64,000 nucleotides of DNA from Thermobifida fusca NBRC 14071 = JCM 3263. Its GTDB lineage: Bacteria > Actinomycetota > Actinomycetes > Streptosporangiales > Streptosporangiaceae. Position 1 is the stretch's first letter. Every line of letters starts with the position of its first letter. Where the stretch lies: contig NZ_BCWB01000044.1 of NCBI RefSeq assembly GCF_001592045.1, positions 1-64,000 on the forward strand, in the 5' to 3' direction. The notes beneath the pieces are model-generated. The model was not told where the DNA came from. It was given only the letters and a program-made list of their open reading frames with translations, and ran no database searches. The position numbers and the translations under genes were made by a program. Below, piece by piece: positions 1-64,000 of the stretch.

Positions 1-2
1 CC

Positions 3-1196
3 TGGGCCGTGCCGCCGTCCCCCGGAGGGTTCTTCCCGCCGACCGGGGGATTCCCGACACTGCACGGCTCCTCCCCGTTCGAAGGCGCCCCACCGCCCGG
101 CAAGCCGCAGCGCAGCGGCCGGGTAGTGCTGATCGCTGCCGTGACCGCCCTCATCACCAGTCTGATCGTCGGCCCGGCAGCATCCGTCGCCACCGCCTAC
201 TTCCTCAGCGAGCAGGTGGCAGCCAACCCGGCTGCCACCTCGGCGGCCTCGGGGGACGTCACCAAAGTCGCCGCGAAAGCCCTGCCGAGCGTGGTGTCCA
301 TCGCCACCGCCGAAGGCGGCGGCAGCGGGTTCATCATCAGGGACGACGGGCTCATCGTCACCAACAACCACGTGGTCTCTGACGCGCAAGAGCTGACCGT
401 GCTGTTCCACGACGGTTCGCAGGCGTCCGCCACGATCGTGGGCACCGACCCGGTCTCCGACCTCGCCGTCATCCGGGCTCAAGGCGTCTCCGGGCTCACC
501 CCGGCGTCCCTCGGCGACTCCGACCAGGTGGAAGTCGGAGCTGAAGTAGTCGCCATCGGCGCGCCGCTCGGCCTGTCCGGCACGGTCACCTCGGGCGTGG
601 TCAGCGCGGTGGAACGCCCCGTCAACACGGGTGTCAGCGGACAGCAGGACAGCCCGCTCCTGCCCTCCCCCGACGAGGAGGAGCCGCAGGCCACCACGTC
701 GACGGTGATCGACGCGATCCAGACCGACGCCCCGATCAACCCCGGGAACTCGGGGGGACCGCTCGTGAACATGAACGGCGAAGTCATCGGGATCAACACG
801 GCGATCGCGACGACGAGCGGCAACTTCATGTCGCAGTCCGGGTCCATCGGACTCGGCTTCGCCATCCCGATCAACCAGGCCAAACCCATCATCGAAGAGC
901 TGATCAACACGGGCAAGGCCACCTACGCCGCGATCGAAGCCTCCGTCACCGTGGCTGAGGACGGTCCCGGGGCGGAACTCGTGGAAGTGAACCGGGGCGG
1001 CGCAGCAGACCAGGCCGGGCTGCGCAAGGGCGACGTCATCATCCGGATCGAAGACCGCATGGTGACCGACCCCAACGTGCTCATCGCCGAGATCCGCTCC
1101 CACCGTCCCGGGGACACCGTCACCATCACCTACCAGCGCGGCGGCCAGACCGCGCAGACCACGGTCACGCTGGCCGCCCAGTCGCTGGACAACTGA
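3..1196 (+). CDS. HtrA/DegP-type trypsin-like serine protease with PDZ domain (5' end outside window)
   Basis: Envelope quality-control protease that degrades or refolds damaged exported proteins. Counting from the GTG at position 9, there is a proline/glycine-rich cytoplasmic N-terminus, one membrane segment (about 39-66), then a trypsin-like domain with the full triad: His121 in TNNHVV, Asp151 in SDLAVI and Ser248 in NPGNSGGP. A C-terminal PDZ domain lies at about 310-392. The frame stays open to the left edge, so the true start is probably upstream. This is the membrane-anchored actinobacterial HtrA/PepD architecture. An MprAB-like two-component system lies about 8.5 kb away; in mycobacteria MprAB controls and neighbours pepD, but the link here is only inferred. 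It converges with and overlaps the next gene by about 30 bases. Confidence 0.93.
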   Translation, partial: WAVPPSPGGFFPPTGGFPTLHGSSPFEGAPPPGKPQRSGRVVLIAAVTALITSLIVGPAASVATAYFLSEQVAANPAATSAASGDVTKVAAKALPSVVSIATAEGGGSGFIIRDDGLIVTNNHVVSDAQELTVLFHDGSQASATIVGTDPVSDLAVIRAQGVSGLTPASLGDSDQVEVGAEVVAIGAPLGLSGTVTSGVVSAVERPVNTGVSGQQDSPLLPSPDEEEPQATTSTVIDAIQTDAPINPGNSGGPLVNMNGEVIGINTAIATTSGNFMSQSGSIGLGFAIPINQAKPIIEELINTGKATYAAIEASVTVAEDGPGAELVEVNRGGAADQAGLRKGDVIIRIEDRMVTDPNVLIAEIRSHRPGDTVTITYQRGGQTAQTTVTLAAQSLDN

Positions 1197-2175
1197 CGGT
1201 TGTCGTCCGCGTCGGAACGTCGCCAGACTTCCCCGGCCGTTCCTTCCTACGGCCCGCATCCTCAGGCCGGGGAGAGGGCTGCGGGCCGTCGCTCACCACC
1301 GAGGGCGCGGCCCGCAGCCGAGTCCTGCGCTGGCGGGCCACCGACGAACGGGCCAAGGTGATGGTGCCGCCCACCGTGGCGAGCGCACTGACCACGATCA
1401 CGGTGAGCGGAAGCGCCCCCGTGGGCAGGGACTCGCCGAGCAGCGAGACCCCGATGAGCACCGCGGTGAGCGGGTCGCTGATCAGTAGCGTGGCATAGGC
1501 GAGAGCGAAGTGGTCGGTGCGGTAGGAGCCTTGGACGAGCAGGTAGCCGCACACCCCGATCACCGCGGTCACCAGCGTCAACGGGCGGAGCACCGAGAGC
1601 GGGTCGTCGAGCGCGGCCACCCCGATGACCCTGACCAGGGCGGACAGGGTCGCAAACCCGACACCCCCGCAGAGGGCCAGCACCCACGCCCGCAGCGCCC
1701 CGGAGACAAACCGGGAGACGAGCAGGCCGCCGAGCATGACCACCCCCGTTGCCGTGGGCAGAATCCACGCGGTGGACGGAGGAGGGTCGACAGGGGGACC
1801 GGAATGCCCGTACAGGGTCCCGACCAGCGCGACCAGACCGAACGTGACTGTGAGACATCCCACAATCTCTGTTCCGGTGAGTGCGCGCCGGTGCAGCACC
1901 GCCGACACCACCACAGCGCATAACAGGCCACCGACCCCGATGGGTTGGACAATCATGAGCGGCGCTCCGGTCAGCGCCCAGACATGGGCGACCGTGCCGA
2001 TTCCACTGAGTCCGGTGCCTATCAGCCAGAGCGGGCTGCGGAGCAGACAGCGCAGCAGTTCCCACTGCCCCGACACCTCGGCCGGGACACCCCCCAGAAT
2101 CGCTCGTTCCTGGAGTGCCGCACCGGTCGCGAAAGCAACCGCCCCTAGCGCGGCAGCGATGATGGCCCCCGTCAT
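1165..2175 (-). CDS. DMT-superfamily (EamA-like) multi-spanning membrane protein
   Basis: Integral membrane protein of about 336 residues with nine or ten hydrophobic segments in a drug/metabolite-transporter pattern, starting MTGAIIAAALGAVAFATGA. The C-terminal 60 residues are hydrophilic and Arg/Pro-rich. The ATG at 2175 is preferred over the longer frame because an AAGGGG ribosome site sits just upstream. This family includes small-molecule exporters; the substrate cannot be told from sequence. The 3' end overlaps the htrA-like gene tail to tail. It is a single gene, not obviously in an operon. Confidence 0.83.
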   Translation of the reverse strand: MTGAIIAAALGAVAFATGAALQERAILGGVPAEVSGQWELLRCLLRSPLWLIGTGLSGIGTVAHVWALTGAPLMIVQPIGVGGLLCAVVVSAVLHRRALTGTEIVGCLTVTFGLVALVGTLYGHSGPPVDPPPSTAWILPTATGVVMLGGLLVSRFVSGALRAWVLALCGGVGFATLSALVRVIGVAALDDPLSVLRPLTLVTAVIGVCGYLLVQGSYRTDHFALAYATLLISDPLTAVLIGVSLLGESLPTGALPLTVIVVSALATVGGTITLARSSVARQRRTRLRAAPSVVSDGPQPSPRPEDAGRRKERPGKSGDVPTRTTTVSCPATGRPA

Positions 2176-2411
2176 AGACCAGCCCCTTGCCTGACAGCGG
2201 CGCACGGCACGCGGCACCTCCGGAAAAGCGTTCCGGTGTCCGCGGTGCGCGACGGTTCCAGCAATCGCCCCCCGTCGCGGGCGAAACGTCGGGACCCTGA
2301 AAGGGGGACAAAGTGGAGACTACTGGCTCGGCTGACCTGGACAGCACACCGGACCGGCGTCACCCCGGACAGGCCGGCCCCGGCTCAGAAAAAATACCGG
2401 AACACCACAGA

Positions 2412-2855
2412 TCACAGCCGATCAGCGAGGTCACGCATAGTGTGCAGGAGGTCCACCAGCACCGGGCGCAGCCTCGGGTCGACCTGGTGGAACAGGTCGT
2501 GCAACCGGTCGCGGACGAGCGTCTGATGCGCGTGGAGCGCCCGCATACCCTCGTCAGTGACACTGACGACTGTGGCCCGCTCATCCTCCTCGGAGCGGCG
2601 GCGCCGCACCATCCCTTTCCGCTCCAACTGCTGGAGCATCCGGGTGGCAGAAGGAGAGGAGATCCCAGCAGCGTGAGCAATCTCGCCGACCGTAGGGTGG
2701 GTGACCGCGAGGGCACTTTCCAGCAGCAGGGCCTGGGCGAGAGTCAGGCGGGGCTCCGTTCCGCTCGGCACACGGCCCCGGGCACGAGCGACTGCTCGCA
2801 CCAGTTCTCCCCATGCGTGTGAGAACTCCGCGAACTCAGCGTCGCTGCGCTCCAC
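2412..2855 (-). CDS. MarR-family transcriptional regulator
   Basis: A 147-residue winged-helix protein starting at a GTG with AGG about 8 bases upstream. The central part (about 45-110) has the MarR DNA-binding fold: the helix pair TVGEIAHAAGISSPSATRML, then the basic wing RKGMVRRRRSEEDERATVVSVT. Helical N- and C-termini would form the dimer interface. It is divergent from the Mrp antiporter operon, sharing a 120-base AT-rich intergenic region, so it may control itself and the antiporter. That is inference from position. The ligand is unknown. Confidence 0.9.
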   Translation of the reverse strand: MERSDAEFAEFSHAWGELVRAVARARGRVPSGTEPRLTLAQALLLESALAVTHPTVGEIAHAAGISSPSATRMLQQLERKGMVRRRRSEEDERATVVSVTDEGMRALHAHQTLVRDRLHDLFHQVDPRLRPVLVDLLHTMRDLADRL

Positions 2856-2889
2856 CTCTGTACCTCGCTCGACGGTTACTCCGCGCTTT

Positions 2890-2917
2890 TAGTTAGCATA
2901 GACAATAATTAGTCAAG
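2890..2917. promoter_or_regulatory. AT-rich divergent promoter/possible MarR operator
   Basis: This patch is strikingly AT-rich in a roughly 68% GC setting, with TTAG repeated in TTAGTTAG and AATTAGTC. It lies between the marR start and the mrpA TTG start. On the minus strand a TTGACT could serve as a -35. The symmetry is weak, so an operator is only a suggestion. Confidence 0.3.
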
Positions 2918-2975
2918 TCACATAAGAAGGCGGAAAATCCGGCAACCGTATCGACCATTGTGAGGGGGGCGCATA

Positions 2976-5924
2976 TTGATATGGCTACTGGTTGCGCACT
3001 TCACGGCTGCGGCACTAGCTCCGGCGCTAGTCCGTAAGTGGGGGCGGCAGGCCTTCTTCGCGCTCGCACTTGTCCCCGCGAGCGCCGCAATCTGGGCACT
3101 CCCCCGGGCGCCAGGCGTGATCGCCGGTGAACCGGAACTGTTCTTCCTCCCATGGGCGCCCAACTACCAGCTGGCCCTGGCCTTCCGCATGGATGCGCTC
3201 AGCCTCGTCATGCTGCTGCTGGCAGCGGGGATCGGCGCCCTCATCCTCCTCTACTGCGCCCGCTACTTCAGCGACGACGAACCGGGCCTCGGCCGCTTCG
3301 CCGGAGTCCTCACCGGTTTCGCCGGTGCCATGATCGGCCTGGTCCTCGCCAACGACCTCATCCAGCTCTACCTGTACTGGGAGCTGACCACCGTCTTCTC
3401 CTACCTGTTGATCGGCCACTACCCCGAGCGGCGCGACAGCCGGCGTGCCGCAGCCATGGCGATCAACGTGACCACCATGGGCGGCCTCACCATGCTGGTC
3501 GGCCTGGTCATCCTGGGGGAAAGCGCGGGCACCTACCTCATCTCCGGCATCCTTGCCGAGCCGCCGAGCGGGACCGCCGTCACCGTGGCGCTCGTCCTGA
3601 TCCTGGTCGGTGCCCTGTCGAAGTCGGCGATCTTCCCGTTCAGCCTGTGGCTTCCCGCAGCCATGCAGGCCCCCACCCCGGTCAGCGCCTACCTGCACGC
3701 CGCTGCCATGGTCAAAGCCGGGGTGTACCTGATCGCACGGCTCACCCCCGCCTTCGGTGACATCCCGGCCTGGCAGTACACCGCGGTCATCCTCGGCACA
3801 GCGACGATGATCGGGTCCGGGTGGCGGGCCCTGCGCCAGCACGACCTGAAACTGCTGCTGGCCCACGGAACCGTGAGCCAGCTCGGCTTCCTCACCGCGA
3901 TCTTCGGCATAGGGACGCGGGATGCCGCACTCGCCGGACTGGCCATGCTGTGCGCGCACGCACTGTTCAAAGCCCCGCTGTTCCTCGTCGTCGGCATCAT
4001 CGACCACAGCACCGGAACGCGGGACCTGCGGGAGCTGTCCGGGCTGCGCAAGAAGATGCCCGTCGTGTTCTGGACGTCGGTAGTCGCACTGATGTCCATG
4101 GCCGGCCTGCCGCCCATGGCCGGGTTCGCCGCCAAAGAGGCCGCGTTCGGCGCGTTCGAGCACGCCGACACCCTCCTCGCCACCCTCGCCCTGGCCGGAG
4201 TGGTGGTCGGCACGCTCTTCACCGTCGGCTACAGCCTGCGGTTCCTCTGGGGCGCGTTCTTCGACAAAGAGAACACCTCCCCCACTCCGCTCCTCCATCC
4301 CCCGGGACCGCTGTTCGTCGCTCCCGCCATCGTCCTCGCGGCCCTCAGCCTCCTCGGCGGGTTCGGCGCGTCCCTCGCCGACCCGGTGTTCGCCAGCTAC
4401 GCCGACACCGTTCCCGGCGCTGGGCACGACCCCGCCCACCTAGCGCTCTGGCACGGCCTCTCCCTCCCGCTGCTGCTGACCGCGCTCTGCCTGGCCGGCG
4501 GTCTCCTGCTGTTCCGCTGGCGGGTCATGGTCGCGTGGCTGGGCGCCCGGTTCGCGCTTCCCGAAGCCGGGAACGTCTACCGGCGGATCGTCTACTACCT
4601 CTCCAGCTTCGCCACCCAGGTCACCGGCCTCACCCAGCGCGGGTCCCTCCCGCTCTACCTGGGCACGATCCTCGTGTCCCTGCTCGTCGTCAGCACGGCG
4701 CCGATCGTGTGGGGACGGCTGTGGACGCTGGACGTGCCGCCGGTGCGCTGGATCGACACGCCGCCCCAGCTCATCCCGGCCGCGATCATCATCATTGCGG
4801 CGCTGTGGACGCTGATCGTGCGCGGGCGGCTGTTCGCGGTAGTGCTCGTCGGCATGACCGGCTACGGCACCGCCACCCTGTTCGCCCTGCACGGCGCCCC
4901 CGACCTGGCGCTCACCCAGTTCCTAGTGGAGACCGTCAGCCTCGTCGTGTTCGTGCTCGTGCTGCGGCGCCTCCCACCCCAGTTCTCCACGCCGGTGCTC
5001 CGCAGCCGCCGCCTCGTGAACCTGGCGATCGGCATCGGCAGCGGAATCCTGGTGGCTGTCATGGCCTACCTCACTCTCGCGGGACGGCAGGCCGAATCCA
5101 TCTCCGAAGGATTCCCCGCCGCGGCGGAAGAAGCCGGGGGAAGCAATATCGTCAGCGTGCTGCTGGTGGACGTCCGCAGTTGGGACACCATGGGGGAGAT
5201 CTCGGTGCTGGCCGCGGTCGCCGCCGGCGTGGCGAGCCTGCTGTTCGTCCGGCGCCGCACCCGCCTGCCCCACACCCACATCGAAACCGGGCGAATCGTG
5301 GCGCGGCTCCCCCAGCCGCCCTCCAACGGGGAAAGCGAATGGTCGCCGCTGCCGCTGACCTATGTCGGCGACATCATCACCCCCCGCGTGGCGCACAAGC
5401 CGCTGTGGCTGCCTGGGGTGCTGACCCTCGCGCAAGAGCGCCGGTCGATCATCTTCGAGGTCGTGGCGCGCCTCATGTTCCCCGTGATCATCCTCATCTC
5501 CGTCTTCCTCCTGCTCACCGGGCACAGCCACGTCGGAGGAGGATTCGCGGGCGGCATCGTCGCGGGCCTCGGCCTCATGGTGCGCTACCTGGCGGGCGGC
5601 CGCCACGAGCTGTACCTCTCGCTGCGGCTCCCCCCGGGCCTGCTCATCGGCCTCGGGCTCTCCATCACCACGGGCACGGCACTGGCCGGAGCCATCTTCG
5701 GAACCGAGATCTTCGCCGGAGGGGCGTTCGACCTGCACCTGCCCTTCTTGGAGCCGATCCACCTCACCTCGGCACTCGCTTTCGACTTCGGTGTCTACGT
5801 GCTGGTCATCGGCCTCATCCAGGACATCCTGTACAGCCTCGGCGCGGGCATCGACGAACAGGCTGAGAAGGACAGCCGTACCGGTAAGGCACCCGAATAC
5901 GAAAGCGAGGAGGTGACCGCGTGA
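2976..5924 (+). CDS. mrpA: Mrp/Mnh Na+(K+)/H+ antiporter, fused subunits A and B
   Basis: Largest subunit (982 residues) of the multi-subunit cation/proton antiporter for sodium and alkali tolerance. The N-terminal ~750 residues resemble complex-I proton-channel subunits, including the motif around WELTTVFSYLLIGHY and a charged LSKSAIFPFSLWLPAAM helix. The C-terminal ~150 residues are an MrpB (MnhB) domain with LLTGHSHVGGGFAGGIVAGL. Separate A genes are nearer 800 residues, so A and B are fused, as known in other actinobacteria. The start is TTG, chosen because a GAGGGGG ribosome site precedes it by 7 bases and the protein begins directly with a membrane helix. First gene of a tightly overlapping six-gene operon. 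Confidence 0.97.
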   Translation: MIWLLVAHFTAAALAPALVRKWGRQAFFALALVPASAAIWALPRAPGVIAGEPELFFLPWAPNYQLALAFRMDALSLVMLLLAAGIGALILLYCARYFSDDEPGLGRFAGVLTGFAGAMIGLVLANDLIQLYLYWELTTVFSYLLIGHYPERRDSRRAAAMAINVTTMGGLTMLVGLVILGESAGTYLISGILAEPPSGTAVTVALVLILVGALSKSAIFPFSLWLPAAMQAPTPVSAYLHAAAMVKAGVYLIARLTPAFGDIPAWQYTAVILGTATMIGSGWRALRQHDLKLLLAHGTVSQLGFLTAIFGIGTRDAALAGLAMLCAHALFKAPLFLVVGIIDHSTGTRDLRELSGLRKKMPVVFWTSVVALMSMAGLPPMAGFAAKEAAFGAFEHADTLLATLALAGVVVGTLFTVGYSLRFLWGAFFDKENTSPTPLLHPPGPLFVAPAIVLAALSLLGGFGASLADPVFASYADTVPGAGHDPAHLALWHGLSLPLLLTALCLAGGLLLFRWRVMVAWLGARFALPEAGNVYRRIVYYLSSFATQVTGLTQRGSLPLYLGTILVSLLVVSTAPIVWGRLWTLDVPPVRWIDTPPQLIPAAIIIIAALWTLIVRGRLFAVVLVGMTGYGTATLFALHGAPDLALTQFLVETVSLVVFVLVLRRLPPQFSTPVLRSRRLVNLAIGIGSGILVAVMAYLTLAGRQAESISEGFPAAAEEAGGSNIVSVLLVDVRSWDTMGEISVLAAVAAGVASLLFVRRRTRLPHTHIETGRIVARLPQPPSNGESEWSPLPLTYVGDIITPRVAHKPLWLPGVLTLAQERRSIIFEVVARLMFPVIILISVFLLLTGHSHVGGGFAGGIVAGLGLMVRYLAGGRHELYLSLRLPPGLLIGLGLSITTGTALAGAIFGTEIFAGGAFDLHLPFLEPIHLTSALAFDFGVYVLVIGLIQDILYSLGAGIDEQAEKDSRTGKAPEYESEEVTA

Positions 5925-6733
5925 ACGACACCCCTACCCTCCTGCTCGTCATCGTGATCGGTGTCCTCGTGACTGCCGGGGTGACGCTGCTGCTGGAACG
6001 GAGCCTCACCCGCATCCTGCTGGGCGTGGTCCTCCTCGGCAACGGCGTCAACCTGCTCATCCTGTCCGCAGGGGGCGCCGCGGGGGGACCACCGCTCCTC
6101 AGCCTCACCCCGGAAGGGGAGATGGCTGACCCGCTCCCCCAGGCGATGATCCTCACTGCGATCGTCATCACCCTGGGCGTGACCGCGTTCCTGCTGGCCA
6201 TGGCCTACCGGAGCTGGCAGCTGCAGGGCAACGACGAAGTCCAGGACGACGCGGAAGACCGGCGTATCGCCACCGGCGGGGAGCGGCGGCGCCTGCGCCA
6301 GTACATCCGCGCGCAGAAACGGGCGCTGCGCCAGGCGATCCGCGCCCAGCGGATGGAACTGGAAGCGCAGATCGAAGCGCAGGACGAACTGGAAGAAGCC
6401 GAGCGGGCGATCCTCCGCGAACAGATCGCCCAGGCCCGCCGCGACCTGGACGAACGCTTGGAAGCCGCGGACGACAAAGACCGGGAGCGGATCATCTTCC
6501 AAGCCGACCACGCGCAAGCGGCCGCGCTGGATGAGGCCAAACGGCGGGTGCGGGAAGCCCGCAAGGAGCTCGCTGAGCACCGGCGTGCCGACCGGGAGTA
6601 CGAACGCCGCCTGCGGCGGGAGCTGCGCCAGCGCATCCGCGCCCAGAAACGGCAGCTGCGTGCGAGCATCCGCGCAGAACGCGAACGCCTGGCCCGAGCC
6701 GAAGACAGCGACATGCAGGGGGTGGACTACTGA
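5921..6733 (+). CDS. mrpC: Mrp/Mnh antiporter subunit C with a long coiled-coil tail
   Basis: Residues 1-100 are a standard MrpC (NuoK-like) subunit: three helices, with LLGNGVNLLIL (39-48) and DPLPQAMILTAIVI (70-83). Family members usually end at about 110-170 residues. This one continues to 270 with a strongly charged Arg/Glu/Ala/Gln segment lacking Pro and predicted to be long helix or coiled coil. The tail contains a near-duplicate motif: RRRLRQYIRAQKRALRQAI near 122-140 and RRELRQRIRAQKRQLRASI near 232-250, exactly 110 residues apart. The GTG start overlaps the mrpA stop by 4 bases and the stop overlaps mrpD by 1, so the tail is translated within the operon and is not a missed stop. The tail's function is unknown. 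Confidence 0.94.
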   Translation: MNDTPTLLLVIVIGVLVTAGVTLLLERSLTRILLGVVLLGNGVNLLILSAGGAAGGPPLLSLTPEGEMADPLPQAMILTAIVITLGVTAFLLAMAYRSWQLQGNDEVQDDAEDRRIATGGERRRLRQYIRAQKRALRQAIRAQRMELEAQIEAQDELEEAERAILREQIAQARRDLDERLEAADDKDRERIIFQADHAQAAALDEAKRRVREARKELAEHRRADREYERRLRRELRQRIRAQKRQLRASIRAERERLARAEDSDMQGVDY

Positions 6734-8376
6734 TGGAGGCCCTTCTTCCCTACCTGGTGCCGCTGCCGGTGGTGGTGCCGCTCCTCGCGGCCGGCCTGAA
6801 GTTCGCGATCGGTGTCCGCTCCCCCCTCCTCAACCAGATGATCAGCGTGGTCGCCCTGGTCGTGGTACTGGCCACGGGCGGGGCACTGCTGTTCGGGGTG
6901 CACGCTTACGGACCCCAGGTCGTGCAGGTGGGCGGCTGGGAGTTCCCGATCGGGATCACCCTGGTCGCGGACCGGCTCTCCGCGCTGATGGTGACCGTCT
7001 CCTCAGCGATCACCCTGGGCGTCCTCGTGTACTCCATCGGGCAGGGGATCGCCGACCAGGAGGAAGCCACTCCGCTCGCGATCTTCTACCCCACGTTCCT
7101 CATCCTGGTGGCGGGGGTGTCCAACGCTTTCCTCACCGGGGACCTGTTCAACCTGTACGTCGGGTTCGAGATCCTGCTGACCTCCAGCTATGTGCTGATG
7201 ACGCAGGGCGGCACCCTCGCCCGGATCCGGGCGGGATCCACCTACGTGGTGGTGTCGCTGCTCTCGTCCGTGGTGTTCCTGATCGCTATCGCCCTGATCT
7301 ACGCGGCCACCGGCACCGTGAACATGGCGCACCTGGCGCTGCGGCTCGCGGAACTGCCGACCGAACTGCAACTGACTCTCCAGGCGATCCTGCTGATGGC
7401 GTTCGCCATCAAAGCCGCGGTGTTCCCGCTCTCGGCGTGGCTGCCTGACTCCTATCCGACCGCGCCCGCCCCGGTGACCGCGGTCTTCGCGGGGCTGCTC
7501 ACCAAGGTCGGCGTCTACGCGATAATCCGCACGCAGACCCTGCTGTTCCCCGAGGACAGCGTGGTGGACACGCTCCTGCTGTGGGCGGCGCTCGCCACCA
7601 TGGTGATCGGGATCTTCGGCGCGATGGCGCAGACCGACATCAAACGCATGCTGTCGTTCATCCTGGTCAGCCACATCGGCTACATGGTGTTCGGGATCGG
7701 GCTGGCCAGTGTCCACGGCATGTCGGGCGCGGTGTTCTACGTCGCCCACCACATCACGGTGCAGACCACCCTGTTCCTGGTCGCCGGGCTGGTGGAGCGG
7801 CGCTGCGGCAGCTCGTCCCTGAACAACGTGAGCGGGTTGGCGAAGATCTCCCCCGTGCTGGGCGTGCTGTTCTTCATCCCTGCGATGAACCTGGCCGGGA
7901 TTCCCCCGCTCTCCGGGTTCCTCGGGAAACTGGGGCTCATCCAGGCCGGCGTCCAGGACGGGTCGCCGCTGGCCTACCTGCTGGTGGGCGGGGCCGTGGC
8001 CACCAGCCTGCTCACCCTGTACTCGATCGTGCGGCTGTGGAACTACGCGTTCTGGCGCGCCCCGGAGGAAGGCCGGCCTGTCGCGCTCGGCACCCTGCTG
8101 GAAAGCTCCGAGGACGAATCCTCCGACCTGCCCAACGGGAACGCCGTGCCGATTCCGGCAGGCCGAGCCCCGACCGGGATCGGCGGGAAAGCCGTGGTGA
8201 CCTCCGACGTGTTCCCGCCGCTGATGCTGGGAGCGACGGTGGCCCTCGTCTTGCTGGGCGTGGCGTTCACCGTGTTCGCGGGACCGCTCATCAACTACAG
8301 CTATGAGGCCGCGGTCGAACTCACGGCCCGGACGTCCTACCTGAACGCCGTGATCCCGGGAGGTGCTGCCCAGTGA
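6733..8376 (+). CDS. mrpD: Mrp/Mnh antiporter subunit D
   Basis: A 547-residue membrane protein of the NuoL/M/N antiporter-like family; with MrpA it forms the ion-translocating core. About 14 hydrophobic helices are visible. Family motifs include FEILLTSSYVLM, the conserved lysine region MAFAIKAAVFPLSAWLPDSYP and the HITVQTTLFLVAGL helix. A hydrophilic loop at about 450-490, with ESSEDESSDLPNG, separates the last two helices. ATG start overlaps the mrpC stop in TGATG. Confidence 0.97.
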   Translation: MEALLPYLVPLPVVVPLLAAGLKFAIGVRSPLLNQMISVVALVVVLATGGALLFGVHAYGPQVVQVGGWEFPIGITLVADRLSALMVTVSSAITLGVLVYSIGQGIADQEEATPLAIFYPTFLILVAGVSNAFLTGDLFNLYVGFEILLTSSYVLMTQGGTLARIRAGSTYVVVSLLSSVVFLIAIALIYAATGTVNMAHLALRLAELPTELQLTLQAILLMAFAIKAAVFPLSAWLPDSYPTAPAPVTAVFAGLLTKVGVYAIIRTQTLLFPEDSVVDTLLLWAALATMVIGIFGAMAQTDIKRMLSFILVSHIGYMVFGIGLASVHGMSGAVFYVAHHITVQTTLFLVAGLVERRCGSSSLNNVSGLAKISPVLGVLFFIPAMNLAGIPPLSGFLGKLGLIQAGVQDGSPLAYLLVGGAVATSLLTLYSIVRLWNYAFWRAPEEGRPVALGTLLESSEDESSDLPNGNAVPIPAGRAPTGIGGKAVVTSDVFPPLMLGATVALVLLGVAFTVFAGPLINYSYEAAVELTARTSYLNAVIPGGAAQ

Positions 8377-8948
8377 CCCCGCCGTCGGTGATACCGAAGC
8401 GGTCGCCGCTGGATCTGCGGATCGGGCGGCGGATCATCAACCTGCCGACCCTGCTCACCCTGACCGTGGTGTGGATGCTGCTGTTCGGGGAGCTGTCGCT
8501 GACCATGGCACTGGGCGGCGTCCTGGTCGGCACGCTCATCATGCTGGTGTTTCCGCTGCCGACCGTGTCGCTGGGCCTGCGCCTGCACCCGGTGGGGCTC
8601 GCAGTGTTCCTCGGCCACTTCATCGTGGACCTGGTGGTGTCGAGCGCCCGCGTGGTCGCGCAGTCGTTCGCCCGGCGCCCCCCGCGCAGCTCGATCCTCG
8701 CCATCCCGCTGCGCACCCGCTCCGACCTGCTGCTCACCATCACCGCCATCTGCGTCTCGGTGATCCCCGGCAGTGTGATCGTGGAGGTCCGCTCCGGGAC
8801 TTTCACCCTGTTCGTGCACATGCTCGGCACCGACGTGGACGCCGCGGAAGACGCGCGGCGCAAGGTCTTCGCCCTGGAAGAGCGGGTGGCGCGGGCGTTC
8901 GGCACCCGGGAGGAGATCGAACGCGTCGAGGCGGGAGGCGACACATGA
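8373..8948 (+). CDS. mrpE: Mrp/Mnh antiporter subunit E
   Basis: A 191-residue MrpE: short N-terminal membrane helices followed by a cytoplasmic domain. The pattern HPVGLAVFLGHFIVDLVVSSARVV, then VIPGSVIVEVRSGTFTLFVHML is typical of the family. It is needed for assembly of the Mrp complex. GTG start with a 4-base overlap of mrpD. The C-terminus (EERVARAFGTREEIERVEAGGD) is acidic and helical. Confidence 0.95.
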   Translation: MTPPSVIPKRSPLDLRIGRRIINLPTLLTLTVVWMLLFGELSLTMALGGVLVGTLIMLVFPLPTVSLGLRLHPVGLAVFLGHFIVDLVVSSARVVAQSFARRPPRSSILAIPLRTRSDLLLTITAICVSVIPGSVIVEVRSGTFTLFVHMLGTDVDAAEDARRKVFALEERVARAFGTREEIERVEAGGDT

Positions 8949-9235
8949 TCTACCTGTGGACCGTGATCGGGGTGCTGCTCGGTGCCGCGTCCCTGCTCGG
9001 CATGGCGCGGCTGCTGCTGGGGCCGACCATCCTCGACCGGGCGCTCGCGGTCGACGTGCTCCTGGCCTCGGCGATCACCGGGATCGGAGCGTACGCAGCA
9101 TTCCACCGCGACCCCACCGTGCTGCCCACCATGCTGGTGCTGGCGGTGCTGGGATTCGTGAGTTCGGTCAGTGTCTCCCGGTTCGTGGCACGGCGGCAGC
9201 GGGGGATTGACGAGTCGGAGGGGGTCGACCAGTGA
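8945..9235 (+). CDS. mrpF: Mrp/Mnh antiporter subunit F
   Basis: A 96-residue, three-helix protein with the family signature GPTILDRALAVDVLLASAI followed by VLAVLGFVSSVSVSRFV. MrpF is a small structural subunit of the antiporter. The ATG at 8945 overlaps the mrpE stop (ATGA), deciding the start; longer readings in this frame run back into mrpE and are shadows. Confidence 0.95.
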   Translation: MIYLWTVIGVLLGAASLLGMARLLLGPTILDRALAVDVLLASAITGIGAYAAFHRDPTVLPTMLVLAVLGFVSSVSVSRFVARRQRGIDESEGVDQ

Positions 9236-9579
9236 CAGGGACGGAAATACTCGACTGGATCTCCGTGATCCTCCTGCTGCTGGGGGCGGCGCTGTCGTTC
9301 GCGGCAGGAGTCGGCCTGGTGCGGTTCCCCGACCTGCTGTCCCGCATGCACACCGCGGCGAAGCCGCAGGTGATGGGCCTGGTGCTCATCTCGGTCGGGT
9401 TGGGGCTGCGCCTGTTCCCCGACCCGCGAGTCGGCTTCCTGTTCCTAGTGGTGCTGTTCCAGATCCTCACCGTCCCGGTCGCCTCGCACATTGCGGCCCG
9501 GGTGGCGTATCGGACCGGACGGGTCCGCCGGGACCTCATCGGGGTGGACGAGCTGGAAGAGCAGCTTGAACCGCGCTGA
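9232..9579 (+). CDS. mrpG: Mrp/Mnh antiporter subunit G
   Basis: A 115-residue membrane protein that completes the complex. It has the MrpG hallmark VRFPDLLSRMHTAAKPQVMG and three helices. GTG start overlaps the mrpF stop by 4 bases. The charged tail (RRDLIGVDELEEQLEPR) is ordinary. Last gene of the operon, followed 30 bases on by a strong hairpin terminator. Confidence 0.95.
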   Translation: MTGTEILDWISVILLLLGAALSFAAGVGLVRFPDLLSRMHTAAKPQVMGLVLISVGLGLRLFPDPRVGFLFLVVLFQILTVPVASHIAARVAYRTGRVRRDLIGVDELEEQLEPR

Positions 9580-9611
9580 CCCCTGCGTGCGCTGCGTGAG
9601 CAGCTAGTACC

Positions 9612-9646
9612 AAGGCCGCGGACGGGTCCACCCCGTCTGCGGCCTT
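9612..9646. terminator. Bidirectional hairpin terminator after the mrp operon
   Basis: The 15-base arm AAGGCCGCGGACGGG (9612-9626) pairs with 9632-9646 with a single wobble across a 5-base loop. It lies between the convergent ends of mrpG and the sensor kinase gene and suits both. There is no long T-run, as is common for actinobacterial terminators. Confidence 0.8.
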
Positions 9647-9675
9647 GTGGTGTCTCGAGCGGGCCCAGGGTGCGG

Positions 9676-11115
9676 TCACTGCGGCGGTTCGTCGGGGATC
9701 GTCGGCAGCCGCATGCCGATCACCGCGCCGCCGCCCTCCCGGTTGTAGGCGAACACGGTGCCGCCGTGGGCAGCCGCAATGTCGTGGACCATGGACAGGC
9801 CGAGCCCGGAGCCGGGCAGGCCGCGCGCGGCCGGGGAACGGTAGAAGCGTTCGAAGATGTGAGCGAGCTCGGATTCCGCGATCCCGGGCCCCCGGTCCCG
9901 GACCTCCACCACCCCGTCGCGGATGTGGATCTCGATCGGGGCCGTGCCCTCCGGGTCGAACTTGGCGCTGTTCTCCACAGGGTTGGAGATCGCGCGCTCC
10001 AACGCACCAGGCCGCCCCAGCACCGCGCTGTCGTCCGCGTCCACAATGATCTCCCGGCCGGTGCGGCGGCGGCTGCGCGCCGCTACCCGCTCCGCGACCT
10101 CCCGCAGCACGACTTCTTGGACCGGCTCGTCCTGGTAGGTCTCGGTCGCCAGGCTGACCAGCTCGTTGACCAGGTCGGTCAGCTCCCGGGTCTCCCCTTG
10201 CAGGTCGTCGACGAGCCGCTGCTGCGCTTCCGGGGAGAGCCGGTCGAACTGCTTCATCACACTGACGTTGGTCCGCAGGCTGGTCAGGGGGGTGCGGAGC
10301 TCGTGGGAAGCGTTCTGCACCAGCCGCCGCTGCTCTTCTTTCGCGGCGGCCAGCCTGCCCAGCATCTCGTTGAACGCGGCGCCGAGCCGTCCCACCTCGT
10401 CCCGGCCTCCCGTACTGGTCCCGCCGTCCGAGACGGCCCGGTCCAGCCGCCCCGTGGACGTGACGTATTCGGCGGCTTCAGTCAACCGCACCAGGCGGCT
10501 GGTGATGCGACGCGCCACCAGCCAGCCGGCGAGTCCGGCACCGACAAGCGCCACCACGCCGACCACCACCAACTGCGCGGCCAGAGTGTCCAGCAGCCGC
10601 TCGGTCGGTTGCAGGCGCTGCACGATCTGCACCGCGCCCAGCCCTTGGCCGAAGGAGACGGTGGCCACGCGCAGCGGCTCCCCGAGCGCATTGTCGTCCC
10701 GCAAGTGGACCAGCCCGCCAGCGTAGTGCCCGGCCACAGCGCGGTCGGCTTCGGTGACCGGCAGCGGAGCCGAAGCGCGGCCGCCGCCCAGCGGCACCAT
10801 GATCTCGCCCGCCCCGTTGATGAGCTGGAACGAGAACCTCTCCGAGTGGACGAGGGTGAACTCGTGGAACCGGCTGTTGCCGGTCGACGAGTTCCGCAGC
10901 GTCTGGGCGACGTTGGAGACGGTGGCGTTGAACTCCTGTTCCGCACTGTTGCGGATCAGGGTGGCGGCAGCACTGTAGGCGAGCGACCCCATCAGCACGA
11001 TCACCGCGGCAGCGACCGCGGCAAACGTCACCGCGAACCGGGTGCCGAGACTGGCACCCCCGAGCCCGCGGACCCAGCCGCGGACCTTCTCCCCTAGGGC
11101 AGCGGCAGCGCCCAT
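9676..11115 (-). CDS. MprB-like sensor histidine kinase
   Basis: A 479-residue membrane kinase. One helix at about 27-50 and another at 180-200 flank an extracytoplasmic sensor region. A HAMP linker follows, then the dimerisation/phosphoacceptor helix with His271 in NASHELRTPLTSL, then the ATPase domain with N-box ISNPVENSAKFDP, G1 EVRDRGPGI, F-box IFERFYRS and G2 GSGLGLSMV. Overall order and motifs resemble mycobacterial MprB (envelope stress). Its ATG overlaps the regulator stop by one base (TAATG), so the two are co-translated. Confidence 0.92.
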   Translation of the reverse strand: MGAAAALGEKVRGWVRGLGGASLGTRFAVTFAAVAAAVIVLMGSLAYSAAATLIRNSAEQEFNATVSNVAQTLRNSSTGNSRFHEFTLVHSERFSFQLINGAGEIMVPLGGGRASAPLPVTEADRAVAGHYAGGLVHLRDDNALGEPLRVATVSFGQGLGAVQIVQRLQPTERLLDTLAAQLVVVGVVALVGAGLAGWLVARRITSRLVRLTEAAEYVTSTGRLDRAVSDGGTSTGGRDEVGRLGAAFNEMLGRLAAAKEEQRRLVQNASHELRTPLTSLRTNVSVMKQFDRLSPEAQQRLVDDLQGETRELTDLVNELVSLATETYQDEPVQEVVLREVAERVAARSRRRTGREIIVDADDSAVLGRPGALERAISNPVENSAKFDPEGTAPIEIHIRDGVVEVRDRGPGIAESELAHIFERFYRSPAARGLPGSGLGLSMVHDIAAAHGGTVFAYNREGGGAVIGMRLPTIPDEPPQ

Positions 11116-11813
11116 TACTTCGGCCTGAGGGTGTAGCCGACGCCGCGGACCGTCTGGATCAGCGGTGTGGTGCCTTCCGGCTCCAGTTTGCGGCGCAGAT
11201 AGCTGATGTAGACCGCCAGATTCTTCGATTCGGGACCGAAGTCATACCCCCAGATCCGGTCGTAGATCGTGGAGTGGTCCAGCACGATCCCCGCATTGCG
11301 GGCCAGCAGCTCCAGCAGGTCGAACTCGGTTTTGGACAGTTCCACTTCGCGTCCGGCCCGCCAGACGCGCCGCGCCCCCGGGTCGATGCGGAGGTCGCCG
11401 ACTTGGATCAGCGGCTCCGCGGCCCCCTCCCCCGTGGTGGGCGCGGCACGGCGCAGCAGCGCCCGGATACGGGCCAGGAGCTCGTCGAGTTCGAAAGGCT
11501 TCGGCAGGTAGTCGTCGGCTCCGGCGTCCAGTCCAGCGACCCGGTCAGAGGTTTCCACCCGCGCGGTCAGCATGAGGATCGGGGTGCGGTCCCCTTCAGC
11601 ACGCAGCACCCGGCACACGCCGAGCCCGTCGACCCCCGGCATCATCACGTCGAGGATGAGCAGGTCCACGGGGTCGGAGTGCACTGCGGCGAGCGTCTCC
11701 ACACCGTCGGCGGCGGTGCGGGTCTGGTATCCCTCCAGTTGCAGCGCCCGTTCGAGGGACTCGCGGATAGCGCGGTCGTCGTCAGCGATCAGCACGGTGC
11801 GGGCAGGGCTCAT
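11115..11813 (-). CDS. MprA-like OmpR/PhoB-family response regulator
   Basis: A 232-residue regulator. The receiver domain has the DDD acidic pocket (11-13), phospho-Asp55 in LILDVMMPG, Thr83 and Lys105 in YLPKPFEL. The C-terminal winged helix (about 135-230) ends with the family pattern VYISYLRRKLE and TVRGVGYTLR. An in-frame ATG 6 codons upstream (11831) is an alternative start; neither has a strong ribosome site. Partner of the kinase encoded immediately downstream. Similarity to MprA suggests envelope-stress control, by inference. Confidence 0.93.
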   Translation of the reverse strand: MSPARTVLIADDDRAIRESLERALQLEGYQTRTAADGVETLAAVHSDPVDLLILDVMMPGVDGLGVCRVLRAEGDRTPILMLTARVETSDRVAGLDAGADDYLPKPFELDELLARIRALLRRAAPTTGEGAAEPLIQVGDLRIDPGARRVWRAGREVELSKTEFDLLELLARNAGIVLDHSTIYDRIWGYDFGPESKNLAVYISYLRRKLEPEGTTPLIQTVRGVGYTLRPK

Positions 11814-11899
11814 ATCCTCATCGTCACCCATGGGGGTTAGTGGTCGGTAAGAGGAAGCGCCAAGTGTGGTGAGAAAAGCCGGGCGTGCGGTTGGCCCGC

Positions 11900-11928
11900 G
11901 GAAAACGGGTAGTGGAAGGCCGTTTTCC
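11900..11928. promoter_or_regulatory. Inverted repeat in divergent intergenic region
   Basis: GGAAAACGG at 11900-11908 is repeated inverted at 11920-11928 with an 11-base spacer. It lies between the two-component operon and the DoxX-like gene start. It could be an operator or a leader hairpin. Confidence 0.3.
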
Positions 11929-11954
11929 GGTCCACCACCTCTGTGGAGGAGCAT

Positions 11955-12380
11955 ATGGCTTTCCGTATCGCCCACCTGCCGATCCGGCTCGCCGCGGGCG
12001 CGTACATCCTCAACTCCGGGCTGAACAAACGGGAAGCGGACGCGGACACCGCAGCCTACCTGCACTCCGCTGCTTCCCGAGTGCTGCCCACGCTGCGGGA
12101 CATGCCGCCGGAGAAGTTCACCCGGATGCTGAGCAACAGCGAGATCGGGCTGGGCGCCGCCCTGCTGCTGCCGCTGCTGCCCAGTGCCCTGGTGGGCGCG
12201 GCGCTCACCGTGTTCGGGGCAGGGCTGCTCGGCCACTATTTCACGGAGCCGGGCGCGCGCATGGAGGACGGGATCCGTCCCACTCCCCAAGGCCTCGCCC
12301 TCGCCAAAGACGTGTGGCTGGTCGGCATGGGGCTGACCCTGCTCATCGACGGGATGCGCCCGCCCTGCCCCGTGCGGTGA
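11955..12380 (+). CDS. DoxX-like small membrane protein
   Basis: A 141-residue protein with about four hydrophobic segments and the pattern RLAAGAYILNSGLNKR followed by NSEIGLGAALLLPLLPSALVGA. This matches actinobacterial DoxX-family proteins of unknown function. The ATG at 11955 is chosen over an upstream GTG because GGAGGA lies 5 bases before it. Polar stretch MEDGIRPTPQGLALAKDVWL precedes the last helix. Single gene, divergent from the MprAB-like pair. Confidence 0.75.
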   Translation: MAFRIAHLPIRLAAGAYILNSGLNKREADADTAAYLHSAASRVLPTLRDMPPEKFTRMLSNSEIGLGAALLLPLLPSALVGAALTVFGAGLLGHYFTEPGARMEDGIRPTPQGLALAKDVWLVGMGLTLLIDGMRPPCPVR

Positions 12381-12416
12381 GCGGGAACGGGCCTGCGTCC
12401 CCGCAAGGATGCGGGT

Positions 12417-13373
12417 CTACTCGGTGTCGGGCACGAACGTCTTGGTCCGTTTCATACCGGCCGCGCGTCCCTTGGCCGCGATGACCAGCGCCATCTTGCG
12501 GGACGCTTCGTCGAGCATCTCGTCGCCGAGCATGACCGCGCCGCGCCGCTGCACCCTGGTGGCGTAGTCGTAGGCGTCCAGGACGAGTTCCGCGTGGTCG
12601 TAGTCCTCCTGGGTGGGGGCGTAGACCTCGTTGGCCGCGTCCACCTGGCCGGGGTGCAACACCCATTTGCCGTCGAAGCCGAGGGCCGCGGTGCGCCGCG
12701 CGGCGCGGGTGAAGCCGTCCACGTCGCGGATCTTCAGGTAGGGGCCGTCGATCGCCTGCAGGTCGTGGGCGCGGGCGGCAGTGAGGATGCGCATGAGCAC
12801 ATAGTGGTAGGCGTCGCCGACGTCGTAGCCGGAGGGCTGCTCCCCCACCGTCAACGTCTTCATGTTGATGCTGGCCATGAAGTCGGCGGGGCCGTAGACG
12901 AGGGTTTCCACGCGGGGTGAGGCGGCAGCGATCTCGTTGATCCGGGTCAGTCCGCGCGCGTCTTCGATCTGCGCTTCGATCCCGATCCGCCCCACTTCCA
13001 GGCCGACTGCGCGTTCGATCTGAGTGAGCAGCGTGTCCAGCCACAGGATGGGGGCGGGACCGGTGACTTTAGGCAGCACCAGGCAGTCCAGTGCGGCTCC
13101 GGCGCCTTCCACCACGGTGATGACGTCGCGGTAGGCCCAGGCCGTGGTGGCGTCGTTGATGCGGACGGTGCGCACTTTGCCGTCCCAGCCGCCCTCGTTG
13201 AGCGCGGCGACCGCGGCCTCCCGGGCTCTCTCTTTCTCCGATGGCGCGACCGCGTCCTCCAGGTCGAGGAAGAAGGCGTCTACCGCAAGCCCGCGGGCCT
13301 TCTCAATGAACCGGGGGTTGGATGCCGGGACCGCGAGCACCGACCGTCGCGAACGCGACGCGACCGCATTCAT
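12417..13373 (-). CDS. HpcH/HpaI aldolase / citrate lyase beta-subunit (CitE-like)
   Basis: A 318-residue TIM-barrel enzyme of the CitE/malyl-CoA lyase family, which cleave or hydrolyse CoA thioesters of malate-like acids with Mg2+. Visible family motifs are RSVLAVPASNPRFIEKA, FLDLEDAVAPSEKERAR (acidic metal region), IGIEAQIEDARGL and GFDGKWVLHPGQVDAANEVY. Start ATG 13373 has AGGGAG nine bases upstream. Stand-alone CitE homologues in actinobacteria act as beta-methylmalyl/malyl-CoA lyases or thioesterases; no partner genes here decide between them. Divergent from the molybdoenzyme gene. Confidence 0.87.
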   Translation of the reverse strand: MNAVASRSRRSVLAVPASNPRFIEKARGLAVDAFFLDLEDAVAPSEKERAREAAVAALNEGGWDGKVRTVRINDATTAWAYRDVITVVEGAGAALDCLVLPKVTGPAPILWLDTLLTQIERAVGLEVGRIGIEAQIEDARGLTRINEIAAASPRVETLVYGPADFMASINMKTLTVGEQPSGYDVGDAYHYVLMRILTAARAHDLQAIDGPYLKIRDVDGFTRAARRTAALGFDGKWVLHPGQVDAANEVYAPTQEDYDHAELVLDAYDYATRVQRRGAVMLGDEMLDEASRKMALVIAAKGRAAGMKRTKTFVPDTE

Positions 13374-13500
13374 GGCTGACTCCCTGAACTGAGAAAACAC
13401 CGGTATTACCGCCCCCATCCTGACAAAACAGGGGTTGGGGAGCCGGCGCGGGGCCCCTAAGCTGGCGCGCGGAGCAGTCGATGCGGGAGACGGGAGGGCC

Positions 13501-15831
13501 ATGACGAACACCGGTCCGGTGGAGGCGTATCCGACCAGCGCGCACTGGGGCACGTTCGAAGTCCTGGTCCGCGACGGCCGCGTGGTGGGGGTTCGCCCCG
13601 ACCCGGCGGATCCGGCGCCTTCCCCGCTCATCGACAACGTGCCGGACGCCCAGCACCATCCCACGCGGATCGATCGGCCCGCGGTGCGCCGGCGCTGGCT
13701 GGAGCACGGCCCCGGTCCGGATGCGCAGCGCGGGGAGCGCGACGACGAGTACGTGGCAGTGGACTGGGATACCGCGCTCGACCTGCTCGCCGCCGAACTC
13801 GACCGGGTGCGGCGCACCTACGGCAACGAGGCGATCTTCGGCGGCTCCTACGGGTGGGCGAGCGCGGGACGCTTCCACCACGCGCAAAGCCAGTTGCACC
13901 GTTTCCTCAACACGATCGGCGGCTACACCCGGTCGGTGGCCACGTACAGCCACGGGGCCGCCGAAGTGTTCCTGCCGCACGTGGTGGGTGCTGAGGGCGC
14001 CCACGCACTGCTGTACCGCGCCCCGACGTGGGAGACGATCGCGGAGCACACCGACCTGCTGGTGAGCTTCGGCGGGCTGCGCGTGTCCAACACGTGGGTG
14101 GCCTCCGGCGGGCGGGCCGCGCACACCGCGGAAGGGGGGATGCGGGAGGCGGCGCGTCGGGGCACCGAGTTCGTGTCCATCAGTCCGCTGCGGGACGACG
14201 CCGCTGCCGAGCTCAACGCCCGCTGGCTTCCGGCCGTCCCGGGCACGGACACGGCGATCCTGCTGTCCCTCATCTTCACGCTGATCGCTGAAGACCGGGT
14301 CGACACCGCGTTCCTGGAACGGTACACGGTGGGCTGGCCGCACCTGCGCGACTACGTGCTGGGGAAGCGCGACGGGGTGGCGAAGACCCCGGAGTGGGCG
14401 GCGGCGCTCAGCGGAATCCCCGCGGCTGAGCTGCGGGAGTTGGCGCTGCGGATGGCCCAGGGGCGCACGTTGATCAATGTCGGCTGGTCGGTGCAGCGCG
14501 CCCGGTACGGGGAGCAGCCGCTGTGGGCAGGGCTGGCCCTGGCCGCCTGCCTGGGGCAGATTGGTCTCCCCGGGGGCGGGTTCGCCACCGGGTACGGGTC
14601 GATGGGCAGCTACGGGGGCGGGTTCACTCCGCGCGCGCTGCCCCGCCTGCCGCAGGGCCGCAACCCGGTGGACACGCTGATCCCCGTGGCGCGGATCGCT
14701 GACATGCTGCTGTGCCCGGGAGAGCCGTTTGACTTCAACGGGCAGCGGCTGCGCTACCCCGAGATCCACCTCGTGTACTGGGCGGGCGGCAACCCCTTCC
14801 ACCACCACCAGGACTTGGCCCGGCTGCGGCGGGCGTTCGCCCGCCCGGACACGGTGGTGGTTCACGAGACGCACTGGACGGCGACGGCCCGCCACGCCGA
14901 CGTGGTGCTTCCGGTGACCACGTCGCTGGAACGCGAGGATTTCGCGGCGAGCCGCGGGGATCTGCGGCTGCGGGTGATGCGGCGGGCGGTGCCGCCGCAC
15001 GGTGCGGCCCGTGACGAGTACGCCATCTTCACCGGTCTGGCGGAGCGGCTGGGCACAGTGGAGGAGTTCACGGAAGGGCGCGACGTCCGGCAGTGGCTCC
15101 GCCACTTGTACGAGGAGTGGCGTGAACGGCAAGGGCCGGAGGTGGAGCTGCCGGACTTCGACCGCTTCTGGGCGGATGGGGGCGTCGACATCCCGCACCG
15201 CGTGATGGATACCACATTTTTCGGTGCTTTCCGTGCCGACCCGCAGGCGCATCCGCTGGGCACGCCGAGCGGACGCATCGAACTGTACTCGGAGACGATC
15301 GCCGGGTTCGGCTACCCCGATTGCCCGGGGCATCCGACGTGGCTGGACCCGCCCGAGCGGCCGGGGACGCCGCGCGCCCAGCAGTGGCCGCTCGTCTTGG
15401 TCGCCAACCAGCCCAAGGACCGACTGCACAGCCAGCAGGACATGGGCGCCCACAGCCGGGCAGGTAAGATCGCCGATCGTGCCCCGGTGCGGCTGCACCC
15501 GGACGACGCGGCTGCGCGCGGCATCACCGACGGCGATGTGGTACGCCTGTTCAACGACCGGGGCTCCTGCCTGGCGGGCGCCGTACTGGACGACGGGGTG
15601 CGGCCGGGTGTGGTGCAGTTGTCCACGGGTGCCTGGTTCGACCCGTCCTCGCCGGACACGGCGACCTGCGTGCACGGCAACCCGAATGCGGTCACTATCG
15701 ACGTGGGCGCATCGCGGCTGAGCCAAGGCTGCACCGGCCAGGTGACACTAGTCGAGGTCGAACGGTTCGACGGTGCGCCGCCCCCGGTACGCGCGTTCGT
15801 CCCCCCGCGTATCGTCGGACACACCCATTGA
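13501..15831 (+). CDS. DMSO/TMAO/biotin-sulfoxide reductase-family molybdopterin oxidoreductase
   Basis: A 776-residue catalytic subunit with bis-MGD molybdenum cofactor. It lacks the N-terminal Cys cluster that binds 4Fe-4S, placing it with the TorA/DorA/BisC type. Family features are GSYGW (115-119), corresponding to the active-site Tyr/Trp region, and TYSHGAAE, whose Ser150 is the expected molybdenum ligand. The C-terminal pterin-binding domain has NQPKDRLHSQQDMGAHSR. No Tat or Sec signal is visible, so it is probably cytoplasmic, as BisC is; a sulfoxide or N-oxide substrate is likely but unproven. Start ATG follows GGGAGGG. A modABC molybdate importer lies 13 kb downstream. Confidence 0.88.
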   Translation: MTNTGPVEAYPTSAHWGTFEVLVRDGRVVGVRPDPADPAPSPLIDNVPDAQHHPTRIDRPAVRRRWLEHGPGPDAQRGERDDEYVAVDWDTALDLLAAELDRVRRTYGNEAIFGGSYGWASAGRFHHAQSQLHRFLNTIGGYTRSVATYSHGAAEVFLPHVVGAEGAHALLYRAPTWETIAEHTDLLVSFGGLRVSNTWVASGGRAAHTAEGGMREAARRGTEFVSISPLRDDAAAELNARWLPAVPGTDTAILLSLIFTLIAEDRVDTAFLERYTVGWPHLRDYVLGKRDGVAKTPEWAAALSGIPAAELRELALRMAQGRTLINVGWSVQRARYGEQPLWAGLALAACLGQIGLPGGGFATGYGSMGSYGGGFTPRALPRLPQGRNPVDTLIPVARIADMLLCPGEPFDFNGQRLRYPEIHLVYWAGGNPFHHHQDLARLRRAFARPDTVVVHETHWTATARHADVVLPVTTSLEREDFAASRGDLRLRVMRRAVPPHGAARDEYAIFTGLAERLGTVEEFTEGRDVRQWLRHLYEEWRERQGPEVELPDFDRFWADGGVDIPHRVMDTTFFGAFRADPQAHPLGTPSGRIELYSETIAGFGYPDCPGHPTWLDPPERPGTPRAQQWPLVLVANQPKDRLHSQQDMGAHSRAGKIADRAPVRLHPDDAAARGITDGDVVRLFNDRGSCLAGAVLDDGVRPGVVQLSTGAWFDPSSPDTATCVHGNPNAVTIDVGASRLSQGCTGQVTLVEVERFDGAPPPVRAFVPPRIVGHTH

Positions 15832-15882
15832 CCGGGAGGACTTCCCCCTGGGGTCCCTCAATCCCCTGGAGTGCAAACCACC

Positions 15883-17082
15883 ATGAAACGTCGATCCTCT
15901 TCGCGGCCTGCCCGATCTGCCCGGCCTTCGTCGCAGCGCCAGCGCTCCGGCCCGGGCCGCCGTTCCCTCGGCCCGCTGCTGCGGCTCGCCCTGCCGGTGC
16001 TCGCCACCGCGCTCACCTTGGGGTCGCTTCTCATCAACGTCATGGCGGGCGGTTTCACCACGACGCAAGGGGTGACCGCGTGGGCGCTGACCGGGGTGAG
16101 CGCGCTGGCGTGCGCTTTCGCATGGTGGACCTATGTCGCGGCCTCTGCCGCGGAGAAGAAGAAGCGCGCCGCTGAGCCTCCGTACCCTGGCGTGGGGGAA
16201 GGTTTCGACGCTGAGAGCGCCTACGGTTACGGCGACGGTTACGACGACGCGGACCGGGCTGCCCCTGAGGGCCCCGCGCACGCGGACGAGGCCGCGTACG
16301 ACGCTCCTGCTGACGGCGCTTACGACGGCCCCGGCGGCTCCGGGGAGACCACTGCGGTGTGGAATCCGCCGCCCAGCGGTGGTGCAGCGGGGTCGACCGC
16401 TGTCTTCAGCCCAGGGGACACTGGCGGCCCTGCCTTGGGGGACACTGGCGGCTTCCCGCCTCCTGCGGACGCTGCGGCTCCTCCCGTCCAGGACGCCGAG
16501 CACACTATCGTCGGGGCTCGCTGGGACGCCACCCCGTCCGAACCCGACAGCACTCCGCCGCCTCCCCCCGGTCCCGCACCGTCCTCCGGCCCAGCGCCCA
16601 CTCCCCCGCTGGCGGATCCGCCCGCCCCGGAAGCGGGGGACACCGGTGGTTTCCCCACCATTCCCGCACCGCCGTACAGCACGCCGTACTCCGGCGGTCC
16701 CAGCAGCACACCGCCGAGCTCTTTCGCCGACGACCCGCTCAGTGGCCCCGCCCCCGCCTCCGGGCCGTGGCGTCCCGCAGGGGAGGCTGCGCCTCGTGAG
16801 GAGCGCACCCCGTGGGCTTCGAACCCGACCGGCGGTGTCAACTCCGCGAGCGACATCCTCGGCGGCGGTCCCGCTCCGGGCCAGGGAGCGCCCCCGGCAG
16901 ACCCGCTTGGCGGGCCGCCCACCCCTCCGAACAGCGGAACCGTCCCCCGCTACCCCGCCCAGGGAGTGAGCCACTACCCGGGCTACCGGGGCGACCTTTT
17001 CGCGGACCACGAGCGTCGGGAGACCGGACCCGACCGCCGTGAAGACGGCCCGTGGCCGTATCCGCCGCCGCCTCAGCACTGA
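15883..17082 (+). CDS. Proline-rich actinobacterial membrane protein, function unknown
   Basis: A 399-residue protein. A basic N-terminus (MKRRSSSRPARSARPSS) precedes two hydrophobic segments at about 35-60 and 68-92. The remaining 300 residues are disordered, rich in Pro, Gly, Asp and Ala. A DTGG motif recurs four times (GDTGG-P, GDTGGFP twice, and again near 250). The long tail probably faces the cytoplasm. A GTG four codons upstream (15871) is an alternative start. I do not recognise a family. It is possibly co-transcribed with the preceding gene (51-base gap). Confidence 0.7.
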   Translation: MKRRSSSRPARSARPSSQRQRSGPGRRSLGPLLRLALPVLATALTLGSLLINVMAGGFTTTQGVTAWALTGVSALACAFAWWTYVAASAAEKKKRAAEPPYPGVGEGFDAESAYGYGDGYDDADRAAPEGPAHADEAAYDAPADGAYDGPGGSGETTAVWNPPPSGGAAGSTAVFSPGDTGGPALGDTGGFPPPADAAAPPVQDAEHTIVGARWDATPSEPDSTPPPPPGPAPSSGPAPTPPLADPPAPEAGDTGGFPTIPAPPYSTPYSGGPSSTPPSSFADDPLSGPAPASGPWRPAGEAAPREERTPWASNPTGGVNSASDILGGGPAPGQGAPPADPLGGPPTPPNSGTVPRYPAQGVSHYPGYRGDLFADHERRETGPDRREDGPWPYPPPPQH

Positions 17083-17143
17083 CCACCGGATCGCCGCACG
17101 GATCGGGGTTTCCGGCTCTCCTCCGCTACCCAACGCCAGAACA

Positions 17144-17162
17144 ATAGGTTAGCCTTGTCTAA
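17144..17162 (+). promoter_or_regulatory. IdeR/DmdR-type iron box
   Basis: ATAGGTTAGCCTTGTCTAA matches the actinobacterial iron-box consensus TTAGGTTAGGCTAACCTAA at 14 of 19 positions and is centred upstream of the FecCD permease operon. Iron-loaded IdeR/DmdR/DtxR represses from such sites, so the importer is expected to be induced by iron starvation. Confidence 0.75.
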
Positions 17163-17193
17163 GTTTTTGGCGGTGTGTCCACGGAGGACTACG

Positions 17194-17241
17194 GTGCCTT
17201 TGCGGCTACAGCACTCCCCTGTCCGGGTTGGCATCCGGTGA
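17194..17241 (+). CDS. Putative 15-residue leader peptide of the iron importer operon
   Basis: A GTG-initiated ORF encoding MPLRLQHSPVRVGIR, with a perfect GGAGG (17183-17187) 6 bases before the start. Its TGA overlaps the GTG proposed for the permease (GTGA, 17238-17241). It lies between the iron box and the first permease. This is the best ribosome site in the region, whereas the longer permease start at 17175 has none. A coupling or attenuating leader is inferred; no protein function is claimed. Confidence 0.5.
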   Translation: MPLRLQHSPVRVGIR

Positions 17242-18338
17242 GTCGAGAGCAGTTGGCTACAGTCGTCCGCGACCACGTTGACCTCGACGACGCTTCCACT
17301 GCCCGTGCCGCACTGGTCCGGCACATGTCCGCGCGGGCCACGACCCATGCGCTGCGCGCAGGCGGACTTGCTGCGGCCCTCGGCGTCCTCGTGCTGGCGG
17401 CACTCCTCAGCCTGGCCGTGGGAGCCAAACCCATCCCGCTGTCCGTGGTGTGGGACGCGCTCTGGCACTTCGACGGCTCCTACGACCACACCGTCATCCT
17501 GGGGCTGCGCGGTCCCCGGACCGTCCTGGGGGTCACGGTCGGCGCGGCCCTCGGCCTCGCCGGAGCCCTCATGCAGGTGCTGGTCCGCAACCCGATCGCC
17601 GACCCCGGGCTGCTCGGCGTCAACATGGGGGCCACCACCGCCGTGGTGGCAGCCATCTACCTGTTCGGCCTGACCGGTATCGACGCCTACGTGTGGTTCT
17701 CCTTCGCGGGGGCTGCGCTGACCGCCCTCCTCGTCTACTTCCTCGGCACGCGGGGCCGCACCAGCGCCACCCCGGTCCGGCTCGCTCTCGCGGGCACCGC
17801 GGTCAGCGCCGTCCTGCTCGGCCTCACCAACGGCGTCATCCTCTTCCACGACTTCGTCTTCCAAGAGATCCGGTTCTGGCAGGTCGGCTCCCTGGCCGGA
17901 CGGGACCTGGCGATCTTCGGCACGGTCGCCCCGTTCCTCGCCGTCGGCGCGCTGATCGCCCTCGCGTTGGGCTGGTCGCTGAACGCGCTCGCGCTCGGTG
18001 AGGACCTCGCCGCCGCGCTGGGCGCGCGGATCGGCCGCATCCGGTTGTGGACCGCGATCGCCATCGTCCTGCTGTGCGGGGCGGCGACCGCCGCGACCGG
18101 GCCGATCGCCTTCGTCGGCCTCGCCGTGCCGCATGCGGCACGGCTGCTCACCGGACCGGACCAGCGCTGGCTCCTGCCGTTCTCGGCCGTGTTCGGGGCG
18201 ATCCTGCTCGTGCTCTCCGACACGCTGGGCCGGGTGGTGCTGCCCAACGGGGAGCTGGAAGTCGGCATCATCACCGCACTGGTGGGCGCCCCGGTCTTCA
18301 TCGTCCTCGTCCGTCGTGCGAGGTTGGTCCAACCGTGA
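17238..18338 (+). CDS. FecCD-family iron-siderophore ABC transporter permease
   Basis: A 366-residue permease with about nine or ten helices and FecCD motifs: LRGPRTVLGVTVGAALGLAG, QVLVRNPIADPGLLGVNMGA and the coupling region GPIAFVGLAVPHAARLL. GTG 17238 is proposed as start because it is coupled to the leader ORF stop; an in-frame GTG at 17175 has no ribosome site, and ATG 17325 is another option. The ~50 hydrophilic residues before the first helix are longer than usual. Forms a heterodimer with the next gene; iron control is likely from the upstream box. Confidence 0.9.
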   Translation: MSREQLATVVRDHVDLDDASTARAALVRHMSARATTHALRAGGLAAALGVLVLAALLSLAVGAKPIPLSVVWDALWHFDGSYDHTVILGLRGPRTVLGVTVGAALGLAGALMQVLVRNPIADPGLLGVNMGATTAVVAAIYLFGLTGIDAYVWFSFAGAALTALLVYFLGTRGRTSATPVRLALAGTAVSAVLLGLTNGVILFHDFVFQEIRFWQVGSLAGRDLAIFGTVAPFLAVGALIALALGWSLNALALGEDLAAALGARIGRIRLWTAIAIVLLCGAATAATGPIAFVGLAVPHAARLLTGPDQRWLLPFSAVFGAILLVLSDTLGRVVLPNGELEVGIITALVGAPVFIVLVRRARLVQP

Positions 18339-19375
18339 CCGCGATCCCCCTCCGCTCGCTCCGTGTGGGGCCGGTAGCGCTCCGCCTCCGCCCGCGCGTA
18401 CTCGTCTCCTGCCTGGCTCTGGCTGTCCTCGTCCTCGCAGCGTTGACGGCCTGCCTCATCGTCGGCGACTACTCGATTCCGCTGCGCCGCATCCCCGCCG
18501 CGCTGTTCGGCTCCGGGGAGCGGCTCGACGTGTTCTTCGTGCGCGACGTGCGGCTGCCGCGCGCGCTCACCGCGGCCCTGGTGGGCGCGGCCCTAGGCAC
18601 GGCAGGCGCCGTGTTCCAAAGCCTGTCGCGCAACCCGCTGGGCAGTCCGGACATCATCGGGTTCACCGCGGGAGCCTCCACCGGGGCGGTGCTCACCATC
18701 CTGGTGGTCGGCGGCGGCATGCTGTCCACTGCGCTGGGGGCGATGCTCGGCGGAGTGGGTACGGCCGTGCTCGTCTACCTGCTCGCCCTCCGCCGCGGCG
18801 TGCAGGGCTACCGCCTCATCCTGGTGGGCATCGGGATCAGCGCCATGCTCGGTGCGGTGACCCACTACCTCATCACCCGCGCGGAACTCACCGATGCGCT
18901 GTCCGCCCAGGTGTGGCTGGTCGGTACCCTCAACTCGCGCGAGTGGCCGCACGTAGCCGCGGTGGGGATCGGCTGCGCCGTGCTGATCCCGTTCCTGCTG
19001 CGGCTAGGCGCCCAGTTGCGGCTCATGGAAATGGGGGAAGACACCGCGCGGGCCTTGGGCGTGGCCACGCAGCGCACCCAGACACTGGCGCTGCTCGCGG
19101 CGAGCGCGCTCACCGGGATCGCTATCGCGGTCTCCGGCCCGATCGCTTTCGTCGCTTTGGCTGCCCCTCAGCTCGCCCGCCGGCTGACCCGCGCCGACGG
19201 GACGACTCTCGTGGCCTCTGCGCTCATGGGAGCAGCACTCCTGCTCTGCTCGGACCTGGTGGCGCTGCGGCTGCTGGCACCGGTCCAGCTTCCTGTGGGC
19301 GTGGTCACCACGGTTGTTGGCGGAACCTACCTGGTGTGGCTGCTGTACGCGGAGTGGCGGAGCGGCCGTGCCTGA
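18335..19375 (+). CDS. FecCD-family iron-siderophore ABC transporter permease (second subunit)
   Basis: A 346-residue permease, homologous to its neighbour. It shows VRDVRLPRALTAALVGAALG, FQSLSRNPLGSPDIIGFTAG and the ATPase-contact region SGPIAFVALAAPQLARRL. GTG start overlaps the upstream stop by 4 bases. Two distinct FecCD genes followed by one ATPase is the FepD/FepG/FepC arrangement of ferric-siderophore importers. No substrate-binding lipoprotein is encoded in the operon. Confidence 0.93.
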   Translation: MTAIPLRSLRVGPVALRLRPRVLVSCLALAVLVLAALTACLIVGDYSIPLRRIPAALFGSGERLDVFFVRDVRLPRALTAALVGAALGTAGAVFQSLSRNPLGSPDIIGFTAGASTGAVLTILVVGGGMLSTALGAMLGGVGTAVLVYLLALRRGVQGYRLILVGIGISAMLGAVTHYLITRAELTDALSAQVWLVGTLNSREWPHVAAVGIGCAVLIPFLLRLGAQLRLMEMGEDTARALGVATQRTQTLALLAASALTGIAIAVSGPIAFVALAAPQLARRLTRADGTTLVASALMGAALLLCSDLVALRLLAPVQLPVGVVTTVVGGTYLVWLLYAEWRSGRA

Positions 19376-19391
19376 CACACGAGGTGAGAAC

Positions 19392-20213
19392 ATGTCCCAG
19401 CCCACTTCCTCCCGGTTGCGGGGAGAGAACCTGACCCTGGCCTACGACCAGCGCGTCATCTCCCGGAACCTCGAAGTGGCGATCCCCGACCACTCGTTCA
19501 CCGTGATCGTCGGCCCTAACGCGTGCGGCAAGTCCACTCTGCTGCGCGCCCTGTCGCGGATGATCCGTCCGACGACGGGCGCGGTGTACTTGGACGGCAA
19601 GCTCATCCACTCGTATTCGTCGAAAGAGGTGGCACGGCGGCTGGGACTGCTGCCGCAGACGTCGATCGCGCCGGACGGGATCACCGTGGTCGACCTGGTC
19701 TCCCGGGGCCGCTACCCGCACCAGCGGTTTTTGCGGCAGTGGTCGCGGGAGGACGAACGGGTGGTCGCCGAGGCGATGGCGGCGACCCGGGTCTCCGACC
19801 TCGCCGACCGGCTCGTAGACGAGCTGTCCGGGGGCCAGCGGCAGCGCGTGTGGTTGGCGATGGTGCTGGCGCAACAGACCCCGCTGCTGCTGTTGGATGA
19901 GCCGACCACCTTCTTGGACATCGCCCACCAGCTGGACATGCTGGACCTCTGCGCTGAGCTACACCAGGAGCGCGGGCGCACGCTGGTGGCGGTGCTGCAC
20001 GACCTGAACCAGGCCTGCCGGTACGCCACCCATCTGATCGCGATGAAGGACGGCGCAGTGGTCGCCCAAGGGGACCCGCAGGAGATCGTCACCGCGGAGC
20101 TGGTGGCGGAGGTCTTCGGGCTGCCGTGCCAGATCATCCCCGACCCGGAGACCGGAACCCCCATGGTGGTGCCGAGCGACCGGCGGAAGCGGGCCGGGCG
20201 GAAGGCTGCGTGA
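19392..20213 (+). CDS. Iron-siderophore ABC transporter ATP-binding protein (FepC-like)
   Basis: A 273-residue ATPase with Walker A GPNACGKST (41-49), a Q-loop in LLPQTSI, signature LSGGQRQR, Walker B LLLLDEPTT and the H-loop VLHDLNQA. The pattern DEPTTFLDIAHQLD is typical of FepC/FhuC-type ATPases for siderophores and cobalamin. Start ATG follows GAGGTGAG. Third gene of the iron-box operon, 16 bases after the second permease. A cobalamin substrate (BtuD-like) is an alternative given the nearby B12 locus, but the iron box favours iron. Confidence 0.93.
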   Translation: MSQPTSSRLRGENLTLAYDQRVISRNLEVAIPDHSFTVIVGPNACGKSTLLRALSRMIRPTTGAVYLDGKLIHSYSSKEVARRLGLLPQTSIAPDGITVVDLVSRGRYPHQRFLRQWSREDERVVAEAMAATRVSDLADRLVDELSGGQRQRVWLAMVLAQQTPLLLLDEPTTFLDIAHQLDMLDLCAELHQERGRTLVAVLHDLNQACRYATHLIAMKDGAVVAQGDPQEIVTAELVAEVFGLPCQIIPDPETGTPMVVPSDRRKRAGRKAA

Positions 20214-20329
20214 CCTGCGCCGGAAGGGCACACCCCTCCCCCCGGCGGGGCTTACCGCGGGGTTACCGATTTCCTACAGAGGGTATGTACCGAAACGACC
20301 ATATAAGTGCCGTATCGGGGGGTAACGGC

Positions 20330-20818
20330 ATGACCGAATATGGCTCCGATGCCGGACGCCTGCGGCGCGTCACGGCGGTACGCCTCTGGACCGGGGGACT
20401 AGCCACCGCCGTGGTCGCGGCACTCGTCATCTTCGTAGGAACCCTGCTCGTCAACGGCCTGCTCGGCGCGTCAGTGCTCTCTCCGGAAGGGTCCTGGCGC
20501 TTCAGCGCTCTCGGCATGACCGCCTACGCGGCACTCGCCGCCTTCGGTGCGCTCGCCGCCACCGGCCTGCTGCACCTGCTGCTCCCGAACACACCTCGAC
20601 CGCTGCACTTCTTCTCCTGGATTGTCGGCCTGGCCGTAGCAGGGGCCACGGTCGCCCCATTCGCCCAAGACGGCCCCGTCGTCGTCACCGTCGCCACCTC
20701 GCTGATTAACCTGGCCGCGGGCGGCACCATCCTGTCGCTGCTCAGCGGCGTGGGCGCGGTGGCCCACGCGGAACTCCGCGGCAGGACGCCTGCGCGCACA
20801 CCGCTCGGGAAGAGCTGA
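20330..20818 (+). CDS. Small four-helix membrane protein (DUF6069-like)
   Basis: A 162-residue protein with four hydrophobic segments (about 20-45, 60-85, 95-118, 122-145), ending in a short basic tail. The arrangement resembles small actinobacterial proteins grouped as DUF6069; that assignment is from memory of the pattern and is tentative. ATG 20330 is preferred because a G-rich site (20317-20322) precedes it; ATG 20285 is possible. No functional clue from neighbours. Confidence 0.65.
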   Translation: MTEYGSDAGRLRRVTAVRLWTGGLATAVVAALVIFVGTLLVNGLLGASVLSPEGSWRFSALGMTAYAALAAFGALAATGLLHLLLPNTPRPLHFFSWIVGLAVAGATVAPFAQDGPVVVTVATSLINLAAGGTILSLLSGVGAVAHAELRGRTPARTPLGKS

Positions 20819-20849
20819 CCCTTCCCCAGTTGCGCCTCCCTCTCCGTGT

Positions 20850-20887
20850 CGATTAGGTGACGTAGAGTAGTTTTCACGGCCTAATCG
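20850..20887. promoter_or_regulatory. Inverted repeat bracketing a probable promoter
   Basis: CGATTAGG (20850-20857) is repeated inverted as CCTAATCG (20880-20887), 22 bases apart. The pair encloses AT-rich sequence that could hold a -10 element, immediately upstream of the GTG start at 20905. This suits an operator or a transcript-end hairpin. Confidence 0.4.
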
Positions 20888-20904
20888 TGGGAGGGGGATC
20901 CGGT

Positions 20905-23244
20905 GTGGCTGTAGGCAGGTGGCTCGCCCATGTGCTGACCACGCTGGCTGTCCTGATCATCTTGGTCTCGGCGGCGCCCCCGCCTCCGGGGACCGCCGCT
21001 GCGCCGCACACCGCACCCCGCCGCGGGCCGGTCGTCCTCGTCGGGGTTCCCGGCCTCCGCTGGGACGAGATCACCCCGCAGACCACTCCCCACCTGTGGG
21101 AGCTGGCGCGCCGCAGCGCGATCGGCAACCTGTCCATCCGCACCGTCACCTCACGCACCTGCCCCGTCGACGGCTGGCTGACCGTGGCCGCGGGACAGCG
21201 CGCCGCAAGCGAACGGCAGACCTACTCCATCTGCGAACTGCCGCGCCTCCCCGAGATCGACGGGGAAGGCGCGGTCATCCCGGACTACTCCGACCACGTC
21301 ACCTACAACGCCGCTTCCCGCTTCGGCGCGCGGGTAGGACTGCTCGGCGACACGGTGCGCTCCTACGGCGGGACCACTCTCGCCGTCGGGCCGGGCGCTG
21401 CCCTGGCCGCCGCAGGCAGCGACGGACGGGTCGACCGCTACCTGGGCGGCACCTCCGGGCTGACCCGCGAATCGTGGGACGGGGTCACCCTCGGCGTGAT
21501 CGACCTGAAAGACCTCGCCGACCTGTACCTCGACCCGCCCGCCCCGGAACCGGTCGGCGACGAGCTTGTCGACGGCACCGGCACCGTGGACGGGGTCCCC
21601 CGCGACCTCCAAGTCCCCCTGCGGCTCCCCGGAGACACCGACCCGTTCGACGACGAGGAAGAGGTCGAACCGGAACCGGACCTCACCGAAACCAGCGAAC
21701 TCCAGGAGCGGCACGAACGGCTCGCCGCGATCGACCGGGACCTGGCCACCATCCAGGCCACGCTGCCCCCCGACTCGACCCTGCTCGTCGCCGGGATCTC
21801 CGTGGAAGCTGGCGCGTCCCGCCTCAACACCGCCCTGCTGCACGGGCCCGGCCCTGACGGCACCGTCTTCACCGGCGGCTACCTCGTCTCCGAGTCCACG
21901 CGGCGCCCCGGACTGGTGGCGTTGACCGACATCACCACCACCCTGCTGTACACCCTGGACTTCCCGCCGCAGCAGGGCATGGTGGGGCGGGCGTGGCGGC
22001 AGACGCCCCGGCCCGCCGAGTTCGACACGGCAGTCGACCAGCTCCGGAAATTCGCTACCGCGGCCGAAGTCGTGGAATCGCTGGTTCCCGGCTTCTTCAG
22101 CGGGCTGGTGGCCACCCAGCTCCTCCTCTACGTGTGCGCCGCGTACGCCCTGAAACGCTACGGCGGGCGCGACCTCGCGAAACGGCGCCTCGTCCTGTCC
22201 GCGACCCGAGTGGTGGCACTCGCCGGCGCTGCTTTCCCGGTCTCCAGCTACCTGGTCAACCTGGTGCCGTGGTGGTCGGCGCCCTTCCCCCAGGCGGCCC
22301 TGCTCGGCGGGGTGCTGCTCGCCGACGCCGCAGTCGTGGCGGTGGCGCTGGCCGGGCCGTGGCGGCGGGACATCCTGGCCCCTACCACGATCGTCGCGGC
22401 GATCACCACCGTGGTCCTCTTCGCCGACCTGTGCACCGGATCCCACCTGCAGATGAACTCCCCCACCGGGTACACCCCGATCGTGGCGGGCCGGTTCTAC
22501 GGGCTCGGCAATATCGCGTTCGCCACTTTCGCCACCGGCGTGCTGATGACCGCCGCGGGGATCGCCCACCACCTCCTCGGCCACGGCCGTCGCACCTGGG
22601 CCGTCGCCGTGTCCCTCGTCTTGGGGACGGCAGCGCTGTTCGCCATCGGCTGGCCGGGGCTGGGCACCGACTTCGGCGGGGTGCTGGCACTCGTCCCCGG
22701 GCTCGCGGTGACCATGCTCATGATCGCCGGGCTGCGGGTCACCGTGGGCCGGATCGCGGTGATCGGCGTTGCCGCGGTAGCCACGATCGGCCTCCTGTCG
22801 TTCCTGGATTATCTCCGGCCACCGAACGAACGCAGCCATTTCGGTTTGTTCGCGGGACAGGTCCTTGACGGCACCGCATGGCCGGTCGTATCCCGCAAAA
22901 TCGATGCAATGCTGGGTTCTTTGGGCAACTGGCAGCTCACCCTCCTGGCCGCGGGGGCTTTGCTGTTCCTCTTTGTCGTATTGAACAATCCGCTGAACTG
23001 GCGGGTAGGGGTGCTCTCGCGGGTCTACGAATACGCGCCGACATTGCGGGCCGGACTCACCGGATCGCTGGTCACCGGGCTTGCAGGGTTTGCATTCAAC
23101 GACTCAGGAATCGCTATTCCGGCGCTCGCGCTGACCGTTGCGGTCCCCCTCACCCTGGCGTCCTGCGTGTGGGTACTGCAACAGACCGTGCCGCTTTCCC
23201 AACCCCCCACGGTTTCGGTATGTGGTCGAACCGCAACTGTGTGA
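20905..23244 (+). CDS. Large membrane protein with alkaline-phosphatase-like extracytoplasmic domain
   Basis: A 779-residue protein. A signal/anchor at about 5-32 is followed by an exported domain (about 40-375) that reads like an alkaline-phosphatase/sulfatase-superfamily fold: GPVVLVGVPGLRWDEIT, SRTCPVDGWLTVAAGQRA and a later STLLVAGIS stretch. Seven or eight membrane helices follow (about 405-770). An acidic linker lies around 240-275. GTG 20905 is chosen because GGAGGGG precedes it at normal spacing. Related actinobacterial proteins are annotated only as hypothetical membrane proteins; metal ligands cannot be assigned with certainty. A role in envelope polymer modification is a guess. Confidence 0.8.
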   Translation: MAVGRWLAHVLTTLAVLIILVSAAPPPPGTAAAPHTAPRRGPVVLVGVPGLRWDEITPQTTPHLWELARRSAIGNLSIRTVTSRTCPVDGWLTVAAGQRAASERQTYSICELPRLPEIDGEGAVIPDYSDHVTYNAASRFGARVGLLGDTVRSYGGTTLAVGPGAALAAAGSDGRVDRYLGGTSGLTRESWDGVTLGVIDLKDLADLYLDPPAPEPVGDELVDGTGTVDGVPRDLQVPLRLPGDTDPFDDEEEVEPEPDLTETSELQERHERLAAIDRDLATIQATLPPDSTLLVAGISVEAGASRLNTALLHGPGPDGTVFTGGYLVSESTRRPGLVALTDITTTLLYTLDFPPQQGMVGRAWRQTPRPAEFDTAVDQLRKFATAAEVVESLVPGFFSGLVATQLLLYVCAAYALKRYGGRDLAKRRLVLSATRVVALAGAAFPVSSYLVNLVPWWSAPFPQAALLGGVLLADAAVVAVALAGPWRRDILAPTTIVAAITTVVLFADLCTGSHLQMNSPTGYTPIVAGRFYGLGNIAFATFATGVLMTAAGIAHHLLGHGRRTWAVAVSLVLGTAALFAIGWPGLGTDFGGVLALVPGLAVTMLMIAGLRVTVGRIAVIGVAAVATIGLLSFLDYLRPPNERSHFGLFAGQVLDGTAWPVVSRKIDAMLGSLGNWQLTLLAAGALLFLFVVLNNPLNWRVGVLSRVYEYAPTLRAGLTGSLVTGLAGFAFNDSGIAIPALALTVAVPLTLASCVWVLQQTVPLSQPPTVSVCGRTATV

Positions 23245-23629
23245 TCAAAACCGGAGAGAAAAGCCAAAATTCGCCGACTGCCGTGTGATATCGTCCGGGA
23301 CGGACGTCCCCGCTGGCGTTCCGCACAAACAGCGATCAGGCGCAGCAGTGCCGTGTAGGACCACTTCGAACGTCCACCATCGCGCCGGGAGCGAACCGCC
23401 CCAGACGTACTGATCCACCACGGTCCGCGAAAGACTCGCAGGCGTTCGGCGACTCGTATCGTCGAAACGAGGAGTGGCACACGATATGACACAGATCTCC
23501 CGGCCGGTCCGTATGCCTGTCCGTAGGCCTTTTCGCGCCTCGTCCCAGTGTTCCGGTCAGTGGAAGGTCTCCACGCCTGCGCCCGTCCCCGACCGGATGC
23601 CAGCATCGGCGTATCTTTCCGGAGTCACC
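23245..23629. other. Intergenic region, no gene seen
   Basis: The 385 bases between the large membrane protein and the STAS gene hold no reading frame with convincing codon use. Composition is lower in GC just after the membrane gene. The promoter of the STAS gene is presumably here, but I cannot place its elements. Confidence 0.5.
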
Positions 23630-23980
23630 ATGTCCGCGTTGCAGATCACCGTTGACGAGCGCAACGACGCCACTGTCATCGTGCTCGACGGAGAGATCGA
23701 CATCGCCACCGAGAACGACTTCCGGGACGCGGTCACCAGCGCCCTGGAACAGCGCCCCGGCGGTTGTGTCGTGCTGGACTGTGCCGGTCTCGCATTCATC
23801 GACTCCAGCGGCCTTCGCGTACTGGTGCAGAGCTACAAGGCCGCACAGGAGCACAGATGCCAATTGCGGATCGCGGCTCCGCCTGAGCGGGTCGCGAAAA
23901 TCCTGCGGGTGACGGCGATCGACACGCGGATCCCCGTCCACCCGACCGTCGAAGCGGCTCTGGCAGCGCCTGCCGCGTGA
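23630..23980 (+). CDS. STAS-domain anti-sigma factor antagonist
   Basis: A 116-residue single STAS domain. The core is IVLDGEIDIATENDF (17-31), CVVLDCAGLAFIDSSGLRVL (46-65) with the conserved Asp58 and phosphorylatable Ser59/60, and a C-terminal helix. Such proteins bind a partner anti-sigma kinase and release a stress sigma factor when unphosphorylated. ATG 23630 has GGAG 6 bases upstream; the longer frame is not supported. No anti-sigma or sigma gene is adjacent, so partners are elsewhere. Confidence 0.9.
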   Translation: MSALQITVDERNDATVIVLDGEIDIATENDFRDAVTSALEQRPGGCVVLDCAGLAFIDSSGLRVLVQSYKAAQEHRCQLRIAAPPERVAKILRVTAIDTRIPVHPTVEAALAAPAA

Positions 23981-23989
23981 CCCACGAGC

Positions 23990-24019
23990 AGGCCGCGCCG
24001 CTTCCCGCGACCGCGGCCT
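23990..24019. terminator. Hairpin between convergent genes
   Basis: AGGCCGCG (23990-23997) pairs with CGCGGCCT (24012-24019) across a 14-base loop, in the 43-base gap between the STAS gene and the end of the M50-like gene. It is a probable bidirectional terminator. Confidence 0.45.
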
Positions 24020-24023
24020 CCCG

Positions 24024-24740
24024 TCAGGTGAACAGCAGCAGCCAGACGCCCAACCCCACCATGGCCAGGTTGAACACCGCGAAAACCATCACCCACATCG
24101 TGCCGGGAACCCCGGTCAGCCGGGCCAACTGGTCGGCGTCCGAGTGCGGGGACGGATGGCGGCGGCGCTGGGACTGCAGTTCGAACACGGGACGCACGCT
24201 GGCGAACAGCATGAACCAGGTGAACAGGTAGGCGAAGAAACTCTGGACTGCGCTGGGGGTCCACCAGGAGACCGCGAAAACCACGGCTCCGGTGCCCACC
24301 ACCGCCACCACACCGTAGACGTTGCGGATGAGCAGCAGCATCGCTGCCAACAGCAGGATGCTGATCCACAGCAGACCGGTGATCCGCCCGGCGGTGAGCA
24401 GGATGATCCCGGCCAAGCCCACTACGGCGGGGGCGGTATAGCCCGCCAAGATGGTGACGATCATGCCGATACCGTCGGGGCGGCCCCGGGAGACGGTCAC
24501 CCCTGAGGTGTCGGAGTGCAGCCGGATACCGCTCAACTGCCGGCCGCTGAGCAGGGCGGCAAGCGCGTGACCGCCCTCATGGGCGATGGTCACCACGTTG
24601 CGGGCCACCCGCCACACCCGGCCTCCCGACACCACGACGAGCAGCGCAACCGCCCCGGTGGCGATGACGACCCACAGCGGGGGGTCGGGCTGCACGGAAA
24701 AGACGTCCTGCCACACCTGGGAGAACGAGTTGGCTGCCAT
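24024..24740 (-). CDS. M50-like membrane metalloprotease
   Basis: A 238-residue membrane protein with HEGGH (54-58), the HExxH-type zinc motif, in a hydrophobic segment (RNVVTIAHEGGHALAALLSG). About six helices are predicted. This matches the actinobacterial M50B-like family, thought to be intramembrane or membrane proteases. ATG 24740 has a GGAAGAGGG ribosome site. The last residues are hydrophobic (LLLFT). Downstream of the kinase/regulator/DUF4097 genes on the same strand (139-base gap). Substrate unknown. Confidence 0.82.
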   Translation of the reverse strand: MAANSFSQVWQDVFSVQPDPPLWVVIATGAVALLVVVSGGRVWRVARNVVTIAHEGGHALAALLSGRQLSGIRLHSDTSGVTVSRGRPDGIGMIVTILAGYTAPAVVGLAGIILLTAGRITGLLWISILLLAAMLLLIRNVYGVVAVVGTGAVVFAVSWWTPSAVQSFFAYLFTWFMLFASVRPVFELQSQRRRHPSPHSDADQLARLTGVPGTMWVMVFAVFNLAMVGLGVWLLLFT

Positions 24741-24879
24741 GTGCCCTCTTCCGTCTCGGCTGCTACGCAACTCTAGCCATTCTGGTGCGGCCGTGACGGT
24801 TCCGGAGCTGTCCCGGCAAAACGGGACGGGTGCGCACGCGGAAGCCCTGCCCGGGCGGTGCACGGGCGGGGCCGCAGGC

Positions 24880-25803
24880 TCAGCGGGGGGTGATCGTGAT
24901 GTCCCCGGTGTCGCTGCGTGCTTCGATGACGGAGGTGGCGTCCCTGGACTGGTCCACGGCGACCTTGGGGGATCCGACAGTGGTGTCCGCGGTCACCCGG
25001 TAGACCCGGTCGGGCACCTGCAGTTCGATGTTCCCGATCGCCGTGGTGGCATGCAAGGTCTGGAACTCGGTGTCCGTGGTGACCGTGATCGCGCCGGTGT
25101 CGCTGCGCACCCGGGCAGTGTCGAAGCCCGAACCGATGCGGATCGCACCGATCGCGCTGGTCGCCTGGACGTCGGCGGCTTGGAAGTCCTCCAGGTTGAT
25201 CTCGCCGGTGTCGCTGGTCACCACGGCGCTGGGCCCGGAGCCTGCGGCGGTGATCCTCCCGGTAGCGCTCTCCGCGGTGATCTCCCCGGTGACGTCGGCC
25301 AGCCGGATCTCGCCCGTGTCGGTGGACGCGTCCACGCGGGCGGAGACCCCGGTGACGTCCACGTCCCCGGTCACGGTGTGCACGGAGACTTCGGTTCCTT
25401 CCGGGACCGCCACCTCGTAGTCGACGGAGCAGCGACCAAACACGGTGAAGATGAGACTGCAGTTCGCGGCGAGCCGCAGGGTGTCGCCTTCCGTCTCCGT
25501 GTCCCAGGAGGGCTGGGACATCATGGAGGACCACACGTCCACGCGCACGGTGACCGTGTCGGTGTCCTCGGCGACGAGGGTCACGCTGCCTTCCGTGTTG
25601 TTGTCGATCTCGAGCCGGGACGGCGCAGGAAACTCCGTTGTGTCGGTGGTGGTCTCCGAGACCGCCGTAGTGAGGATGCCCAGCACGCCCGTGCCGAGGG
25701 CGGCCAGGCCGACGATTGCGCCGATGACCAGCCACCACCGGCCGCGGCGGCCCCGGGGTTCCTTGCTGGAGGACGCGTACAGTCCTCTGGCCGTAAACGT
25801 CAT
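24880..25803 (-). CDS. Membrane-anchored DUF4097-like beta-solenoid protein
   Basis: A 307-residue protein with a basic N-terminus, one membrane anchor (about 22-45) and a repetitive beta-strand domain. From about 140 on, repeats of the type TDTGEI, SATGRI, SDTGEI, SAIGAI, SDTGAI, TAIGNI, SDTGDI appear every ~20 residues. This is the DUF4097 (adhesin-like) pattern, often found beside stress sensors such as LiaRS. The gene begins 34 bases after the NarL-like regulator, so it is likely in its operon and may be an output or a sensor of the envelope. Function not established. Confidence 0.85.
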   Translation of the reverse strand: MTFTARGLYASSSKEPRGRRGRWWLVIGAIVGLAALGTGVLGILTTAVSETTTDTTEFPAPSRLEIDNNTEGSVTLVAEDTDTVTVRVDVWSSMMSQPSWDTETEGDTLRLAANCSLIFTVFGRCSVDYEVAVPEGTEVSVHTVTGDVDVTGVSARVDASTDTGEIRLADVTGEITAESATGRITAAGSGPSAVVTSDTGEINLEDFQAADVQATSAIGAIRIGSGFDTARVRSDTGAITVTTDTEFQTLHATTAIGNIELQVPDRVYRVTADTTVGSPKVAVDQSRDATSVIEARSDTGDITITPR

Positions 25804-25837
25804 GGCAGTGTCCGTTCCTTCGTGGGTGTGGGGAGGG

Positions 25838-26497
25838 TCACGGCTGGCGGGAGCTGGCCCGCAGGTATTGCAGGACGGCCAGCACCCTGCGGTGCTCGTG
25901 GGTGTCGGGAAGCAGGTTGAGCTTGGTGAAAATGGACCGGATGTGCTTCTCTACCGCGCGTTCCGTGATGAACAGCCGCGCCGCGATCCCGGCGTTGTTG
26001 AGGCCCTCGGCCATAGCGGCGAGCACCTCGGTTTCGCGTGGACTCAACCGGTCCAGCACGTTGTCGGTGTTGCGGCTCAGCAACTGCGCCACCACCTCCG
26101 GGTCGATGGCGGTCCCGCCGTCGGCGATACGGCGCAGGGTCTGCAGGAACTCGTCGATGTCGGCCACGCGGTCTTTGAGCAGGTAGCCGACCTTGGACGC
26201 GCCACCGCCCAGCAGTTGCGAGGCGTAGGTGCCGACCACGTGCTGGGAGAGCAGCAGCACCGCGACATCGGGATGCTCCTTGCGGATCCGGATCGCGGCG
26301 TGCATGCCTTCTTCCGAGTAGGTTGGCGGCATGCGGATGTCCACCAGGCACAAGTCCACGTCGTCGTGGCGGGCCACTGCGGCGAGGAGCGCGTCGGCGT
26401 CACCGACCTGGGCGACGATCTCGATACCCGCGTCTTCCAGAAGCCGGGCCATGCCGCCCCGCAGCAGTACCGAGTCCTCAGCGATGATCACGCGCAC
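25838..26497 (-). CDS. NarL/LuxR-family response regulator
   Basis: A 219-residue regulator. Receiver domain: EDS acidic pocket at 7-9 and phospho-Asp53 in LVDIRMPP. C-terminal LuxR helix-turn-helix (about 150-200): LSPRETEVLAAMAEGLNNAG, then ERAVEKHIRSIFTKL. GTG 26497 is chosen over GTG 26512 because GGAGGG lies 7 bases upstream of it. With this start it begins two bases after the kinase stop. Cognate regulator of the upstream sensor kinase. Confidence 0.93.
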   Translation of the reverse strand: MRVIIAEDSVLLRGGMARLLEDAGIEIVAQVGDADALLAAVARHDDVDLCLVDIRMPPTYSEEGMHAAIRIRKEHPDVAVLLLSQHVVGTYASQLLGGGASKVGYLLKDRVADIDEFLQTLRRIADGGTAIDPEVVAQLLSRNTDNVLDRLSPRETEVLAAMAEGLNNAGIAARLFITERAVEKHIRSIFTKLNLLPDTHEHRRVLAVLQYLRASSRQP

Positions 26498-26499
26498 GG

Positions 26500-27807
26500 T
26501 TACGCCCTCCACGGAATGTCAGCGGTGAGGACCGTGCCCTCACCGGGCGGACTGTGGATGAACAGTTCACCGTCGACCGCCTCGACCCGGTCGGACAGTC
26601 CGTGCAGCCCGGTGCCGGACTGCGGGTCGGCGCCTCCGCGGCCGTTGTCGATGACGGTGATGCGGAGCAGGTCGTCCCGGCGGCGCCGAATCCGTTCGGC
26701 CCGGACCGTGACCGCGGACGCCTGCGCATGCTTGGCCACGTTGGTGAGCGCCTCGCAGACCACGTAGTAGGCGACGCCTTCAGCCCGTGGCGACGGTCGT
26801 TCGTCGAGGTGCACTTCGAGACGGACCGGCACCGGGCACCGTCCGGCAGCCACAGGGAGCGCGGCGTCAAGCCCATGGTCGGTGAGGACCTTCGGGTGTA
26901 GCCCGCGGGCCACCTCCCGCAGTTCCGCCATCACTGCCTGGGCTTCGCGCTGGGCTTCCTCCACCAGTTCCCGAGCCTGCTCCGGGTCGCGGTCGGATTT
27001 GGCGCGCGCCCGTGCCAAGGTCAGCGTGAGGGACAGCAGCCGCTGCTGCGCACCGTCGTGCAAGTCCCGTTCGATCCGGCGGCGTTCCGCTTCGGCCGCG
27101 TCCACCATGCGGGAACGGGTGTCGCTCAGCTCCCACAACCGACGGCGGACACGCACCTGGGGAGAGTCGAACAGGGTCCGTCGCATCACGGCGAGGTCGA
27201 GCCGCACCAGCCAGGGCGCAACCCACAGTCCGGCCACCACCAGGGGAGGCCCCGCCACGAGCACCGCCACCACCAAGGCCATACCGGTGACCTGCACCGA
27301 TCCGCTCGTGAGGAGAGTGGCGGCGAGCGCGCCGATCCCACCGATCACCCCGCCCGCCCCATAGGCGATCAACAGCACGGCAAGCCCGCCGAACAGCAGC
27401 CCGGCGAGTCCGATCACCGTGGTGTGCCCCACCGCGGCCCAGGCGTCCCGGCCGACCACGAACCCGATGCCGCGGAGCAGTCGGAGCGTCCCGTCTCCCG
27501 CGGGAACCGTGGTCTCCACGATGCCGAACAGGGCCCCCGCCCGCCGTTTGTGGATGTGCACTCCCAGCCGGGCCAGGAGCGTGGCCACGGGGACCGACCC
27601 CAGGGTGGCGGCGGAGAGGAGCAGCAGACGCCAGTCCGCAGGAGTCGTGCCGCGCACCACCTCGACGGTCGTGGACGACAAGGCGCCCACCATGACCGCC
27701 AGCAGCGCGGCCGGCACAAGGGAGACGGGAGCCAGCGCGAACGAGGTCAACAGGGAAAGCACGGCGACCAGGCGTTCCCGCCACACCCCCACTCGGCTGT
27801 CTGCCAT
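26500..27807 (-). CDS. NarL-type sensor histidine kinase (HisKA_3)
   Basis: A 435-residue kinase with about six N-terminal membrane helices forming a membrane-embedded sensor (10-205). The dimerisation/phosphoacceptor region is AEAERRRIERDLHDGAQQRL with His250. The ATPase domain shows the N-box EALTNVAKHAQA, G1 VIDNGRGGA and G2 SGTGLHGLSDRV. ATG 27807 has GGAG 6 bases upstream; the longer frame is not supported. The architecture resembles kinases paired with DUF4097 proteins. The signal is probably sensed within the membrane. Confidence 0.92.
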   Translation of the reverse strand: MADSRVGVWRERLVAVLSLLTSFALAPVSLVPAALLAVMVGALSSTTVEVVRGTTPADWRLLLLSAATLGSVPVATLLARLGVHIHKRRAGALFGIVETTVPAGDGTLRLLRGIGFVVGRDAWAAVGHTTVIGLAGLLFGGLAVLLIAYGAGGVIGGIGALAATLLTSGSVQVTGMALVVAVLVAGPPLVVAGLWVAPWLVRLDLAVMRRTLFDSPQVRVRRRLWELSDTRSRMVDAAEAERRRIERDLHDGAQQRLLSLTLTLARARAKSDRDPEQARELVEEAQREAQAVMAELREVARGLHPKVLTDHGLDAALPVAAGRCPVPVRLEVHLDERPSPRAEGVAYYVVCEALTNVAKHAQASAVTVRAERIRRRRDDLLRITVIDNGRGGADPQSGTGLHGLSDRVEAVDGELFIHSPPGEGTVLTADIPWRA

Positions 27808-28067
27808 CTGCCGCTCCGTTTCGCCCGCTGGTTCATCGAACGCTTTCACGGTAGAAAACAACGGGATCCGGCACAGGAACGGCAGCACGTCAGATCACGG
27901 TGGTGTCAGCACTACCAAGCAGCGACTTTCCTGTTCTCGCCGCGCTGCTGCACCGGGTGTGCCGTGCTGCGTCCCGCAGCGCCAGGGGCACAGCGGACAG
28001 GGTGGTGCGTCGGTTTCCGCTGGTGGGGATGGGGAGACAGGCTACCGTCCTCGGTAGGGTCTGCTGC

Positions 28068-28835
28068 GTGAGGTTCGCCCGATGTGTCGTTGCGGTGTGC
28101 GCTGTGCTGGTCGGAAGCGCGTGCACCCCCGTCGCCGACGGCTCCGCCTCGGGACCCCCCGAACGGACGCTCACCGTGTTCGCCGCGGCCTCCCTCACCG
28201 ACGTCTTCCGGACGTGGGGCGCCCAGTTTGCGGAGCAGCATCCCGGCACCACCGTGGAGTTCGCTTTTGCGGGCAGCTCCGCGCTCGCCGAGCAGCTCGC
28301 GCAGGGCGCGCCCGCCGACGTGTTCGCCTCCGCCGACCAGGCCACCATGGACCGGGTCGTCGCTGACGTCGGCGTCGCCGACGAACCGGTGGTGTTCGCG
28401 CGCAACACGCTGCAGATCGCGGTCCCACCGGAGAACCCTGCCGGTATCGGCTCGCTGGACGACCTCGCCGCGGACGGGACAACGGTGGCGCTCTGCGCCG
28501 AGCACGTGCCGTGCGGTGCGGCATCCCGCGCGGTCCTGGACGCCGCCGGAGTGGCAGTGGACCCGGTGACGTGGGAGGAGGATGTGCGGGCCGCGCTCAC
28601 CCGGGTCCGGTTGGGCGAAGTGGACGCCGCCCTCGTGTACCGCTCCGACGTGGTCGCCGCCGGAGGCGACGTGCACGGCATCGACATTCCGGAAGCGGCG
28701 GCCGCAGTCAACGACTATCCGATCGCGGTCCTCGCCGACGCGGCCGAACCGGAACTCGCCCAAGCGTGGACGGCTTTCGTGACCTCCCCGGACAACGCGA
28801 AAGTGCTGGACGATGCCGGCTTCCTCCTCCCCTAA
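28068..28835 (+). CDS. modA: Molybdate ABC transporter substrate-binding protein
   Basis: A 255-residue lipoprotein: signal MRFARCVVAVCAVLVGSAC with Cys19 as probable lipidation site. The mature protein has the ModA signature LTVFAAASLTDVF (oxyanion-binding Ser), then FAFAGSSALAEQLAQGAPADVFASAD and a C-terminal ALVYRSDVVAAG region. GTG 28068 is chosen because it gives a signal peptide; a CTACCG/CGGTAG hairpin (28042-28057) sits just upstream. Binds molybdate or tungstate outside the membrane for ModBC. Overlaps modB by 23 bases. Confidence 0.94.
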   Translation: MRFARCVVAVCAVLVGSACTPVADGSASGPPERTLTVFAAASLTDVFRTWGAQFAEQHPGTTVEFAFAGSSALAEQLAQGAPADVFASADQATMDRVVADVGVADEPVVFARNTLQIAVPPENPAGIGSLDDLAADGTTVALCAEHVPCGAASRAVLDAAGVAVDPVTWEEDVRAALTRVRLGEVDAALVYRSDVVAAGGDVHGIDIPEAAAAVNDYPIAVLADAAEPELAQAWTAFVTSPDNAKVLDDAGFLLP

Positions 28836-29634
28836 GCCTGCCGGTGCCCCGCTGACAGGCCGGGTTCCCCGACTGCTGCTGGTGCCCGCGCTGCTCGGCT
28901 TCGGCTTCCTGGTGCTGCCGCTGTTCGGCCTGCTTGCCCGCACCCCGTGGTCCACGCTGGGCGCCCAACTGTTCTCCACGGGGGTGCGCGACGCGCTCCT
29001 GCTCTCCCTGGCCACAGCGAGCGCAGCCACCGTGGTCTCCCTCGTGCTGGGGGTGCCGTTGGCCTGGCTGTTGGCCCGCACCGAGTTTCCGGGACGCAGC
29101 CTCGTCCGGGCCCTGGTCACCGTGCCGCTGGTGCTGCCTCCGGTCGTGGGCGGGGTGGCGCTGCTCATGGTGTGGGGGCGCAACGGGCTGCTCGGCCGCT
29201 ACGCGGCCGAGTGGACCGGCTACGGGCTGCCGTTCACCCCCGCCGGGGTAGTGGCCGCGCAAGTGTTCGTGGCCATGCCGTTCCTGGTGATGAGCGTGGA
29301 AGGCGCGCTGCGCGGCATGGACCGGCGCTACGAGGAGGCTGCGGCCACGCTAGGGGCGAACCGGTGGACCGTGTTCCGCCGGGTGACGCTGCCCATGGTG
29401 GCGCCGGGGATTCTCGCCGGCGCGGTCCTGTGCTGGTCGCGGGCGCTCGGCGAATTCGGGGCGACCATCATGTTCGCGGGAAACTACCCCGGCCGCACCC
29501 AGACGATGCCGCTTGCGGTGTACTTGGAGATGCAGCGCAGTCCGGAGGCGGCGGTCGTGCTCAGCCTGGTGCTGCTCGCCGTCTCCGTTCTCATCCTCGT
29601 CGTGCTGCGGGACCACTGGCTGGGGGCACGGTGA
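28813..29634 (+). CDS. modB: Molybdate ABC transporter permease
   Basis: A 273-residue permease with about six helices. The ATPase-coupling EAA loop is EEAAATLGANRWTVFRRVTLPMVAPGILAGAVL in outline, and the ModB pattern ALGEFGATIMFAGN follows. It translocates molybdate with ModC in the inner membrane. ATG lies inside the modA 3' end, so the genes are translationally coupled. Confidence 0.95.
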   Translation: MPASSSPKPAGAPLTGRVPRLLLVPALLGFGFLVLPLFGLLARTPWSTLGAQLFSTGVRDALLLSLATASAATVVSLVLGVPLAWLLARTEFPGRSLVRALVTVPLVLPPVVGGVALLMVWGRNGLLGRYAAEWTGYGLPFTPAGVVAAQVFVAMPFLVMSVEGALRGMDRRYEEAAATLGANRWTVFRRVTLPMVAPGILAGAVLCWSRALGEFGATIMFAGNYPGRTQTMPLAVYLEMQRSPEAAVVLSLVLLAVSVLILVVLRDHWLGAR

Positions 29635-30689
29635 CCGCGCCCGTCCCCGTCGTGGACGCCCACCTGGTCGTCCACCATCCCGGTTTCACCGTGGAAACCC
29701 GCTTCCAGGTGGCGTCCGGCCACGTGCTGGCGCTGCTCGGCCCGAACGGTGCGGGAAAGTCCACGGTGCTGCGCGCCCTGGCCGGGCTGCTCCCCGCGCA
29801 GGGACACCTGCGGGTGGACGGGGTCGACCTGTTGTCCGTGCCCGCGGAGCGGCGCCCGGTCGGTTTCGTGTTCCAGGACTTTCTCCTGTTCCCCCACTTG
29901 ACCGTGGTGGAGAACGTGGCATTCGGCCCGCGCTGCCAGGGCATGCCCGCGCGGCAGGCCCGCCGGCTCGCGCTCGACCTGCTCACCGACATGGGGGTGG
30001 CCGAGTACGCGCGTGCGCGGCCGCGCACGCTCTCCGGGGGCCAGCAGCAGCGGGTGGCGCTCGCCCGGGCGTTGGCGACCCGGCCCCGGCTTTTGCTGCT
30101 GGACGAGCCGATGGCCGCGTTGGACGCGGACACGCGGATGTCGGTCCGCGCTATGCTCCGCTGCCGGCTCACCGCTTTCTCCGGGGCGACCGTACTGGTC
30201 ACCCACGACCCGCTGGACGCGATGGTGCTCGCCGACCGGGTGCTGGTCCTAGAGGACGGGGTGTCCGTGCAGGAGGGGACGCCTGGGGACGTGGCGCGAC
30301 GGCCCCGCACCGACTACGTGGCCCGCCTGGTGGGGGTGAACCTGTACCGGGGCCGGGCCGCGGGCACGCGGGTGCAGCTTGCGGGGCCCCACGGCTCAGC
30401 CGTGGCGTTGACGGTGGCGTCTCCCCACGACGGGGAGGTGTTTGCCGCGTTCCCGCCGCATGCCGTGGCCCTGTACCGGGAGCGTCCCCACGGCAGTCCC
30501 CGCAACACGTGGCTGCTGACCGTGGACGGGGTGGAACGGTTCGGCCCCCACGTGCGGGTCCGCCTGTCCGGGGCGGTGGAGGTGAACGCCGACATCACCG
30601 CGGCCGCGCTCGCCGACCTCTCCCTCCGTCCGGGGGACCGGGTGTGGGCCGCGGTGAAAGCCACCGAAGTGGAGTGCTATCCGGTGTGA
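29631..30689 (+). CDS. modC: Molybdate ABC transporter ATP-binding protein
   Basis: A 352-residue ATPase: Walker A GPNGAGKST, Q-loop VFQDFLLFPHL, signature LSGGQQQR, Walker B LLLLDEPM and H-loop VTHDPLDA. Residues after ~240 form the C-terminal regulatory (TOBE/mop-like) domain with repeated beta strands. GTG start overlaps modB by 4 bases. It supplies molybdate for enzymes such as the DMSO-reductase-family protein encoded at 13.5 kb (functional link inferred). Confidence 0.95.
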   Translation: MTAPVPVVDAHLVVHHPGFTVETRFQVASGHVLALLGPNGAGKSTVLRALAGLLPAQGHLRVDGVDLLSVPAERRPVGFVFQDFLLFPHLTVVENVAFGPRCQGMPARQARRLALDLLTDMGVAEYARARPRTLSGGQQQRVALARALATRPRLLLLDEPMAALDADTRMSVRAMLRCRLTAFSGATVLVTHDPLDAMVLADRVLVLEDGVSVQEGTPGDVARRPRTDYVARLVGVNLYRGRAAGTRVQLAGPHGSAVALTVASPHDGEVFAAFPPHAVALYRERPHGSPRNTWLLTVDGVERFGPHVRVRLSGAVEVNADITAAALADLSLRPGDRVWAAVKATEVECYPV

Positions 30690-30747
30690 GCGGCGGGCTG
30701 CGGGGCCGGACTGCCGTGGCCTACTCCGCGAGGTGAGCGCCCGGCTC

Positions 30748-31191
30748 CTACTCTGCTTCCGCCAGGGCTTTCAGCCGCAGCAGCGTCTGCTCGATAGCGC
30801 GGGCGTTGCGCGCGGGATAGCCCGCCAGCTGGTAGAGGATCGCGAACGGGCCCGCCGGCGAATAGTCGAAGGTCTCCGTGACCCGGGTCGTGTGGTCGTC
30901 CACCGGTTCCAGTTGCCAGCGCCAGCGGTGCGGGCCGATGTGCCGCCAGGCGATGCGCCGGTTCTTCTCGTATTCCACTACCCGGTTGGTCATCCGGTAG
31001 GGCACGCCGAACATCGACATGTCCATGCGGAACTCGGAGCCCGCGGTGAGGGTTTCCGGTCCGTGCAGGCAGCCGCTGACCATGGCGGACCCGTCGATCT
31101 CGGGGTGGCGGCGCGGATTCGTGAGGATCGCGAAGATCCGTTCGGCAGGGGCGTTCACGGTGATGCTGCGGGACACCTTCTGTGTGGCCAT
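30748..31191 (-). CDS. SRPBCC (polyketide cyclase/START-like) protein
   Basis: A 147-residue SRPBCC-fold protein with the typical start SRSITVNAPAERIFAILTNP, middle strands TAGSEFRMDM and RVVEYEKNRRIAWRHIG, and a long C-terminal helix. Such proteins bind hydrophobic ligands; no specific function can be assigned. It follows the MutT1-like gene by 27 bases on the same strand and probably shares its transcript. Confidence 0.85.
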   Translation of the reverse strand: MATQKVSRSITVNAPAERIFAILTNPRRHPEIDGSAMVSGCLHGPETLTAGSEFRMDMSMFGVPYRMTNRVVEYEKNRRIAWRHIGPHRWRWQLEPVDDHTTRVTETFDYSPAGPFAILYQLAGYPARNARAIEQTLLRLKALAEAE

Positions 31192-31218
31192 GGGCCCAAC
31201 TTAACCGAGTGGCCCCGG

Positions 31219-32196
31219 CTAGCCGGGCAGGCCGTGGTGCTCTACCGCAACAAGAGAACCGTCTTTGGCGTCCCGGTGCACCACCCAGAACGCGCCTTTC
31301 CGCAGCGCCCACCGCGACCGGGCGGGGGCACCGGTCTGGGCGGCGGCTTCCGCCATGAGATCCGCCACGAGTTCGCCGTGCGTGCACACCAGAGTGGGCT
31401 GCCGCTCCTCGACCAGGGCCCGCATCGTCTGGCGGGCGGCCTGCGGGTCGTAAGCCTGGGCCCCGGAGCGGAGCACCCCCACGGTGAACGTGTGCTCCGT
31501 GCGGATCTCTACCCCGTGGGCGGCCGCGTACGGCACCACGGTCTCGAGACAGCGCGCGGCCGTCGAGGAGACCACGCGCAAAGGCCCGAATACGGCGAGG
31601 ATGTCGGCTACTGCGCGCGCGTGGGCCCGCCCTGCCTCGTCCAACGGCCGAAGCAGGTCGTAATCGTGCCATTCGTTTTTGTTCCCGGCCGAGGCGTGCC
31701 GCAGCAGCACCAGCGGCACGGTCTGTGCGGGTCCGTGCAGGAAGTCGTCGAGGACGCGGACGTCGCTGGGATAGGTGAGCCGGGCGCGGGCTTCTGCCGC
31801 GGGCAGCCATTCGACCGCGTCCACCTCCGCGGTGGGGGTGAACTGGGCGGTCGTGCCCGGTGCGGGGGTGGCGGCCCACCAGTCGACCTGTTTGGGCCAA
31901 CCGGACTTCCAGTAGCGCTGCGTGGCCAGGCGACGGCCCAGCCTCGGGGTGACCCCGGTCTCTTCCACGGTTTCCCGCACCGCGGCGACGAGGACGTGCT
32001 CCCCTTCGTCCAGTTTCCCTTTCGGCAGGGTCCAGTCGTTGTAGCGGGGCCGGTGGACCAGGGCTATTTCGCGGCCGCGGCCGGTGTCCCGCCACAGGAC
32101 GGTCCCCGCGGCCCGGACAGGTTCCAGGTAGCCGCCGGGCGCGGCGGATTCCACGGCGTCCGGATGCCGGTCAGGAGTGGGCGGCGGCTCAGTCAT
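31219..32196 (-). CDS. MutT1-like Nudix hydrolase with C-terminal histidine phosphatase domain
   Basis: A 325-residue two-domain enzyme. The Nudix box [22 protein letters not shown] fits GX5EX7REUXEEXGU closely. The C-terminal domain starts [13 protein letters not shown], the RH motif of histidine phosphatases. Mycobacterial MutT1 has the same order and converts 8-oxo-dGTP to 8-oxo-dGMP, also acting on dinucleoside polyphosphates. The ATG overlaps the ppk stop by 8 bases. The ppk-mutT1 linkage suggests a shared role in polyphosphate/nucleotide housekeeping. Confidence 0.93.
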
Positions 32197-34324
32197 CGAC
32201 CACCCTCAGGTAGCGGTCGCCGCGCAGGGTGCTCTGTACGTCCACGAGCGGGTTTCCTTCCTCATCGTGGGTGAACCGGGTCCAACTGCCGTCCGGGTTG
32301 AGGTGCCACGACGACGTGCTGTCCGCCATGGCCAGGTCCATGAGGGTCATGAGCCGGGAACGCTGCCCCGGATCAACGATGCGGACCAGCACTTCCACCC
32401 TGCGGTCCAGGTTGCGCGGCATGAGGTCGGCGCTTCCGATCCACACCTGCGGCTCTCCGCCGTTGGCGAAGACGAAGATGCGGGAGTGCTCCAGGAACCG
32501 GCCGAGGATGCTGCGCACCCGGATCGTCTCGGAGAGCCCTGGCACCCCGGGGCGGAGGACGCAGCTGCCCCGCACCCACAGGTCGATGGGGACCCCGGCC
32601 CGGGACGCGAGGTAGAGGGCGTCGACGATCTCCTCGTCGACCAGCGAGTTGGTTTTGATGCGGATGCGGGCTGGCAGCCCTTGCTCATGGTTGGCGATCT
32701 CGTGCTGGATCTGGCGCAGCAGGGCTTCCCGCAGCGCGTGCGGGGCCACGAGCAGCCGCCGGTAGTGCTTTTTACGGGAGAAGCCGGTGAGGTGGTTGAA
32801 CAGGTCGCTGAGGTCTTCGCCTACTTCCGGGTCGGCGCTGAACAGTCCGAAGTCCTCGTAGATGCGGGCGGTGCGCGGATTGTAGTTGCCGGTACCGATG
32901 TGGCAGTAGCGGCGCAGGCTGCCGTCGTCTTCTTCCCGGACGACGAGGGCGAGCTTGCAGTGGGTCTTCAACCCGACCACCCCGTAGACCACGTGGCAGC
33001 CCGCCATCTCCAGTTTGCGGGCCCAGCGAATGTTGTTCTGCTCGTCGAAGCGGGCCTTGATCTCCACGAGGACGATGACTTCTTTGCCGGAGCGGGCGGC
33101 TTCGATGAGGGCCTCCATGATCGGGGAGTCGCCGCTGGTGCGGTACAGGGTCTGTTTGATCGCCCGCACTTTCGGGTCGGAGGCCGCGAGTTCGATGAAC
33201 CGCTGGGTGGTGGTGGCGAACGACTCGTAGGGGTGGTGGACGAGGAGTTCGCTGCGGCGCAGCACTTCGAAGAAGTCGTTGTGGGCGAGGACGCGCGGCT
33301 CGACCGGGACCATCGGCGGGTATTTGAGTTCCGGCCGGTCGAGTTCGTGGAGTTGGGCGAGGCCGGAGAGGTCCAGCGGGCCGGGCACGCGGTAGGTCTC
33401 TTCTTCGTCCGCGCCGAGTTCTTCGCGGAGGAGGGTGAGGATCTCGTCGGAGATGGTCTCTTCGACCTCCAGGCGCACGAGGGGTCCGAAGCGGCGGCGC
33501 AGCAGTTCCCGTTCCAGGGATTTGACGAGGTCGTCGGTTTCGTCTTCGTCCACTTCTAGGTCGGCGTTGCGGGTGACCCGGAACGCGTGGTGTTCCAGGA
33601 TCTCCATGCCTTCGAACAGTTGCGGCAGGTGCGCGGAGATGACGTCTTCGACGGGGACGAAACGCTGGCCGCCGAGTTCGGTGAAGCGCGGCAGCGCCGG
33701 GGGGACTTTGATGCGCGCGAACGTCTGCCGTCCCGTGTGCGGGTCGCACACTCGGACCGCGAGGTTGAGGGAGCGCCCGGAAATGTAGGGGAACGGGTGG
33801 GCCGGGTCGACGGCGAGCGGGGTGAGCACCGGGTAGATCGTGCGGCGGAAGAAGCGGTGCATCTGCTGCTTCTCTTCGGTGGTGAGGTCGTTCCAGCGCA
33901 CGATGCGGATCCCGGCTTCGGCGAGCGCCGGCGCTACCGAGGTGTGGAAGCATGCCGCGTGCCGTTCCATGAGCTCGTGGGTGACTTTGCTGATCTCCCG
34001 TAGTTGTTCGCGGGGGTCCTGCCGGGAGGAGACGGGGACCCCGGTGGCGAGGCGGCGTTTGAGTCCGGCGACCCGCACCATGAAGAACTCGTCGAGGTTG
34101 CTGGAGAAGATGGACAGGAACAGGGCCCGTTCCAGCAGCGGCAGCGTGGTGTCTTCCGCGAGTTCCAGGACCCGCTGGTTGAAGCGGAGCCAGCCGATCT
34201 CCCGGTTCATGAAGCGGTCGGGGGGCAGGAGGTCTCTGTCTCGGGTGAGCATCTGCGCTGCGTTCACCGCTACGGCCGCTGTCTTCTTCTGCACCATGCG
34301 AAGCTGCCCCCACTTCCCGTGCAT
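32189..34324 (-). CDS. ppk: Polyphosphate kinase 1
   Basis: About 711 residues, the usual PPK1 size. It reversibly makes polyphosphate from ATP. Motifs are [17 protein letters not shown] near the start, [15 protein letters not shown], then the catalytic core with [13 protein letters not shown] and [19 protein letters not shown], whose histidines are the phospho-acceptor and catalytic residues. The start is uncertain: ATG 34324 and ATG 34297 are both reasonable, and neither has a clear ribosome site. First gene of a ppk/mutT1-like/SRPBCC unit. GTTCAC, a fragment of the streptomycete Pho box, occurs upstream. Confidence 0.95.
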
Positions 34325-34605
34325 CCGGGCACCGACGCCCCGCTGACCCCTGTGATATTCAGGCAACATGCCCCGGAACAGTGAACCCCAAAACGCCCAC
34401 CGGGGGACTTTAGGCATATGCCACGTAACGTTCTGTGATGAATAGACCGGCGGGGAAGCGGCGGAACGCCGGAGAGGCACGGGATGCCCGGTCGGGTGCT
34501 GCGGGCCACGGCCCCGCCGCGGAACGCGGATTTCTACCCCTTGGTAGCGGGGTGTTTTCGCTATTTCACGGACAGCAGCGGGTTGTTCCCGCCATCCTGG
34601 GACGT

Positions 34606-34794
34606 ATGCGACGCGAACGTGTGGAGTACATTGGCGGCCCGCTCGACGGCAAGATCGTGGAGCTCGGGCCAGACGAGGACGTCACGGTCGGCGCCTACCT
34701 GACCATTCCGGGGCACACTCAGCGGGCGGTCTACGAGCCGGTGCCCGGGGACATTGTGTACCGGTGGCATTTCCTGGGGTGGATCGACCGCTGA
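34606..34794 (+). CDS. Small hypothetical protein (62 residues)
   Basis: ATG with GGGA 5 bases upstream; the product begins [20 protein letters not shown] and ends [12 protein letters not shown]. The YIGGPLDGK motif occurs in many small actinobacterial and phage proteins of unknown role. The frame is open well upstream but loses coding character there. Divergent from ppk, across a 281-base gap in which I see no other gene. Confidence 0.6.
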
Positions 34795-34861
34795 CACCGC
34801 CGTGTCCGTGCCGCGGGGCGGCCCGGTCGGAATCGGCGCCGCCCGTCCGCGGCGGCCAGGC

Positions 34862-35335
34862 TCAGGCGGTGCGGGAAGCGGCACGCTCAGCCGCGGCCAG
34901 TGCAGTGACCGCGCCCAACTCCCAGCACGCTTCCCGGTCCGCGCGGGACAGTTCGCCGACCACGGTGACGGGCGGCCGGTGCCGGTGCCAGGACATGCCT
35001 TTGGCGATGGTCTCCACGGAGCGGACCGCGCCGGTGGTGTCGTTGTTGCCGTGCACGTAGAGCGTGTAGGGCAGGCCCGCGGTCTCTGAGAGGCACGGGT
35101 AGTACACCTGGTCGAAGAAGTGTTTGAGGGCGCCGGACATGTAGCCGATGTTGGCGGGGGTGCCGAGGATCACCGCATCGGCGGCGAGCACATCCACGGC
35201 GGTAGCGGCCAGTGCCGCGCGGGTCACCACTTCGACGCCGTCGATCTCGTCGGTTCGTGCTCCTTCCAGGACCGCTTCCAGCATCGCCTGGGTGCTAGGA
35301 GACGTGGTGTGGTGCACGATCAACAGTCGGGCCAT
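34862..35335 (-). CDS. Flavodoxin-family protein
   Basis: A 157-residue flavodoxin/NADPH-quinone-reductase-like protein. The phosphate-binding loop is HHTTSPSTQAML (8-19), then AADAVILGTPANIGYMSGAL and the flavin-binding loop LYVHGNNDTTG. It lies 92 bases downstream of cobF on the same strand, so it may belong to the cobN-cobF unit. An electron-donor role in corrin synthesis or cobalt reduction is plausible, since no cobR-like reductase gene is seen in the locus. A decayed gene of closely similar sequence lies at 53.8-54.0 kb. Confidence 0.85.
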   Translation of the reverse strand: MARLLIVHHTTSPSTQAMLEAVLEGARTDEIDGVEVVTRAALAATAVDVLAADAVILGTPANIGYMSGALKHFFDQVYYPCLSETAGLPYTLYVHGNNDTTGAVRSVETIAKGMSWHRHRPPVTVVGELSRADREACWELGAVTALAAAERAASRTA

Positions 35336-35427
35336 GTCCCCAGTATCCCCGCACCACCGTGGCCAAGCCGATCAGGCCCGTACGCCACGCCGCCGTGCCT
35401 CTTCCCACGGCTCCGTCCGTCCACTGC

Positions 35428-36216
35428 TCAGCTCACAGCGGCCCGGCGCAGCAGATAGACGTCCATCACCCAGCCTTGCGCCGCCTTGGCGCGTTTTCGG
35501 GCGGCGCGGATCGCGTCCATCACCTCACCAAGCCGTCCTGCGACCAGCTCCTCGCTTGCGGTGCCAAGGTTGGCGCCCCACCAGATATCCCAGCCCGCAC
35601 CGGGCAGCTCAGCACAGGACAGGCAGCCGTCGAGAAACACCACCAGAGTGTCGGCCCCGCGGGCCACATCGGTGCCGAGCCGCCGTCCGGTCGTCACCGT
35701 GATCGGGCCGCCGATGCGGTTGAGCACGATCCGGTGTCGGGCTGCGAGCAGCTGGACGCTACTCACTCCCGGAATCACCTGGTAGTCCAGGTCCACTCCG
35801 CAAGATCGGATGCGTTCCACCACCCGGATCGTGCTGTCGTAGAGGCTTGGATCACCCCAGACGAGAAAACCAAGCACCTCATCGGGGCGGGTGTGTTTCA
35901 CGATGGCGTCCGTATAGGCGCGTGCTCGGGCAGCATGCCAGTCCCGGACCTGCCGGCCGTAGCCGTGGTCCGCCACGGGGGCACGGTCTCGCGGCGGGTC
36001 AGGCACCGTCACGATCCGGTAGTTGTTTCCAGTGATGTGGCGGCGGCAGATTTCTTCCCGCAGCGCCACCAAGTCACCGGTGCCTTCCCGGCCTGCCGCT
36101 GCCTCTTTGTCCGCGACAAGAAAGACGTCGACCTCGTTGAGCGCCCGGACAGCCTCGACCGTGAGCTGGTCGGGTCCGCCCGGCCCGATACCGATGAGCA
36201 GGGCTTTCCGGGTCAC
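35428..36216 (-). CDS. cobF: Precorrin-6A synthase (deacetylating), C1-methyltransferase
   Basis: A 262-residue SAM-dependent tetrapyrrole methylase of the aerobic B12 pathway. It methylates C1 of precorrin-5 and releases acetate. It starts KALLIGIGPGGPDQLTVEA and has the SAM-binding GFLVWGDPSLYDSTIRVVER and VIPGVSSVQLLAARH motifs. CobF is specific to the oxygen-dependent pathway. The GTG at 36216 overlaps the cobN stop (GTGA), which decides against the longer reading from 36309. Confidence 0.95.
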   Translation of the reverse strand: MTRKALLIGIGPGGPDQLTVEAVRALNEVDVFLVADKEAAAGREGTGDLVALREEICRRHITGNNYRIVTVPDPPRDRAPVADHGYGRQVRDWHAARARAYTDAIVKHTRPDEVLGFLVWGDPSLYDSTIRVVERIRSCGVDLDYQVIPGVSSVQLLAARHRIVLNRIGGPITVTTGRRLGTDVARGADTLVVFLDGCLSCAELPGAGWDIWWGANLGTASEELVAGRLGEVMDAIRAARKRAKAAQGWVMDVYLLRRAAVS

Positions 36217-39200
36217 GTCCGATTCGTCCCCCGGTCCTCCAGTTCTCCCTCGACTTCCAGGTAGACGCGGCGCAGCGCCTCCATTGTCTGTGGGTGGGGC
36301 TCCCGCCACAGGCCACGATCAGCAGCCTCGGTGAGCCGCTCCACAATGCCCTGGAGCGCCCAGGGGTTCGCTTGCCGGAGGAACTCCTGATTCTCGGTGT
36401 CCAGGACATAGGTCTGGGCGAGGGTCTCATACATCCAGTCGTCGACCACCCCCGCGGTCGCGTCGTAGCCGAACAGGTAGTCGACAGTGGCGGCCAGTTC
36501 AAATGCGCCCTTATAACCGTGGTTCCGCATCGCCGCCAGCCACCGGGGGTTAACCACTCGGGCACGGAAAACCCGGGCGGTCTCTTCCCGCAGCGACCGG
36601 GTGCGCACCTGGTCCGGTGTGGTGGAATCGCCGATGTAGGCCTTCGGCTCGATGCCGGTGAGGGCGCGCACGGTGGCGACCATGCCGCCGTGGTATTGGA
36701 AGTAGTCGTCCGAGTCGGCGATGTCGTGCTCGCGGGTGTCCGTATTCTTCGCGGCTACCGCGATCCTCCGATAGTTGGCACGCATGTCTTCCGCAGAAGG
36801 CTCACCGTGCAGGTTGCGCCCGTAGGCGAAACCGCCCCACGCGGTGTAGACCTCGGCGAGATCAGCGTCGCTACGCCAGTCACCAGAGTCGATCAGCTGG
36901 AGCAGGCCTGCCCCGTAGGCACCGGGGGCGGAACCGAAGATGCGCCGCAGCGCGCGTTCACGGTCACCGTGTTCCGCGAGGTCGCTGCGGACGTGAGCCC
37001 GCACGTAGTTAGCGTCGTCCGGTTCGTCGAGTTCCGCCACCATGCGGACGGCGTCGTCGAGCATGGCGACCGCGTGAGGGAAGGCGTCTCGGAAGAACCC
37101 GGAGATGCGGACGGTGACGTCGATGCGTGGGCGTCCCAACTCGGGCAGCGGGATGACGCTCAGCTCCCGCACCCGGCGGGACACCTCGTCCCATTCGGGG
37201 CGCACCCCGAGGAGAGCGAGCACCTCAGCGATGTCGTCTCCAGAGGTACGCATAGCTGAGGTTCCCCATACTGATAGCCCCACCGAACGCGGATACTCGC
37301 CGGTTTCGGCGCGGTAGCGTTCAATAAGCGCGTCAGCCAATGCTTTCCCGGTCTCGTAGGCGAGCTGGCTCGGGATGGCCCGGGGGTCGACGGTGTAAAA
37401 GTTGCGGCCGGTGGGCAGTACGTTAACCAGGCCACGCAGCGGCGATCCCGACGGTCCGGCGGGAACGAAGCCGCCGTTGAGGGCATGGAGTACCGCGGTG
37501 ATTTCTTGACGGGTGTCTGCGAGCCGTGGAATGACGTGCTCGGCCGCAAACCGGAGCACCCGGACCACGTCCGGAGCGGTCTCGCCGAGCCGGTCCGCCA
37601 CGACCTGTGCCTGTTCCGGATCCCAGCCGGCTTCCTCCATGGCCTCGACCAGGGCGCGGGCCCGGGCTTCGACGGCGTCAACCTCCGCCCGGTTTCCGGT
37701 GTCTCCCGCCAGGCCGAGAGCACGGCGCAGTCCAGGCACAGCACCGGCCTGCCCACCCCACACTTGGACAGCACGCAGGATGGCCAGCACCAGGTTGACG
37801 CGGGCCTCGCCGACAGGCGCCCCACCTAGCACGTGCAGTCCGTCGCGGATTTGAGAGTCTTTGACTTCGCACAGCCAGCCGTCGACGTGCAGCAGGAAGT
37901 CGTCGAATTCCGCGTCATGCGGCCGCTCGGACAGCCCCAGGTCACGGTCGAGTTTGGCGGCCTGGATGAGAGTCCAGATCTGCGCCCGGATCGCGGGAAG
38001 CTTCGCCGGATCCATCGCGGCGATGTTGGCGTGCTCGTCGAGGAGCTGCTCCAGCCGGGCGATGTCGCCGTAAGACTCGGCGCGTGCCATCGGGGGCACA
38101 AGATGGTCGATGATCGTCGCGTGGGCCCGCCGCTTAGCCTGCGCCCCTTCACCCGGGTCGTTGACGAGGAAGGGGTAGATGAGCGGCACCGCGCCGAGTG
38201 CGGCATCGGTGGCGCACGCCGCGGACAGTGCGGCGTTCTTGCCGGGCAGCCACTCCAGGGAGCCGTGTTTGCCGAGGTGGACGATGGCGTGGGCGCCGAA
38301 GCCGCATTCCAGCCACCGGTATGCGGCGAGGTAGTGGTGGGACGGCGGCAGGTCGGGGTCGTGGTAGATCGCCACCGGGTTCTCTCCGAAACCACGCGGC
38401 GGCTGGATCATGAGCACCACGTTGCCTGCCTGGAGGGTAGCGAGCACGATGTCGCCGTTGTCGACGAAAAGCGTGCCGGGCGGCTCTCCCCAGTGCTCGT
38501 TCACCGCGTCAATCAGTTCACCGGGCAGGTCGGCGATCCACTCCCGGTAGCGTTCGGCCGGGATGCGCACCGGATTTCCCGCTAACTGTTCGGCGGTCAG
38601 CCACTCCTCGTCCTGTCCACCGGCTTCGATGAGGGCGTGGATGAGGGTGTTACCCGCTTCGGTCTCGTCCGCCAGGTCCACACCGGGAAACCCGTCTCCC
38701 AGGTCGTATCCGGCGTCCCGCATGGCCCGCAGCAACCGCACCGCGGAGACGGGGGTGTCCAGGCCCACGGCGTTGCCGACTCGGGAATGCTTGGTGGGGT
38801 AGGCCGACAGCACGATCGCGACCCGGCGCTGGGCGGGTGGGATGTGCCGCAGCCGGGCATGAGCGACGGCGATGTCGGCTACTCGGCGGCACCGTTCCGC
38901 ATCGGTGACGTAGTGGGGCAGTCCTTCGTCGTCGAACTCCTTGAAGGAGAACGGCACGGTGATGATGCGCCCGTCGAATTCGGGGACGGCGATCTGGGAT
39001 GCAGAGTCGAGGGGGGACGTCCCCTCGTCGGAAGCCTTCCACTGATCACGCCCCCACGTCAGGCAGAGCGCCTGCAGGATCGGAATGTCGAGTCGCGCTA
39101 GTTCACCAACGTCCCACGCCTCGTCGTCGCCTCCAGCACTGGCTGTGGCCGGGCGGGTTCCTCCCGCGGCGAGCACGGTGACGACCAGCGCATCCAGGGT

Positions 39201-39842
39201 GCCGAGCTCCGCGAGGAGTTCCGGGGATGCGCTGCGCAGCGACGTGCAGTAGATGGGGACGGCGACCGCTTCGCCGGTAGCGTCGACCGCGTCAGCCAGG
39301 TCGTGGACGAAACGAGTATTCCCGCTGGCCTGGTGGGCGCGGTAGTAGAGGATGCCAATCCTCGGCAGCCCGTCCCGGTCCGCCTGTGGTGGCGTGGACC
39401 GCTCAAGCAGGCCCCATTCGGGCAGTTCTGTCGGCGGATCAAAACTCCCACCGGTCAGCAGCACGGTGCTGCTGAGGAAGGCATGCAGCGCAGCGAGGTT
39501 GTCGGGCCCCCCGTGGGCCAGATAGCGGTGGGCTTCAGCAGCGATCCCGACGGGTACGGTGGAATGGCTCATCAGCTCCGCGTCCGGGGTCTGCTCTCCG
39601 CCCAGCACCACAACGGGGACGCCATGGGTTAAAACCTGGTCGAGGCCCTCCTGCCACGAGCGCGCAGACCCCAGAATGCGCACAATTACCAGGTCAGCGC
39701 CGTGAAGCAGGGCGTGGAGCGAACCGGGATCTGTTCCGGTGACGTCGAGACGCGACGGGTTGCCCCAGACGTAGTTTGCGCCGCTGGCACGTGCCGACAG
39801 CAGGTCGGTGTCCGAGGTGGAAAGCAGTGCTATGCGAGGCAT
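36213..39842 (-). CDS. cobN: Aerobic cobaltochelatase large subunit CobN
   Basis: A 1209-residue subunit that binds hydrogenobyrinic acid a,c-diamide and inserts cobalt with ATP hydrolysed by its partners. It shows the CobN/BchH-type features GIAAEAHRYLAHGGPDN, HLGKHGSLEWLPGKNAALS, LPTGRNFYTVDP and a C-terminal helical region. Length matches the family. The usual cobS/cobT partners are absent; the ChlI/ChlD fusion at 46 kb is the likely ATPase. A full cobalamin riboswitch and a short leader ORF precede the gene. Confidence 0.96.
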   Translation of the reverse strand: MPRIALLSTSDTDLLSARASGANYVWGNPSRLDVTGTDPGSLHALLHGADLVIVRILGSARSWQEGLDQVLTHGVPVVVLGGEQTPDAELMSHSTVPVGIAAEAHRYLAHGGPDNLAALHAFLSSTVLLTGGSFDPPTELPEWGLLERSTPPQADRDGLPRIGILYYRAHQASGNTRFVHDLADAVDATGEAVAVPIYCTSLRSASPELLAELGTLDALVVTVLAAGGTRPATASAGGDDEAWDVGELARLDIPILQALCLTWGRDQWKASDEGTSPLDSASQIAVPEFDGRIITVPFSFKEFDDEGLPHYVTDAERCRRVADIAVAHARLRHIPPAQRRVAIVLSAYPTKHSRVGNAVGLDTPVSAVRLLRAMRDAGYDLGDGFPGVDLADETEAGNTLIHALIEAGGQDEEWLTAEQLAGNPVRIPAERYREWIADLPGELIDAVNEHWGEPPGTLFVDNGDIVLATLQAGNVVLMIQPPRGFGENPVAIYHDPDLPPSHHYLAAYRWLECGFGAHAIVHLGKHGSLEWLPGKNAALSAACATDAALGAVPLIYPFLVNDPGEGAQAKRRAHATIIDHLVPPMARAESYGDIARLEQLLDEHANIAAMDPAKLPAIRAQIWTLIQAAKLDRDLGLSERPHDAEFDDFLLHVDGWLCEVKDSQIRDGLHVLGGAPVGEARVNLVLAILRAVQVWGGQAGAVPGLRRALGLAGDTGNRAEVDAVEARARALVEAMEEAGWDPEQAQVVADRLGETAPDVVRVLRFAAEHVIPRLADTRQEITAVLHALNGGFVPAGPSGSPLRGLVNVLPTGRNFYTVDPRAIPSQLAYETGKALADALIERYRAETGEYPRSVGLSVWGTSAMRTSGDDIAEVLALLGVRPEWDEVSRRVRELSVIPLPELGRPRIDVTVRISGFFRDAFPHAVAMLDDAVRMVAELDEPDDANYVRAHVRSDLAEHGDRERALRRIFGSAPGAYGAGLLQLIDSGDWRSDADLAEVYTAWGGFAYGRNLHGEPSAEDMRANYRRIAVAAKNTDTREHDIADSDDYFQYHGGMVATVRALTGIEPKAYIGDSTTPDQVRTRSLREETARVFRARVVNPRWLAAMRNHGYKGAFELAATVDYLFGYDATAGVVDDWMYETLAQTYVLDTENQEFLRQANPWALQGIVERLTEAADRGLWREPHPQTMEALRRVYLEVEGELEDRGTNRT

Positions 39843-39931
39843 CGGCGACCTGTCCCAGCCCCAACAATCGAGGGAGTCGGTGGACCCGCGGCGGGCGGTA
39901 CAGGACGCGGCACAGCATCAGCCATGGTCAT
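39830..39931 (-). CDS. Putative leader ORF between the riboswitch and cobN
   Basis: A 33-codon frame starting MTMADAVPRPVPPAAG. The second ATG (39925) has GGAG 9 bases upstream. Its TAG stop lies 10 bases inside cobN, giving a 13-base overlap in another frame. cobN itself has only a weak ribosome site, so translational coupling is possible. The Pro-rich product has no recognisable homology. It may be chance. Confidence 0.35.
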   Translation of the reverse strand: MTMADAVPRPVPPAAGPPTPSIVGAGTGRRCLA

Positions 39932-39956
39932 GGTCTCCAAACCCTCGTGGACATGA

Positions 39957-40127
39957 CGCGTCGTGGCCGGTCTCCTGGCTGACGAGTCACCGCCGCCGAG
40001 CTGACCTTCCCAGGCTGGTGCCCGGTGGCCGCGGGGTGGTTTCCCCAAGCAAAGCTCGACGACTCCTCGATCACAGTGGCGAGGGCCGCGCCGGTCTTGC
40101 ACCGGTCTTCCCGTTCACCACGACGCG
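39957..40127 (-). promoter_or_regulatory. Cobalamin riboswitch controlling cobN-cobF
   Basis: Read on the minus strand, a 10-base P1 helix (CGCGTCGTGG with CCACGACGCG) encloses the expected elements in order: GGGAAGACCGGTGCAAGACC, GCCACTGTGA, GGGAAGG and the B12 box AGCCAGGAGACCGGCC. About 171 bases, the usual class-I size. It should reduce cobN-cobF expression when adenosylcobalamin is plentiful. Confidence 0.93.
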
Positions 40128-40171
40128 ACCACCATAGCGCAGGGCAAGAAAGCGTATGCAACCATGTTCCG

Positions 40172-41344
40172 GTGTTCTGTCTACAGCCACCTGACCGCTG
40201 CCCCGGCGTGCTGCGTCCCCATTTCGCAGCCGACGGCGCTCTGCTGCGTATTCGTATTCCCGGGGGGCATATTAGCCGTCGCGGGATAGCCACGCTTAGC
40301 CAGATCACCGCAAAATTCGGCGACGGTAATCTCCATTTAACTTCACGTGGAAACGTGCAAATCAGAGGGATTCCCGTCACAGATGATCAACAGATTCCCA
40401 ACGAATTACCTCATATTGTGGCAGCATCCGGATTCCTGCCTTCATCTACCCATGATCGGGTACGCAATATTGTCGCTTCTCCCCTTTCCGGAATAATCGG
40501 TGGCAGAATGGATGTTCGCCCCCTCGTCTCCGCTCTAGACCGGGCACTGTGCACTGATCCACGACTGGCAGAGCTGCCCGGACGGTTCCTTTTCGGTCTT
40601 GATGACGGCCGCGGCGATCTCGCTGGAATGCCTATCGACTTAGGAATTTACGCGATCGACGAACGGTCGGCACAAATACGTGTCGGCACCTTTTCAGGGC
40701 CTGTGATTTCATCTACAGAAATCGTTGATATAATCCTTGATCTCGCTCACCGTTTTCTCGATATAAGCGAGGGAAAATGGAATGTCGTTCAGCTACCAAA
40801 AAAAGGACGAGAACTACTCAACAACGTCGAGTTTTCCAATTTTTTACGCCATACAAAAAGCGGCGATCGCTGGAGCGTTGAACGGTTTCGAAGAAACATC
40901 CTTCACGGAATTATCACCATTTCCACCGCTGAATCCGCTGTGGCGGGTTCAGTGCCGCTAGGCGTTCTCACCCCGCCCATGCAGCGGGCTCTCTTGGATG
41001 CAGCGGAGCACAGCGACAGCACGATCATCCTCACCCCGTGGCGGGGAGTGATCGTCACCCCTGTCCCCACCGACCAGGCCAGCAACGTCGCAGCTTTGCT
41101 CCAGGAAGCCGGGCTGGTCCTCGACCCGGCATCGCCGTGGAGCCGGATCAGCGCCTGCATCGGCTCCCCCGGCTGTGCTCGCAGCCGTGGCGACACCCGG
41201 TCTCAAGCCGTCAAGCTCGTCCGCCGCCTATCCTCCCCCGACACATCCGACGACGGATCCCCCTACCACATCGCCGGGTGCGAACGCGCCTGCGGTGCCC
41301 CGCACACCCCGCACACCCTCGTCCTTCTCGGGAGCAGCACGTGA
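40172..41344 (+). CDS. cobG: Precorrin-3B synthase (monooxygenase)
   Basis: About 390 residues of the sulfite/nitrite-reductase-like family. CobG uses O2 to hydroxylate precorrin-3A at C20 and contract the ring. CPGVLRPHFAADGALLRIRIPGG is the usual N-terminus, and the C-terminal Fe-S motif is CIGSPGCARSRGD with CERACG. GTG 40172 is proposed; no ribosome site is visible and GTG 40208 is possible. Base composition is odd: about 37-42% GC in blocks at 40681-40860, against about 70% around it, with at least four TTA leucine codons, returning to high GC after about 40930. First of three overlapping genes. Confidence 0.9.
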   Translation: MFCLQPPDRCPGVLRPHFAADGALLRIRIPGGHISRRGIATLSQITAKFGDGNLHLTSRGNVQIRGIPVTDDQQIPNELPHIVAASGFLPSSTHDRVRNIVASPLSGIIGGRMDVRPLVSALDRALCTDPRLAELPGRFLFGLDDGRGDLAGMPIDLGIYAIDERSAQIRVGTFSGPVISSTEIVDIILDLAHRFLDISEGKWNVVQLPKKGRELLNNVEFSNFLRHTKSGDRWSVERFRRNILHGIITISTAESAVAGSVPLGVLTPPMQRALLDAAEHSDSTIILTPWRGVIVTPVPTDQASNVAALLQEAGLVLDPASPWSRISACIGSPGCARSRGDTRSQAVKLVRRLSSPDTSDDGSPYHIAGCERACGAPHTPHTLVLLGSST

Positions 41345-42015
41345 CACCGCATTCCGACAGGCCCACCCCGCTCTCCCCGCCGCCTCGGCGCTACACCTAC
41401 GAGACCGACAGCGCAACCATCTACGCGCACTCCTTCGCCACCATCCGGGCCGAAGCCGACCTGTCCGGGCTCCCCACGGACGCCGAAAAGATTGCGGTCC
41501 GCATGATCCACGCCTGCGGCCAAACCGACCTCGCCCGTGACCTGGTCATCCACCCCAACCTGGTGCCCGCGGCCCGAGACGCGCTGCGCGGCGGGGCCCC
41601 CATCCTCACCGACGCACGCATGGTGGCGTCCGGGGTGACCCGTTCCCGGCTCCCCGCCGACAACGAGGTGCTGTGTCTGCTCAACGACCCTCGTGTTCCC
41701 CAACTCGCCACGGCGTGGGGGACGACGCGCTCCGCGGCCGCGGTGTCGCTGTGGACGGACCGCTTGGCAGGCGCAGTCATCGCGATCGGCAACGCCCCCA
41801 CCGCCCTATTCCACCTGCTAGAGCTGATCGACTCCGGCGCGCCCCGACCAGCCGCGATCATCGGCGTGCCCGTCGGGTTCATCGGCGCGGCCGAATCCAA
41901 AGAAGCCCTCATGTCCCACCCCGCAGGCATCCCCTACCTGGTGGTACGTGGCCGCCGCGGAGGCTCGGCGCTAGCCGCGTCCGCGGTCAACGCTCTCGCG
42001 CAGGAGGAGGAATGA
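41341..42015 (+). CDS. cobH: Precorrin-8X methylmutase
   Basis: A 224-residue CobH/CbiC protein that moves a methyl from C11 to C12 to make hydrogenobyrinic acid. It has the catalytic-His region EKIAVRMIHACGQTDLARDL, the GAPILTDARMVASGV loop and the C-terminal GVPVGFIGAAESKEAL and RGGSALAASAVNAL. GTG start overlaps cobG by 4 bases; composition is back to normal high GC. Confidence 0.97.
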   Translation: MTPHSDRPTPLSPPPRRYTYETDSATIYAHSFATIRAEADLSGLPTDAEKIAVRMIHACGQTDLARDLVIHPNLVPAARDALRGGAPILTDARMVASGVTRSRLPADNEVLCLLNDPRVPQLATAWGTTRSAAAVSLWTDRLAGAVIAIGNAPTALFHLLELIDSGAPRPAAIIGVPVGFIGAAESKEALMSHPAGIPYLVVRGRRGGSALAASAVNALAQEEE

Positions 42016-43547
42016 GCAGCACCCCCGGCCGCCTGTACGGCGTCGGCCTAGGTCCTGGAGACCCGGAATTCATCACCCGCAAAGCAGCCCGACTGATTGC
42101 CGAAGCCGACGTCATCGCCTACTACTCAGGGACACACGGCCGCTCTATCGCCCGATCTATTGCCGCAGATGTGATCCCGGAGGGAGTGATCGAGGAGAAA
42201 CTCGTCTACCCGGTGACGACCGGAACCACGGACCATCCGGGCGGCTACGAGGGCGCCATCACCGAGTTCTACGACGCGTCCGCCCAACGGCTCGCCGCCC
42301 ACCTGTCACAAGGGCGGGACGTCGTGGTGCTGTGTGAGGGCGACCCGCTGTTCTACGGCTCGTACATGTACCTGCACGACCGGCTGGCCTCCCGGTTTCC
42401 CACCGAGATCGTCCCCGGTGTGACGTCGATATCCGCGGCTTCTGCTGCGGCGGCGTGCCCGCTCGTGCGCCGCACCGACGTGTTGACGATCCTCCCAGGG
42501 ACCCTGCCCCCACCCGAGCTGGCCCGGCGACTGGCCGACACTGACGCTGCCGCAGTACTGAAGCTCGGCCGCCGCACCTTCGCCGGTGTGCGCGAGGCGC
42601 TAGCCCAGGCAGGGCGACTGGAGGACGCTGTCTACGTGGAACGCGCCTCCATGGCTGAACAGCGGATACTTCCAGTAGGGGACGTAGCTTCCGACGATGT
42701 CCCCTATTTCTCGCTGATTCTCAGCTCCGGGGACAGCACGCCACGCAACCGGAGACCGCGAGGCAGAGTCCGTGCACCGCAGCGCACCCCAGCCCCCCAT
42801 CATCCGGACTCGCCCGCCGAACTACTCGTGGTGGGTCTCGGCCCCGCTGGCGAGCAGTGGCTGACCCCGGAAGCAGCGCAGGCGCTCGCCAACGTCGACC
42901 ACGTGGTCGGCTACGGCCCGTACGTGGACCGCGTTCCGGTGCGTCCCGGTCAGCAGCGGCACTCCAGCGGCAACACGGTCGAATTGGATCGGGCCCGGTT
43001 CGCTCTTGACCTGGCCTTAGCCGGGGAGCGGGTGGCCGTGGTCTCAGGCGGGGACGCTGGCGTGTTCGGGATGGCCTCGGCGGTCTTCGAAGCGGCCCAG
43101 GATCCCCGCTACGCGGACGTTCCTGTGCGGGTACTGCCAGGGCTGACCGCGGTGCAAGCAGTGGCGGCACGAGCGGGCGCGCCCATTGGCGGGGATTTTG
43201 CGGTGCTGAGCCTGTCCGACCGGCTCAAACCGTGGGAGGTGATCGAAGCCCGGTTGGAGGCGGCAGCCCGCGCCGACTTAGTGCTGGCGATCTACAACCC
43301 TGCGTCCCGTTCCCGGCGCACCCAGGTGGCGCGAGCCCGCGACGTCCTGTTGCGACACCGGCGGGACAACACCCCGGTGGTGGTCGGCCGTGACGTGGGC
43401 CGCGAGGGCGAGTCGGTGGAGGTCACCACGCTGGGAAAGCTCGACCCGGAAGGCATCGACATGCGGTGCCTGCTCATCGTGGGCTCCTCCAGCACCTCCG
43501 TGACGGCTGCGGGAGCGGTGTGGACACCGCGGTTTGTGGCGGAATAG
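42012..43547 (+). CDS. cobIJ: Bifunctional precorrin-2 C20- / precorrin-3B C17-methyltransferase (CobI-CobJ fusion)
   Basis: A 511-residue fusion of two SAM-dependent methylases. The N-half (1-240) is CobI: RLYGVGLGPGDPEFITRKA, EGDPLFYGSYMYL and EIVPGVTSISAASA. A Pro/Arg linker (245-270) leads to the CobJ half: ELLVVGLGPAGEQWLTPEA, VSGGDAGVFGMASAVFE, PGLTAVQAVAARAGAPIGGD and NPASRSRRTQ. Such CobIJ fusions are known in actinobacteria. ATG follows GGAGGAGG and overlaps cobH by 4 bases. The 255 bases after it, up to the convergent cobM end, hold no gene I can support. Confidence 0.97.
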   Translation: MSSTPGRLYGVGLGPGDPEFITRKAARLIAEADVIAYYSGTHGRSIARSIAADVIPEGVIEEKLVYPVTTGTTDHPGGYEGAITEFYDASAQRLAAHLSQGRDVVVLCEGDPLFYGSYMYLHDRLASRFPTEIVPGVTSISAASAAAACPLVRRTDVLTILPGTLPPPELARRLADTDAAAVLKLGRRTFAGVREALAQAGRLEDAVYVERASMAEQRILPVGDVASDDVPYFSLILSSGDSTPRNRRPRGRVRAPQRTPAPHHPDSPAELLVVGLGPAGEQWLTPEAAQALANVDHVVGYGPYVDRVPVRPGQQRHSSGNTVELDRARFALDLALAGERVAVVSGGDAGVFGMASAVFEAAQDPRYADVPVRVLPGLTAVQAVAARAGAPIGGDFAVLSLSDRLKPWEVIEARLEAAARADLVLAIYNPASRSRRTQVARARDVLLRHRRDNTPVVVGRDVGREGESVEVTTLGKLDPEGIDMRCLLIVGSSSTSVTAAGAVWTPRFVAE

Positions 43548-43802
43548 CTCACGCAAATCCCGCTTCCGGGCAAGCACGCGGCGGGAAACACCCCTGCGCT
43601 GCAGCGGGGAACTCTCGTGGCCGTGCCGCGGCTGGCGGGGTGCGGTGCGCGCGCCGCACAGGGCGGCACTGCGCGGCCGGGTACACCCGCCCACACCCTC
43701 TCGGCAGGTCCTAGCCGCCCACGGCCTGCTCTACCCGTTTCCCGCCCCAACTGCGGTTCGCTCACGGACGTCCCGGTTTCCCCACATCCGCTGCCAGGGG
43801 AT

Positions 43803-44573
43803 TTAGCTCGCCTCGCGGTTCCGCTCACGGGCCGGGTCGTACAAGTGCGAGCAGACGATCTCCGACACATCCCACTCGCGGCTGGCCAGCGCCCGCCCCA
43901 CCAGGATGACCGCGGTATGGCGCAGCCCTGCCGCCTCCACGTGGTCGGCGATATCGGTGAGGGTGCCGCGGAGCACGAGTTCGTTGGGTCGGGTCGCGTG
44001 AGCGACGACCGCCACAGGACAATCAGCCCCGTATTCGGGGACCAGCTGCTCGGCAAGAACCCGGATGTGTCGGATCGCCAAGTGCAAGACGAGAGTCCCG
44101 TGGATCTTCGCGACGTTCTCCAACGCCTCCGATTCCGGCATTTTCGTGGAGCGTGCCCGGGTGCGGGTAAGCACCACCGTCTGCGCCACCTCCGGAACCG
44201 TCAACTCGGTGCCGAGCAGGGCCGCGGCCGCCGCATAGGCGGGCACCCCAGGGGTGACGTCCCACGCCACCCCTGCCTCGTCAAGCCTTCGTGTCTGCTC
44301 GGTTAGCGCGCTATAAAGCGACGGGTCTCCAGAGCAGAGCCGGACCGCGTCCAAACCGCGCCGGTCCGCGTCGACCAGGTGGGCGATGATCTGGTCCAGG
44401 TCGAGGTGCTGGGTGTCCACTAGTTCCGCGTCGTCAGGGCAGTGGGCCAGGATCTCAGCGTCGATATAGGTACCCGCATACAAGCAGACAGGAGTGGTGC
44501 GCAGCAGTTCGACCGCGCGTAGCGTCAGCAGGTCAGCTGCGCCGGGGCCAGCACCCACGAAATGAACCGTCAT
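43803..44573 (-). CDS. cobM: Precorrin-4 C11-methyltransferase
   Basis: A 256-residue tetrapyrrole methylase. It starts MTVHFVGAGPGAADLLTLRA and has VCLYAGTYIDAEIL, RLCSGDPSLYSAL and DVTPGVPAYAAAAALLGTEL, which distinguish CobM from its paralogues. It methylates C11 of precorrin-4. Its ATG overlaps the cobL stop (ATGA), fixing the start against the longer frame to 44789. Confidence 0.96.
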   Translation of the reverse strand: MTVHFVGAGPGAADLLTLRAVELLRTTPVCLYAGTYIDAEILAHCPDDAELVDTQHLDLDQIIAHLVDADRRGLDAVRLCSGDPSLYSALTEQTRRLDEAGVAWDVTPGVPAYAAAAALLGTELTVPEVAQTVVLTRTRARSTKMPESEALENVAKIHGTLVLHLAIRHIRVLAEQLVPEYGADCPVAVVAHATRPNELVLRGTLTDIADHVEAAGLRHTAVILVGRALASREWDVSEIVCSHLYDPARERNREAS

Positions 44574-45787
44574 GTCTCTCTTCCCTGATCTGTTTTGGTC
44601 GCGGCCCACTGGACAACCGGACGGGCCGGACGCCATCCCGTGAACGACCCCAGGGGGGCAGCCCGTTCCACCGAGAGGCGTGTCAACTCTCCGCCGTGGC
44701 GCCGCCACCGTTCCACCAAGACTGCTTCCGTCTCCAAAGTCACGGCGTGCACTACGATGCGGCCCCCGGGCCGCAGGGCCGCCCAGCACCGGTCCAGCAC
44801 GGACGGGTCGGTAGCCCCACCACCGACGAACACCGCATCGGGTGGCTCCAGTCCGCTCAGCGCGTCAGGCGCACTACCGTGGACCACGCGCAGGGAGGGC
44901 ACACCAAGCCGGGCAGCGTTACGCGTGATCCGGTGCACCCGTTCGGGGTGCCGCTCAATCGCAACAGCCCGGCACCGCGGGTCGGCGCGCAGCCATTCCA
45001 CGGCCACCGACCCTGCTCCCGCTCCCACATCCCACAGCAGGGCCTGGGGTTGGGGGCGGAGCGCACAGACCGCGGCAATCCGTATCTCTCGTTTGGTGAG
45101 CTGCCCGTCGTGGTCGAACGCCTCATCCGGCAGCCCGGGGGTAAGCGGGTACCCACCGTTTCCGGTGACCGCCACGCACACCACGTTCAACGGCGGCGCG
45201 TCCCGGCCCCGCCACTCGGCCGCGGTGGCTTCGATCCGTTCCTCTCTGCTGCTCCCCAGGTCGGACAGGACCGTCATGCGGCTATCGCCAAGGCCGTGTT
45301 CGACCAGCCGGGCTGCGACCGCGGCAGGCGTCGTCCCATCCGAGGAGAGCACCACCAGCCGCCGCCCGGGGGTGAGGTAGCGGCGCACCGCGTCGACGTC
45401 GCGTCCCACGAGCGTCACCACATCCACAGACTCCGCGCTCCACCCCATCCGTGCCCGGGCCAGGGCGACCGAGCTCACCGCGGGCAGCACCCGCACCCGG
45501 TCTGCGCCGAGCAGTCGCACCAGGGTGGTGCCGATCCCCGACAGGAGGGGGTCCCCGGAAGCCAGCACGACGACACGGCGGTCACGGTACCGGTCCAGGA
45601 GCATTGGAAGACCGCTCAGCAACGGGGACGGCCACGGTTCGCGTACCGCTCCCGTGTCGGGCACCAAAGCCAAATGTCGAGTACCGCCGAGGAGTACCTG
45701 GGCTTCGCGGATAGCGTCGCGGGACGCCGGCGGCAACCCTTCCCAGCCATCAGCGCCTATGCCGACGACAGTGACCGGTGTCTTCAT
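44570..45787 (-). CDS. cobL: Precorrin-6Y C5,15-methyltransferase (decarboxylating)
   Basis: A 405-residue two-domain enzyme. The N-terminal domain is a tetrapyrrole methylase (MKTPVTVVGIGADGWEGLPP, LASGDPLLSGIG, LPAVSSVALARARMGWS). The C-terminal domain is a CbiT-like methylase/decarboxylase with the SAM loop LLWDVGAGAGSVAVEW and DAVFVGGGATDPSVLD. It methylates C5 and C15 and decarboxylates the acetate side chain. ATG 45787 has AAGGTGG upstream. No riboswitch is seen before this unit, unlike its divergent neighbour. Confidence 0.96.
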   Translation of the reverse strand: MKTPVTVVGIGADGWEGLPPASRDAIREAQVLLGGTRHLALVPDTGAVREPWPSPLLSGLPMLLDRYRDRRVVVLASGDPLLSGIGTTLVRLLGADRVRVLPAVSSVALARARMGWSAESVDVVTLVGRDVDAVRRYLTPGRRLVVLSSDGTTPAAVAARLVEHGLGDSRMTVLSDLGSSREERIEATAAEWRGRDAPPLNVVCVAVTGNGGYPLTPGLPDEAFDHDGQLTKREIRIAAVCALRPQPQALLWDVGAGAGSVAVEWLRADPRCRAVAIERHPERVHRITRNAARLGVPSLRVVHGSAPDALSGLEPPDAVFVGGGATDPSVLDRCWAALRPGGRIVVHAVTLETEAVLVERWRRHGGELTRLSVERAAPLGSFTGWRPARPVVQWAATKTDQGRET

Positions 45788-45851
45788 GGCGGGCCACCTT
45801 AACGGATCGGGGAAGTCTCCCAGCGCTCTGGGCACCCGGACCGCCGCTGGC

Positions 45852-46043
45852 TAGACTCGGCGACGGCGGAACCGCCGAGGTGCCCCAATCCACGGGGATA
45901 ATCGGGAAGCCGGTGCGAATCCGGCACAGGCCCGCTGCGGTGACCTGGGAGCCGCCGATCACGCGCATCGCGCAGCCACTGGACGGCAGTCTGGGAAGGC
46001 GATCGGACGGTGTTGATCAGGAAGTCCGAAGACCGGCCTCGGC
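45852..46043 (+). promoter_or_regulatory. Cobalamin riboswitch (with -10 element) controlling the chelatase-cobO-cobB unit
   Basis: A TAGACT -10-like hexamer (45852) precedes the aptamer. The P1 arm GCCGAGG (45874-45880) pairs with CCTCGGC (46037-46043). Between them, in order: GGGAAGCCGGTGCGAATCC, GCCACTGG, CTGGGAAGG and the B12 box GAAGTCCGAAGACCGGCC. The layout is that of the class-I cobalamin riboswitch. It should shut down the chelatase operon at high B12. Confidence 0.92.
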
Positions 46044-46092
46044 ATGGCTGCCGTTTTTGCCGATCCCCCAGCGGGAGCCTGTGGAGGAGCGT

Positions 46093-48102
46093 GTGCACGT
46101 CTATCCGTTCAGCGCCATCGTCGGTTCGGACGACCTGGTGCTGGCCCTCATTCTGACCGGTATCAGCCCTGACATCGGGGGCGTCCTTATCCGCGGCGAG
46201 AAGGGAACCGCAAAATCAACCGCGGTACGCGCGCAGGCAGCTCTGCTGCCCCCGATCACCGTAGTCACCGACTGCCGGTTTTCCTGCGACCCTGCCGCCC
46301 CCGACCCTGACTGTCCAGACGGACCGCATCCCCCTTCAGTTGCTTCCGCGACCCGCCCAGTGCGTCTCGTGGAGCTTCCTGTAGGCGCGGGCGAGGACCG
46401 GGTCGTGGGCTCCCTACACCTGGAAAAAGCCCTGTCGGGCAGCGGTGTCGAATACGAGCCCGGACTGTTGGCCCGTGCCAACCGCGGCATCCTCTACGTC
46501 GACGAAGTCAACCTACTCCACGACCACCTGGTGGACCTGCTCCTCGATGCGGCAGCGATGGGGCGGGCCACCGTGGAACGTGACGGTGTCTCGCTCAGCC
46601 ACGCCGCCCGGTTCACCCTTGTGGGAACGATGAACCCGGAGGAAGGGGAGCTACGGCCCCAGCTGTTGGACCGGTTTGGCTTGTCCGTGGAGGTTGCAGC
46701 ACCCCGCGATCCGGCCGTGCGGGCGGAGATCATCCGTCGACGTCTCGCCTTCGACGCCGACCCCGCCGGTTTCACCTCCGCCTACGCCACTGCCGAGCAG
46801 CAACTGGCGGAACGTATCGCGGACGCACGTCTCCGGCTGCCCAAGGTGGTGCTCGGCCAGGAGGCACTGTTGGCTATCGCCGAGGTGTGCGCCGCGTTCG
46901 ATGTGGACGGTATGCGTGCCGACCTAGTGTGTGCCCGGGCCGCGGTGGCCCACGCCGCGTGGTGTGGCCGCACCGACGTCACCCGAGCCGATGTGCGCGC
47001 TGCCGCCCGCCTTGCCTTACCGCACCGACGGAGGCGGACCCCCTTCGACAGTCCCGGCATGGATGAGGGCCTGCTGGACGAGATCCTCGGCGAAGATCAC
47101 GATCCGGACCCTGGGCCGGACGGTTCCGGAGGGCCAGGCGGTCCACCATCGGACAGCGGTTCTGATACTCCGCCGCCCACCGCCGGCTCCACTCCTGACC
47201 CTCCCGCCAGCGGCCTCGGATCCCCCACCTCGTCCAACGACGATCCCCGGCCGGATGCTCCGGCCCCGGTGTCGGTCACAGCACCCGAGGAACCGTACCG
47301 CCCTCGGCTTTTCACGGTCGCTGGCACGGGGAAAGGCACGCTAGGCCGCCGTTCACGAGCTATCACAACATCGGGGCGCACCGTCGGCGACGTTCCCGCG
47401 GGCCGGGGAACTGGGCCGATCCACTTGGCCGCCACGGTTCGGACAGCCGCGCTGCGGCACGCGACATCTCGTTCTTCCCCGGACACCACACGGCTTTCTA
47501 TTGCCCTCAGTGATCTACGCAGGTCCCTCTGTGAAGGCAAGGAATCCAACCTGGTGCTGCTCTGCGTGGACGCTTCCGGTTCTATGGCTGCCCGGCGGCG
47601 CATGTCCCAGGTGAAGACAGCTGTTCTCGCACTGCTGCTGGACGCCTACCGCAGACGGGACCGAGTGGGGTTGATCACGTTCCGAAACCATGAGGCTACG
47701 CTCACACTTCCACCCACCGGATCAGTGGACGTAGCAGCAGCCCGCTTGCGGGAGTTGCCTGCCGGAGGCCGTACCCCACTAGCTGAGGGCCTATTGAAGG
47801 CCGCGGAGACACTGCGCCGCGAACGGTTACGCGACCCGGATCGCCGCGCCCTGCTCGTGGTCGTCACCGACGGCCGGGCCACTGCCGGCCCTAAGGCAGT
47901 GGAGCGCTCGTTGCACGCCGCCGACCACCTGGCCCGCGAAGGGGTCTCCGCGCTGGTCATCGACTCGGAGACGGGACGGTTCCGGATGGGGTTGGCCGCT
48001 GCGCTCGCCCGCCGCATGGGTGCCGAGTACGTCCACGTTGGCGAGGTCAGCGCCGAAGCCATCACGTCAGCAGTAGCCGGAGCAACCACGAGGGCGGCTT
48101 GA
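46093..48102 (+). CDS. ChlI/ChlD-type (magnesium/cobalt) chelatase AAA+ subunit, single-chain fusion
   Basis: A 669-residue fusion. The N-terminal AAA+ ATPase is BchI-like: YPFSAIVGSDDLVLAL, Walker A RGEKGTAKST, Walker B ILYVDEVNLL, sensor LVGTMNPEEG. A Pro/Asp-rich linker follows (about 340-400). The C-terminal von Willebrand A domain is BchD-like, with the metal site CVDASGSM. Placed between cob genes and under a cobalamin riboswitch, it most likely powers cobalt insertion by CobN in place of CobS/CobT; that substitution is known in actinobacteria and inferred here. GTG 46093 has GGAGGAG 3-5 bases upstream. Confidence 0.9.
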   Translation: MHVYPFSAIVGSDDLVLALILTGISPDIGGVLIRGEKGTAKSTAVRAQAALLPPITVVTDCRFSCDPAAPDPDCPDGPHPPSVASATRPVRLVELPVGAGEDRVVGSLHLEKALSGSGVEYEPGLLARANRGILYVDEVNLLHDHLVDLLLDAAAMGRATVERDGVSLSHAARFTLVGTMNPEEGELRPQLLDRFGLSVEVAAPRDPAVRAEIIRRRLAFDADPAGFTSAYATAEQQLAERIADARLRLPKVVLGQEALLAIAEVCAAFDVDGMRADLVCARAAVAHAAWCGRTDVTRADVRAAARLALPHRRRRTPFDSPGMDEGLLDEILGEDHDPDPGPDGSGGPGGPPSDSGSDTPPPTAGSTPDPPASGLGSPTSSNDDPRPDAPAPVSVTAPEEPYRPRLFTVAGTGKGTLGRRSRAITTSGRTVGDVPAGRGTGPIHLAATVRTAALRHATSRSSPDTTRLSIALSDLRRSLCEGKESNLVLLCVDASGSMAARRRMSQVKTAVLALLLDAYRRRDRVGLITFRNHEATLTLPPTGSVDVAAARLRELPAGGRTPLAEGLLKAAETLRRERLRDPDRRALLVVVTDGRATAGPKAVERSLHAADHLAREGVSALVIDSETGRFRMGLAAALARRMGAEYVHVGEVSAEAITSAVAGATTRAA

Positions 48103-48716
48103 TGCCTCAAGGACAACCATCGTTCATCCCCGACGACGGACTCACCACCCGCCAGCGCCGCTACCGTCCGCTGCTCATCGTGCACACCGGTGACGGCAAG
48201 GGAAAGTCCACTGCAGCGTTCGGCCTGGCCTTGCGCGGGTGGAACCAGGGGTGGCGGATCGCGGTGTTCCAGTTCGTGAAGTCCGCGAAGTGGCGGGTTG
48301 GGGAGCAGACCGCATTCGACACGCTTGCCGCAGTACACCGTGCGCAAGGGGTGGGAGGCCCCATCGAGTGGCACAAAATGGGGTCAGGGTGGTCGTGGTC
48401 GCGCAAGCCGGGCACGGAAGCCGACCACGCGGCCGCTGCCGCAGAGGGGTGGGCCGAGATCAAGCGCCGCCTCGCCGAGCAACGGCACGACCTTTACATA
48501 CTCGACGAGTTCACGTATCCGATCACCTGGGGCTGGGTCGACGTCAACGACGTGGTGTCGACGCTGCGTGAGCGTCCGGGACGCCAGCACGTGGTGATCA
48601 CCGGCCGCCGCGCGCATCCCGCGCTGCTGGACGCAGCCGATCTGGTCACGGAAATGGTGAAAGTGCGACATCCCATGGACTCCGGGCAGAAGGGGCAGCG
48701 CGGTATTGAGTGGTGA
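48102..48716 (+). CDS. cobO: Cob(I)yrinic acid a,c-diamide adenosyltransferase
   Basis: A 204-residue CobO/CobA/BtuR-type enzyme that adds the 5'-deoxyadenosyl group from ATP to the reduced cobalt. It has the P-loop HTGDGKGKSTAAFGLALR (family-specific reversed loop), FQFVKSAKWRVGEQ, DLYILDEFTYPITWGW and VVITGRRAHPALLDAADLVTEM. ATG overlaps the chelatase stop by one base (TGATG). Confidence 0.97.
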   Translation: MPQGQPSFIPDDGLTTRQRRYRPLLIVHTGDGKGKSTAAFGLALRGWNQGWRIAVFQFVKSAKWRVGEQTAFDTLAAVHRAQGVGGPIEWHKMGSGWSWSRKPGTEADHAAAAAEGWAEIKRRLAEQRHDLYILDEFTYPITWGWVDVNDVVSTLRERPGRQHVVITGRRAHPALLDAADLVTEMVKVRHPMDSGQKGQRGIEW

Positions 48717-50130
48717 CGTTCCCGCCGCGGTCCTGCCACGGCTAGTGATCTCCGCTCCCACGTCCGGGGCGGGTAAGACCACCGTGGCTACCGGGCTCAT
48801 GGCGGCGCTGCGCGCTGCCGGATACGACGTGTCCGGGCATAAGGCCGGACCGGACTATATCGACCCCGGCTACCATTCCCTGGCAACCGGGCGGCCCGGC
48901 CGCAACCTCGATGTGCACTTGCACGGTGAGAACCTGCTGGGCCCCTTGCTGCTACACGGCGCCTCCCATCCGCGGCCGGCCGACCTGGCCGTGATCGAAG
49001 GCATGATGGGCCTGTATGACGGGAAGCTCGGGGGGCGCGGGTTTGCGTCCACCGCGCATGTCGCCGCCCTGCTGGACGCTCCGGTGGTGCTGGTCGTAGA
49101 CGTGTCTCACGTGTCGCGGTCGGCCGCGGCGATCGTGGCGGGCATGGCAGTGTTCGACCAGCGGATTCGGATCGCCGGAGTCATCTTGAACCGGGTGGGC
49201 TCCAGACGGCACGCCGCCGAGGTCGCTTCCGCGGTGGAGGACGTCGGTGTCCCCGTGCTGGGGGCACTGCGCCATGACAGCGGACTTGCTGTTCCTTCCC
49301 GGCACTTGGGTTTGGTTCCTGCCGAGGAACGGGCCGAGGCAGTAGCGGCCGTGGAGCTGCTGGCGGAACGCATCGCCGCACAGGTGGATTTGACTGCCGT
49401 GGTAGAGGTGGCACGATCCGCGCCACCGCTGCACGCCCAAGCGTGGTCCGCGCAGGAGGCGCTCCGTGCCGCAGGGTTTCACCCTGTCTCCGCGCAGCGA
49501 GACCACCCCGTGGTCGCGGTAGCTGGAGGGCAAGCCTTCACCTTCCGCTACGCCGAAGTCGAGGAGCTGCTTCGCGCCGCGGGCTGCCGCCCGGTGGTGT
49601 TCGATCCAATGTCCGACCCTGCGCTGCCCGACGGCACCGCGGGAATCTACCTGGGCGGCGGATTCCCCGAGGTGTACGCCGCAGAACTGGCGGGGAACAC
49701 GGCGCTGCGCACCGCGCTGCGGGATGCGGTGCGCTCAGGCGTGCCGACGGTTGCCGAATGCGCGGGCCTGCTGTATCTGTGCCGTGACGTGGATGGCGCC
49801 CCCATGGTGGGGGCCTTGGACGCGGTGGGACGCATGACGTCCCGCCTGGCTCTCGGCTACTACTCGGCGCTGGCCCCCGCAGAAACACTCGTGGCGGCGG
49901 AGGGAGACCGGGTGCCCGGGCACACGTTCCACCGCACCACAGTCACCTCCACTGGAGAGCAGGCGGGTCCGGCCTGGCTGTTGGACGGGCAGCCCGACGG
50001 TTTCTCCTCCGATCCGGCAGGCATCGGCCGTCCCACACTCCACGCCTCCTACCTGCACACCCACTGGGCAGGCTGCCCGCAGGCCGCGGCCCGGTTCGCG
50101 GCTGCAGTCTCCACCCAGCGGCCTTGTTGA
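48706..50130 (+). CDS. cobB: Cobyrinic (hydrogenobyrinic) acid a,c-diamide synthase
   Basis: A 474-residue glutamine amidotransferase that amidates the a and c side chains. The N-terminal P-loop domain starts RLVISAPTSGAGKTTVATGL, then KAGPDYIDPGYH and VIEGMMGLYDG. The C-terminal class-I glutaminase has its nucleophile Cys in TVAECAGLLYL and the HASYLHTHW His region. TTG 48706 is the only suitable start, 10 bases after AAGGGG and overlapping cobO by 11 bases. Last gene before a strong terminator. Confidence 0.96.
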   Translation: MSGDVPAAVLPRLVISAPTSGAGKTTVATGLMAALRAAGYDVSGHKAGPDYIDPGYHSLATGRPGRNLDVHLHGENLLGPLLLHGASHPRPADLAVIEGMMGLYDGKLGGRGFASTAHVAALLDAPVVLVVDVSHVSRSAAAIVAGMAVFDQRIRIAGVILNRVGSRRHAAEVASAVEDVGVPVLGALRHDSGLAVPSRHLGLVPAEERAEAVAAVELLAERIAAQVDLTAVVEVARSAPPLHAQAWSAQEALRAAGFHPVSAQRDHPVVAVAGGQAFTFRYAEVEELLRAAGCRPVVFDPMSDPALPDGTAGIYLGGGFPEVYAAELAGNTALRTALRDAVRSGVPTVAECAGLLYLCRDVDGAPMVGALDAVGRMTSRLALGYYSALAPAETLVAAEGDRVPGHTFHRTTVTSTGEQAGPAWLLDGQPDGFSSDPAGIGRPTLHASYLHTHWAGCPQAAARFAAAVSTQRPC

Positions 50131-50208
50131 TCCCGCACCGTGCCCCGGCTGAGAGTGCCGGGACCGGCGCGCACATGCCCAGGCAGCTTGCACACGATCG
50201 CTCGTCAC

Positions 50209-50249
50209 AGCCAAGCCCTGCACTGAGCCTCACAGTGCAGGGCTTGGCT
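50209..50249. terminator. Strong bidirectional hairpin terminator between cobB and cobK
   Basis: A perfect 17-base inverted repeat: AGCCAAGCCCTGCACTG (50209-50225) and its complement (50233-50249), with a 7-base loop. It lies between convergent cobB and cobK. Confidence 0.85.
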
Positions 50250-50355
50250 GCTCGAGAGCAACAGCACGAACCCGCGGCAACGGTCCTACCCATGTCCAGG
50301 GGCATGGCCGTCGACCGCCACAGAAGGAACACGTTTAGCAGTCGTGTCAGCGGGG

Positions 50356-51102
50356 TCAGCGAGTCTGAGACAGTCCAAGCCATTCCAGGGCAGCGGGAAC
50401 GTCCGCAACAGTGGGAACGTCCCCCCGGTAGAGAGGTCTGCGCACCACCACCACGGAAACCCCCAGCTCGTCTGCGGCGTCCAGCTTGGCCCGGGTGTGA
50501 ACTCCGCCAGAGTCCTTGGTGACCAAAACTTCCACCGCATGCTCGGCCATGAGCTTCCGTTCCCCTGCACAGGTGTAAGGGCCACGGCTGCGTATGAGGA
50601 TCCACGTAGGCGGCAATGCGAGCTCTACGTCTTCCACCACTCGGGCTAACACCGTGTGCTCGGCCAGCGGCCCAATGAAGTGGTGCAGGGTCTGCCGTCC
50701 CGTGGTGAGCAAGACACGGCGCCCTAGTCTCGCGGCCTGCCAGGCTGCCTCGTCGTGGTCGTCCACCCATATCCAGCGGGACGCCGCAGGTTCGTTTTCC
50801 CACCCGGGGCGCACGAGACGCAGCAGCGGCACACCGGCCTGGGTGCACGCCTCGGCCGCGTTAGTGGACACCCGTATAGCGAAGGGATGGGTAGCGTCCA
50901 CGACCCGCGTGATCCCGTTACTGCGAAGGAATCCGGCGAGTCCTGCGGCTCCCCCGAAACCACCGATGCGTACCTCACCGGCGGGCAGCCTGGGGTGGCT
51001 GACCCGCCCGGCGAGGGAAGACAGTACCGGTATCCCCGCGGCGACGAACGCCTCAGCAAGGGCTCTCGCCTCGGCTGTTCCGCCGAGGATGAGCACTTTC
51101 AC
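50356..51102 (-). CDS. cobK: Precorrin-6A reductase
   Basis: A 248-residue NADPH-dependent reductase that converts precorrin-6A to precorrin-6B. It starts MKVLILGGTAEARALAEAF and has VVDATHPFAIRVSTNAAEAC, VLLTTGRQTL, ILIRSRGPY and the C-terminal VLVTKDSGGVHTRAKLDAA. ATG overlaps the cobQ stop by 4 bases. Last gene of the cbtB-cbtA-cobQ-cobK unit. Confidence 0.96.
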   Translation of the reverse strand: MKVLILGGTAEARALAEAFVAAGIPVLSSLAGRVSHPRLPAGEVRIGGFGGAAGLAGFLRSNGITRVVDATHPFAIRVSTNAAEACTQAGVPLLRLVRPGWENEPAASRWIWVDDHDEAAWQAARLGRRVLLTTGRQTLHHFIGPLAEHTVLARVVEDVELALPPTWILIRSRGPYTCAGERKLMAEHAVEVLVTKDSGGVHTRAKLDAADELGVSVVVVRRPLYRGDVPTVADVPAALEWLGLSQTR

Positions 51103-52604
51103 CGCAGTTCTCCCCGCACGGTCGGCAGCTTTGGCGCGCCTTCAGTGATCAACCGCAGCACAGCATCCATGTCGAGGTGTTCTTCCGCGAGGTCGCCGAG
51201 CCGGTCAAGGTAGGCGTCACGGACCTCAGCGAAGCACACCTGTCCGTATTCGCTGCCGTCGTATCCCGCATTCTCGGCCGCGGCAGCCAGCCACGCACCG
51301 CGGAACGCGTCGTGTTCTAGGCTGCCGTGCCACATCGTGCCGAATACGGAGCCGTTGCGGAGCCCGCCGGGAAACGCCTCGCCATCACCGGTCTGGATGC
51401 GGCTGTAGTGGCTCTGGTATCCGCCGACCGGTATGCCCTGCCAGGTGCCGGAAGAGTAGTTCAGCGTCTGGTTTCGGGTGAAAACCGTCTCCAGGTCCAG
51501 CAGGCTCAACCCAGCAACGGTGCGCCCGGCCGGTCCTTCCACCCCCTCGGCGTCGACAATCGTGCGGCCCAGCATCTGGAAGCCGCCACCGATGCCCAGT
51601 ACCGTGCCGCCGTGGCGGGCGTGGTTGGCGATCGCGTCGGCCAAACCGCGGGACCGCAGCCACTCCAGGTCGGTGAGCACGGCCCGCGTATCGGGGAGCA
51701 CGACGATGTCGGCGGAGGCTAGCAGGCGAGGGCTGGTAACGAAGTCGACGCGCAGTCCTGGTTCCACGCCCAGGGCGTCAACGTCGGTGGTGTTGCCGAT
51801 CCGGGGCAGCCGTACGACAGCGACCCGCAACACGGGTGTGCCCGCACTACCGTCCTCGCGTGCGGTAAGCGCCAGCGAATCCTCGGATTCCAGCCACAGG
51901 TTCTGCTGCCACGGCAGGACGCCGAGAACGGGTCGACCGGTGAGGTCTTCCAGGGTTTTCAGCGCCGGATCCAGCAGCGAAGGATCCCCCCGAAACTTGT
52001 TGATCACAAACCCGGCAACGAGTGCCTGGTCAGCGGGATCGAGTAAGGCGAGCGACCCGTACAGCGACGCGAAGACCCCGCCCCGGTTGATGTCGCCGAT
52101 CACGATGACAGGCAGGTCGGCGGCGCGGGCAAGTCCCATGTTGATGTAGTCGTGGGCACGCAGGTTGATCTCTGCGACGCCGCCCGCGCCCTCGCAGACC
52201 ACCACGTCGTAGCGGGAACGCAGCTCTGCGAGAGCGGCGTACGCAGCCTCGGCGAGCACTGCACGCGTGCCCGCAAACTCGCCTGCGGCTAAGCGGCCGA
52301 ACGGACGGCCCCGCAGCACGACGTGGCTCCCGCGATCGCTGCTGGGTTTGAGGAGTACCGGGTTCATGGCGGTCTCGGGTTCGGCGCGCGCGGCGAGCGC
52401 CTGCACCCACTGGGCGCGGCTGATCTCGGCTCCTGTGCCATCGGGCCCGGGGACCACCATGGAATTGTTCGACATGTTCTGCGCCTTAAACGGCGCTACT
52501 TTGATCCCGTGCCGGGCCAAGGCCCGGCACAGGGCGCTGGTGACCAGGGATTTTCCTGCATCCGAGGAGGTCCCGGCCACCAGCAGCCCCTGCGCCTTGC
52601 TCAT
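51099..52604 (-). CDS. cobQ: Cobyric acid synthase with altered glutaminase nucleophile
   Basis: A 501-residue CobQ, which amidates side chains b, d, e and g. N-terminal synthase domain: LLVAGTSSDAGKSLVTSAL, APFKAQNMSNNSMVV and CEGAGGVAEINL, as expected. In the C-terminal glutamine amidotransferase domain the nucleophile motif, normally GICGGxQMLG, reads GIGGGFQMLG: residue 339 is Gly (codon GGT at 51588-51590) where TGT or TGC is expected. The late MWHGSLEHDAF region is kept. The enzyme may be ammonia-dependent or impaired, or the base may be an error. ATG overlaps cbtA by 4 bases. Confidence 0.95.
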   Translation of the reverse strand: MSKAQGLLVAGTSSDAGKSLVTSALCRALARHGIKVAPFKAQNMSNNSMVVPGPDGTGAEISRAQWVQALAARAEPETAMNPVLLKPSSDRGSHVVLRGRPFGRLAAGEFAGTRAVLAEAAYAALAELRSRYDVVVCEGAGGVAEINLRAHDYINMGLARAADLPVIVIGDINRGGVFASLYGSLALLDPADQALVAGFVINKFRGDPSLLDPALKTLEDLTGRPVLGVLPWQQNLWLESEDSLALTAREDGSAGTPVLRVAVVRLPRIGNTTDVDALGVEPGLRVDFVTSPRLLASADIVVLPDTRAVLTDLEWLRSRGLADAIANHARHGGTVLGIGGGFQMLGRTIVDAEGVEGPAGRTVAGLSLLDLETVFTRNQTLNYSSGTWQGIPVGGYQSHYSRIQTGDGEAFPGGLRNGSVFGTMWHGSLEHDAFRGAWLAAAAENAGYDGSEYGQVCFAEVRDAYLDRLGDLAEEHLDMDAVLRLITEGAPKLPTVRGELR

Positions 52605-53395
52605 CGGACTCCCACTGTTTGCGCCGCGAAGCGGCGGTCAAACCGTTCGGTCAACCAGGCGAAGGCCAGTCCTAGCACCAGCCAAAGACTGGCTTGGGTG
52701 GCGAGTGAGGCCATGCGGAACTCCCACAGCAGGGTTGCTGGAAAGTCTTCGCCGACGTCGTTGATGTGGGGAAGAGCGAGGTAGCCGACGCAGACCACCG
52801 CGAGGAACACGGCGAGGGAGGCCACAATCCGTGAGGTCAGCGATGTCTCTGCTGGCAGTGCGCGTGCGAGGGCAACGGCCGCCGTAACCGCGACGAGCCC
52901 GAGGAGCACCGCGGCTACCCAAAGTAGGGTGCGCTGGTCGATTGTCTCGGGGACACCTACGGCAGGCGGGTTGGCCGGGTACTTGACGAAGGGCACCGCA
53001 GCGATGGCTGCCCATCCCAGGCCAGCGGCGACCAACGCCAGTGCCGGTCCGCTAAGCCGGCTGTGGCGCCGGACCGCGTAGAGCACCGAGGCGTAGAGCA
53101 CCCCTAGGGACATGCCGGCAAACCCGGTGGCGAGGAACAACCCCACCTGCTGCCCGGTACGGCTGACTAGGGCATCGTCTCCGTGGGAGTGTCCCCCGTG
53201 CGCGCCATGGTCGTGGGAAGCGTGCTCTTCCAAAGCGATAGCCGCCTCGATGTGGGGTTCACCGAGGAAGAAAGCGACCACGCCCGCGGCCAGGCCGGCC
53301 AGTAGCCCGGCCAACAGCCCGCGGACAAGCAATCGCAGATAGGTTCCCCGCAGCGGACGGACCGAAGCAGAGGGGGTAGCGGAGGTCAGTGACAC
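52601..53395 (-). CDS. cbtA: Cobalt transporter subunit CbtA
   Basis: A 264-residue membrane protein with about six helices. It starts LRGTYLRLLVRGLLAGLLAG and has a His-rich outer loop, EEHASHDHGAHGGHSHGDD (about 55-73), then GQQVGLFLATGFAGMSLGVLYA. This is the CbtA family, predicted cobalt importers found under B12 control. GTG start overlaps the end of cbtB by 10 bases. It supplies cobalt to the chelatase (inferred from family and position). Confidence 0.92.
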   Translation of the reverse strand: MSLTSATPSASVRPLRGTYLRLLVRGLLAGLLAGLAAGVVAFFLGEPHIEAAIALEEHASHDHGAHGGHSHGDDALVSRTGQQVGLFLATGFAGMSLGVLYASVLYAVRRHSRLSGPALALVAAGLGWAAIAAVPFVKYPANPPAVGVPETIDQRTLLWVAAVLLGLVAVTAAVALARALPAETSLTSRIVASLAVFLAVVCVGYLALPHINDVGEDFPATLLWEFRMASLATQASLWLVLGLAFAWLTERFDRRFAAQTVGVR

Positions 53396-53586
53396 GGCAC
53401 CCCCATGAGGTGTCGGCCGTCGTGCATCAGCTCGTGCAGGAACATTCCTGTACGCGAGACAGCTCCTTGGTCGAAACCGACCAGGTAGAGAACGAGAAGA
53501 GCAAGAAGGGTTACCGCTGTAGCGGTGAGTGCGAGCGGGATGGGCCCCAGCTCTGCCTCAACATAAGGGGCATGGACGGCCGACAT
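53386..53586 (-). CDS. cbtB: Cobalt transporter subunit CbtB
   Basis: A 66-residue protein with one membrane helix (about 16-38) and a C-terminal metal-binding tail, FLHELMHDGRHLMGVPCH, with four histidines. This is characteristic of CbtB, which pairs with CbtA. A clear AAGGAGG site precedes the ATG, and a compact cobalamin riboswitch lies upstream. Confidence 0.92.
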   Translation of the reverse strand: MSAVHAPYVEAELGPIPLALTATAVTLLALLVLYLVGFDQGAVSRTGMFLHELMHDGRHLMGVPCH

Positions 53587-53624
53587 GGTCCTCCTTACAG
53601 GATGACGCGTCCTACAGAGACCAC

Positions 53625-53720
53625 TACGCCGGGTGAGTTTTCTGGCTCACGGGCTTGAGCCCGTCTACAGTGGCGCGACCGCTCCGGACTTTGACCGGAT
53701 TGCCTGCACCCGACGCTCTT
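53625..53720 (-). promoter_or_regulatory. Compact cobalamin riboswitch controlling cbtB-cbtA-cobQ-cobK
   Basis: On the minus strand, P1 CGGGTG/CACCCG (53707-53712 with 53630-53635) encloses AATCCGGTCAAAGTCCGGAG, GGTCGCGCCACTGTAGACGG, a CGGGCTCAAGCCCG hairpin and GTGAGCCAGAAAACTCACC. The core is only about 83 bases, lacking the long arms of the other two riboswitches, and the B12-box-like element is AGCCAGAAAACTC. This resembles the cbtB-associated cobalamin-family riboswitch. Confidence 0.75.
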
Positions 53721-53754
53721 TTTGCTTTTAGTCGGGGGGAGTGTACCCAGACGC

Positions 53755-54060
53755 GTATTGCGCAATACTGACCGGTCCGCTTGTGGGATTCCCCTGCCAC
53801 GGCAGCTGGTGACAGATACCGACGTCAGGACATGTCCTTAGCAAGAGTTTCTGGTGCCAATCCCGCCCAGTGGTGTCGTTATGGCCATGCGTATAAAGCG
53901 CATAAGGTAGCCACCGAAGTCTCCCAAGCAGGGGGTAGTGCATCACATCAAAAAATGCTTGAGGGCGCCGAGCAGGTAACTAATATCGGCGGGATACCAA
54001 GAATCACCACATCAGCAGCGGGCATATTCCCAACGATAGCGGTCAACATGGCCGGCCCCG
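53755..54060 (-). pseudogene. Decayed flavodoxin-family gene
   Basis: Fragments in all three minus frames align, in order, with the intact flavodoxin at 34.9-35.3 kb. AADVVILGIP (54019-53990) matches AADAVILGTP. GALKHF follows in another frame. LPYALYTHGHNDTTG (53910-53866) matches LPYTLYVHGNNDTTG. AKDMS then a TGA (53827-53825), in a third register, matches AKGMSW, with TGA for the Trp codon, followed by SPAAVAGE matching PPVTVVGE. So there are at least three frameshifts and one nonsense codon. The N-terminal third, with the phosphate-binding loop, is missing. The flavodoxin at the other end of the locus is the only intact copy here. Confidence 0.82.
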
Positions 54061-54240
54061 CAGCGCGATCTGGCTGGGCACTTCGCTCCCGGGCGGGCGC
54101 AGGACCGGGTGCCTCGCAGGTGCGGGGGCGGCGCATGCGGTGAGTGTTTGGATCCACTAGGCGCGGTTGATTTCCGTGCCGTGGCTAGCGCAGCCGGGAC
54201 CCCCTGGAGTTATCACCGTGTTTTGCGTGGCGCCACTTTG

Positions 54241-54272
54241 GTCCTGCGCCGGGACCGGTCCCGGCGCAGGAC
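54241..54272. terminator. Perfect 32-base palindrome, probable terminator of the ehu operon
   Basis: GTCCTGCGCCGGGACC is followed immediately by its exact reverse complement. It lies 108 bases beyond the ehuA stop on the minus strand. The rest of the 54.06-54.38 kb gap holds no gene I can support. Confidence 0.6.
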
Positions 54273-54379
54273 GGTGGTGACGACGGTTTCCCCCAACAGT
54301 AGAGGGTCCCGGGGCTATCGGGAGTCCGCGTGCTTTCTGCACTGGGCTGGCTATCTCACTCCGGGACCCGCCTGACCGG

Positions 54380-55183
54380 TCAGTCGAGGACGGCGTGGAG
54401 AAAGGCTTTGGTGCGTTCTTCTTTCGGGTCGCCGAAGATCTGTTCCGGCGGGCCTTCCTCGACGATACGGCCGTGGTCGAACATGAGTACCCGGTGCGAG
54501 ACGTCCCGGGCGAACTGCATCTCATGGGTGACCAGCAGCATGGTGATGTCTGTCGTCTCGGCGACTGTGCGCAGCACGTCGAGGACCCCGGTGACGAGTT
54601 CGGGGTCAAGGGCGGAGGTGACCTCGTCAAGCAGCAGGATCTTCGGCCGCATTGCTAGGGCGCGAGCGATAGCGACCCGCTGCTGCTGCCCGCCGGACAG
54701 GTGGGCAGGGTGGGCGTCAATCTTGTCGGAGAGGTCCACCATCTCCAGCAGTTCCCTAGCCCGCTGGTCGGCTTCCTCGCGCGAAATCCCCAGGCTGTGG
54801 ATGGGACCTTCGGTGATGTTCTGCCGCACAGTCATGTTCGGAAACAGGTTGAACTGCTGGAAGACCATGCCGATCTGTTTGCGGACCCGGCGTTGGTGTT
54901 TCTCGTTGGCGCGTACCAGGCGGTCGCCCTGGTAGCGGTGGCTGAGCGGCTCCCCGCCGACCCAGATAACCCCGGAGGTGACCTGTTCCAAGGTCATCAG
55001 CAGGCGCAGGATCGTGGTTTTCCCGGACCCGCTGGGGCCGATCAAGGTGACCCGCTCGCCGGCGTCGACCGTGAAGTCCAACCGGTCGAGCACGGTGAGC
55101 GAGCCGAACCGTTTGACGACTTGGTCGAAGCGGATGAGCGGTTCGTGCGTGCCGGTGCTGGTGCGGGGGTCAGACTGCGGCAT
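54380..55183 (-). CDS. ehuA: Ectoine/hydroxyectoine ABC transporter ATP-binding protein
   Basis: A 267-residue ATPase of the polar amino-acid class: Walker A GPSGSGKTT, Q-loop MVFQQFNLFPNMTV, signature LSGGQQQR, Walker B LLLDEVTSALDPELV and H-loop LLVTHEMQFARD. An insert around SHRYQGDRLVRANEKHQRR is typical of EhuA. It powers uptake of compatible solutes. It overlaps ehuD by 14 bases and is last in the operon. Assignment to ectoine rests on synteny with ectABC. Confidence 0.93.
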   Translation of the reverse strand: MPQSDPRTSTGTHEPLIRFDQVVKRFGSLTVLDRLDFTVDAGERVTLIGPSGSGKTTILRLLMTLEQVTSGVIWVGGEPLSHRYQGDRLVRANEKHQRRVRKQIGMVFQQFNLFPNMTVRQNITEGPIHSLGISREEADQRARELLEMVDLSDKIDAHPAHLSGGQQQRVAIARALAMRPKILLLDEVTSALDPELVTGVLDVLRTVAETTDITMLLVTHEMQFARDVSHRVLMFDHGRIVEEGPPEQIFGDPKEERTKAFLHAVLD

Positions 55184-55808
55184 AGCGTCGCTCCAGTTGT
55201 CGGATGAGGATGGCTGAAGGCACGCTCACCAGGAGGAAGAACAGACCCACGAGGGTCATGGCCTCCAGGTAGCGGAAGTACACGCCGCCGATCTGCGACG
55301 CCTGGTACATCAGTTCGCCGACGGTGATCGCGAACAGCAGCGGCGTGTCTTTGAACATGGCGATCAGGTAGTTGCCGAGCGGAGGGATGACGCGGCGGAT
55401 CGCCTGCGGGAGGATGACCGCGCCCCACGTGCGGTGCAGGGGCAGGCTCAACGCCCGGCAGGCTTCCCACTGGCCTGCGGGCACGGCTTCGATGCCCGAC
55501 CGGTACACCTCCGCGGTGTAGGCGGCATAGTGCACGCCCAGCACTGCCACGCCGATGGTGAACGCCGACAGCGTGTTCGGGGCCAGGGAGAACACGAAGA
55601 CCAGTTGCACGAGCAGCGGGGTGCAGCGGATGAACTCCATGACCGCGAACACCGCGGTCCCGATCACGGGGATGCGGCGTACCAGGGCCACCGCGAGGCC
55701 GAGGACGAGCGCCAGGGTGTAGCCCAGCACCGTGGCTTGCACGGTGACAGCGAGGCCGTTGAGCAGGTCGGGGATGATCCGCCCGGTGAACTCCCAGTCC
55801 CAGGTCAT
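55170..55808 (-). CDS. ehuD: Ectoine/hydroxyectoine ABC transporter permease
   Basis: A 212-residue permease of the HisMQ family with five or six helices. It has the N-terminal LLNGLAVTVQATVLGYTLAL pattern and the EAA loop QWEACRALSLPLHRTWGAVILPQAIRR. ATG 55808 overlaps the ehuC stop (ATGA); the longer open frame upstream is a shadow. Pairs with EhuC. Confidence 0.93.
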   Translation of the reverse strand: MTWDWEFTGRIIPDLLNGLAVTVQATVLGYTLALVLGLAVALVRRIPVIGTAVFAVMEFIRCTPLLVQLVFVFSLAPNTLSAFTIGVAVLGVHYAAYTAEVYRSGIEAVPAGQWEACRALSLPLHRTWGAVILPQAIRRVIPPLGNYLIAMFKDTPLLFAITVGELMYQASQIGGVYFRYLEAMTLVGLFFLLVSVPSAILIRQLERRYAAV

Positions 55809-56527
55809 CGCCGGCCACCTCCTGTCGCGGTCGCGGGCGGGGGCCGCAGCAGGGCGAGGAAGCCGGTGGCGACGGGCCGTCCCAGCCGCCGGTTGGCGCG
55901 GCGTTCCAGGAGCCGCATTCCCACGATCAGCAGCTGGGCGATGAGGAAGTAGGCGATGAGGGCGCCGGTGAAGGCCGCGACCGTCTCCCCGGTGGAGGCC
56001 CGCTGCTCTTGGGCGACCCGGGTCAGGTCGCTGACGCCGATGAGCGACACGATGGCGGTGGCTTTCATCAGTTCGATGACGAGGTTGCCGAAGGTGGGCA
56101 GCATCTGCGCCCACGCTTGGGGCAGCACGACCGCTCGCATGCGCCGCCACCACGACATGCTGAGCGCGATCGTGGCTTCCACTTGGGCTTTGGGCACCGC
56201 GTTGATGGCGGCCCGCACGACTTCCGCCCCGTAGGCGCCGACGTTGAGGCCGAGCGCGAGCACGGCGGCGAAGAGCGCGTCGATCTTGTAGGGGACGAGC
56301 TGGGGGATCGCGAACGCCATCCAGTACATGAGGACGAGCGCGGCTACGCCGCGGAACGTTTCGGTGTAGCCGGTGGCGATGGCGCGCGCTACGGGGTTGC
56401 GCAGGGTGCCCATGACCCCCACGACCATGGCGAGGGCGAAGGCGAGCACGGCCCCGAGCAGGGTGATGAGGAGGGTGGTTCCGGCCCCGCTCAGGTAGAG
56501 CGGGAGCCGGTCGATGAGGAACTCCAC
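55805..56527 (-). CDS. ehuC: Ectoine/hydroxyectoine ABC transporter permease
   Basis: A 240-residue HisMQ-type permease: YLSGAGTTLLITLLGAVLAF near the start and the EAA loop QVEATIALSMSWWRRMRAVVLPQAWAQM. The C-terminal 25 residues are basic and Pro-rich, beyond the last helix. It begins 14 bases after ehuB. Confidence 0.93.
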   Translation of the reverse strand: MEFLIDRLPLYLSGAGTTLLITLLGAVLAFALAMVVGVMGTLRNPVARAIATGYTETFRGVAALVLMYWMAFAIPQLVPYKIDALFAAVLALGLNVGAYGAEVVRAAINAVPKAQVEATIALSMSWWRRMRAVVLPQAWAQMLPTFGNLVIELMKATAIVSLIGVSDLTRVAQEQRASTGETVAAFTGALIAYFLIAQLLIVGMRLLERRANRRLGRPVATGFLALLRPPPATATGGGRR

Positions 56528-56541
56528 GGCGGTATCCGTCC

Positions 56542-57432
56542 TTAGGCCTGGCAGAGCTGCTCCGTAGTCAGGTCTCCGGGGAGTTCTTGTTCGGTGAAGC
56601 CGAACGGTTCGAGGATTTCGAGGAGACGGCCGCTCGCTTTGAAGTCGGCGAGGACCCGGTTGACTTCGGCGAGGAGCTCGGTGTCGCTCTGCCGGAAGGC
56701 GAGACCGCCGGCAGGGGTGACTTCTTCCCCGTCCACGACGGGGATGAAGCCTTCGGTGACTTCGAAGTCGCCGCCGCGCTGGTTGAGGAGCCGGTTGAGG
56801 GAGAGGGTGCTCAGCGCGACCGCGTCGACCCGGCCGTTGCTGAGGAGTTCGTAGGCGCTGGTCTGGTTGTCCACGGTTTCGATCTGTGCTTCGGGAACTC
56901 CCGCGCCTTTGGCGTAGCCCTGTTCCACGGAGGCGTTGAGCACGGCCACGGTCACGTCAGGGTTGGCGGCGATGTCGTCGAAGGTGGTCAGGCCGTACGG
57001 GTTGCCGGCGGGGACGAGGAACGCCTGGAGGACGCGGTAGGTCGGTTCCGCGAAAGCGACTTCGGCGCACCGTTCAGGGGTGATGTACATTCCGGCGGCG
57101 ACCGCGTCGAACCGCTTGGCTTTCAGCCCGGGGATGAGCCCGTCCCAGGCCACGGATTCGGCACGGACTTCGGGAACGCCGAGTTCCGCGAAGATCGCGC
57201 GGAGCAGTTCGGGGGAGGAGCCGGTGACTTCGCCGTTCTCGTCGATGTAGCCGAAGGGGGCTTCGTTGTTGATCGCGACCTGGATGTAGCCCTGTTTCCG
57301 CAGGCTGTCGAGGGTCACAGTGTCTTCGGTGCGGGAGCAGGCGGCGAGTGCGGGACCGAACGCGATGGCGGCCAGGCCGATTCCTCCGGCGCGGAAGAGG
57401 CCGCGGCGGCTCACAGTTCCGTGGTCTGTCAT
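56542..57432 (-). CDS. ehuB: Ectoine/hydroxyectoine ABC transporter substrate-binding lipoprotein
   Basis: A 296-residue binding protein with a twin-arginine signal SRRGLFRAGG (8-17) ending in the lipobox LAAC (Cys32), so it is probably a Tat-exported lipoprotein. The SBP-type fold has QVAINNEAPFGYIDENGEVTGSSPEL, where NNEAPFGY corresponds to the ligand-pocket region of known EhuB, and FDAVAAGMYITPERC. First ehu gene, 171 bases after ectC, with two hairpins in the gap. Confidence 0.93.
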   Translation of the reverse strand: MTDHGTVSRRGLFRAGGIGLAAIAFGPALAACSRTEDTVTLDSLRKQGYIQVAINNEAPFGYIDENGEVTGSSPELLRAIFAELGVPEVRAESVAWDGLIPGLKAKRFDAVAAGMYITPERCAEVAFAEPTYRVLQAFLVPAGNPYGLTTFDDIAANPDVTVAVLNASVEQGYAKGAGVPEAQIETVDNQTSAYELLSNGRVDAVALSTLSLNRLLNQRGGDFEVTEGFIPVVDGEEVTPAGGLAFRQSDTELLAEVNRVLADFKASGRLLEILEPFGFTEQELPGDLTTEQLCQA

Positions 57433-57488
57433 GGTGTGGTTCCTGTCCGTTATCGCGGAAATGCGGGGATGTCGTGATGTGCGGGGCC

Positions 57489-57564
57489 GGCGGTGTTCCG
57501 GCCAGGGGACACCGCCGGGCTGTCGGGGAGCTGCACTGGACCGCGGGGTGCAGCACAGCTCCCC
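57489..57564 (-). promoter_or_regulatory. Two hairpins between ectC and ehuB
   Basis: GGCGGTGT/ACACCGCC (57489-57496 and 57509-57516) and GGGGAGCTG/CAGCTCCCC (57525-57533 and 57556-57564). They could terminate or attenuate the ectABC transcript before the transporter genes, or be processing sites. Confidence 0.45.
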
Positions 57565-57603
57565 AGCAGCGGTTGCTCCGGCTGGTGTGGCCGGTGTCCG
57601 GTA

Positions 57604-58008
57604 TCAGTCGGTGTCCGTGGCGTCCTCGGTGAGCAGCGGGTACGAGCCGTTCTCGTCGTGGACTTCGCGGCCGGTGACCGGCGGGGTGAACACGCAGAGG
57701 ACGCGGAAGTCGGTCTTGGGGCGGACGGTGTGCCGCTCATGCCCGTTGAGCAGGTAGAGCGTGCCCGGTGTGATGAGGAAGGTTTCGCCGGTCTCGTCGT
57801 TGGTGACTTCTGCTTCGCCTTCGATGCAGTGCACCAGTTCGATGTGGTTGGCGTACCACATCGAGGTTTCGGTGCCCGCGTAGAGGACGGTTTCGTGGAA
57901 GGAGAAGCCGACGCCGTCCCGGGCCAGGACGATGCGGCGGCTGCGCCAGTTCTCGGTGACGACGTCGGCGTCGGTGCCGTTAATGTCGTCCAGGCTGCGC
58001 ACGATCAT
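57604..58008 (-). CDS. ectC: Ectoine synthase
   Basis: A 134-residue cupin that cyclises N-gamma-acetyl-diaminobutyrate to ectoine. Residues reported for characterised EctC are present: Glu57 ([10 protein letters not shown]), Tyr85 ([13 protein letters not shown]) and His93. It starts [16 protein letters not shown]. No hydroxylase gene (ectD) follows, so ectoine rather than hydroxyectoine is the expected product from this locus. Confidence 0.97.
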
Positions 58009-58045
58009 GGGTGTCTTCCTTTCGGCTGGTAGAGGTGCAGCACCC

Positions 58046-58089
58046 CCACTGCTTTATGCGCGTGCATATGCATGTGCATGAAGCAGTGG
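58046..58089. repeat. 44-base near-perfect inverted repeat between ectB and ectC
   Basis: CCACTGCTTTATGCGCGTGC at the left end pairs with the right half ending GCATGAAGCAGTGG. All 22 position pairs are complementary on the plus strand if three G-T wobbles are allowed. On the coding (minus) strand the same three positions become A-C mismatches. It sits in the 158-base gap between ectB and ectC. Confidence 0.8.
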
Positions 58090-58166
58090 AGCGTCGTCGC
58101 CGCAGACGTGCCGCAGGTGGACGGGAAAGGGCGCGAAGCACACCCGTCCGCGAGGGCTAGGGGAGA

Positions 58167-59432
58167 TCAGGCGGGCTGGGGGGCGCGGACCGCAGCACGC
58201 ACCGACTCGGCGAGGATGTCCAGCCCTTCCTCCATTTCGGCGACGGAAGTAGTGAGCGGAGGCAGCAGTTTGGCCACCTCGTCCTCGGGCCCGGACGTCT
58301 CCATGAGCAGACCGCGTTCGAACGCTTCGGCGCACACCCGCCGCGCGTCGCCTTCACCCGGCAGCACCAGGCCGCAGGCCATGCCGCGGCCGCGGACGCT
58401 CGCCCCGGCCTCCGCATGCTCGGCAGCGATCGCCTCGAGCCGCTCGGTGATGAGCTGCCCCTTGGCCAGGGTCTCCCGCTCGAGGGAGTCGTCGCGCCAG
58501 TAGGTGTTGAGCGCCACGGTGGCGGTGAGGAAAGCCGGGTTGAACCCGCGGAACGTACCGTTGTGCTCTCCGGGCTCCCACACGTCCAGTTCCCGTTTGA
58601 ACAGGGTCAGCGCCATGGGCAGGCCGTAGCCGCTGATCGACTTCGACAAGGTGACGATGTCCGGCACGATCCCGGCTTCCTCGAAGCTGAAGAAGGGACC
58701 GGTCCGGCCGCAGCCCATCTGGATGTCGTCGACGATGAGCAGCAGTTCGTGCTCCCGGCACAGCTCCGCCAGGCCGCGCAGCCAGTCCGCTCTGGCCACG
58801 TTGATCCCGCCTTCGCCCTGCACCGTCTCCACGATGACGGCGGCGGGCCGGTCCAGGCCGCTGCCGCTGTCTTCCAGCAGGCTGCGGAGCCACAGGAAGT
58901 CGGGGACCTGCCCGTCCATGTAGTTGTCGAAGGGCATGGTGACGGTGTGGTTGAGGGGCACTCCCGCCCCTCCGCGCTTCATGGAGTTGCCAGTCACCGC
59001 GAGCGCGCCCAGCGTCATGCCGTGGAAGCTGTTGGTGAAGCTGATCACCGTCTCCCGGCCGGTGACTTTGCGGGCGAGTTTGAGGGCGGCCTCGACCGCG
59101 TTGGTGCCCGTCGGTCCGGGGAACTGCACTTTGTAGTCCAGGCCGCGGGGTTTGAGGATCACCTCCTCGAAGGTGTCGAGGAAGTCGCGTTTAGCGGTGG
59201 TGGCGGCGTCCAGGCTGTGGACGATCGAGTCGCTGCCGAGGTAGTCCAGCAGCGCGGTTTTGAGTGTCGGATTGTTGTGGCCGTAGTTGAGCGCTCCGGC
59301 TCCGGCGAAGAAGTCGAGGTAGCCGCGGCCGGTGTGGTCGTAGACGCGGCTGCCGCGTGCCCGGGTGAAGAGGGTGGGCCATCCCCGGCAGTAGCTGCGG
59401 ACTTCGGACTCGAGTCGGGAGAAGGTTTCCAT
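58167..59432 (-). CDS. ectB: L-2,4-diaminobutyrate transaminase
   Basis: A 421-residue class-III PLP aminotransferase that makes diaminobutyrate from aspartate semialdehyde. It has DFFAGAGALNYGHNNP, FPGPTGTNAVEAALKLAR, VETVQGEGGINVA, VDDIQMGCGRTG and the PLP lysine in TLSKSISGYGLPMAL. ATG 59432 has AAGGAG 7 bases upstream; the open frame beyond it is not used. Confidence 0.97.
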   Translation of the reverse strand: METFSRLESEVRSYCRGWPTLFTRARGSRVYDHTGRGYLDFFAGAGALNYGHNNPTLKTALLDYLGSDSIVHSLDAATTAKRDFLDTFEEVILKPRGLDYKVQFPGPTGTNAVEAALKLARKVTGRETVISFTNSFHGMTLGALAVTGNSMKRGGAGVPLNHTVTMPFDNYMDGQVPDFLWLRSLLEDSGSGLDRPAAVIVETVQGEGGINVARADWLRGLAELCREHELLLIVDDIQMGCGRTGPFFSFEEAGIVPDIVTLSKSISGYGLPMALTLFKRELDVWEPGEHNGTFRGFNPAFLTATVALNTYWRDDSLERETLAKGQLITERLEAIAAEHAEAGASVRGRGMACGLVLPGEGDARRVCAEAFERGLLMETSGPEDEVAKLLPPLTTSVAEMEEGLDILAESVRAAVRAPQPA

Positions 59433-59473
59433 CGCGGATCTCCTTTGTCTCCGTTTCAGGGCAGGCGTCGAGG

Positions 59474-59493
59474 GCTCGGGGCACGGCCCGAGC
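59474..59493. promoter_or_regulatory. Hairpin between ectA and ectB
   Basis: GCTCGGG (59474-59480) and CCCGAGC (59487-59493) with a 6-base loop, in the 73-base ectA-ectB gap. Short TCGAGG repeats flank it. A transcript-processing or modulation role is possible. Confidence 0.4.
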
Positions 59494-59505
59494 GGTGTCG
59501 AGGGG

Positions 59506-60078
59506 TCAGCGCAGCGGACCGATCCGGACGAGGTCTTCGGGTTCGTGCTGCTCGGGGAGTTCTGCCGGGAAATGTCCGCGGTCGAACAGCGGAGTCCAGG
59601 AGAGGGCAGCGGACCGGGCACGGGCAAAAGAGGCGAACAGTGCTCGGGATGCCGTGTTGCCAGGGGTGACGGTGGCTTCGAGGTAGCGGATGCCGCGCTC
59701 GGTGATGCAGGAGCTGATGCGGTCGAGCATCCGGCGGGCCAGGCGGCGCCCGCGGAACGCGGGGTCGACCGCGACCTGCCAGAGGAAGTAGGTGTCGGGC
59801 GCGTCGGGACGCACGTATCCGGTGACGAAACCTCGGATCGTGCCGGTGCTGTCGCGGGCGACGAGCGATGTGGCGGCGAAGTCGCGGCACCACAGCACGT
59901 AGGCGTAGGGGGAGTTCACGTCCAGGTCGGAGATCCTGGCGAGGGCCCACAGCTGTCGGCCGTCGTCGAGTGTGGGCGGTTCGAGGGCCACGTCAGCGGC
60001 CTCGCCCGCCTTGAGCGAATGGTTACTTTCCGTATCTGAGCTATGTCGGTCCTCGGAAGGGGCTTGCTGTCCAAACAC
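59506..60078 (-). CDS. ectA: L-2,4-diaminobutyrate N-gamma-acetyltransferase
   Basis: A 190-residue GNAT enzyme. The core has RISDLDVNSPYAYVLWCRDF, TGYVRPDAPDTYFLWQVAVD and the acetyl-CoA loop FRGRRLARRML, then TVTPGNTASRALFASFAR, typical of EctA. GTG start with AGGG 9 bases upstream. The first ~30 residues (Ser/Glu/His-rich) are not conserved in general. First gene of ectABC; a 12-base palindrome lies 35 bases upstream. Confidence 0.95.
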   Translation of the reverse strand: MFGQQAPSEDRHSSDTESNHSLKAGEAADVALEPPTLDDGRQLWALARISDLDVNSPYAYVLWCRDFAATSLVARDSTGTIRGFVTGYVRPDAPDTYFLWQVAVDPAFRGRRLARRMLDRISSCITERGIRYLEATVTPGNTASRALFASFARARSAALSWTPLFDRGHFPAELPEQHEPEDLVRIGPLR

Positions 60079-60112
60079 GTCGATGGACCCTAGCGAACGT
60101 TTCTGAGCAGGT

Positions 60113-60124
60113 TTTTCGCGAAAA
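60113..60124. promoter_or_regulatory. Palindromic operator candidate upstream of ectA
   Basis: TTTTCGCGAAAA is an exact palindrome in an AT-rich patch 35 bases before the ectA start, where a promoter is expected. A candidate binding site for a repressor of the ect genes. Confidence 0.45.
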
Positions 60125-60732
60125 TTCGGGGTGATGTTTCGGTCCTCTTACTGCCGGGTAGGACAGCTCCCTTTGCCTTCATGGCTACTCTGCGCCACCA
60201 CGCTTCTCCGCTTCCGCAACCACTGCCCCCGGGGGCGTTCGGGAGCCTCACCAGGCGATACCCCAGGGTTTGGTCAGATCTTTACGACCCCGGCGAGAGA
60301 GGACGCCGCAGAGCAGGAAATACGGCTAGCACCCTTCCCTGAGAAAAATCCAAGGGAACTTTAAGGGTGAATTAGCTCACACCAATTCGGTGCAAAGGAC
60401 TGATCAATCACGGCGCCGCCGCACCGCCGATTTCCCTGCCCCGCAGGGCTTTCTGGCCTGGACCAAGGAGAGCGCGCCCACGCTCTCTGAGGGGGCGTTT
60501 GGGGGACCTTTTCTAGGACTTTGCGTAGTACGACCTACCGTAGTACTACAATCGGTCGAGACGAGAGGCGCTACGGCGCCCCATCACCTGTCATCGCGGC
60601 CGGATCGCTCGACCGTGCGTGACGACAACAGCCACATAACGGCCACTGGAGTCAGAGCCAGCCGCGACAGGGCCCCGATCCCCGCGCCTTTGCCGGGGAG
60701 TTAGAGCCACGAGCCAGGATCGGAGGCGCCCG
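60125..60732. other. Intergenic region between ectA and the whiB-like gene
   Basis: No convincing reading frame. A GAGAGCG/CGCTCTC hairpin (60468-60487) and the GTAGTAC repeats (60525-60549) are the only clear structures. It probably holds the whiB promoter and a long leader. Confidence 0.5.
60525..60549 (+). promoter_or_regulatory. Tandem GTAGTAC repeats upstream of the whiB-like gene
   Basis: GTAGTACGAC (60525-60534) and GTAGTACTAC (60540-60549) are 15 bases apart; the second is an exact 10-base palindrome. About 185 bases before the start codon. They look like a regulator binding site. Confidence 0.45.
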
Positions 60733-60999
60733 GTGAACCGCCTTTACCACGAGAGCGAAGACTGGGTCCGGCAAGGAGCCTGCCGCAACTACGACCCCGA
60801 GCTTTTCTTTCCGGTGAGCACCACCGGCCCCGGACGCGAAACCGTGGAACTCGCCAAAGCCATCTGCCGCAGTTGTACTGTTCGCCGAGATTGCCTGCGG
60901 TGGGCTCTGCGAGCCGGTGAAGCACACGGGGTGTGGGGGGCGACCACCCCCGAGGAGCGCCGCTATCTCCGCAGGGAACTGTCGCTGACGGTGAACTGA
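60733..60999 (+). CDS. WhiB-like (Wbl) iron-sulfur transcription regulator
   Basis: An 88-residue Wbl protein with the four 4Fe-4S cysteines Cys17, Cys45, Cys48 and Cys54 (CxxC then x5 C), the turn GVWGATTPEERR and a basic C-terminal tail RRYLRRELS. Wbl proteins bind sigma factors and respond to redox or nitric oxide. GTG start with GGAGG 7 bases upstream. Exact subtype (WhiB1, WblE etc.) is uncertain; the short compact form resembles the WhiB1/WblE group. Confidence 0.93.
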   Translation: MNRLYHESEDWVRQGACRNYDPELFFPVSTTGPGRETVELAKAICRSCTVRRDCLRWALRAGEAHGVWGATTPEERRYLRRELSLTVN

Positions 61000-61021
61000 C
61001 TCTGCCACACAACGACGATTC

Positions 61022-61057
61022 CGCGAGCCGCCAGGTGGTCAGGCCTGGCGGCTCGCG
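61022..61057 (+). terminator. Intrinsic terminator of the whiB-like gene
   Basis: CGCGAGCCGCCAGG (61022-61035) pairs exactly with 61044-61057 across an 8-base loop, 22 bases after the stop codon. Confidence 0.75.
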
Positions 61058-61069
61058 CATTGTGCTGCA

Positions 61070-61093
61070 ACAACCGCGGTGTGGCGCGGTTGT
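61070..61093 (+). promoter_or_regulatory. Hairpin upstream of the CopC-like gene
   Basis: ACAACCGCG (61070-61078) and CGCGGTTGT (61085-61093) with a 6-base loop, about 115 bases before the start. Possible operator or leader structure. Confidence 0.35.
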
Positions 61094-61207
61094 CCCGCAT
61101 TCGGGGTAGCGTCAAAGAAAACGGGCACCTCCCGACGCGACTGCGGCCCACTGCGGCCGCGTCCTCTTCCGCCCGCTATGTGGAGACGTCAGAAAGGTCC
61201 TCAGTCG

Positions 61208-61840
61208 ATGTCAGCCTTCTCCGCCTCATCCCCCGGCGGTCGCATCATCGCGCTGGTGACAGGTCTACTCACCGCCCTGGCTCTGTCCCTGGGGGTCGCC
61301 CCCACGGCACACGCGCACAACACCCTCGTCTCCTCGTCCCCCGAGGACGGGGCCACCCTCGACTCTCTCCCCGAGAAGGTAGTGCTGACCTTCAACGCGG
61401 AAGTGCTGGAGGGAGGCAACGGGATCGTCGTCACCGGCCCGGACGGCACCAACTACGCCTCTGGTGATGTCGTCATCGACGGGGTGGAAGCCTCCATCGA
61501 CCTGGAACCGCTCACCCAGCCCGGCGAATACACCGTCGAATACCGGATCATCTCCGCCGACGGCCACCCGCTTTCGGACACCTTCACGTTCACCGTGGAC
61601 GAGTCCGCTATCCCCGAGCCCACCGAGAGCCCGGCTGCTGAACAACCTGAAGAAGAGGAGCCCACGCCTGCCCCTGCGGAAACTGAAGGGACGGAGTCCG
61701 AGGACAGCACCTCGACAACCGGCGTGGGTCTTTCCGGTCCGCTCGGAGCGATCCTGGGAATCGTCCTGGGAATCGGCGTCATCGCGGTGATCGCAATCAC
61801 CATCATCCGCCTGCGCCGCCGTCCTGGCTCCGGAGACTGA
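61208..61840 (+). CDS. CopC-domain copper-resistance protein, membrane anchored
   Basis: A 210-residue exported protein. The signal peptide ends THAHA-type (cleavage near 36) so the mature protein begins with a His, as in CopC copper sites; ADGHPLSDTFTFTV carries the second conserved His/Asp. Domain about 37-130. An acidic Glu/Pro/Thr linker (130-172) leads to one C-terminal membrane helix and a basic tail. Thus a periplasm-side copper-binding protein tethered to the membrane. No copD or YcnI gene is adjacent. ATG 61208 gives the signal peptide. Confidence 0.87.
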   Translation: MSAFSASSPGGRIIALVTGLLTALALSLGVAPTAHAHNTLVSSSPEDGATLDSLPEKVVLTFNAEVLEGGNGIVVTGPDGTNYASGDVVIDGVEASIDLEPLTQPGEYTVEYRIISADGHPLSDTFTFTVDESAIPEPTESPAAEQPEEEEPTPAPAETEGTESEDSTSTTGVGLSGPLGAILGIVLGIGVIAVIAITIIRLRRRPGSGD

Positions 61841-61904
61841 CACCGCTCACGCCCCCTCCTGTCCCCTTCGGGAGGGGGTGTCACCGGTGCCCGTATCCGA
61901 GACG

Positions 61905-62669
61905 TCAGGAGTGGCGACGTACCAGCAGGATGCTGATGTTGTCCCGACCGGACGCGTTCATCGCAGCCTGCCACAAGTTGTAGACGGCGATGTTGTCATC
62001 GCCCGCTTCAGCGATGATGCGCTCCATCTCCTCCAGCGGAACCAGGTCGGACAGCCCGTCGCTGCACATCAGCCAGGCACCGGGCCCCGGCTCGGTGTCC
62101 TGGCCCACGTGCGGCACGATGGTCGAGTTGCCGCTGCCGCCCAGCGACTGGGTGATGTAGTTCGTCGTGACCGGACGGCCGTCCTCTCCCGGCGGTAGCA
62201 CCGGGGAGTCGTCCTCGGACAACTGGATCAGTTGGGAGCCCTTCAAGCGATAGGTCCGGGAGTCCCCAACGTTGAACCAGTAGTTCGCGTCGGGCGTGAG
62301 CAGGACCCCCGCGACCGTGGTTCCCATCCCCGAGAACTCCACGTGCTGCCCGGCATGCTCCTTGATCTCATCGTCGATGTGTTTGAGCAGCAGACCCACC
62401 GCTTCCGGGCCGGTCAACTGGGCGCTACTCTCCGCCATCCGGTGGACCGCGTGCTCCGCGGCGATCTCACCGGCGGCGTGGCCTCCCAGACCGTCGGCGA
62501 CCGCGACGACGACGGGATCAGCGAGGGGCAGCCAGCAGTGCACCGGAGCGTTCATTTCGGCGCCCGCGACCGTGAGCGCACCCATGACCACGGCGTCCTC
62601 ATTAGCCTGGCGGACAGCGCCTCTGTGCGTGAGGACTGTAACCTCGACTGCCCCACGAGCGACACCCAT
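61905..62669 (-). CDS. PP2C-family serine/threonine phosphatase
   Basis: A 254-residue PPM/PP2C phosphatase with the metal-binding motifs RQANEDAVV (20-28), VVAVADGLGGHAAGE (54-68), the GMGTTVAG motif, LMCSDGLSDL and GRDNISILLV. Mn2+/Mg2+-dependent dephosphorylation of Ser/Thr. No membrane segment. ATG 62669 has AGGAGG 8 bases upstream; longer readings are rejected. No kinase gene is adjacent. Confidence 0.94.
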   Translation of the reverse strand: MGVARGAVEVTVLTHRGAVRQANEDAVVMGALTVAGAEMNAPVHCWLPLADPVVVAVADGLGGHAAGEIAAEHAVHRMAESSAQLTGPEAVGLLLKHIDDEIKEHAGQHVEFSGMGTTVAGVLLTPDANYWFNVGDSRTYRLKGSQLIQLSEDDSPVLPPGEDGRPVTTNYITQSLGGSGNSTIVPHVGQDTEPGPGAWLMCSDGLSDLVPLEEMERIIAEAGDDNIAVYNLWQAAMNASGRDNISILLVRRHS

Positions 62670-63237
62670 GCGCCCTACCTCCTGTTTCATCGGCATTACA
62701 GCCGAACAGTGCCAAGCAGCGCCCCGGCTGGACGGTAGCCAAGGCGCATGATCATGTAACCGTACCGATGGACGGTCGGCCGTGGTCAAAATCCATGTCC
62801 ATCATGGCGGAAATCGTGCTGGTACGCAGTTCCCACGTGCCTGTCACCTCCGTAGTCGCTCCCGACAGCGGGTTACCGCTACACGAAGCGACCGTCGCCT
62901 CTTCCACCGCTGTCTCCCCGCTGACGGTGCGTCTCCGTCCGCATGGAGGGGAACCGCAGCGGACTCTGTTGTCCGCTCGTTTCCCTACGGCGTGTGTGAT
63001 GCCCGTCGACGCACGGAGGTTCGCCCCTTTTTGGACAGCTTTTCCTTCCTGCCCCGCTACCGTGGCGCAAGACACCAAGCGGTGGAATCTTACGTGGTGA
63101 ACCGCCGCAGGACAGGGAAGTCGGGAGCCGCGCCGCTGCATCCCCTGGAGCGGACCGCGGGTTCCGCGTCCGTACCCGTGGAGTCTCTGCCCGGGCCCGA
63201 TCCCCGGTTCCGCTCCCACCGGTAGCTGAGGTTCTCG

Positions 63238-63257
63238 GCGGAACTGAGGAGTTCCGC
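63238..63257. repeat. Perfect hairpin GCGGAACT/AGTTCCGC
   Basis: 8-base arms, 63238-63245 and 63250-63257, with a GAGG loop. No flanking gene end explains it. Confidence 0.6.
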
Positions 63258-63339
63258 GTTCCATGGCGCCGTCCCTCTCGCCGCTCCTCCCGGCATTGTC
63301 CCTCCGAGCACAGGGGCCGACGCGTCATCGCCGGGGCGG

Positions 63340-63361
63340 GGAAGTTGCGGAACTTCCCCTC
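63340..63361. repeat. Perfect hairpin GGGGAAGTT/AACTTCCCC
   Basis: 9-base arms, 63340-63348 and 63353-63361, with a GCGG loop. 83 bases after the previous hairpin. Confidence 0.6.
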
Positions 63362-63669
63362 GGGGGCCAGCTGCCGCGCTCACCGGTCCGACCGTGCCAG
63401 AGGCGCACTGCTGCACGTCACCAGCAGGCCAATGCCGTCCACCCTTCAGAATACGGTCCGGTAACCACCGGAATGCCCCAGGGTTCTGCCTCCACGCCGC
63501 CCACGCGGGCAGCCCGCGTTCTGCCCCTCCCCCTGCCGCGCCCTCCTGTCTCGGTCAGAGGGGTCCGCCCAGCTCAACGACGGCCGCAGCGCAGACAACG
63601 CCGGTCAGGTAGAGCAGAGAATTCCGCACGCTGTTTCCGCGAAGTGGATACCACAGACGGCTGCCAGGG

Positions 63670-63804
63670 CTTGTCGCCCCCTGTCTGATCTGGCAGAATG
63701 GCGGACGTTGGGTGTCTAAGACGCAGACACACCTTTGCCTTTGTGCGCTCGCACCTGGCTTTTGCCAGCGGTATTTGCCGAGCGCTTTTTGTGTTTTTAC
63801 CTCG
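63670..63804 (+). promoter_or_regulatory. Promoter-like element and terminator-like leader structure
   Basis: TTGTCG (63671-63676) is followed 17 bases on by CAGAAT, a possible promoter. Downstream come small hairpins GTGTCT/AGACAC and CTGGC-TTTT-GCCAG, then GCGCTTTTTGTGTTTTT with two T-runs ending near 63800. The order suggests a transcript leader with an intrinsic terminator. Confidence 0.35.
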
Positions 63805-63993
63805 GTTTAAAGGTGTGATCGCTGTGCGTCTGCCCTTGTCTGCTTTCTCTCGTTCCGCAATCCACGCAGTCGCCCAGCCGGGCTCGTCTTGGCGTGCTCT
63901 CATCCGCGCACAGTCCGACGCGGATTCCCACACCATCATCCCATCGCTCTGCGGAGAGCAGGCATACCCGACTGCTGCACTGAGGAGTCGCAC

Positions 63994-64000
63994 GTGAAGA
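63994..64000 (+). CDS. Start of a gene cut by the window edge
   Basis: GTG AAG at 63994 follows GAGGAG with 6-base spacing, an excellent ribosome site. Only two codons are visible, so the product is unknown. Confidence 0.45.

Follow-up and report, generated by a model that had tools for sequence, protein, structure and literature searches.

A putatively ammonia-dependent cobyric acid synthase homologue with a degenerate glutaminase site in Thermobifida fusca

The cobyric acid synthase homologue CobQ of Thermobifida fusca NBRC 14071 (51099..52604, minus strand, 501 amino acids) has a Gly where the nucleophilic Cys of its glutaminase domain would be expected, and further residues of this active site are replaced. 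The reading we favour, to which we assign a probability of roughly 0.6, is that this cobyric acid synthase, once dependent on glutamine, now depends on ammonia. Its sequence marks the protein as a descendant of the CobQ family that would no longer be a glutamine amidotransferase. All coordinates refer to the window, that is, the whole analysed stretch of 64,000 nucleotides (contig NZ_BCWB01000044.1, from position 1), and features lie on the minus strand unless stated otherwise. The T. fusca genome is an 82-contig draft of 3.64 Mb, listed as 100% complete, and is the only genome of the species compared. It encodes a GH6 enzyme with complete identity over 286 residues to endoglucanase E-2 of T. 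fusca (PDB 1tml). The genus, for which the taxonomy gives four named species, was sampled with four Thermobifida genomes, comprising T. fusca and the sisters G001, G002, and G003.

The assignment of the gene to cobQ rests on the family profile match, the domain composition, and the genomic position. Over its whole length, the protein scored above both curated NCBIfam cut-offs for CobQ (NF001989, 568.8 bits, cut-off 273; TIGR00313, 418.4 bits, cut-off 309.9), and the gene lies within a cob cluster, the order of which is collinear with that of the three sister genomes. The product comprises an ATP-binding synthetase part (codons 1-250, 51855..52604) and a glutaminase part of the GATase_3 type (codons 258-440, 51285..51833). 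The end of cobQ overlaps cobK (50356..51102) by 4 bases, and its start overlaps a cbtA-like gene (52601..53395; 33.5 bits, well below the family cut-off) to the same extent. A weak match to the cobalamin riboswitch (53615..53728; 32.7 bits, threshold 31.5) is located upstream of the cobQ operon; at this threshold, none was detected for the sister loci L007, L008, and L009. The cobB gene (48706..50130, plus strand), whose product has the same two-domain build and retains Cys352, was used as an internal control. Profile matches above the cut-off were obtained for the cluster products CobN, CobF, CobH, CobIJ, CobL, CobO, CobB, and CobK, whereas CobG and CobM each scored just below it and a ChlID-type cobaltochelatase subunit was below the cut-off as translated. 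A CobS match is present in the genome, too. An ABC transporter gene set of the ectoine/amino-acid type (54380-57432) adjoins the cob cluster, and the ectoine synthesis genes ectA, ectB, and ectC (57604-60078) are located nearby; both sets, named by reading, are also found at this place in the sisters.

The translation of cobQ contains VLGIGGGFQMLG, with Gly as residue 339 (codon GGT, 51588..51590). This agrees with the first-pass annotation, according to which the motif reads GIGGGFQMLG and the expected glutaminase Cys is missing. The nucleophilic Cys in the G-x-C-x-G elbow of class I (Cys-His) amidotransferases is thus replaced by Gly339. CobB of the same locus keeps its Cys, as had been claimed (residue 352, TGC at 49759-49761), and so does GatD, which is encoded elsewhere in the genome. 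In the alignment, Cys occupies column 339 in all CobQ homologues from outside the genus (106/106). The comparison with close relatives that had been proposed revealed the Cys codon TGC in all three sister genomes, where the motif reads GLCGGCQMLG or GVCGGCQMLG. The earlier statement that GGT is a single base away from a Cys codon is correct for TGT, but two bases differ from the TGC of the sisters. When 396 genomes of the phylum were scanned, 63 matched a search pattern that demands a Cys codon at this site, and a single one, T. fusca itself, matched the otherwise identical pattern in which the codon begins with a base other than T; these patterns are blind to Ser (TCN), Tyr, Phe, Trp, and Leu (TTR) codons, and the other 332 genomes matched neither of them (no CobQ, or a variant motif). 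A CobQ devoid of its Cys was not found described in the open-access library that was searched. The sister CobQs (L007, L008, and L009) possess an extra Cys three residues past the nucleophile, a position held by Tyr or Phe in most of the other homologues listed.

The replacements extend to other parts of the glutaminase site. Among solved structures, GatD comes closest to the C-terminal domain in fold (Foldseek, 5n9m, E 1.6e-11), and a profile comparison places both GatD and HisH proteins nearest. The CobQ positions C339, G305, K379, and H426 align with Cys94, Gly60, Arg128, and His189 of GatD (S. aureus numbering, counted along the printed alignment). For GatD, Cys94 is described as the nucleophile, Gly60 as part of the oxyanion hole, and Arg128 as the residue for glutamine capture, in addition to His189, and the variants C94A, H189A, and R128A are reported to have no glutaminase activity (PMC5871853). 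At the nucleophile, oxyanion, capture, and His sites, T. fusca CobQ has Gly, Asp, Gln, and His, respectively. Asp305 (G305D, 51690..51692) stands where the oxyanion-hole Gly is found in 106/106 homologues as well as in GatD and CobB of T. fusca, and Gln379 (K379Q, 51468..51470) replaces the Lys aligned with Arg128. Moreover, Val309 (T309V, 51678..51680) replaces a Thr present in 106/106 homologues, and codons 397-401 (51402..51416) encode QSHYS instead of EIHHG, by which the motif YEIHHG, whose Glu and Gly are common to GatD, becomes YQSHYS. The catalytic His is retained (His426, 51327..51329). Judged from these residues, the CobQ glutaminase cannot operate by the known mechanism.

If a different residue served as the nucleophile, glutamine could still be used. 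A nearby Cys shown to serve as nucleophile would have refuted the first-pass annotation by its own terms; the sole Cys of the C-terminal half is Cys457, a residue that the sisters lack. This residue immediately precedes a predicted C-terminal helix (458-476) outside the aligned GATase core, and nothing found marks it as a nucleophile. A moved nucleophile would leave the losses of the oxyanion Gly and the Lys unexplained; we regard it as highly improbable.

Much the same low probability is given to a sequencing or assembly artefact, although a single genome of the species, and a draft in 82 contigs, was at hand. A sequencing error had been called the simplest alternative in the first-pass annotation, an assessment that did not hold. 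Fifteen conserved columns are changed in the T. fusca lineage only, within an unbroken frame of 501 codons, and three of these changes (G305D, T309V, and C339G) differ by two or three bases from sister G001, codon 339 being two bases away from all sisters. The tested neighbour genes appear normal. A single-base sequencing error is ruled out as far as one genome permits. Because several codons have accumulated two or three changed bases, the loss of the glutaminase was not the last event in the history of the gene.

The fifteen changes correspond to 15 of 152 cobQ columns with a conservation of at least 95%. The same test gave 0/88 for cobM, 0/86 for cobL, 2/99 for cobO, 1/138 for cobB, and 1/64 for cobK, that is, 4/475 for the tested cob neighbours without cobN. 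The difference between cobQ and all other tested genes pooled (18/1142) was significant (p 9e-7), with 105 outgroup sequences for cobQ and 11 to 30 for the other genes; cobG, cobH, cobIJ, ehuA, ehuB, and ectB (zero outgroups) and chlD (seven) were left out. In cobN (36213-39842), 14 of 667 conserved columns carry T. fusca-only changes, compared with 5 in each sister. When each of 108 CobQs was compared with the rest, T. fusca showed the most deviations at columns conserved to at least 98%, both in the glutaminase (8/41, with 3 in the second-ranking CobQ and a mean of 0.26 in all others) and in the synthetase (5/77, with 4 in the second-ranking CobQ and a mean of 0.37 in all others), where one of the five, S142G, is common to the genus.

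The two domains of CobQ differ in their evolutionary rates. Between T. fusca and G001, dN/dS (simple counting method) was 0.15 for the synthetase and 0.38 for the glutaminase, compared with 0.36 and 0.28, respectively, for the sister pair G001-G002 and with 0.21 and 0.16 for CobB of T. fusca and G001. The whole-gene value of cobQ (0.25) is not unusual, as the other cob genes range from 0.12 to 0.255; comparisons of ehuD (T. fusca-G002 and G001-G002) and ectB (all G001 pairs) were not used due to misaligned frames (dN >1). On the T. fusca lineage, N/S amounted to 35/33 in the glutaminase versus 11/40 in the synthetase (p 0.0012), while no such domain split was seen in CobB (13.5/32.5 versus 34/57, p 0.45). 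The final 61 CobQ codons, which lie beyond both domains, gave 11.5/11.5. A T. fusca-only residue was present in 32 of 180 glutaminase columns, compared with 12/360 in the two sister lineages pooled (p 3e-8), and in 13 of 239 synthetase columns, compared with 27/478 (p 1.0). Two other measures are less pronounced: the glutaminase N/S of T. fusca against the sisters alone was not significant (p 0.37), and the tree-based glutaminase/synthetase branch ratio places T. fusca 11th of 108, which is not extreme. The synthetase N/S of 11/40 is below the values for the sisters and for CobB, and long-term neutrality of the whole cobQ is ruled out by this low value. The glutaminase half looks dead and the synthetase half looks to be still under purifying selection. 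A useless gene should relax as a whole; a fast C-terminal part next to a synthetase with low N/S is the pattern to be expected if the synthetase still works and draws on another nitrogen source, the simplest of which would be free ammonia. The expectation of the first-pass annotation that glutamine-dependent amidation of the side chains b, d, e, and g fails, unless ammonia is used directly or another glutaminase helps, is supported by the additional active-site losses and by the apparent selection on the synthetase.

The strongest competing explanation is decay of cobQ. Cobyric acid synthesis would then be incomplete, and T. fusca, or this strain, would live on salvaged or imported cobalamin; a recent loss, or a coupling of cobK translation to that of cobQ, would explain why the frame is still open. 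The 4-base overlaps of cobQ with cobK and the cbtA-like gene are in line with this, as are the smaller size of the T. fusca genome in comparison to those of its sisters and the distribution of the fifteen changed columns across both halves of the protein. Six of these columns belong to the synthetase (codons 62, 88, 169, 173, 214, and 239), including G62S (52419..52421), G88S (52341..52343), D173N in the GDIDRGG motif (52086..52088), and D239E (51888..51890). Among the T. fusca-only synthetase changes, 6/13 affect columns conserved to at least 95%, compared with 1/27 in the sisters (p 0.003). The substitutions are mostly mild (G to S, V to I, D to N, G to A, and D to E) and fit decay at an early stage or adaptation. 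G88 and D173 each vary in a single homologue that keeps Cys339 (G88E in L111, D173G in L164), and changes at these sites therefore need not be fatal, which speaks against decay.

A frameshifted relic of a second cobQ start (53990-54300, approximately codons 15-108) is located upstream of cobQ and may also be taken as a sign of decay. It shares 43% amino acid identity with sister G002 and 41% with T. fusca's own CobQ and lies within a segment, roughly 600 bases long, that is far shorter in sister G001. A second intact CobQ was sought in the T. fusca genome and rejected, the other significant CobQ match being one broken fragment only.

Against decay stand the low synthetase N/S and the conservation of cobB, cobK, cobL, cobM, and cobO, as well as the apparent need for the vitamin. 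Three B12-binding proteins are encoded in the T. fusca genome, by reading MetH and two of the acyl-CoA mutase type, and a search of the genome for the MetE N-terminal family gave no match; with MetH present and a MetE match absent, T. fusca should need B12 for methionine synthesis. Two matches to the large subunit of ribonucleotide reductase were also found. Cobalamin is reported in culture supernatants of a group consisting of the type strains of T. fusca and S. viridis, after growth in LB with cobalt (approximately 750 ppb for the two species taken together versus <10 ppb in controls; PMC10480208). This reported secretion speaks against a dead pathway. Hagerdahl medium is named for the growth of T. 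fusca in four papers, in two of them as ATCC 2382. Taken with both sides of the evidence, decay appears unlikely, although it keeps an appreciable share of the probability.

A further alternative is that ammonia is supplied in trans by another glutaminase, similar to the separate subunits of two-part amidotransferases. Five GATase_3 matches exist in the genome, namely CobQ, CobB, the MurT-adjacent GatD, PdxT (by reading), and a weak one on contig 40, and the proteins other than CobQ would be the candidates. However, GatD and PdxT have partners of their own: that of GatD is MurT, and PdxT works with Pdx1. In addition, the glutaminase domain of CobQ is still fused in place, and a gene for such a subunit was not recognised in the cob cluster. 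We therefore hold supply in trans to be improbable.

We infer, in keeping with the ammonia-dependent reading, that the CobQ protein is active with NH3 as its nitrogen source. The N-terminal ATP-dependent domain would continue to activate the carboxylates b, d, e, and g, drawing NH3 from solution. The C-terminal domain may retain its fold and would probably have a structural function, without hydrolysing glutamine. The predicted CobQ structure, for which 34 of the homologues at hand were aligned, has high confidence along most of the chain (mean pLDDT of 90.3, with low values at 241-245 and 250-254) and demonstrates no more than compatibility of the sequence with the fold. At high temperature and alkaline pH, more of the ammonium is present as NH3, and hot, ammonia-rich, alkaline compost would be expected to favour the use of free ammonia. 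A more far-reaching version, to which we give slightly less than even odds, is that CobQ is obligately ammonia-dependent, that the synthetase changes are adaptations to NH3 from outside, and that the cobalamin output of this keystone thermophile of compost is governed by environmental ammonia, pH, and heat.

If the ammonia-dependent reading is true, the B12 pathway would offer a parallel to the glutamine-to-ammonia switch of CPS1, and this in an organism reported as a cobalamin supplier in compost (PMC10480208). Unless T. fusca uses free ammonia to make B12, the claim that it is a producer needs re-examination. In both cases, homology-based calls of a "complete pathway" can conceal a catalytic loss. 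The sister species with intact CobQ are ready-made controls.

Three known systems lend themselves to comparison. With the CobQ/CbiP family (TIGR00313, NF001989; Pfam CbiA and GATase_3), the T. fusca protein shares the two domains and the place in a cob cluster, but it differs from the family in the absence of the nucleophilic Cys, the oxyanion-hole Gly, and the capturing Lys and in the altered YEIHHG motif. The Cys-to-Gly change itself has a counterpart in the C94G variant of GatD in the MurT/GatD system, in which glutamine-dependent amidation was reported to be abolished, whereas NH3-dependent amidation was unaffected at pH 8.5 and none was seen at pH 7.5 (PMC3266927). The result at pH 8.5 favours direct ammonia use by T. 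fusca CobQ, and that at pH 7.5 counts against it. GatD C94G is a single substitution introduced by design into a separate subunit, while the change in T. fusca CobQ is natural and accompanied by more extensive losses in the active site. Human CPS1 retains an inactive glutaminase-like domain with Ser294 in place of Cys, and the synthetase beside it works with ammonia (PMC4655335). T. fusca CobQ resembles such a synthase with a dead glutaminase in having lost the catalytic residue next to a synthetase apparently under selection, with the reservation of the six conserved synthetase changes. CPS1 differs in its unrelated synthetase and pathway, and its activity is proven, whereas T. fusca CobQ is known from its sequence.
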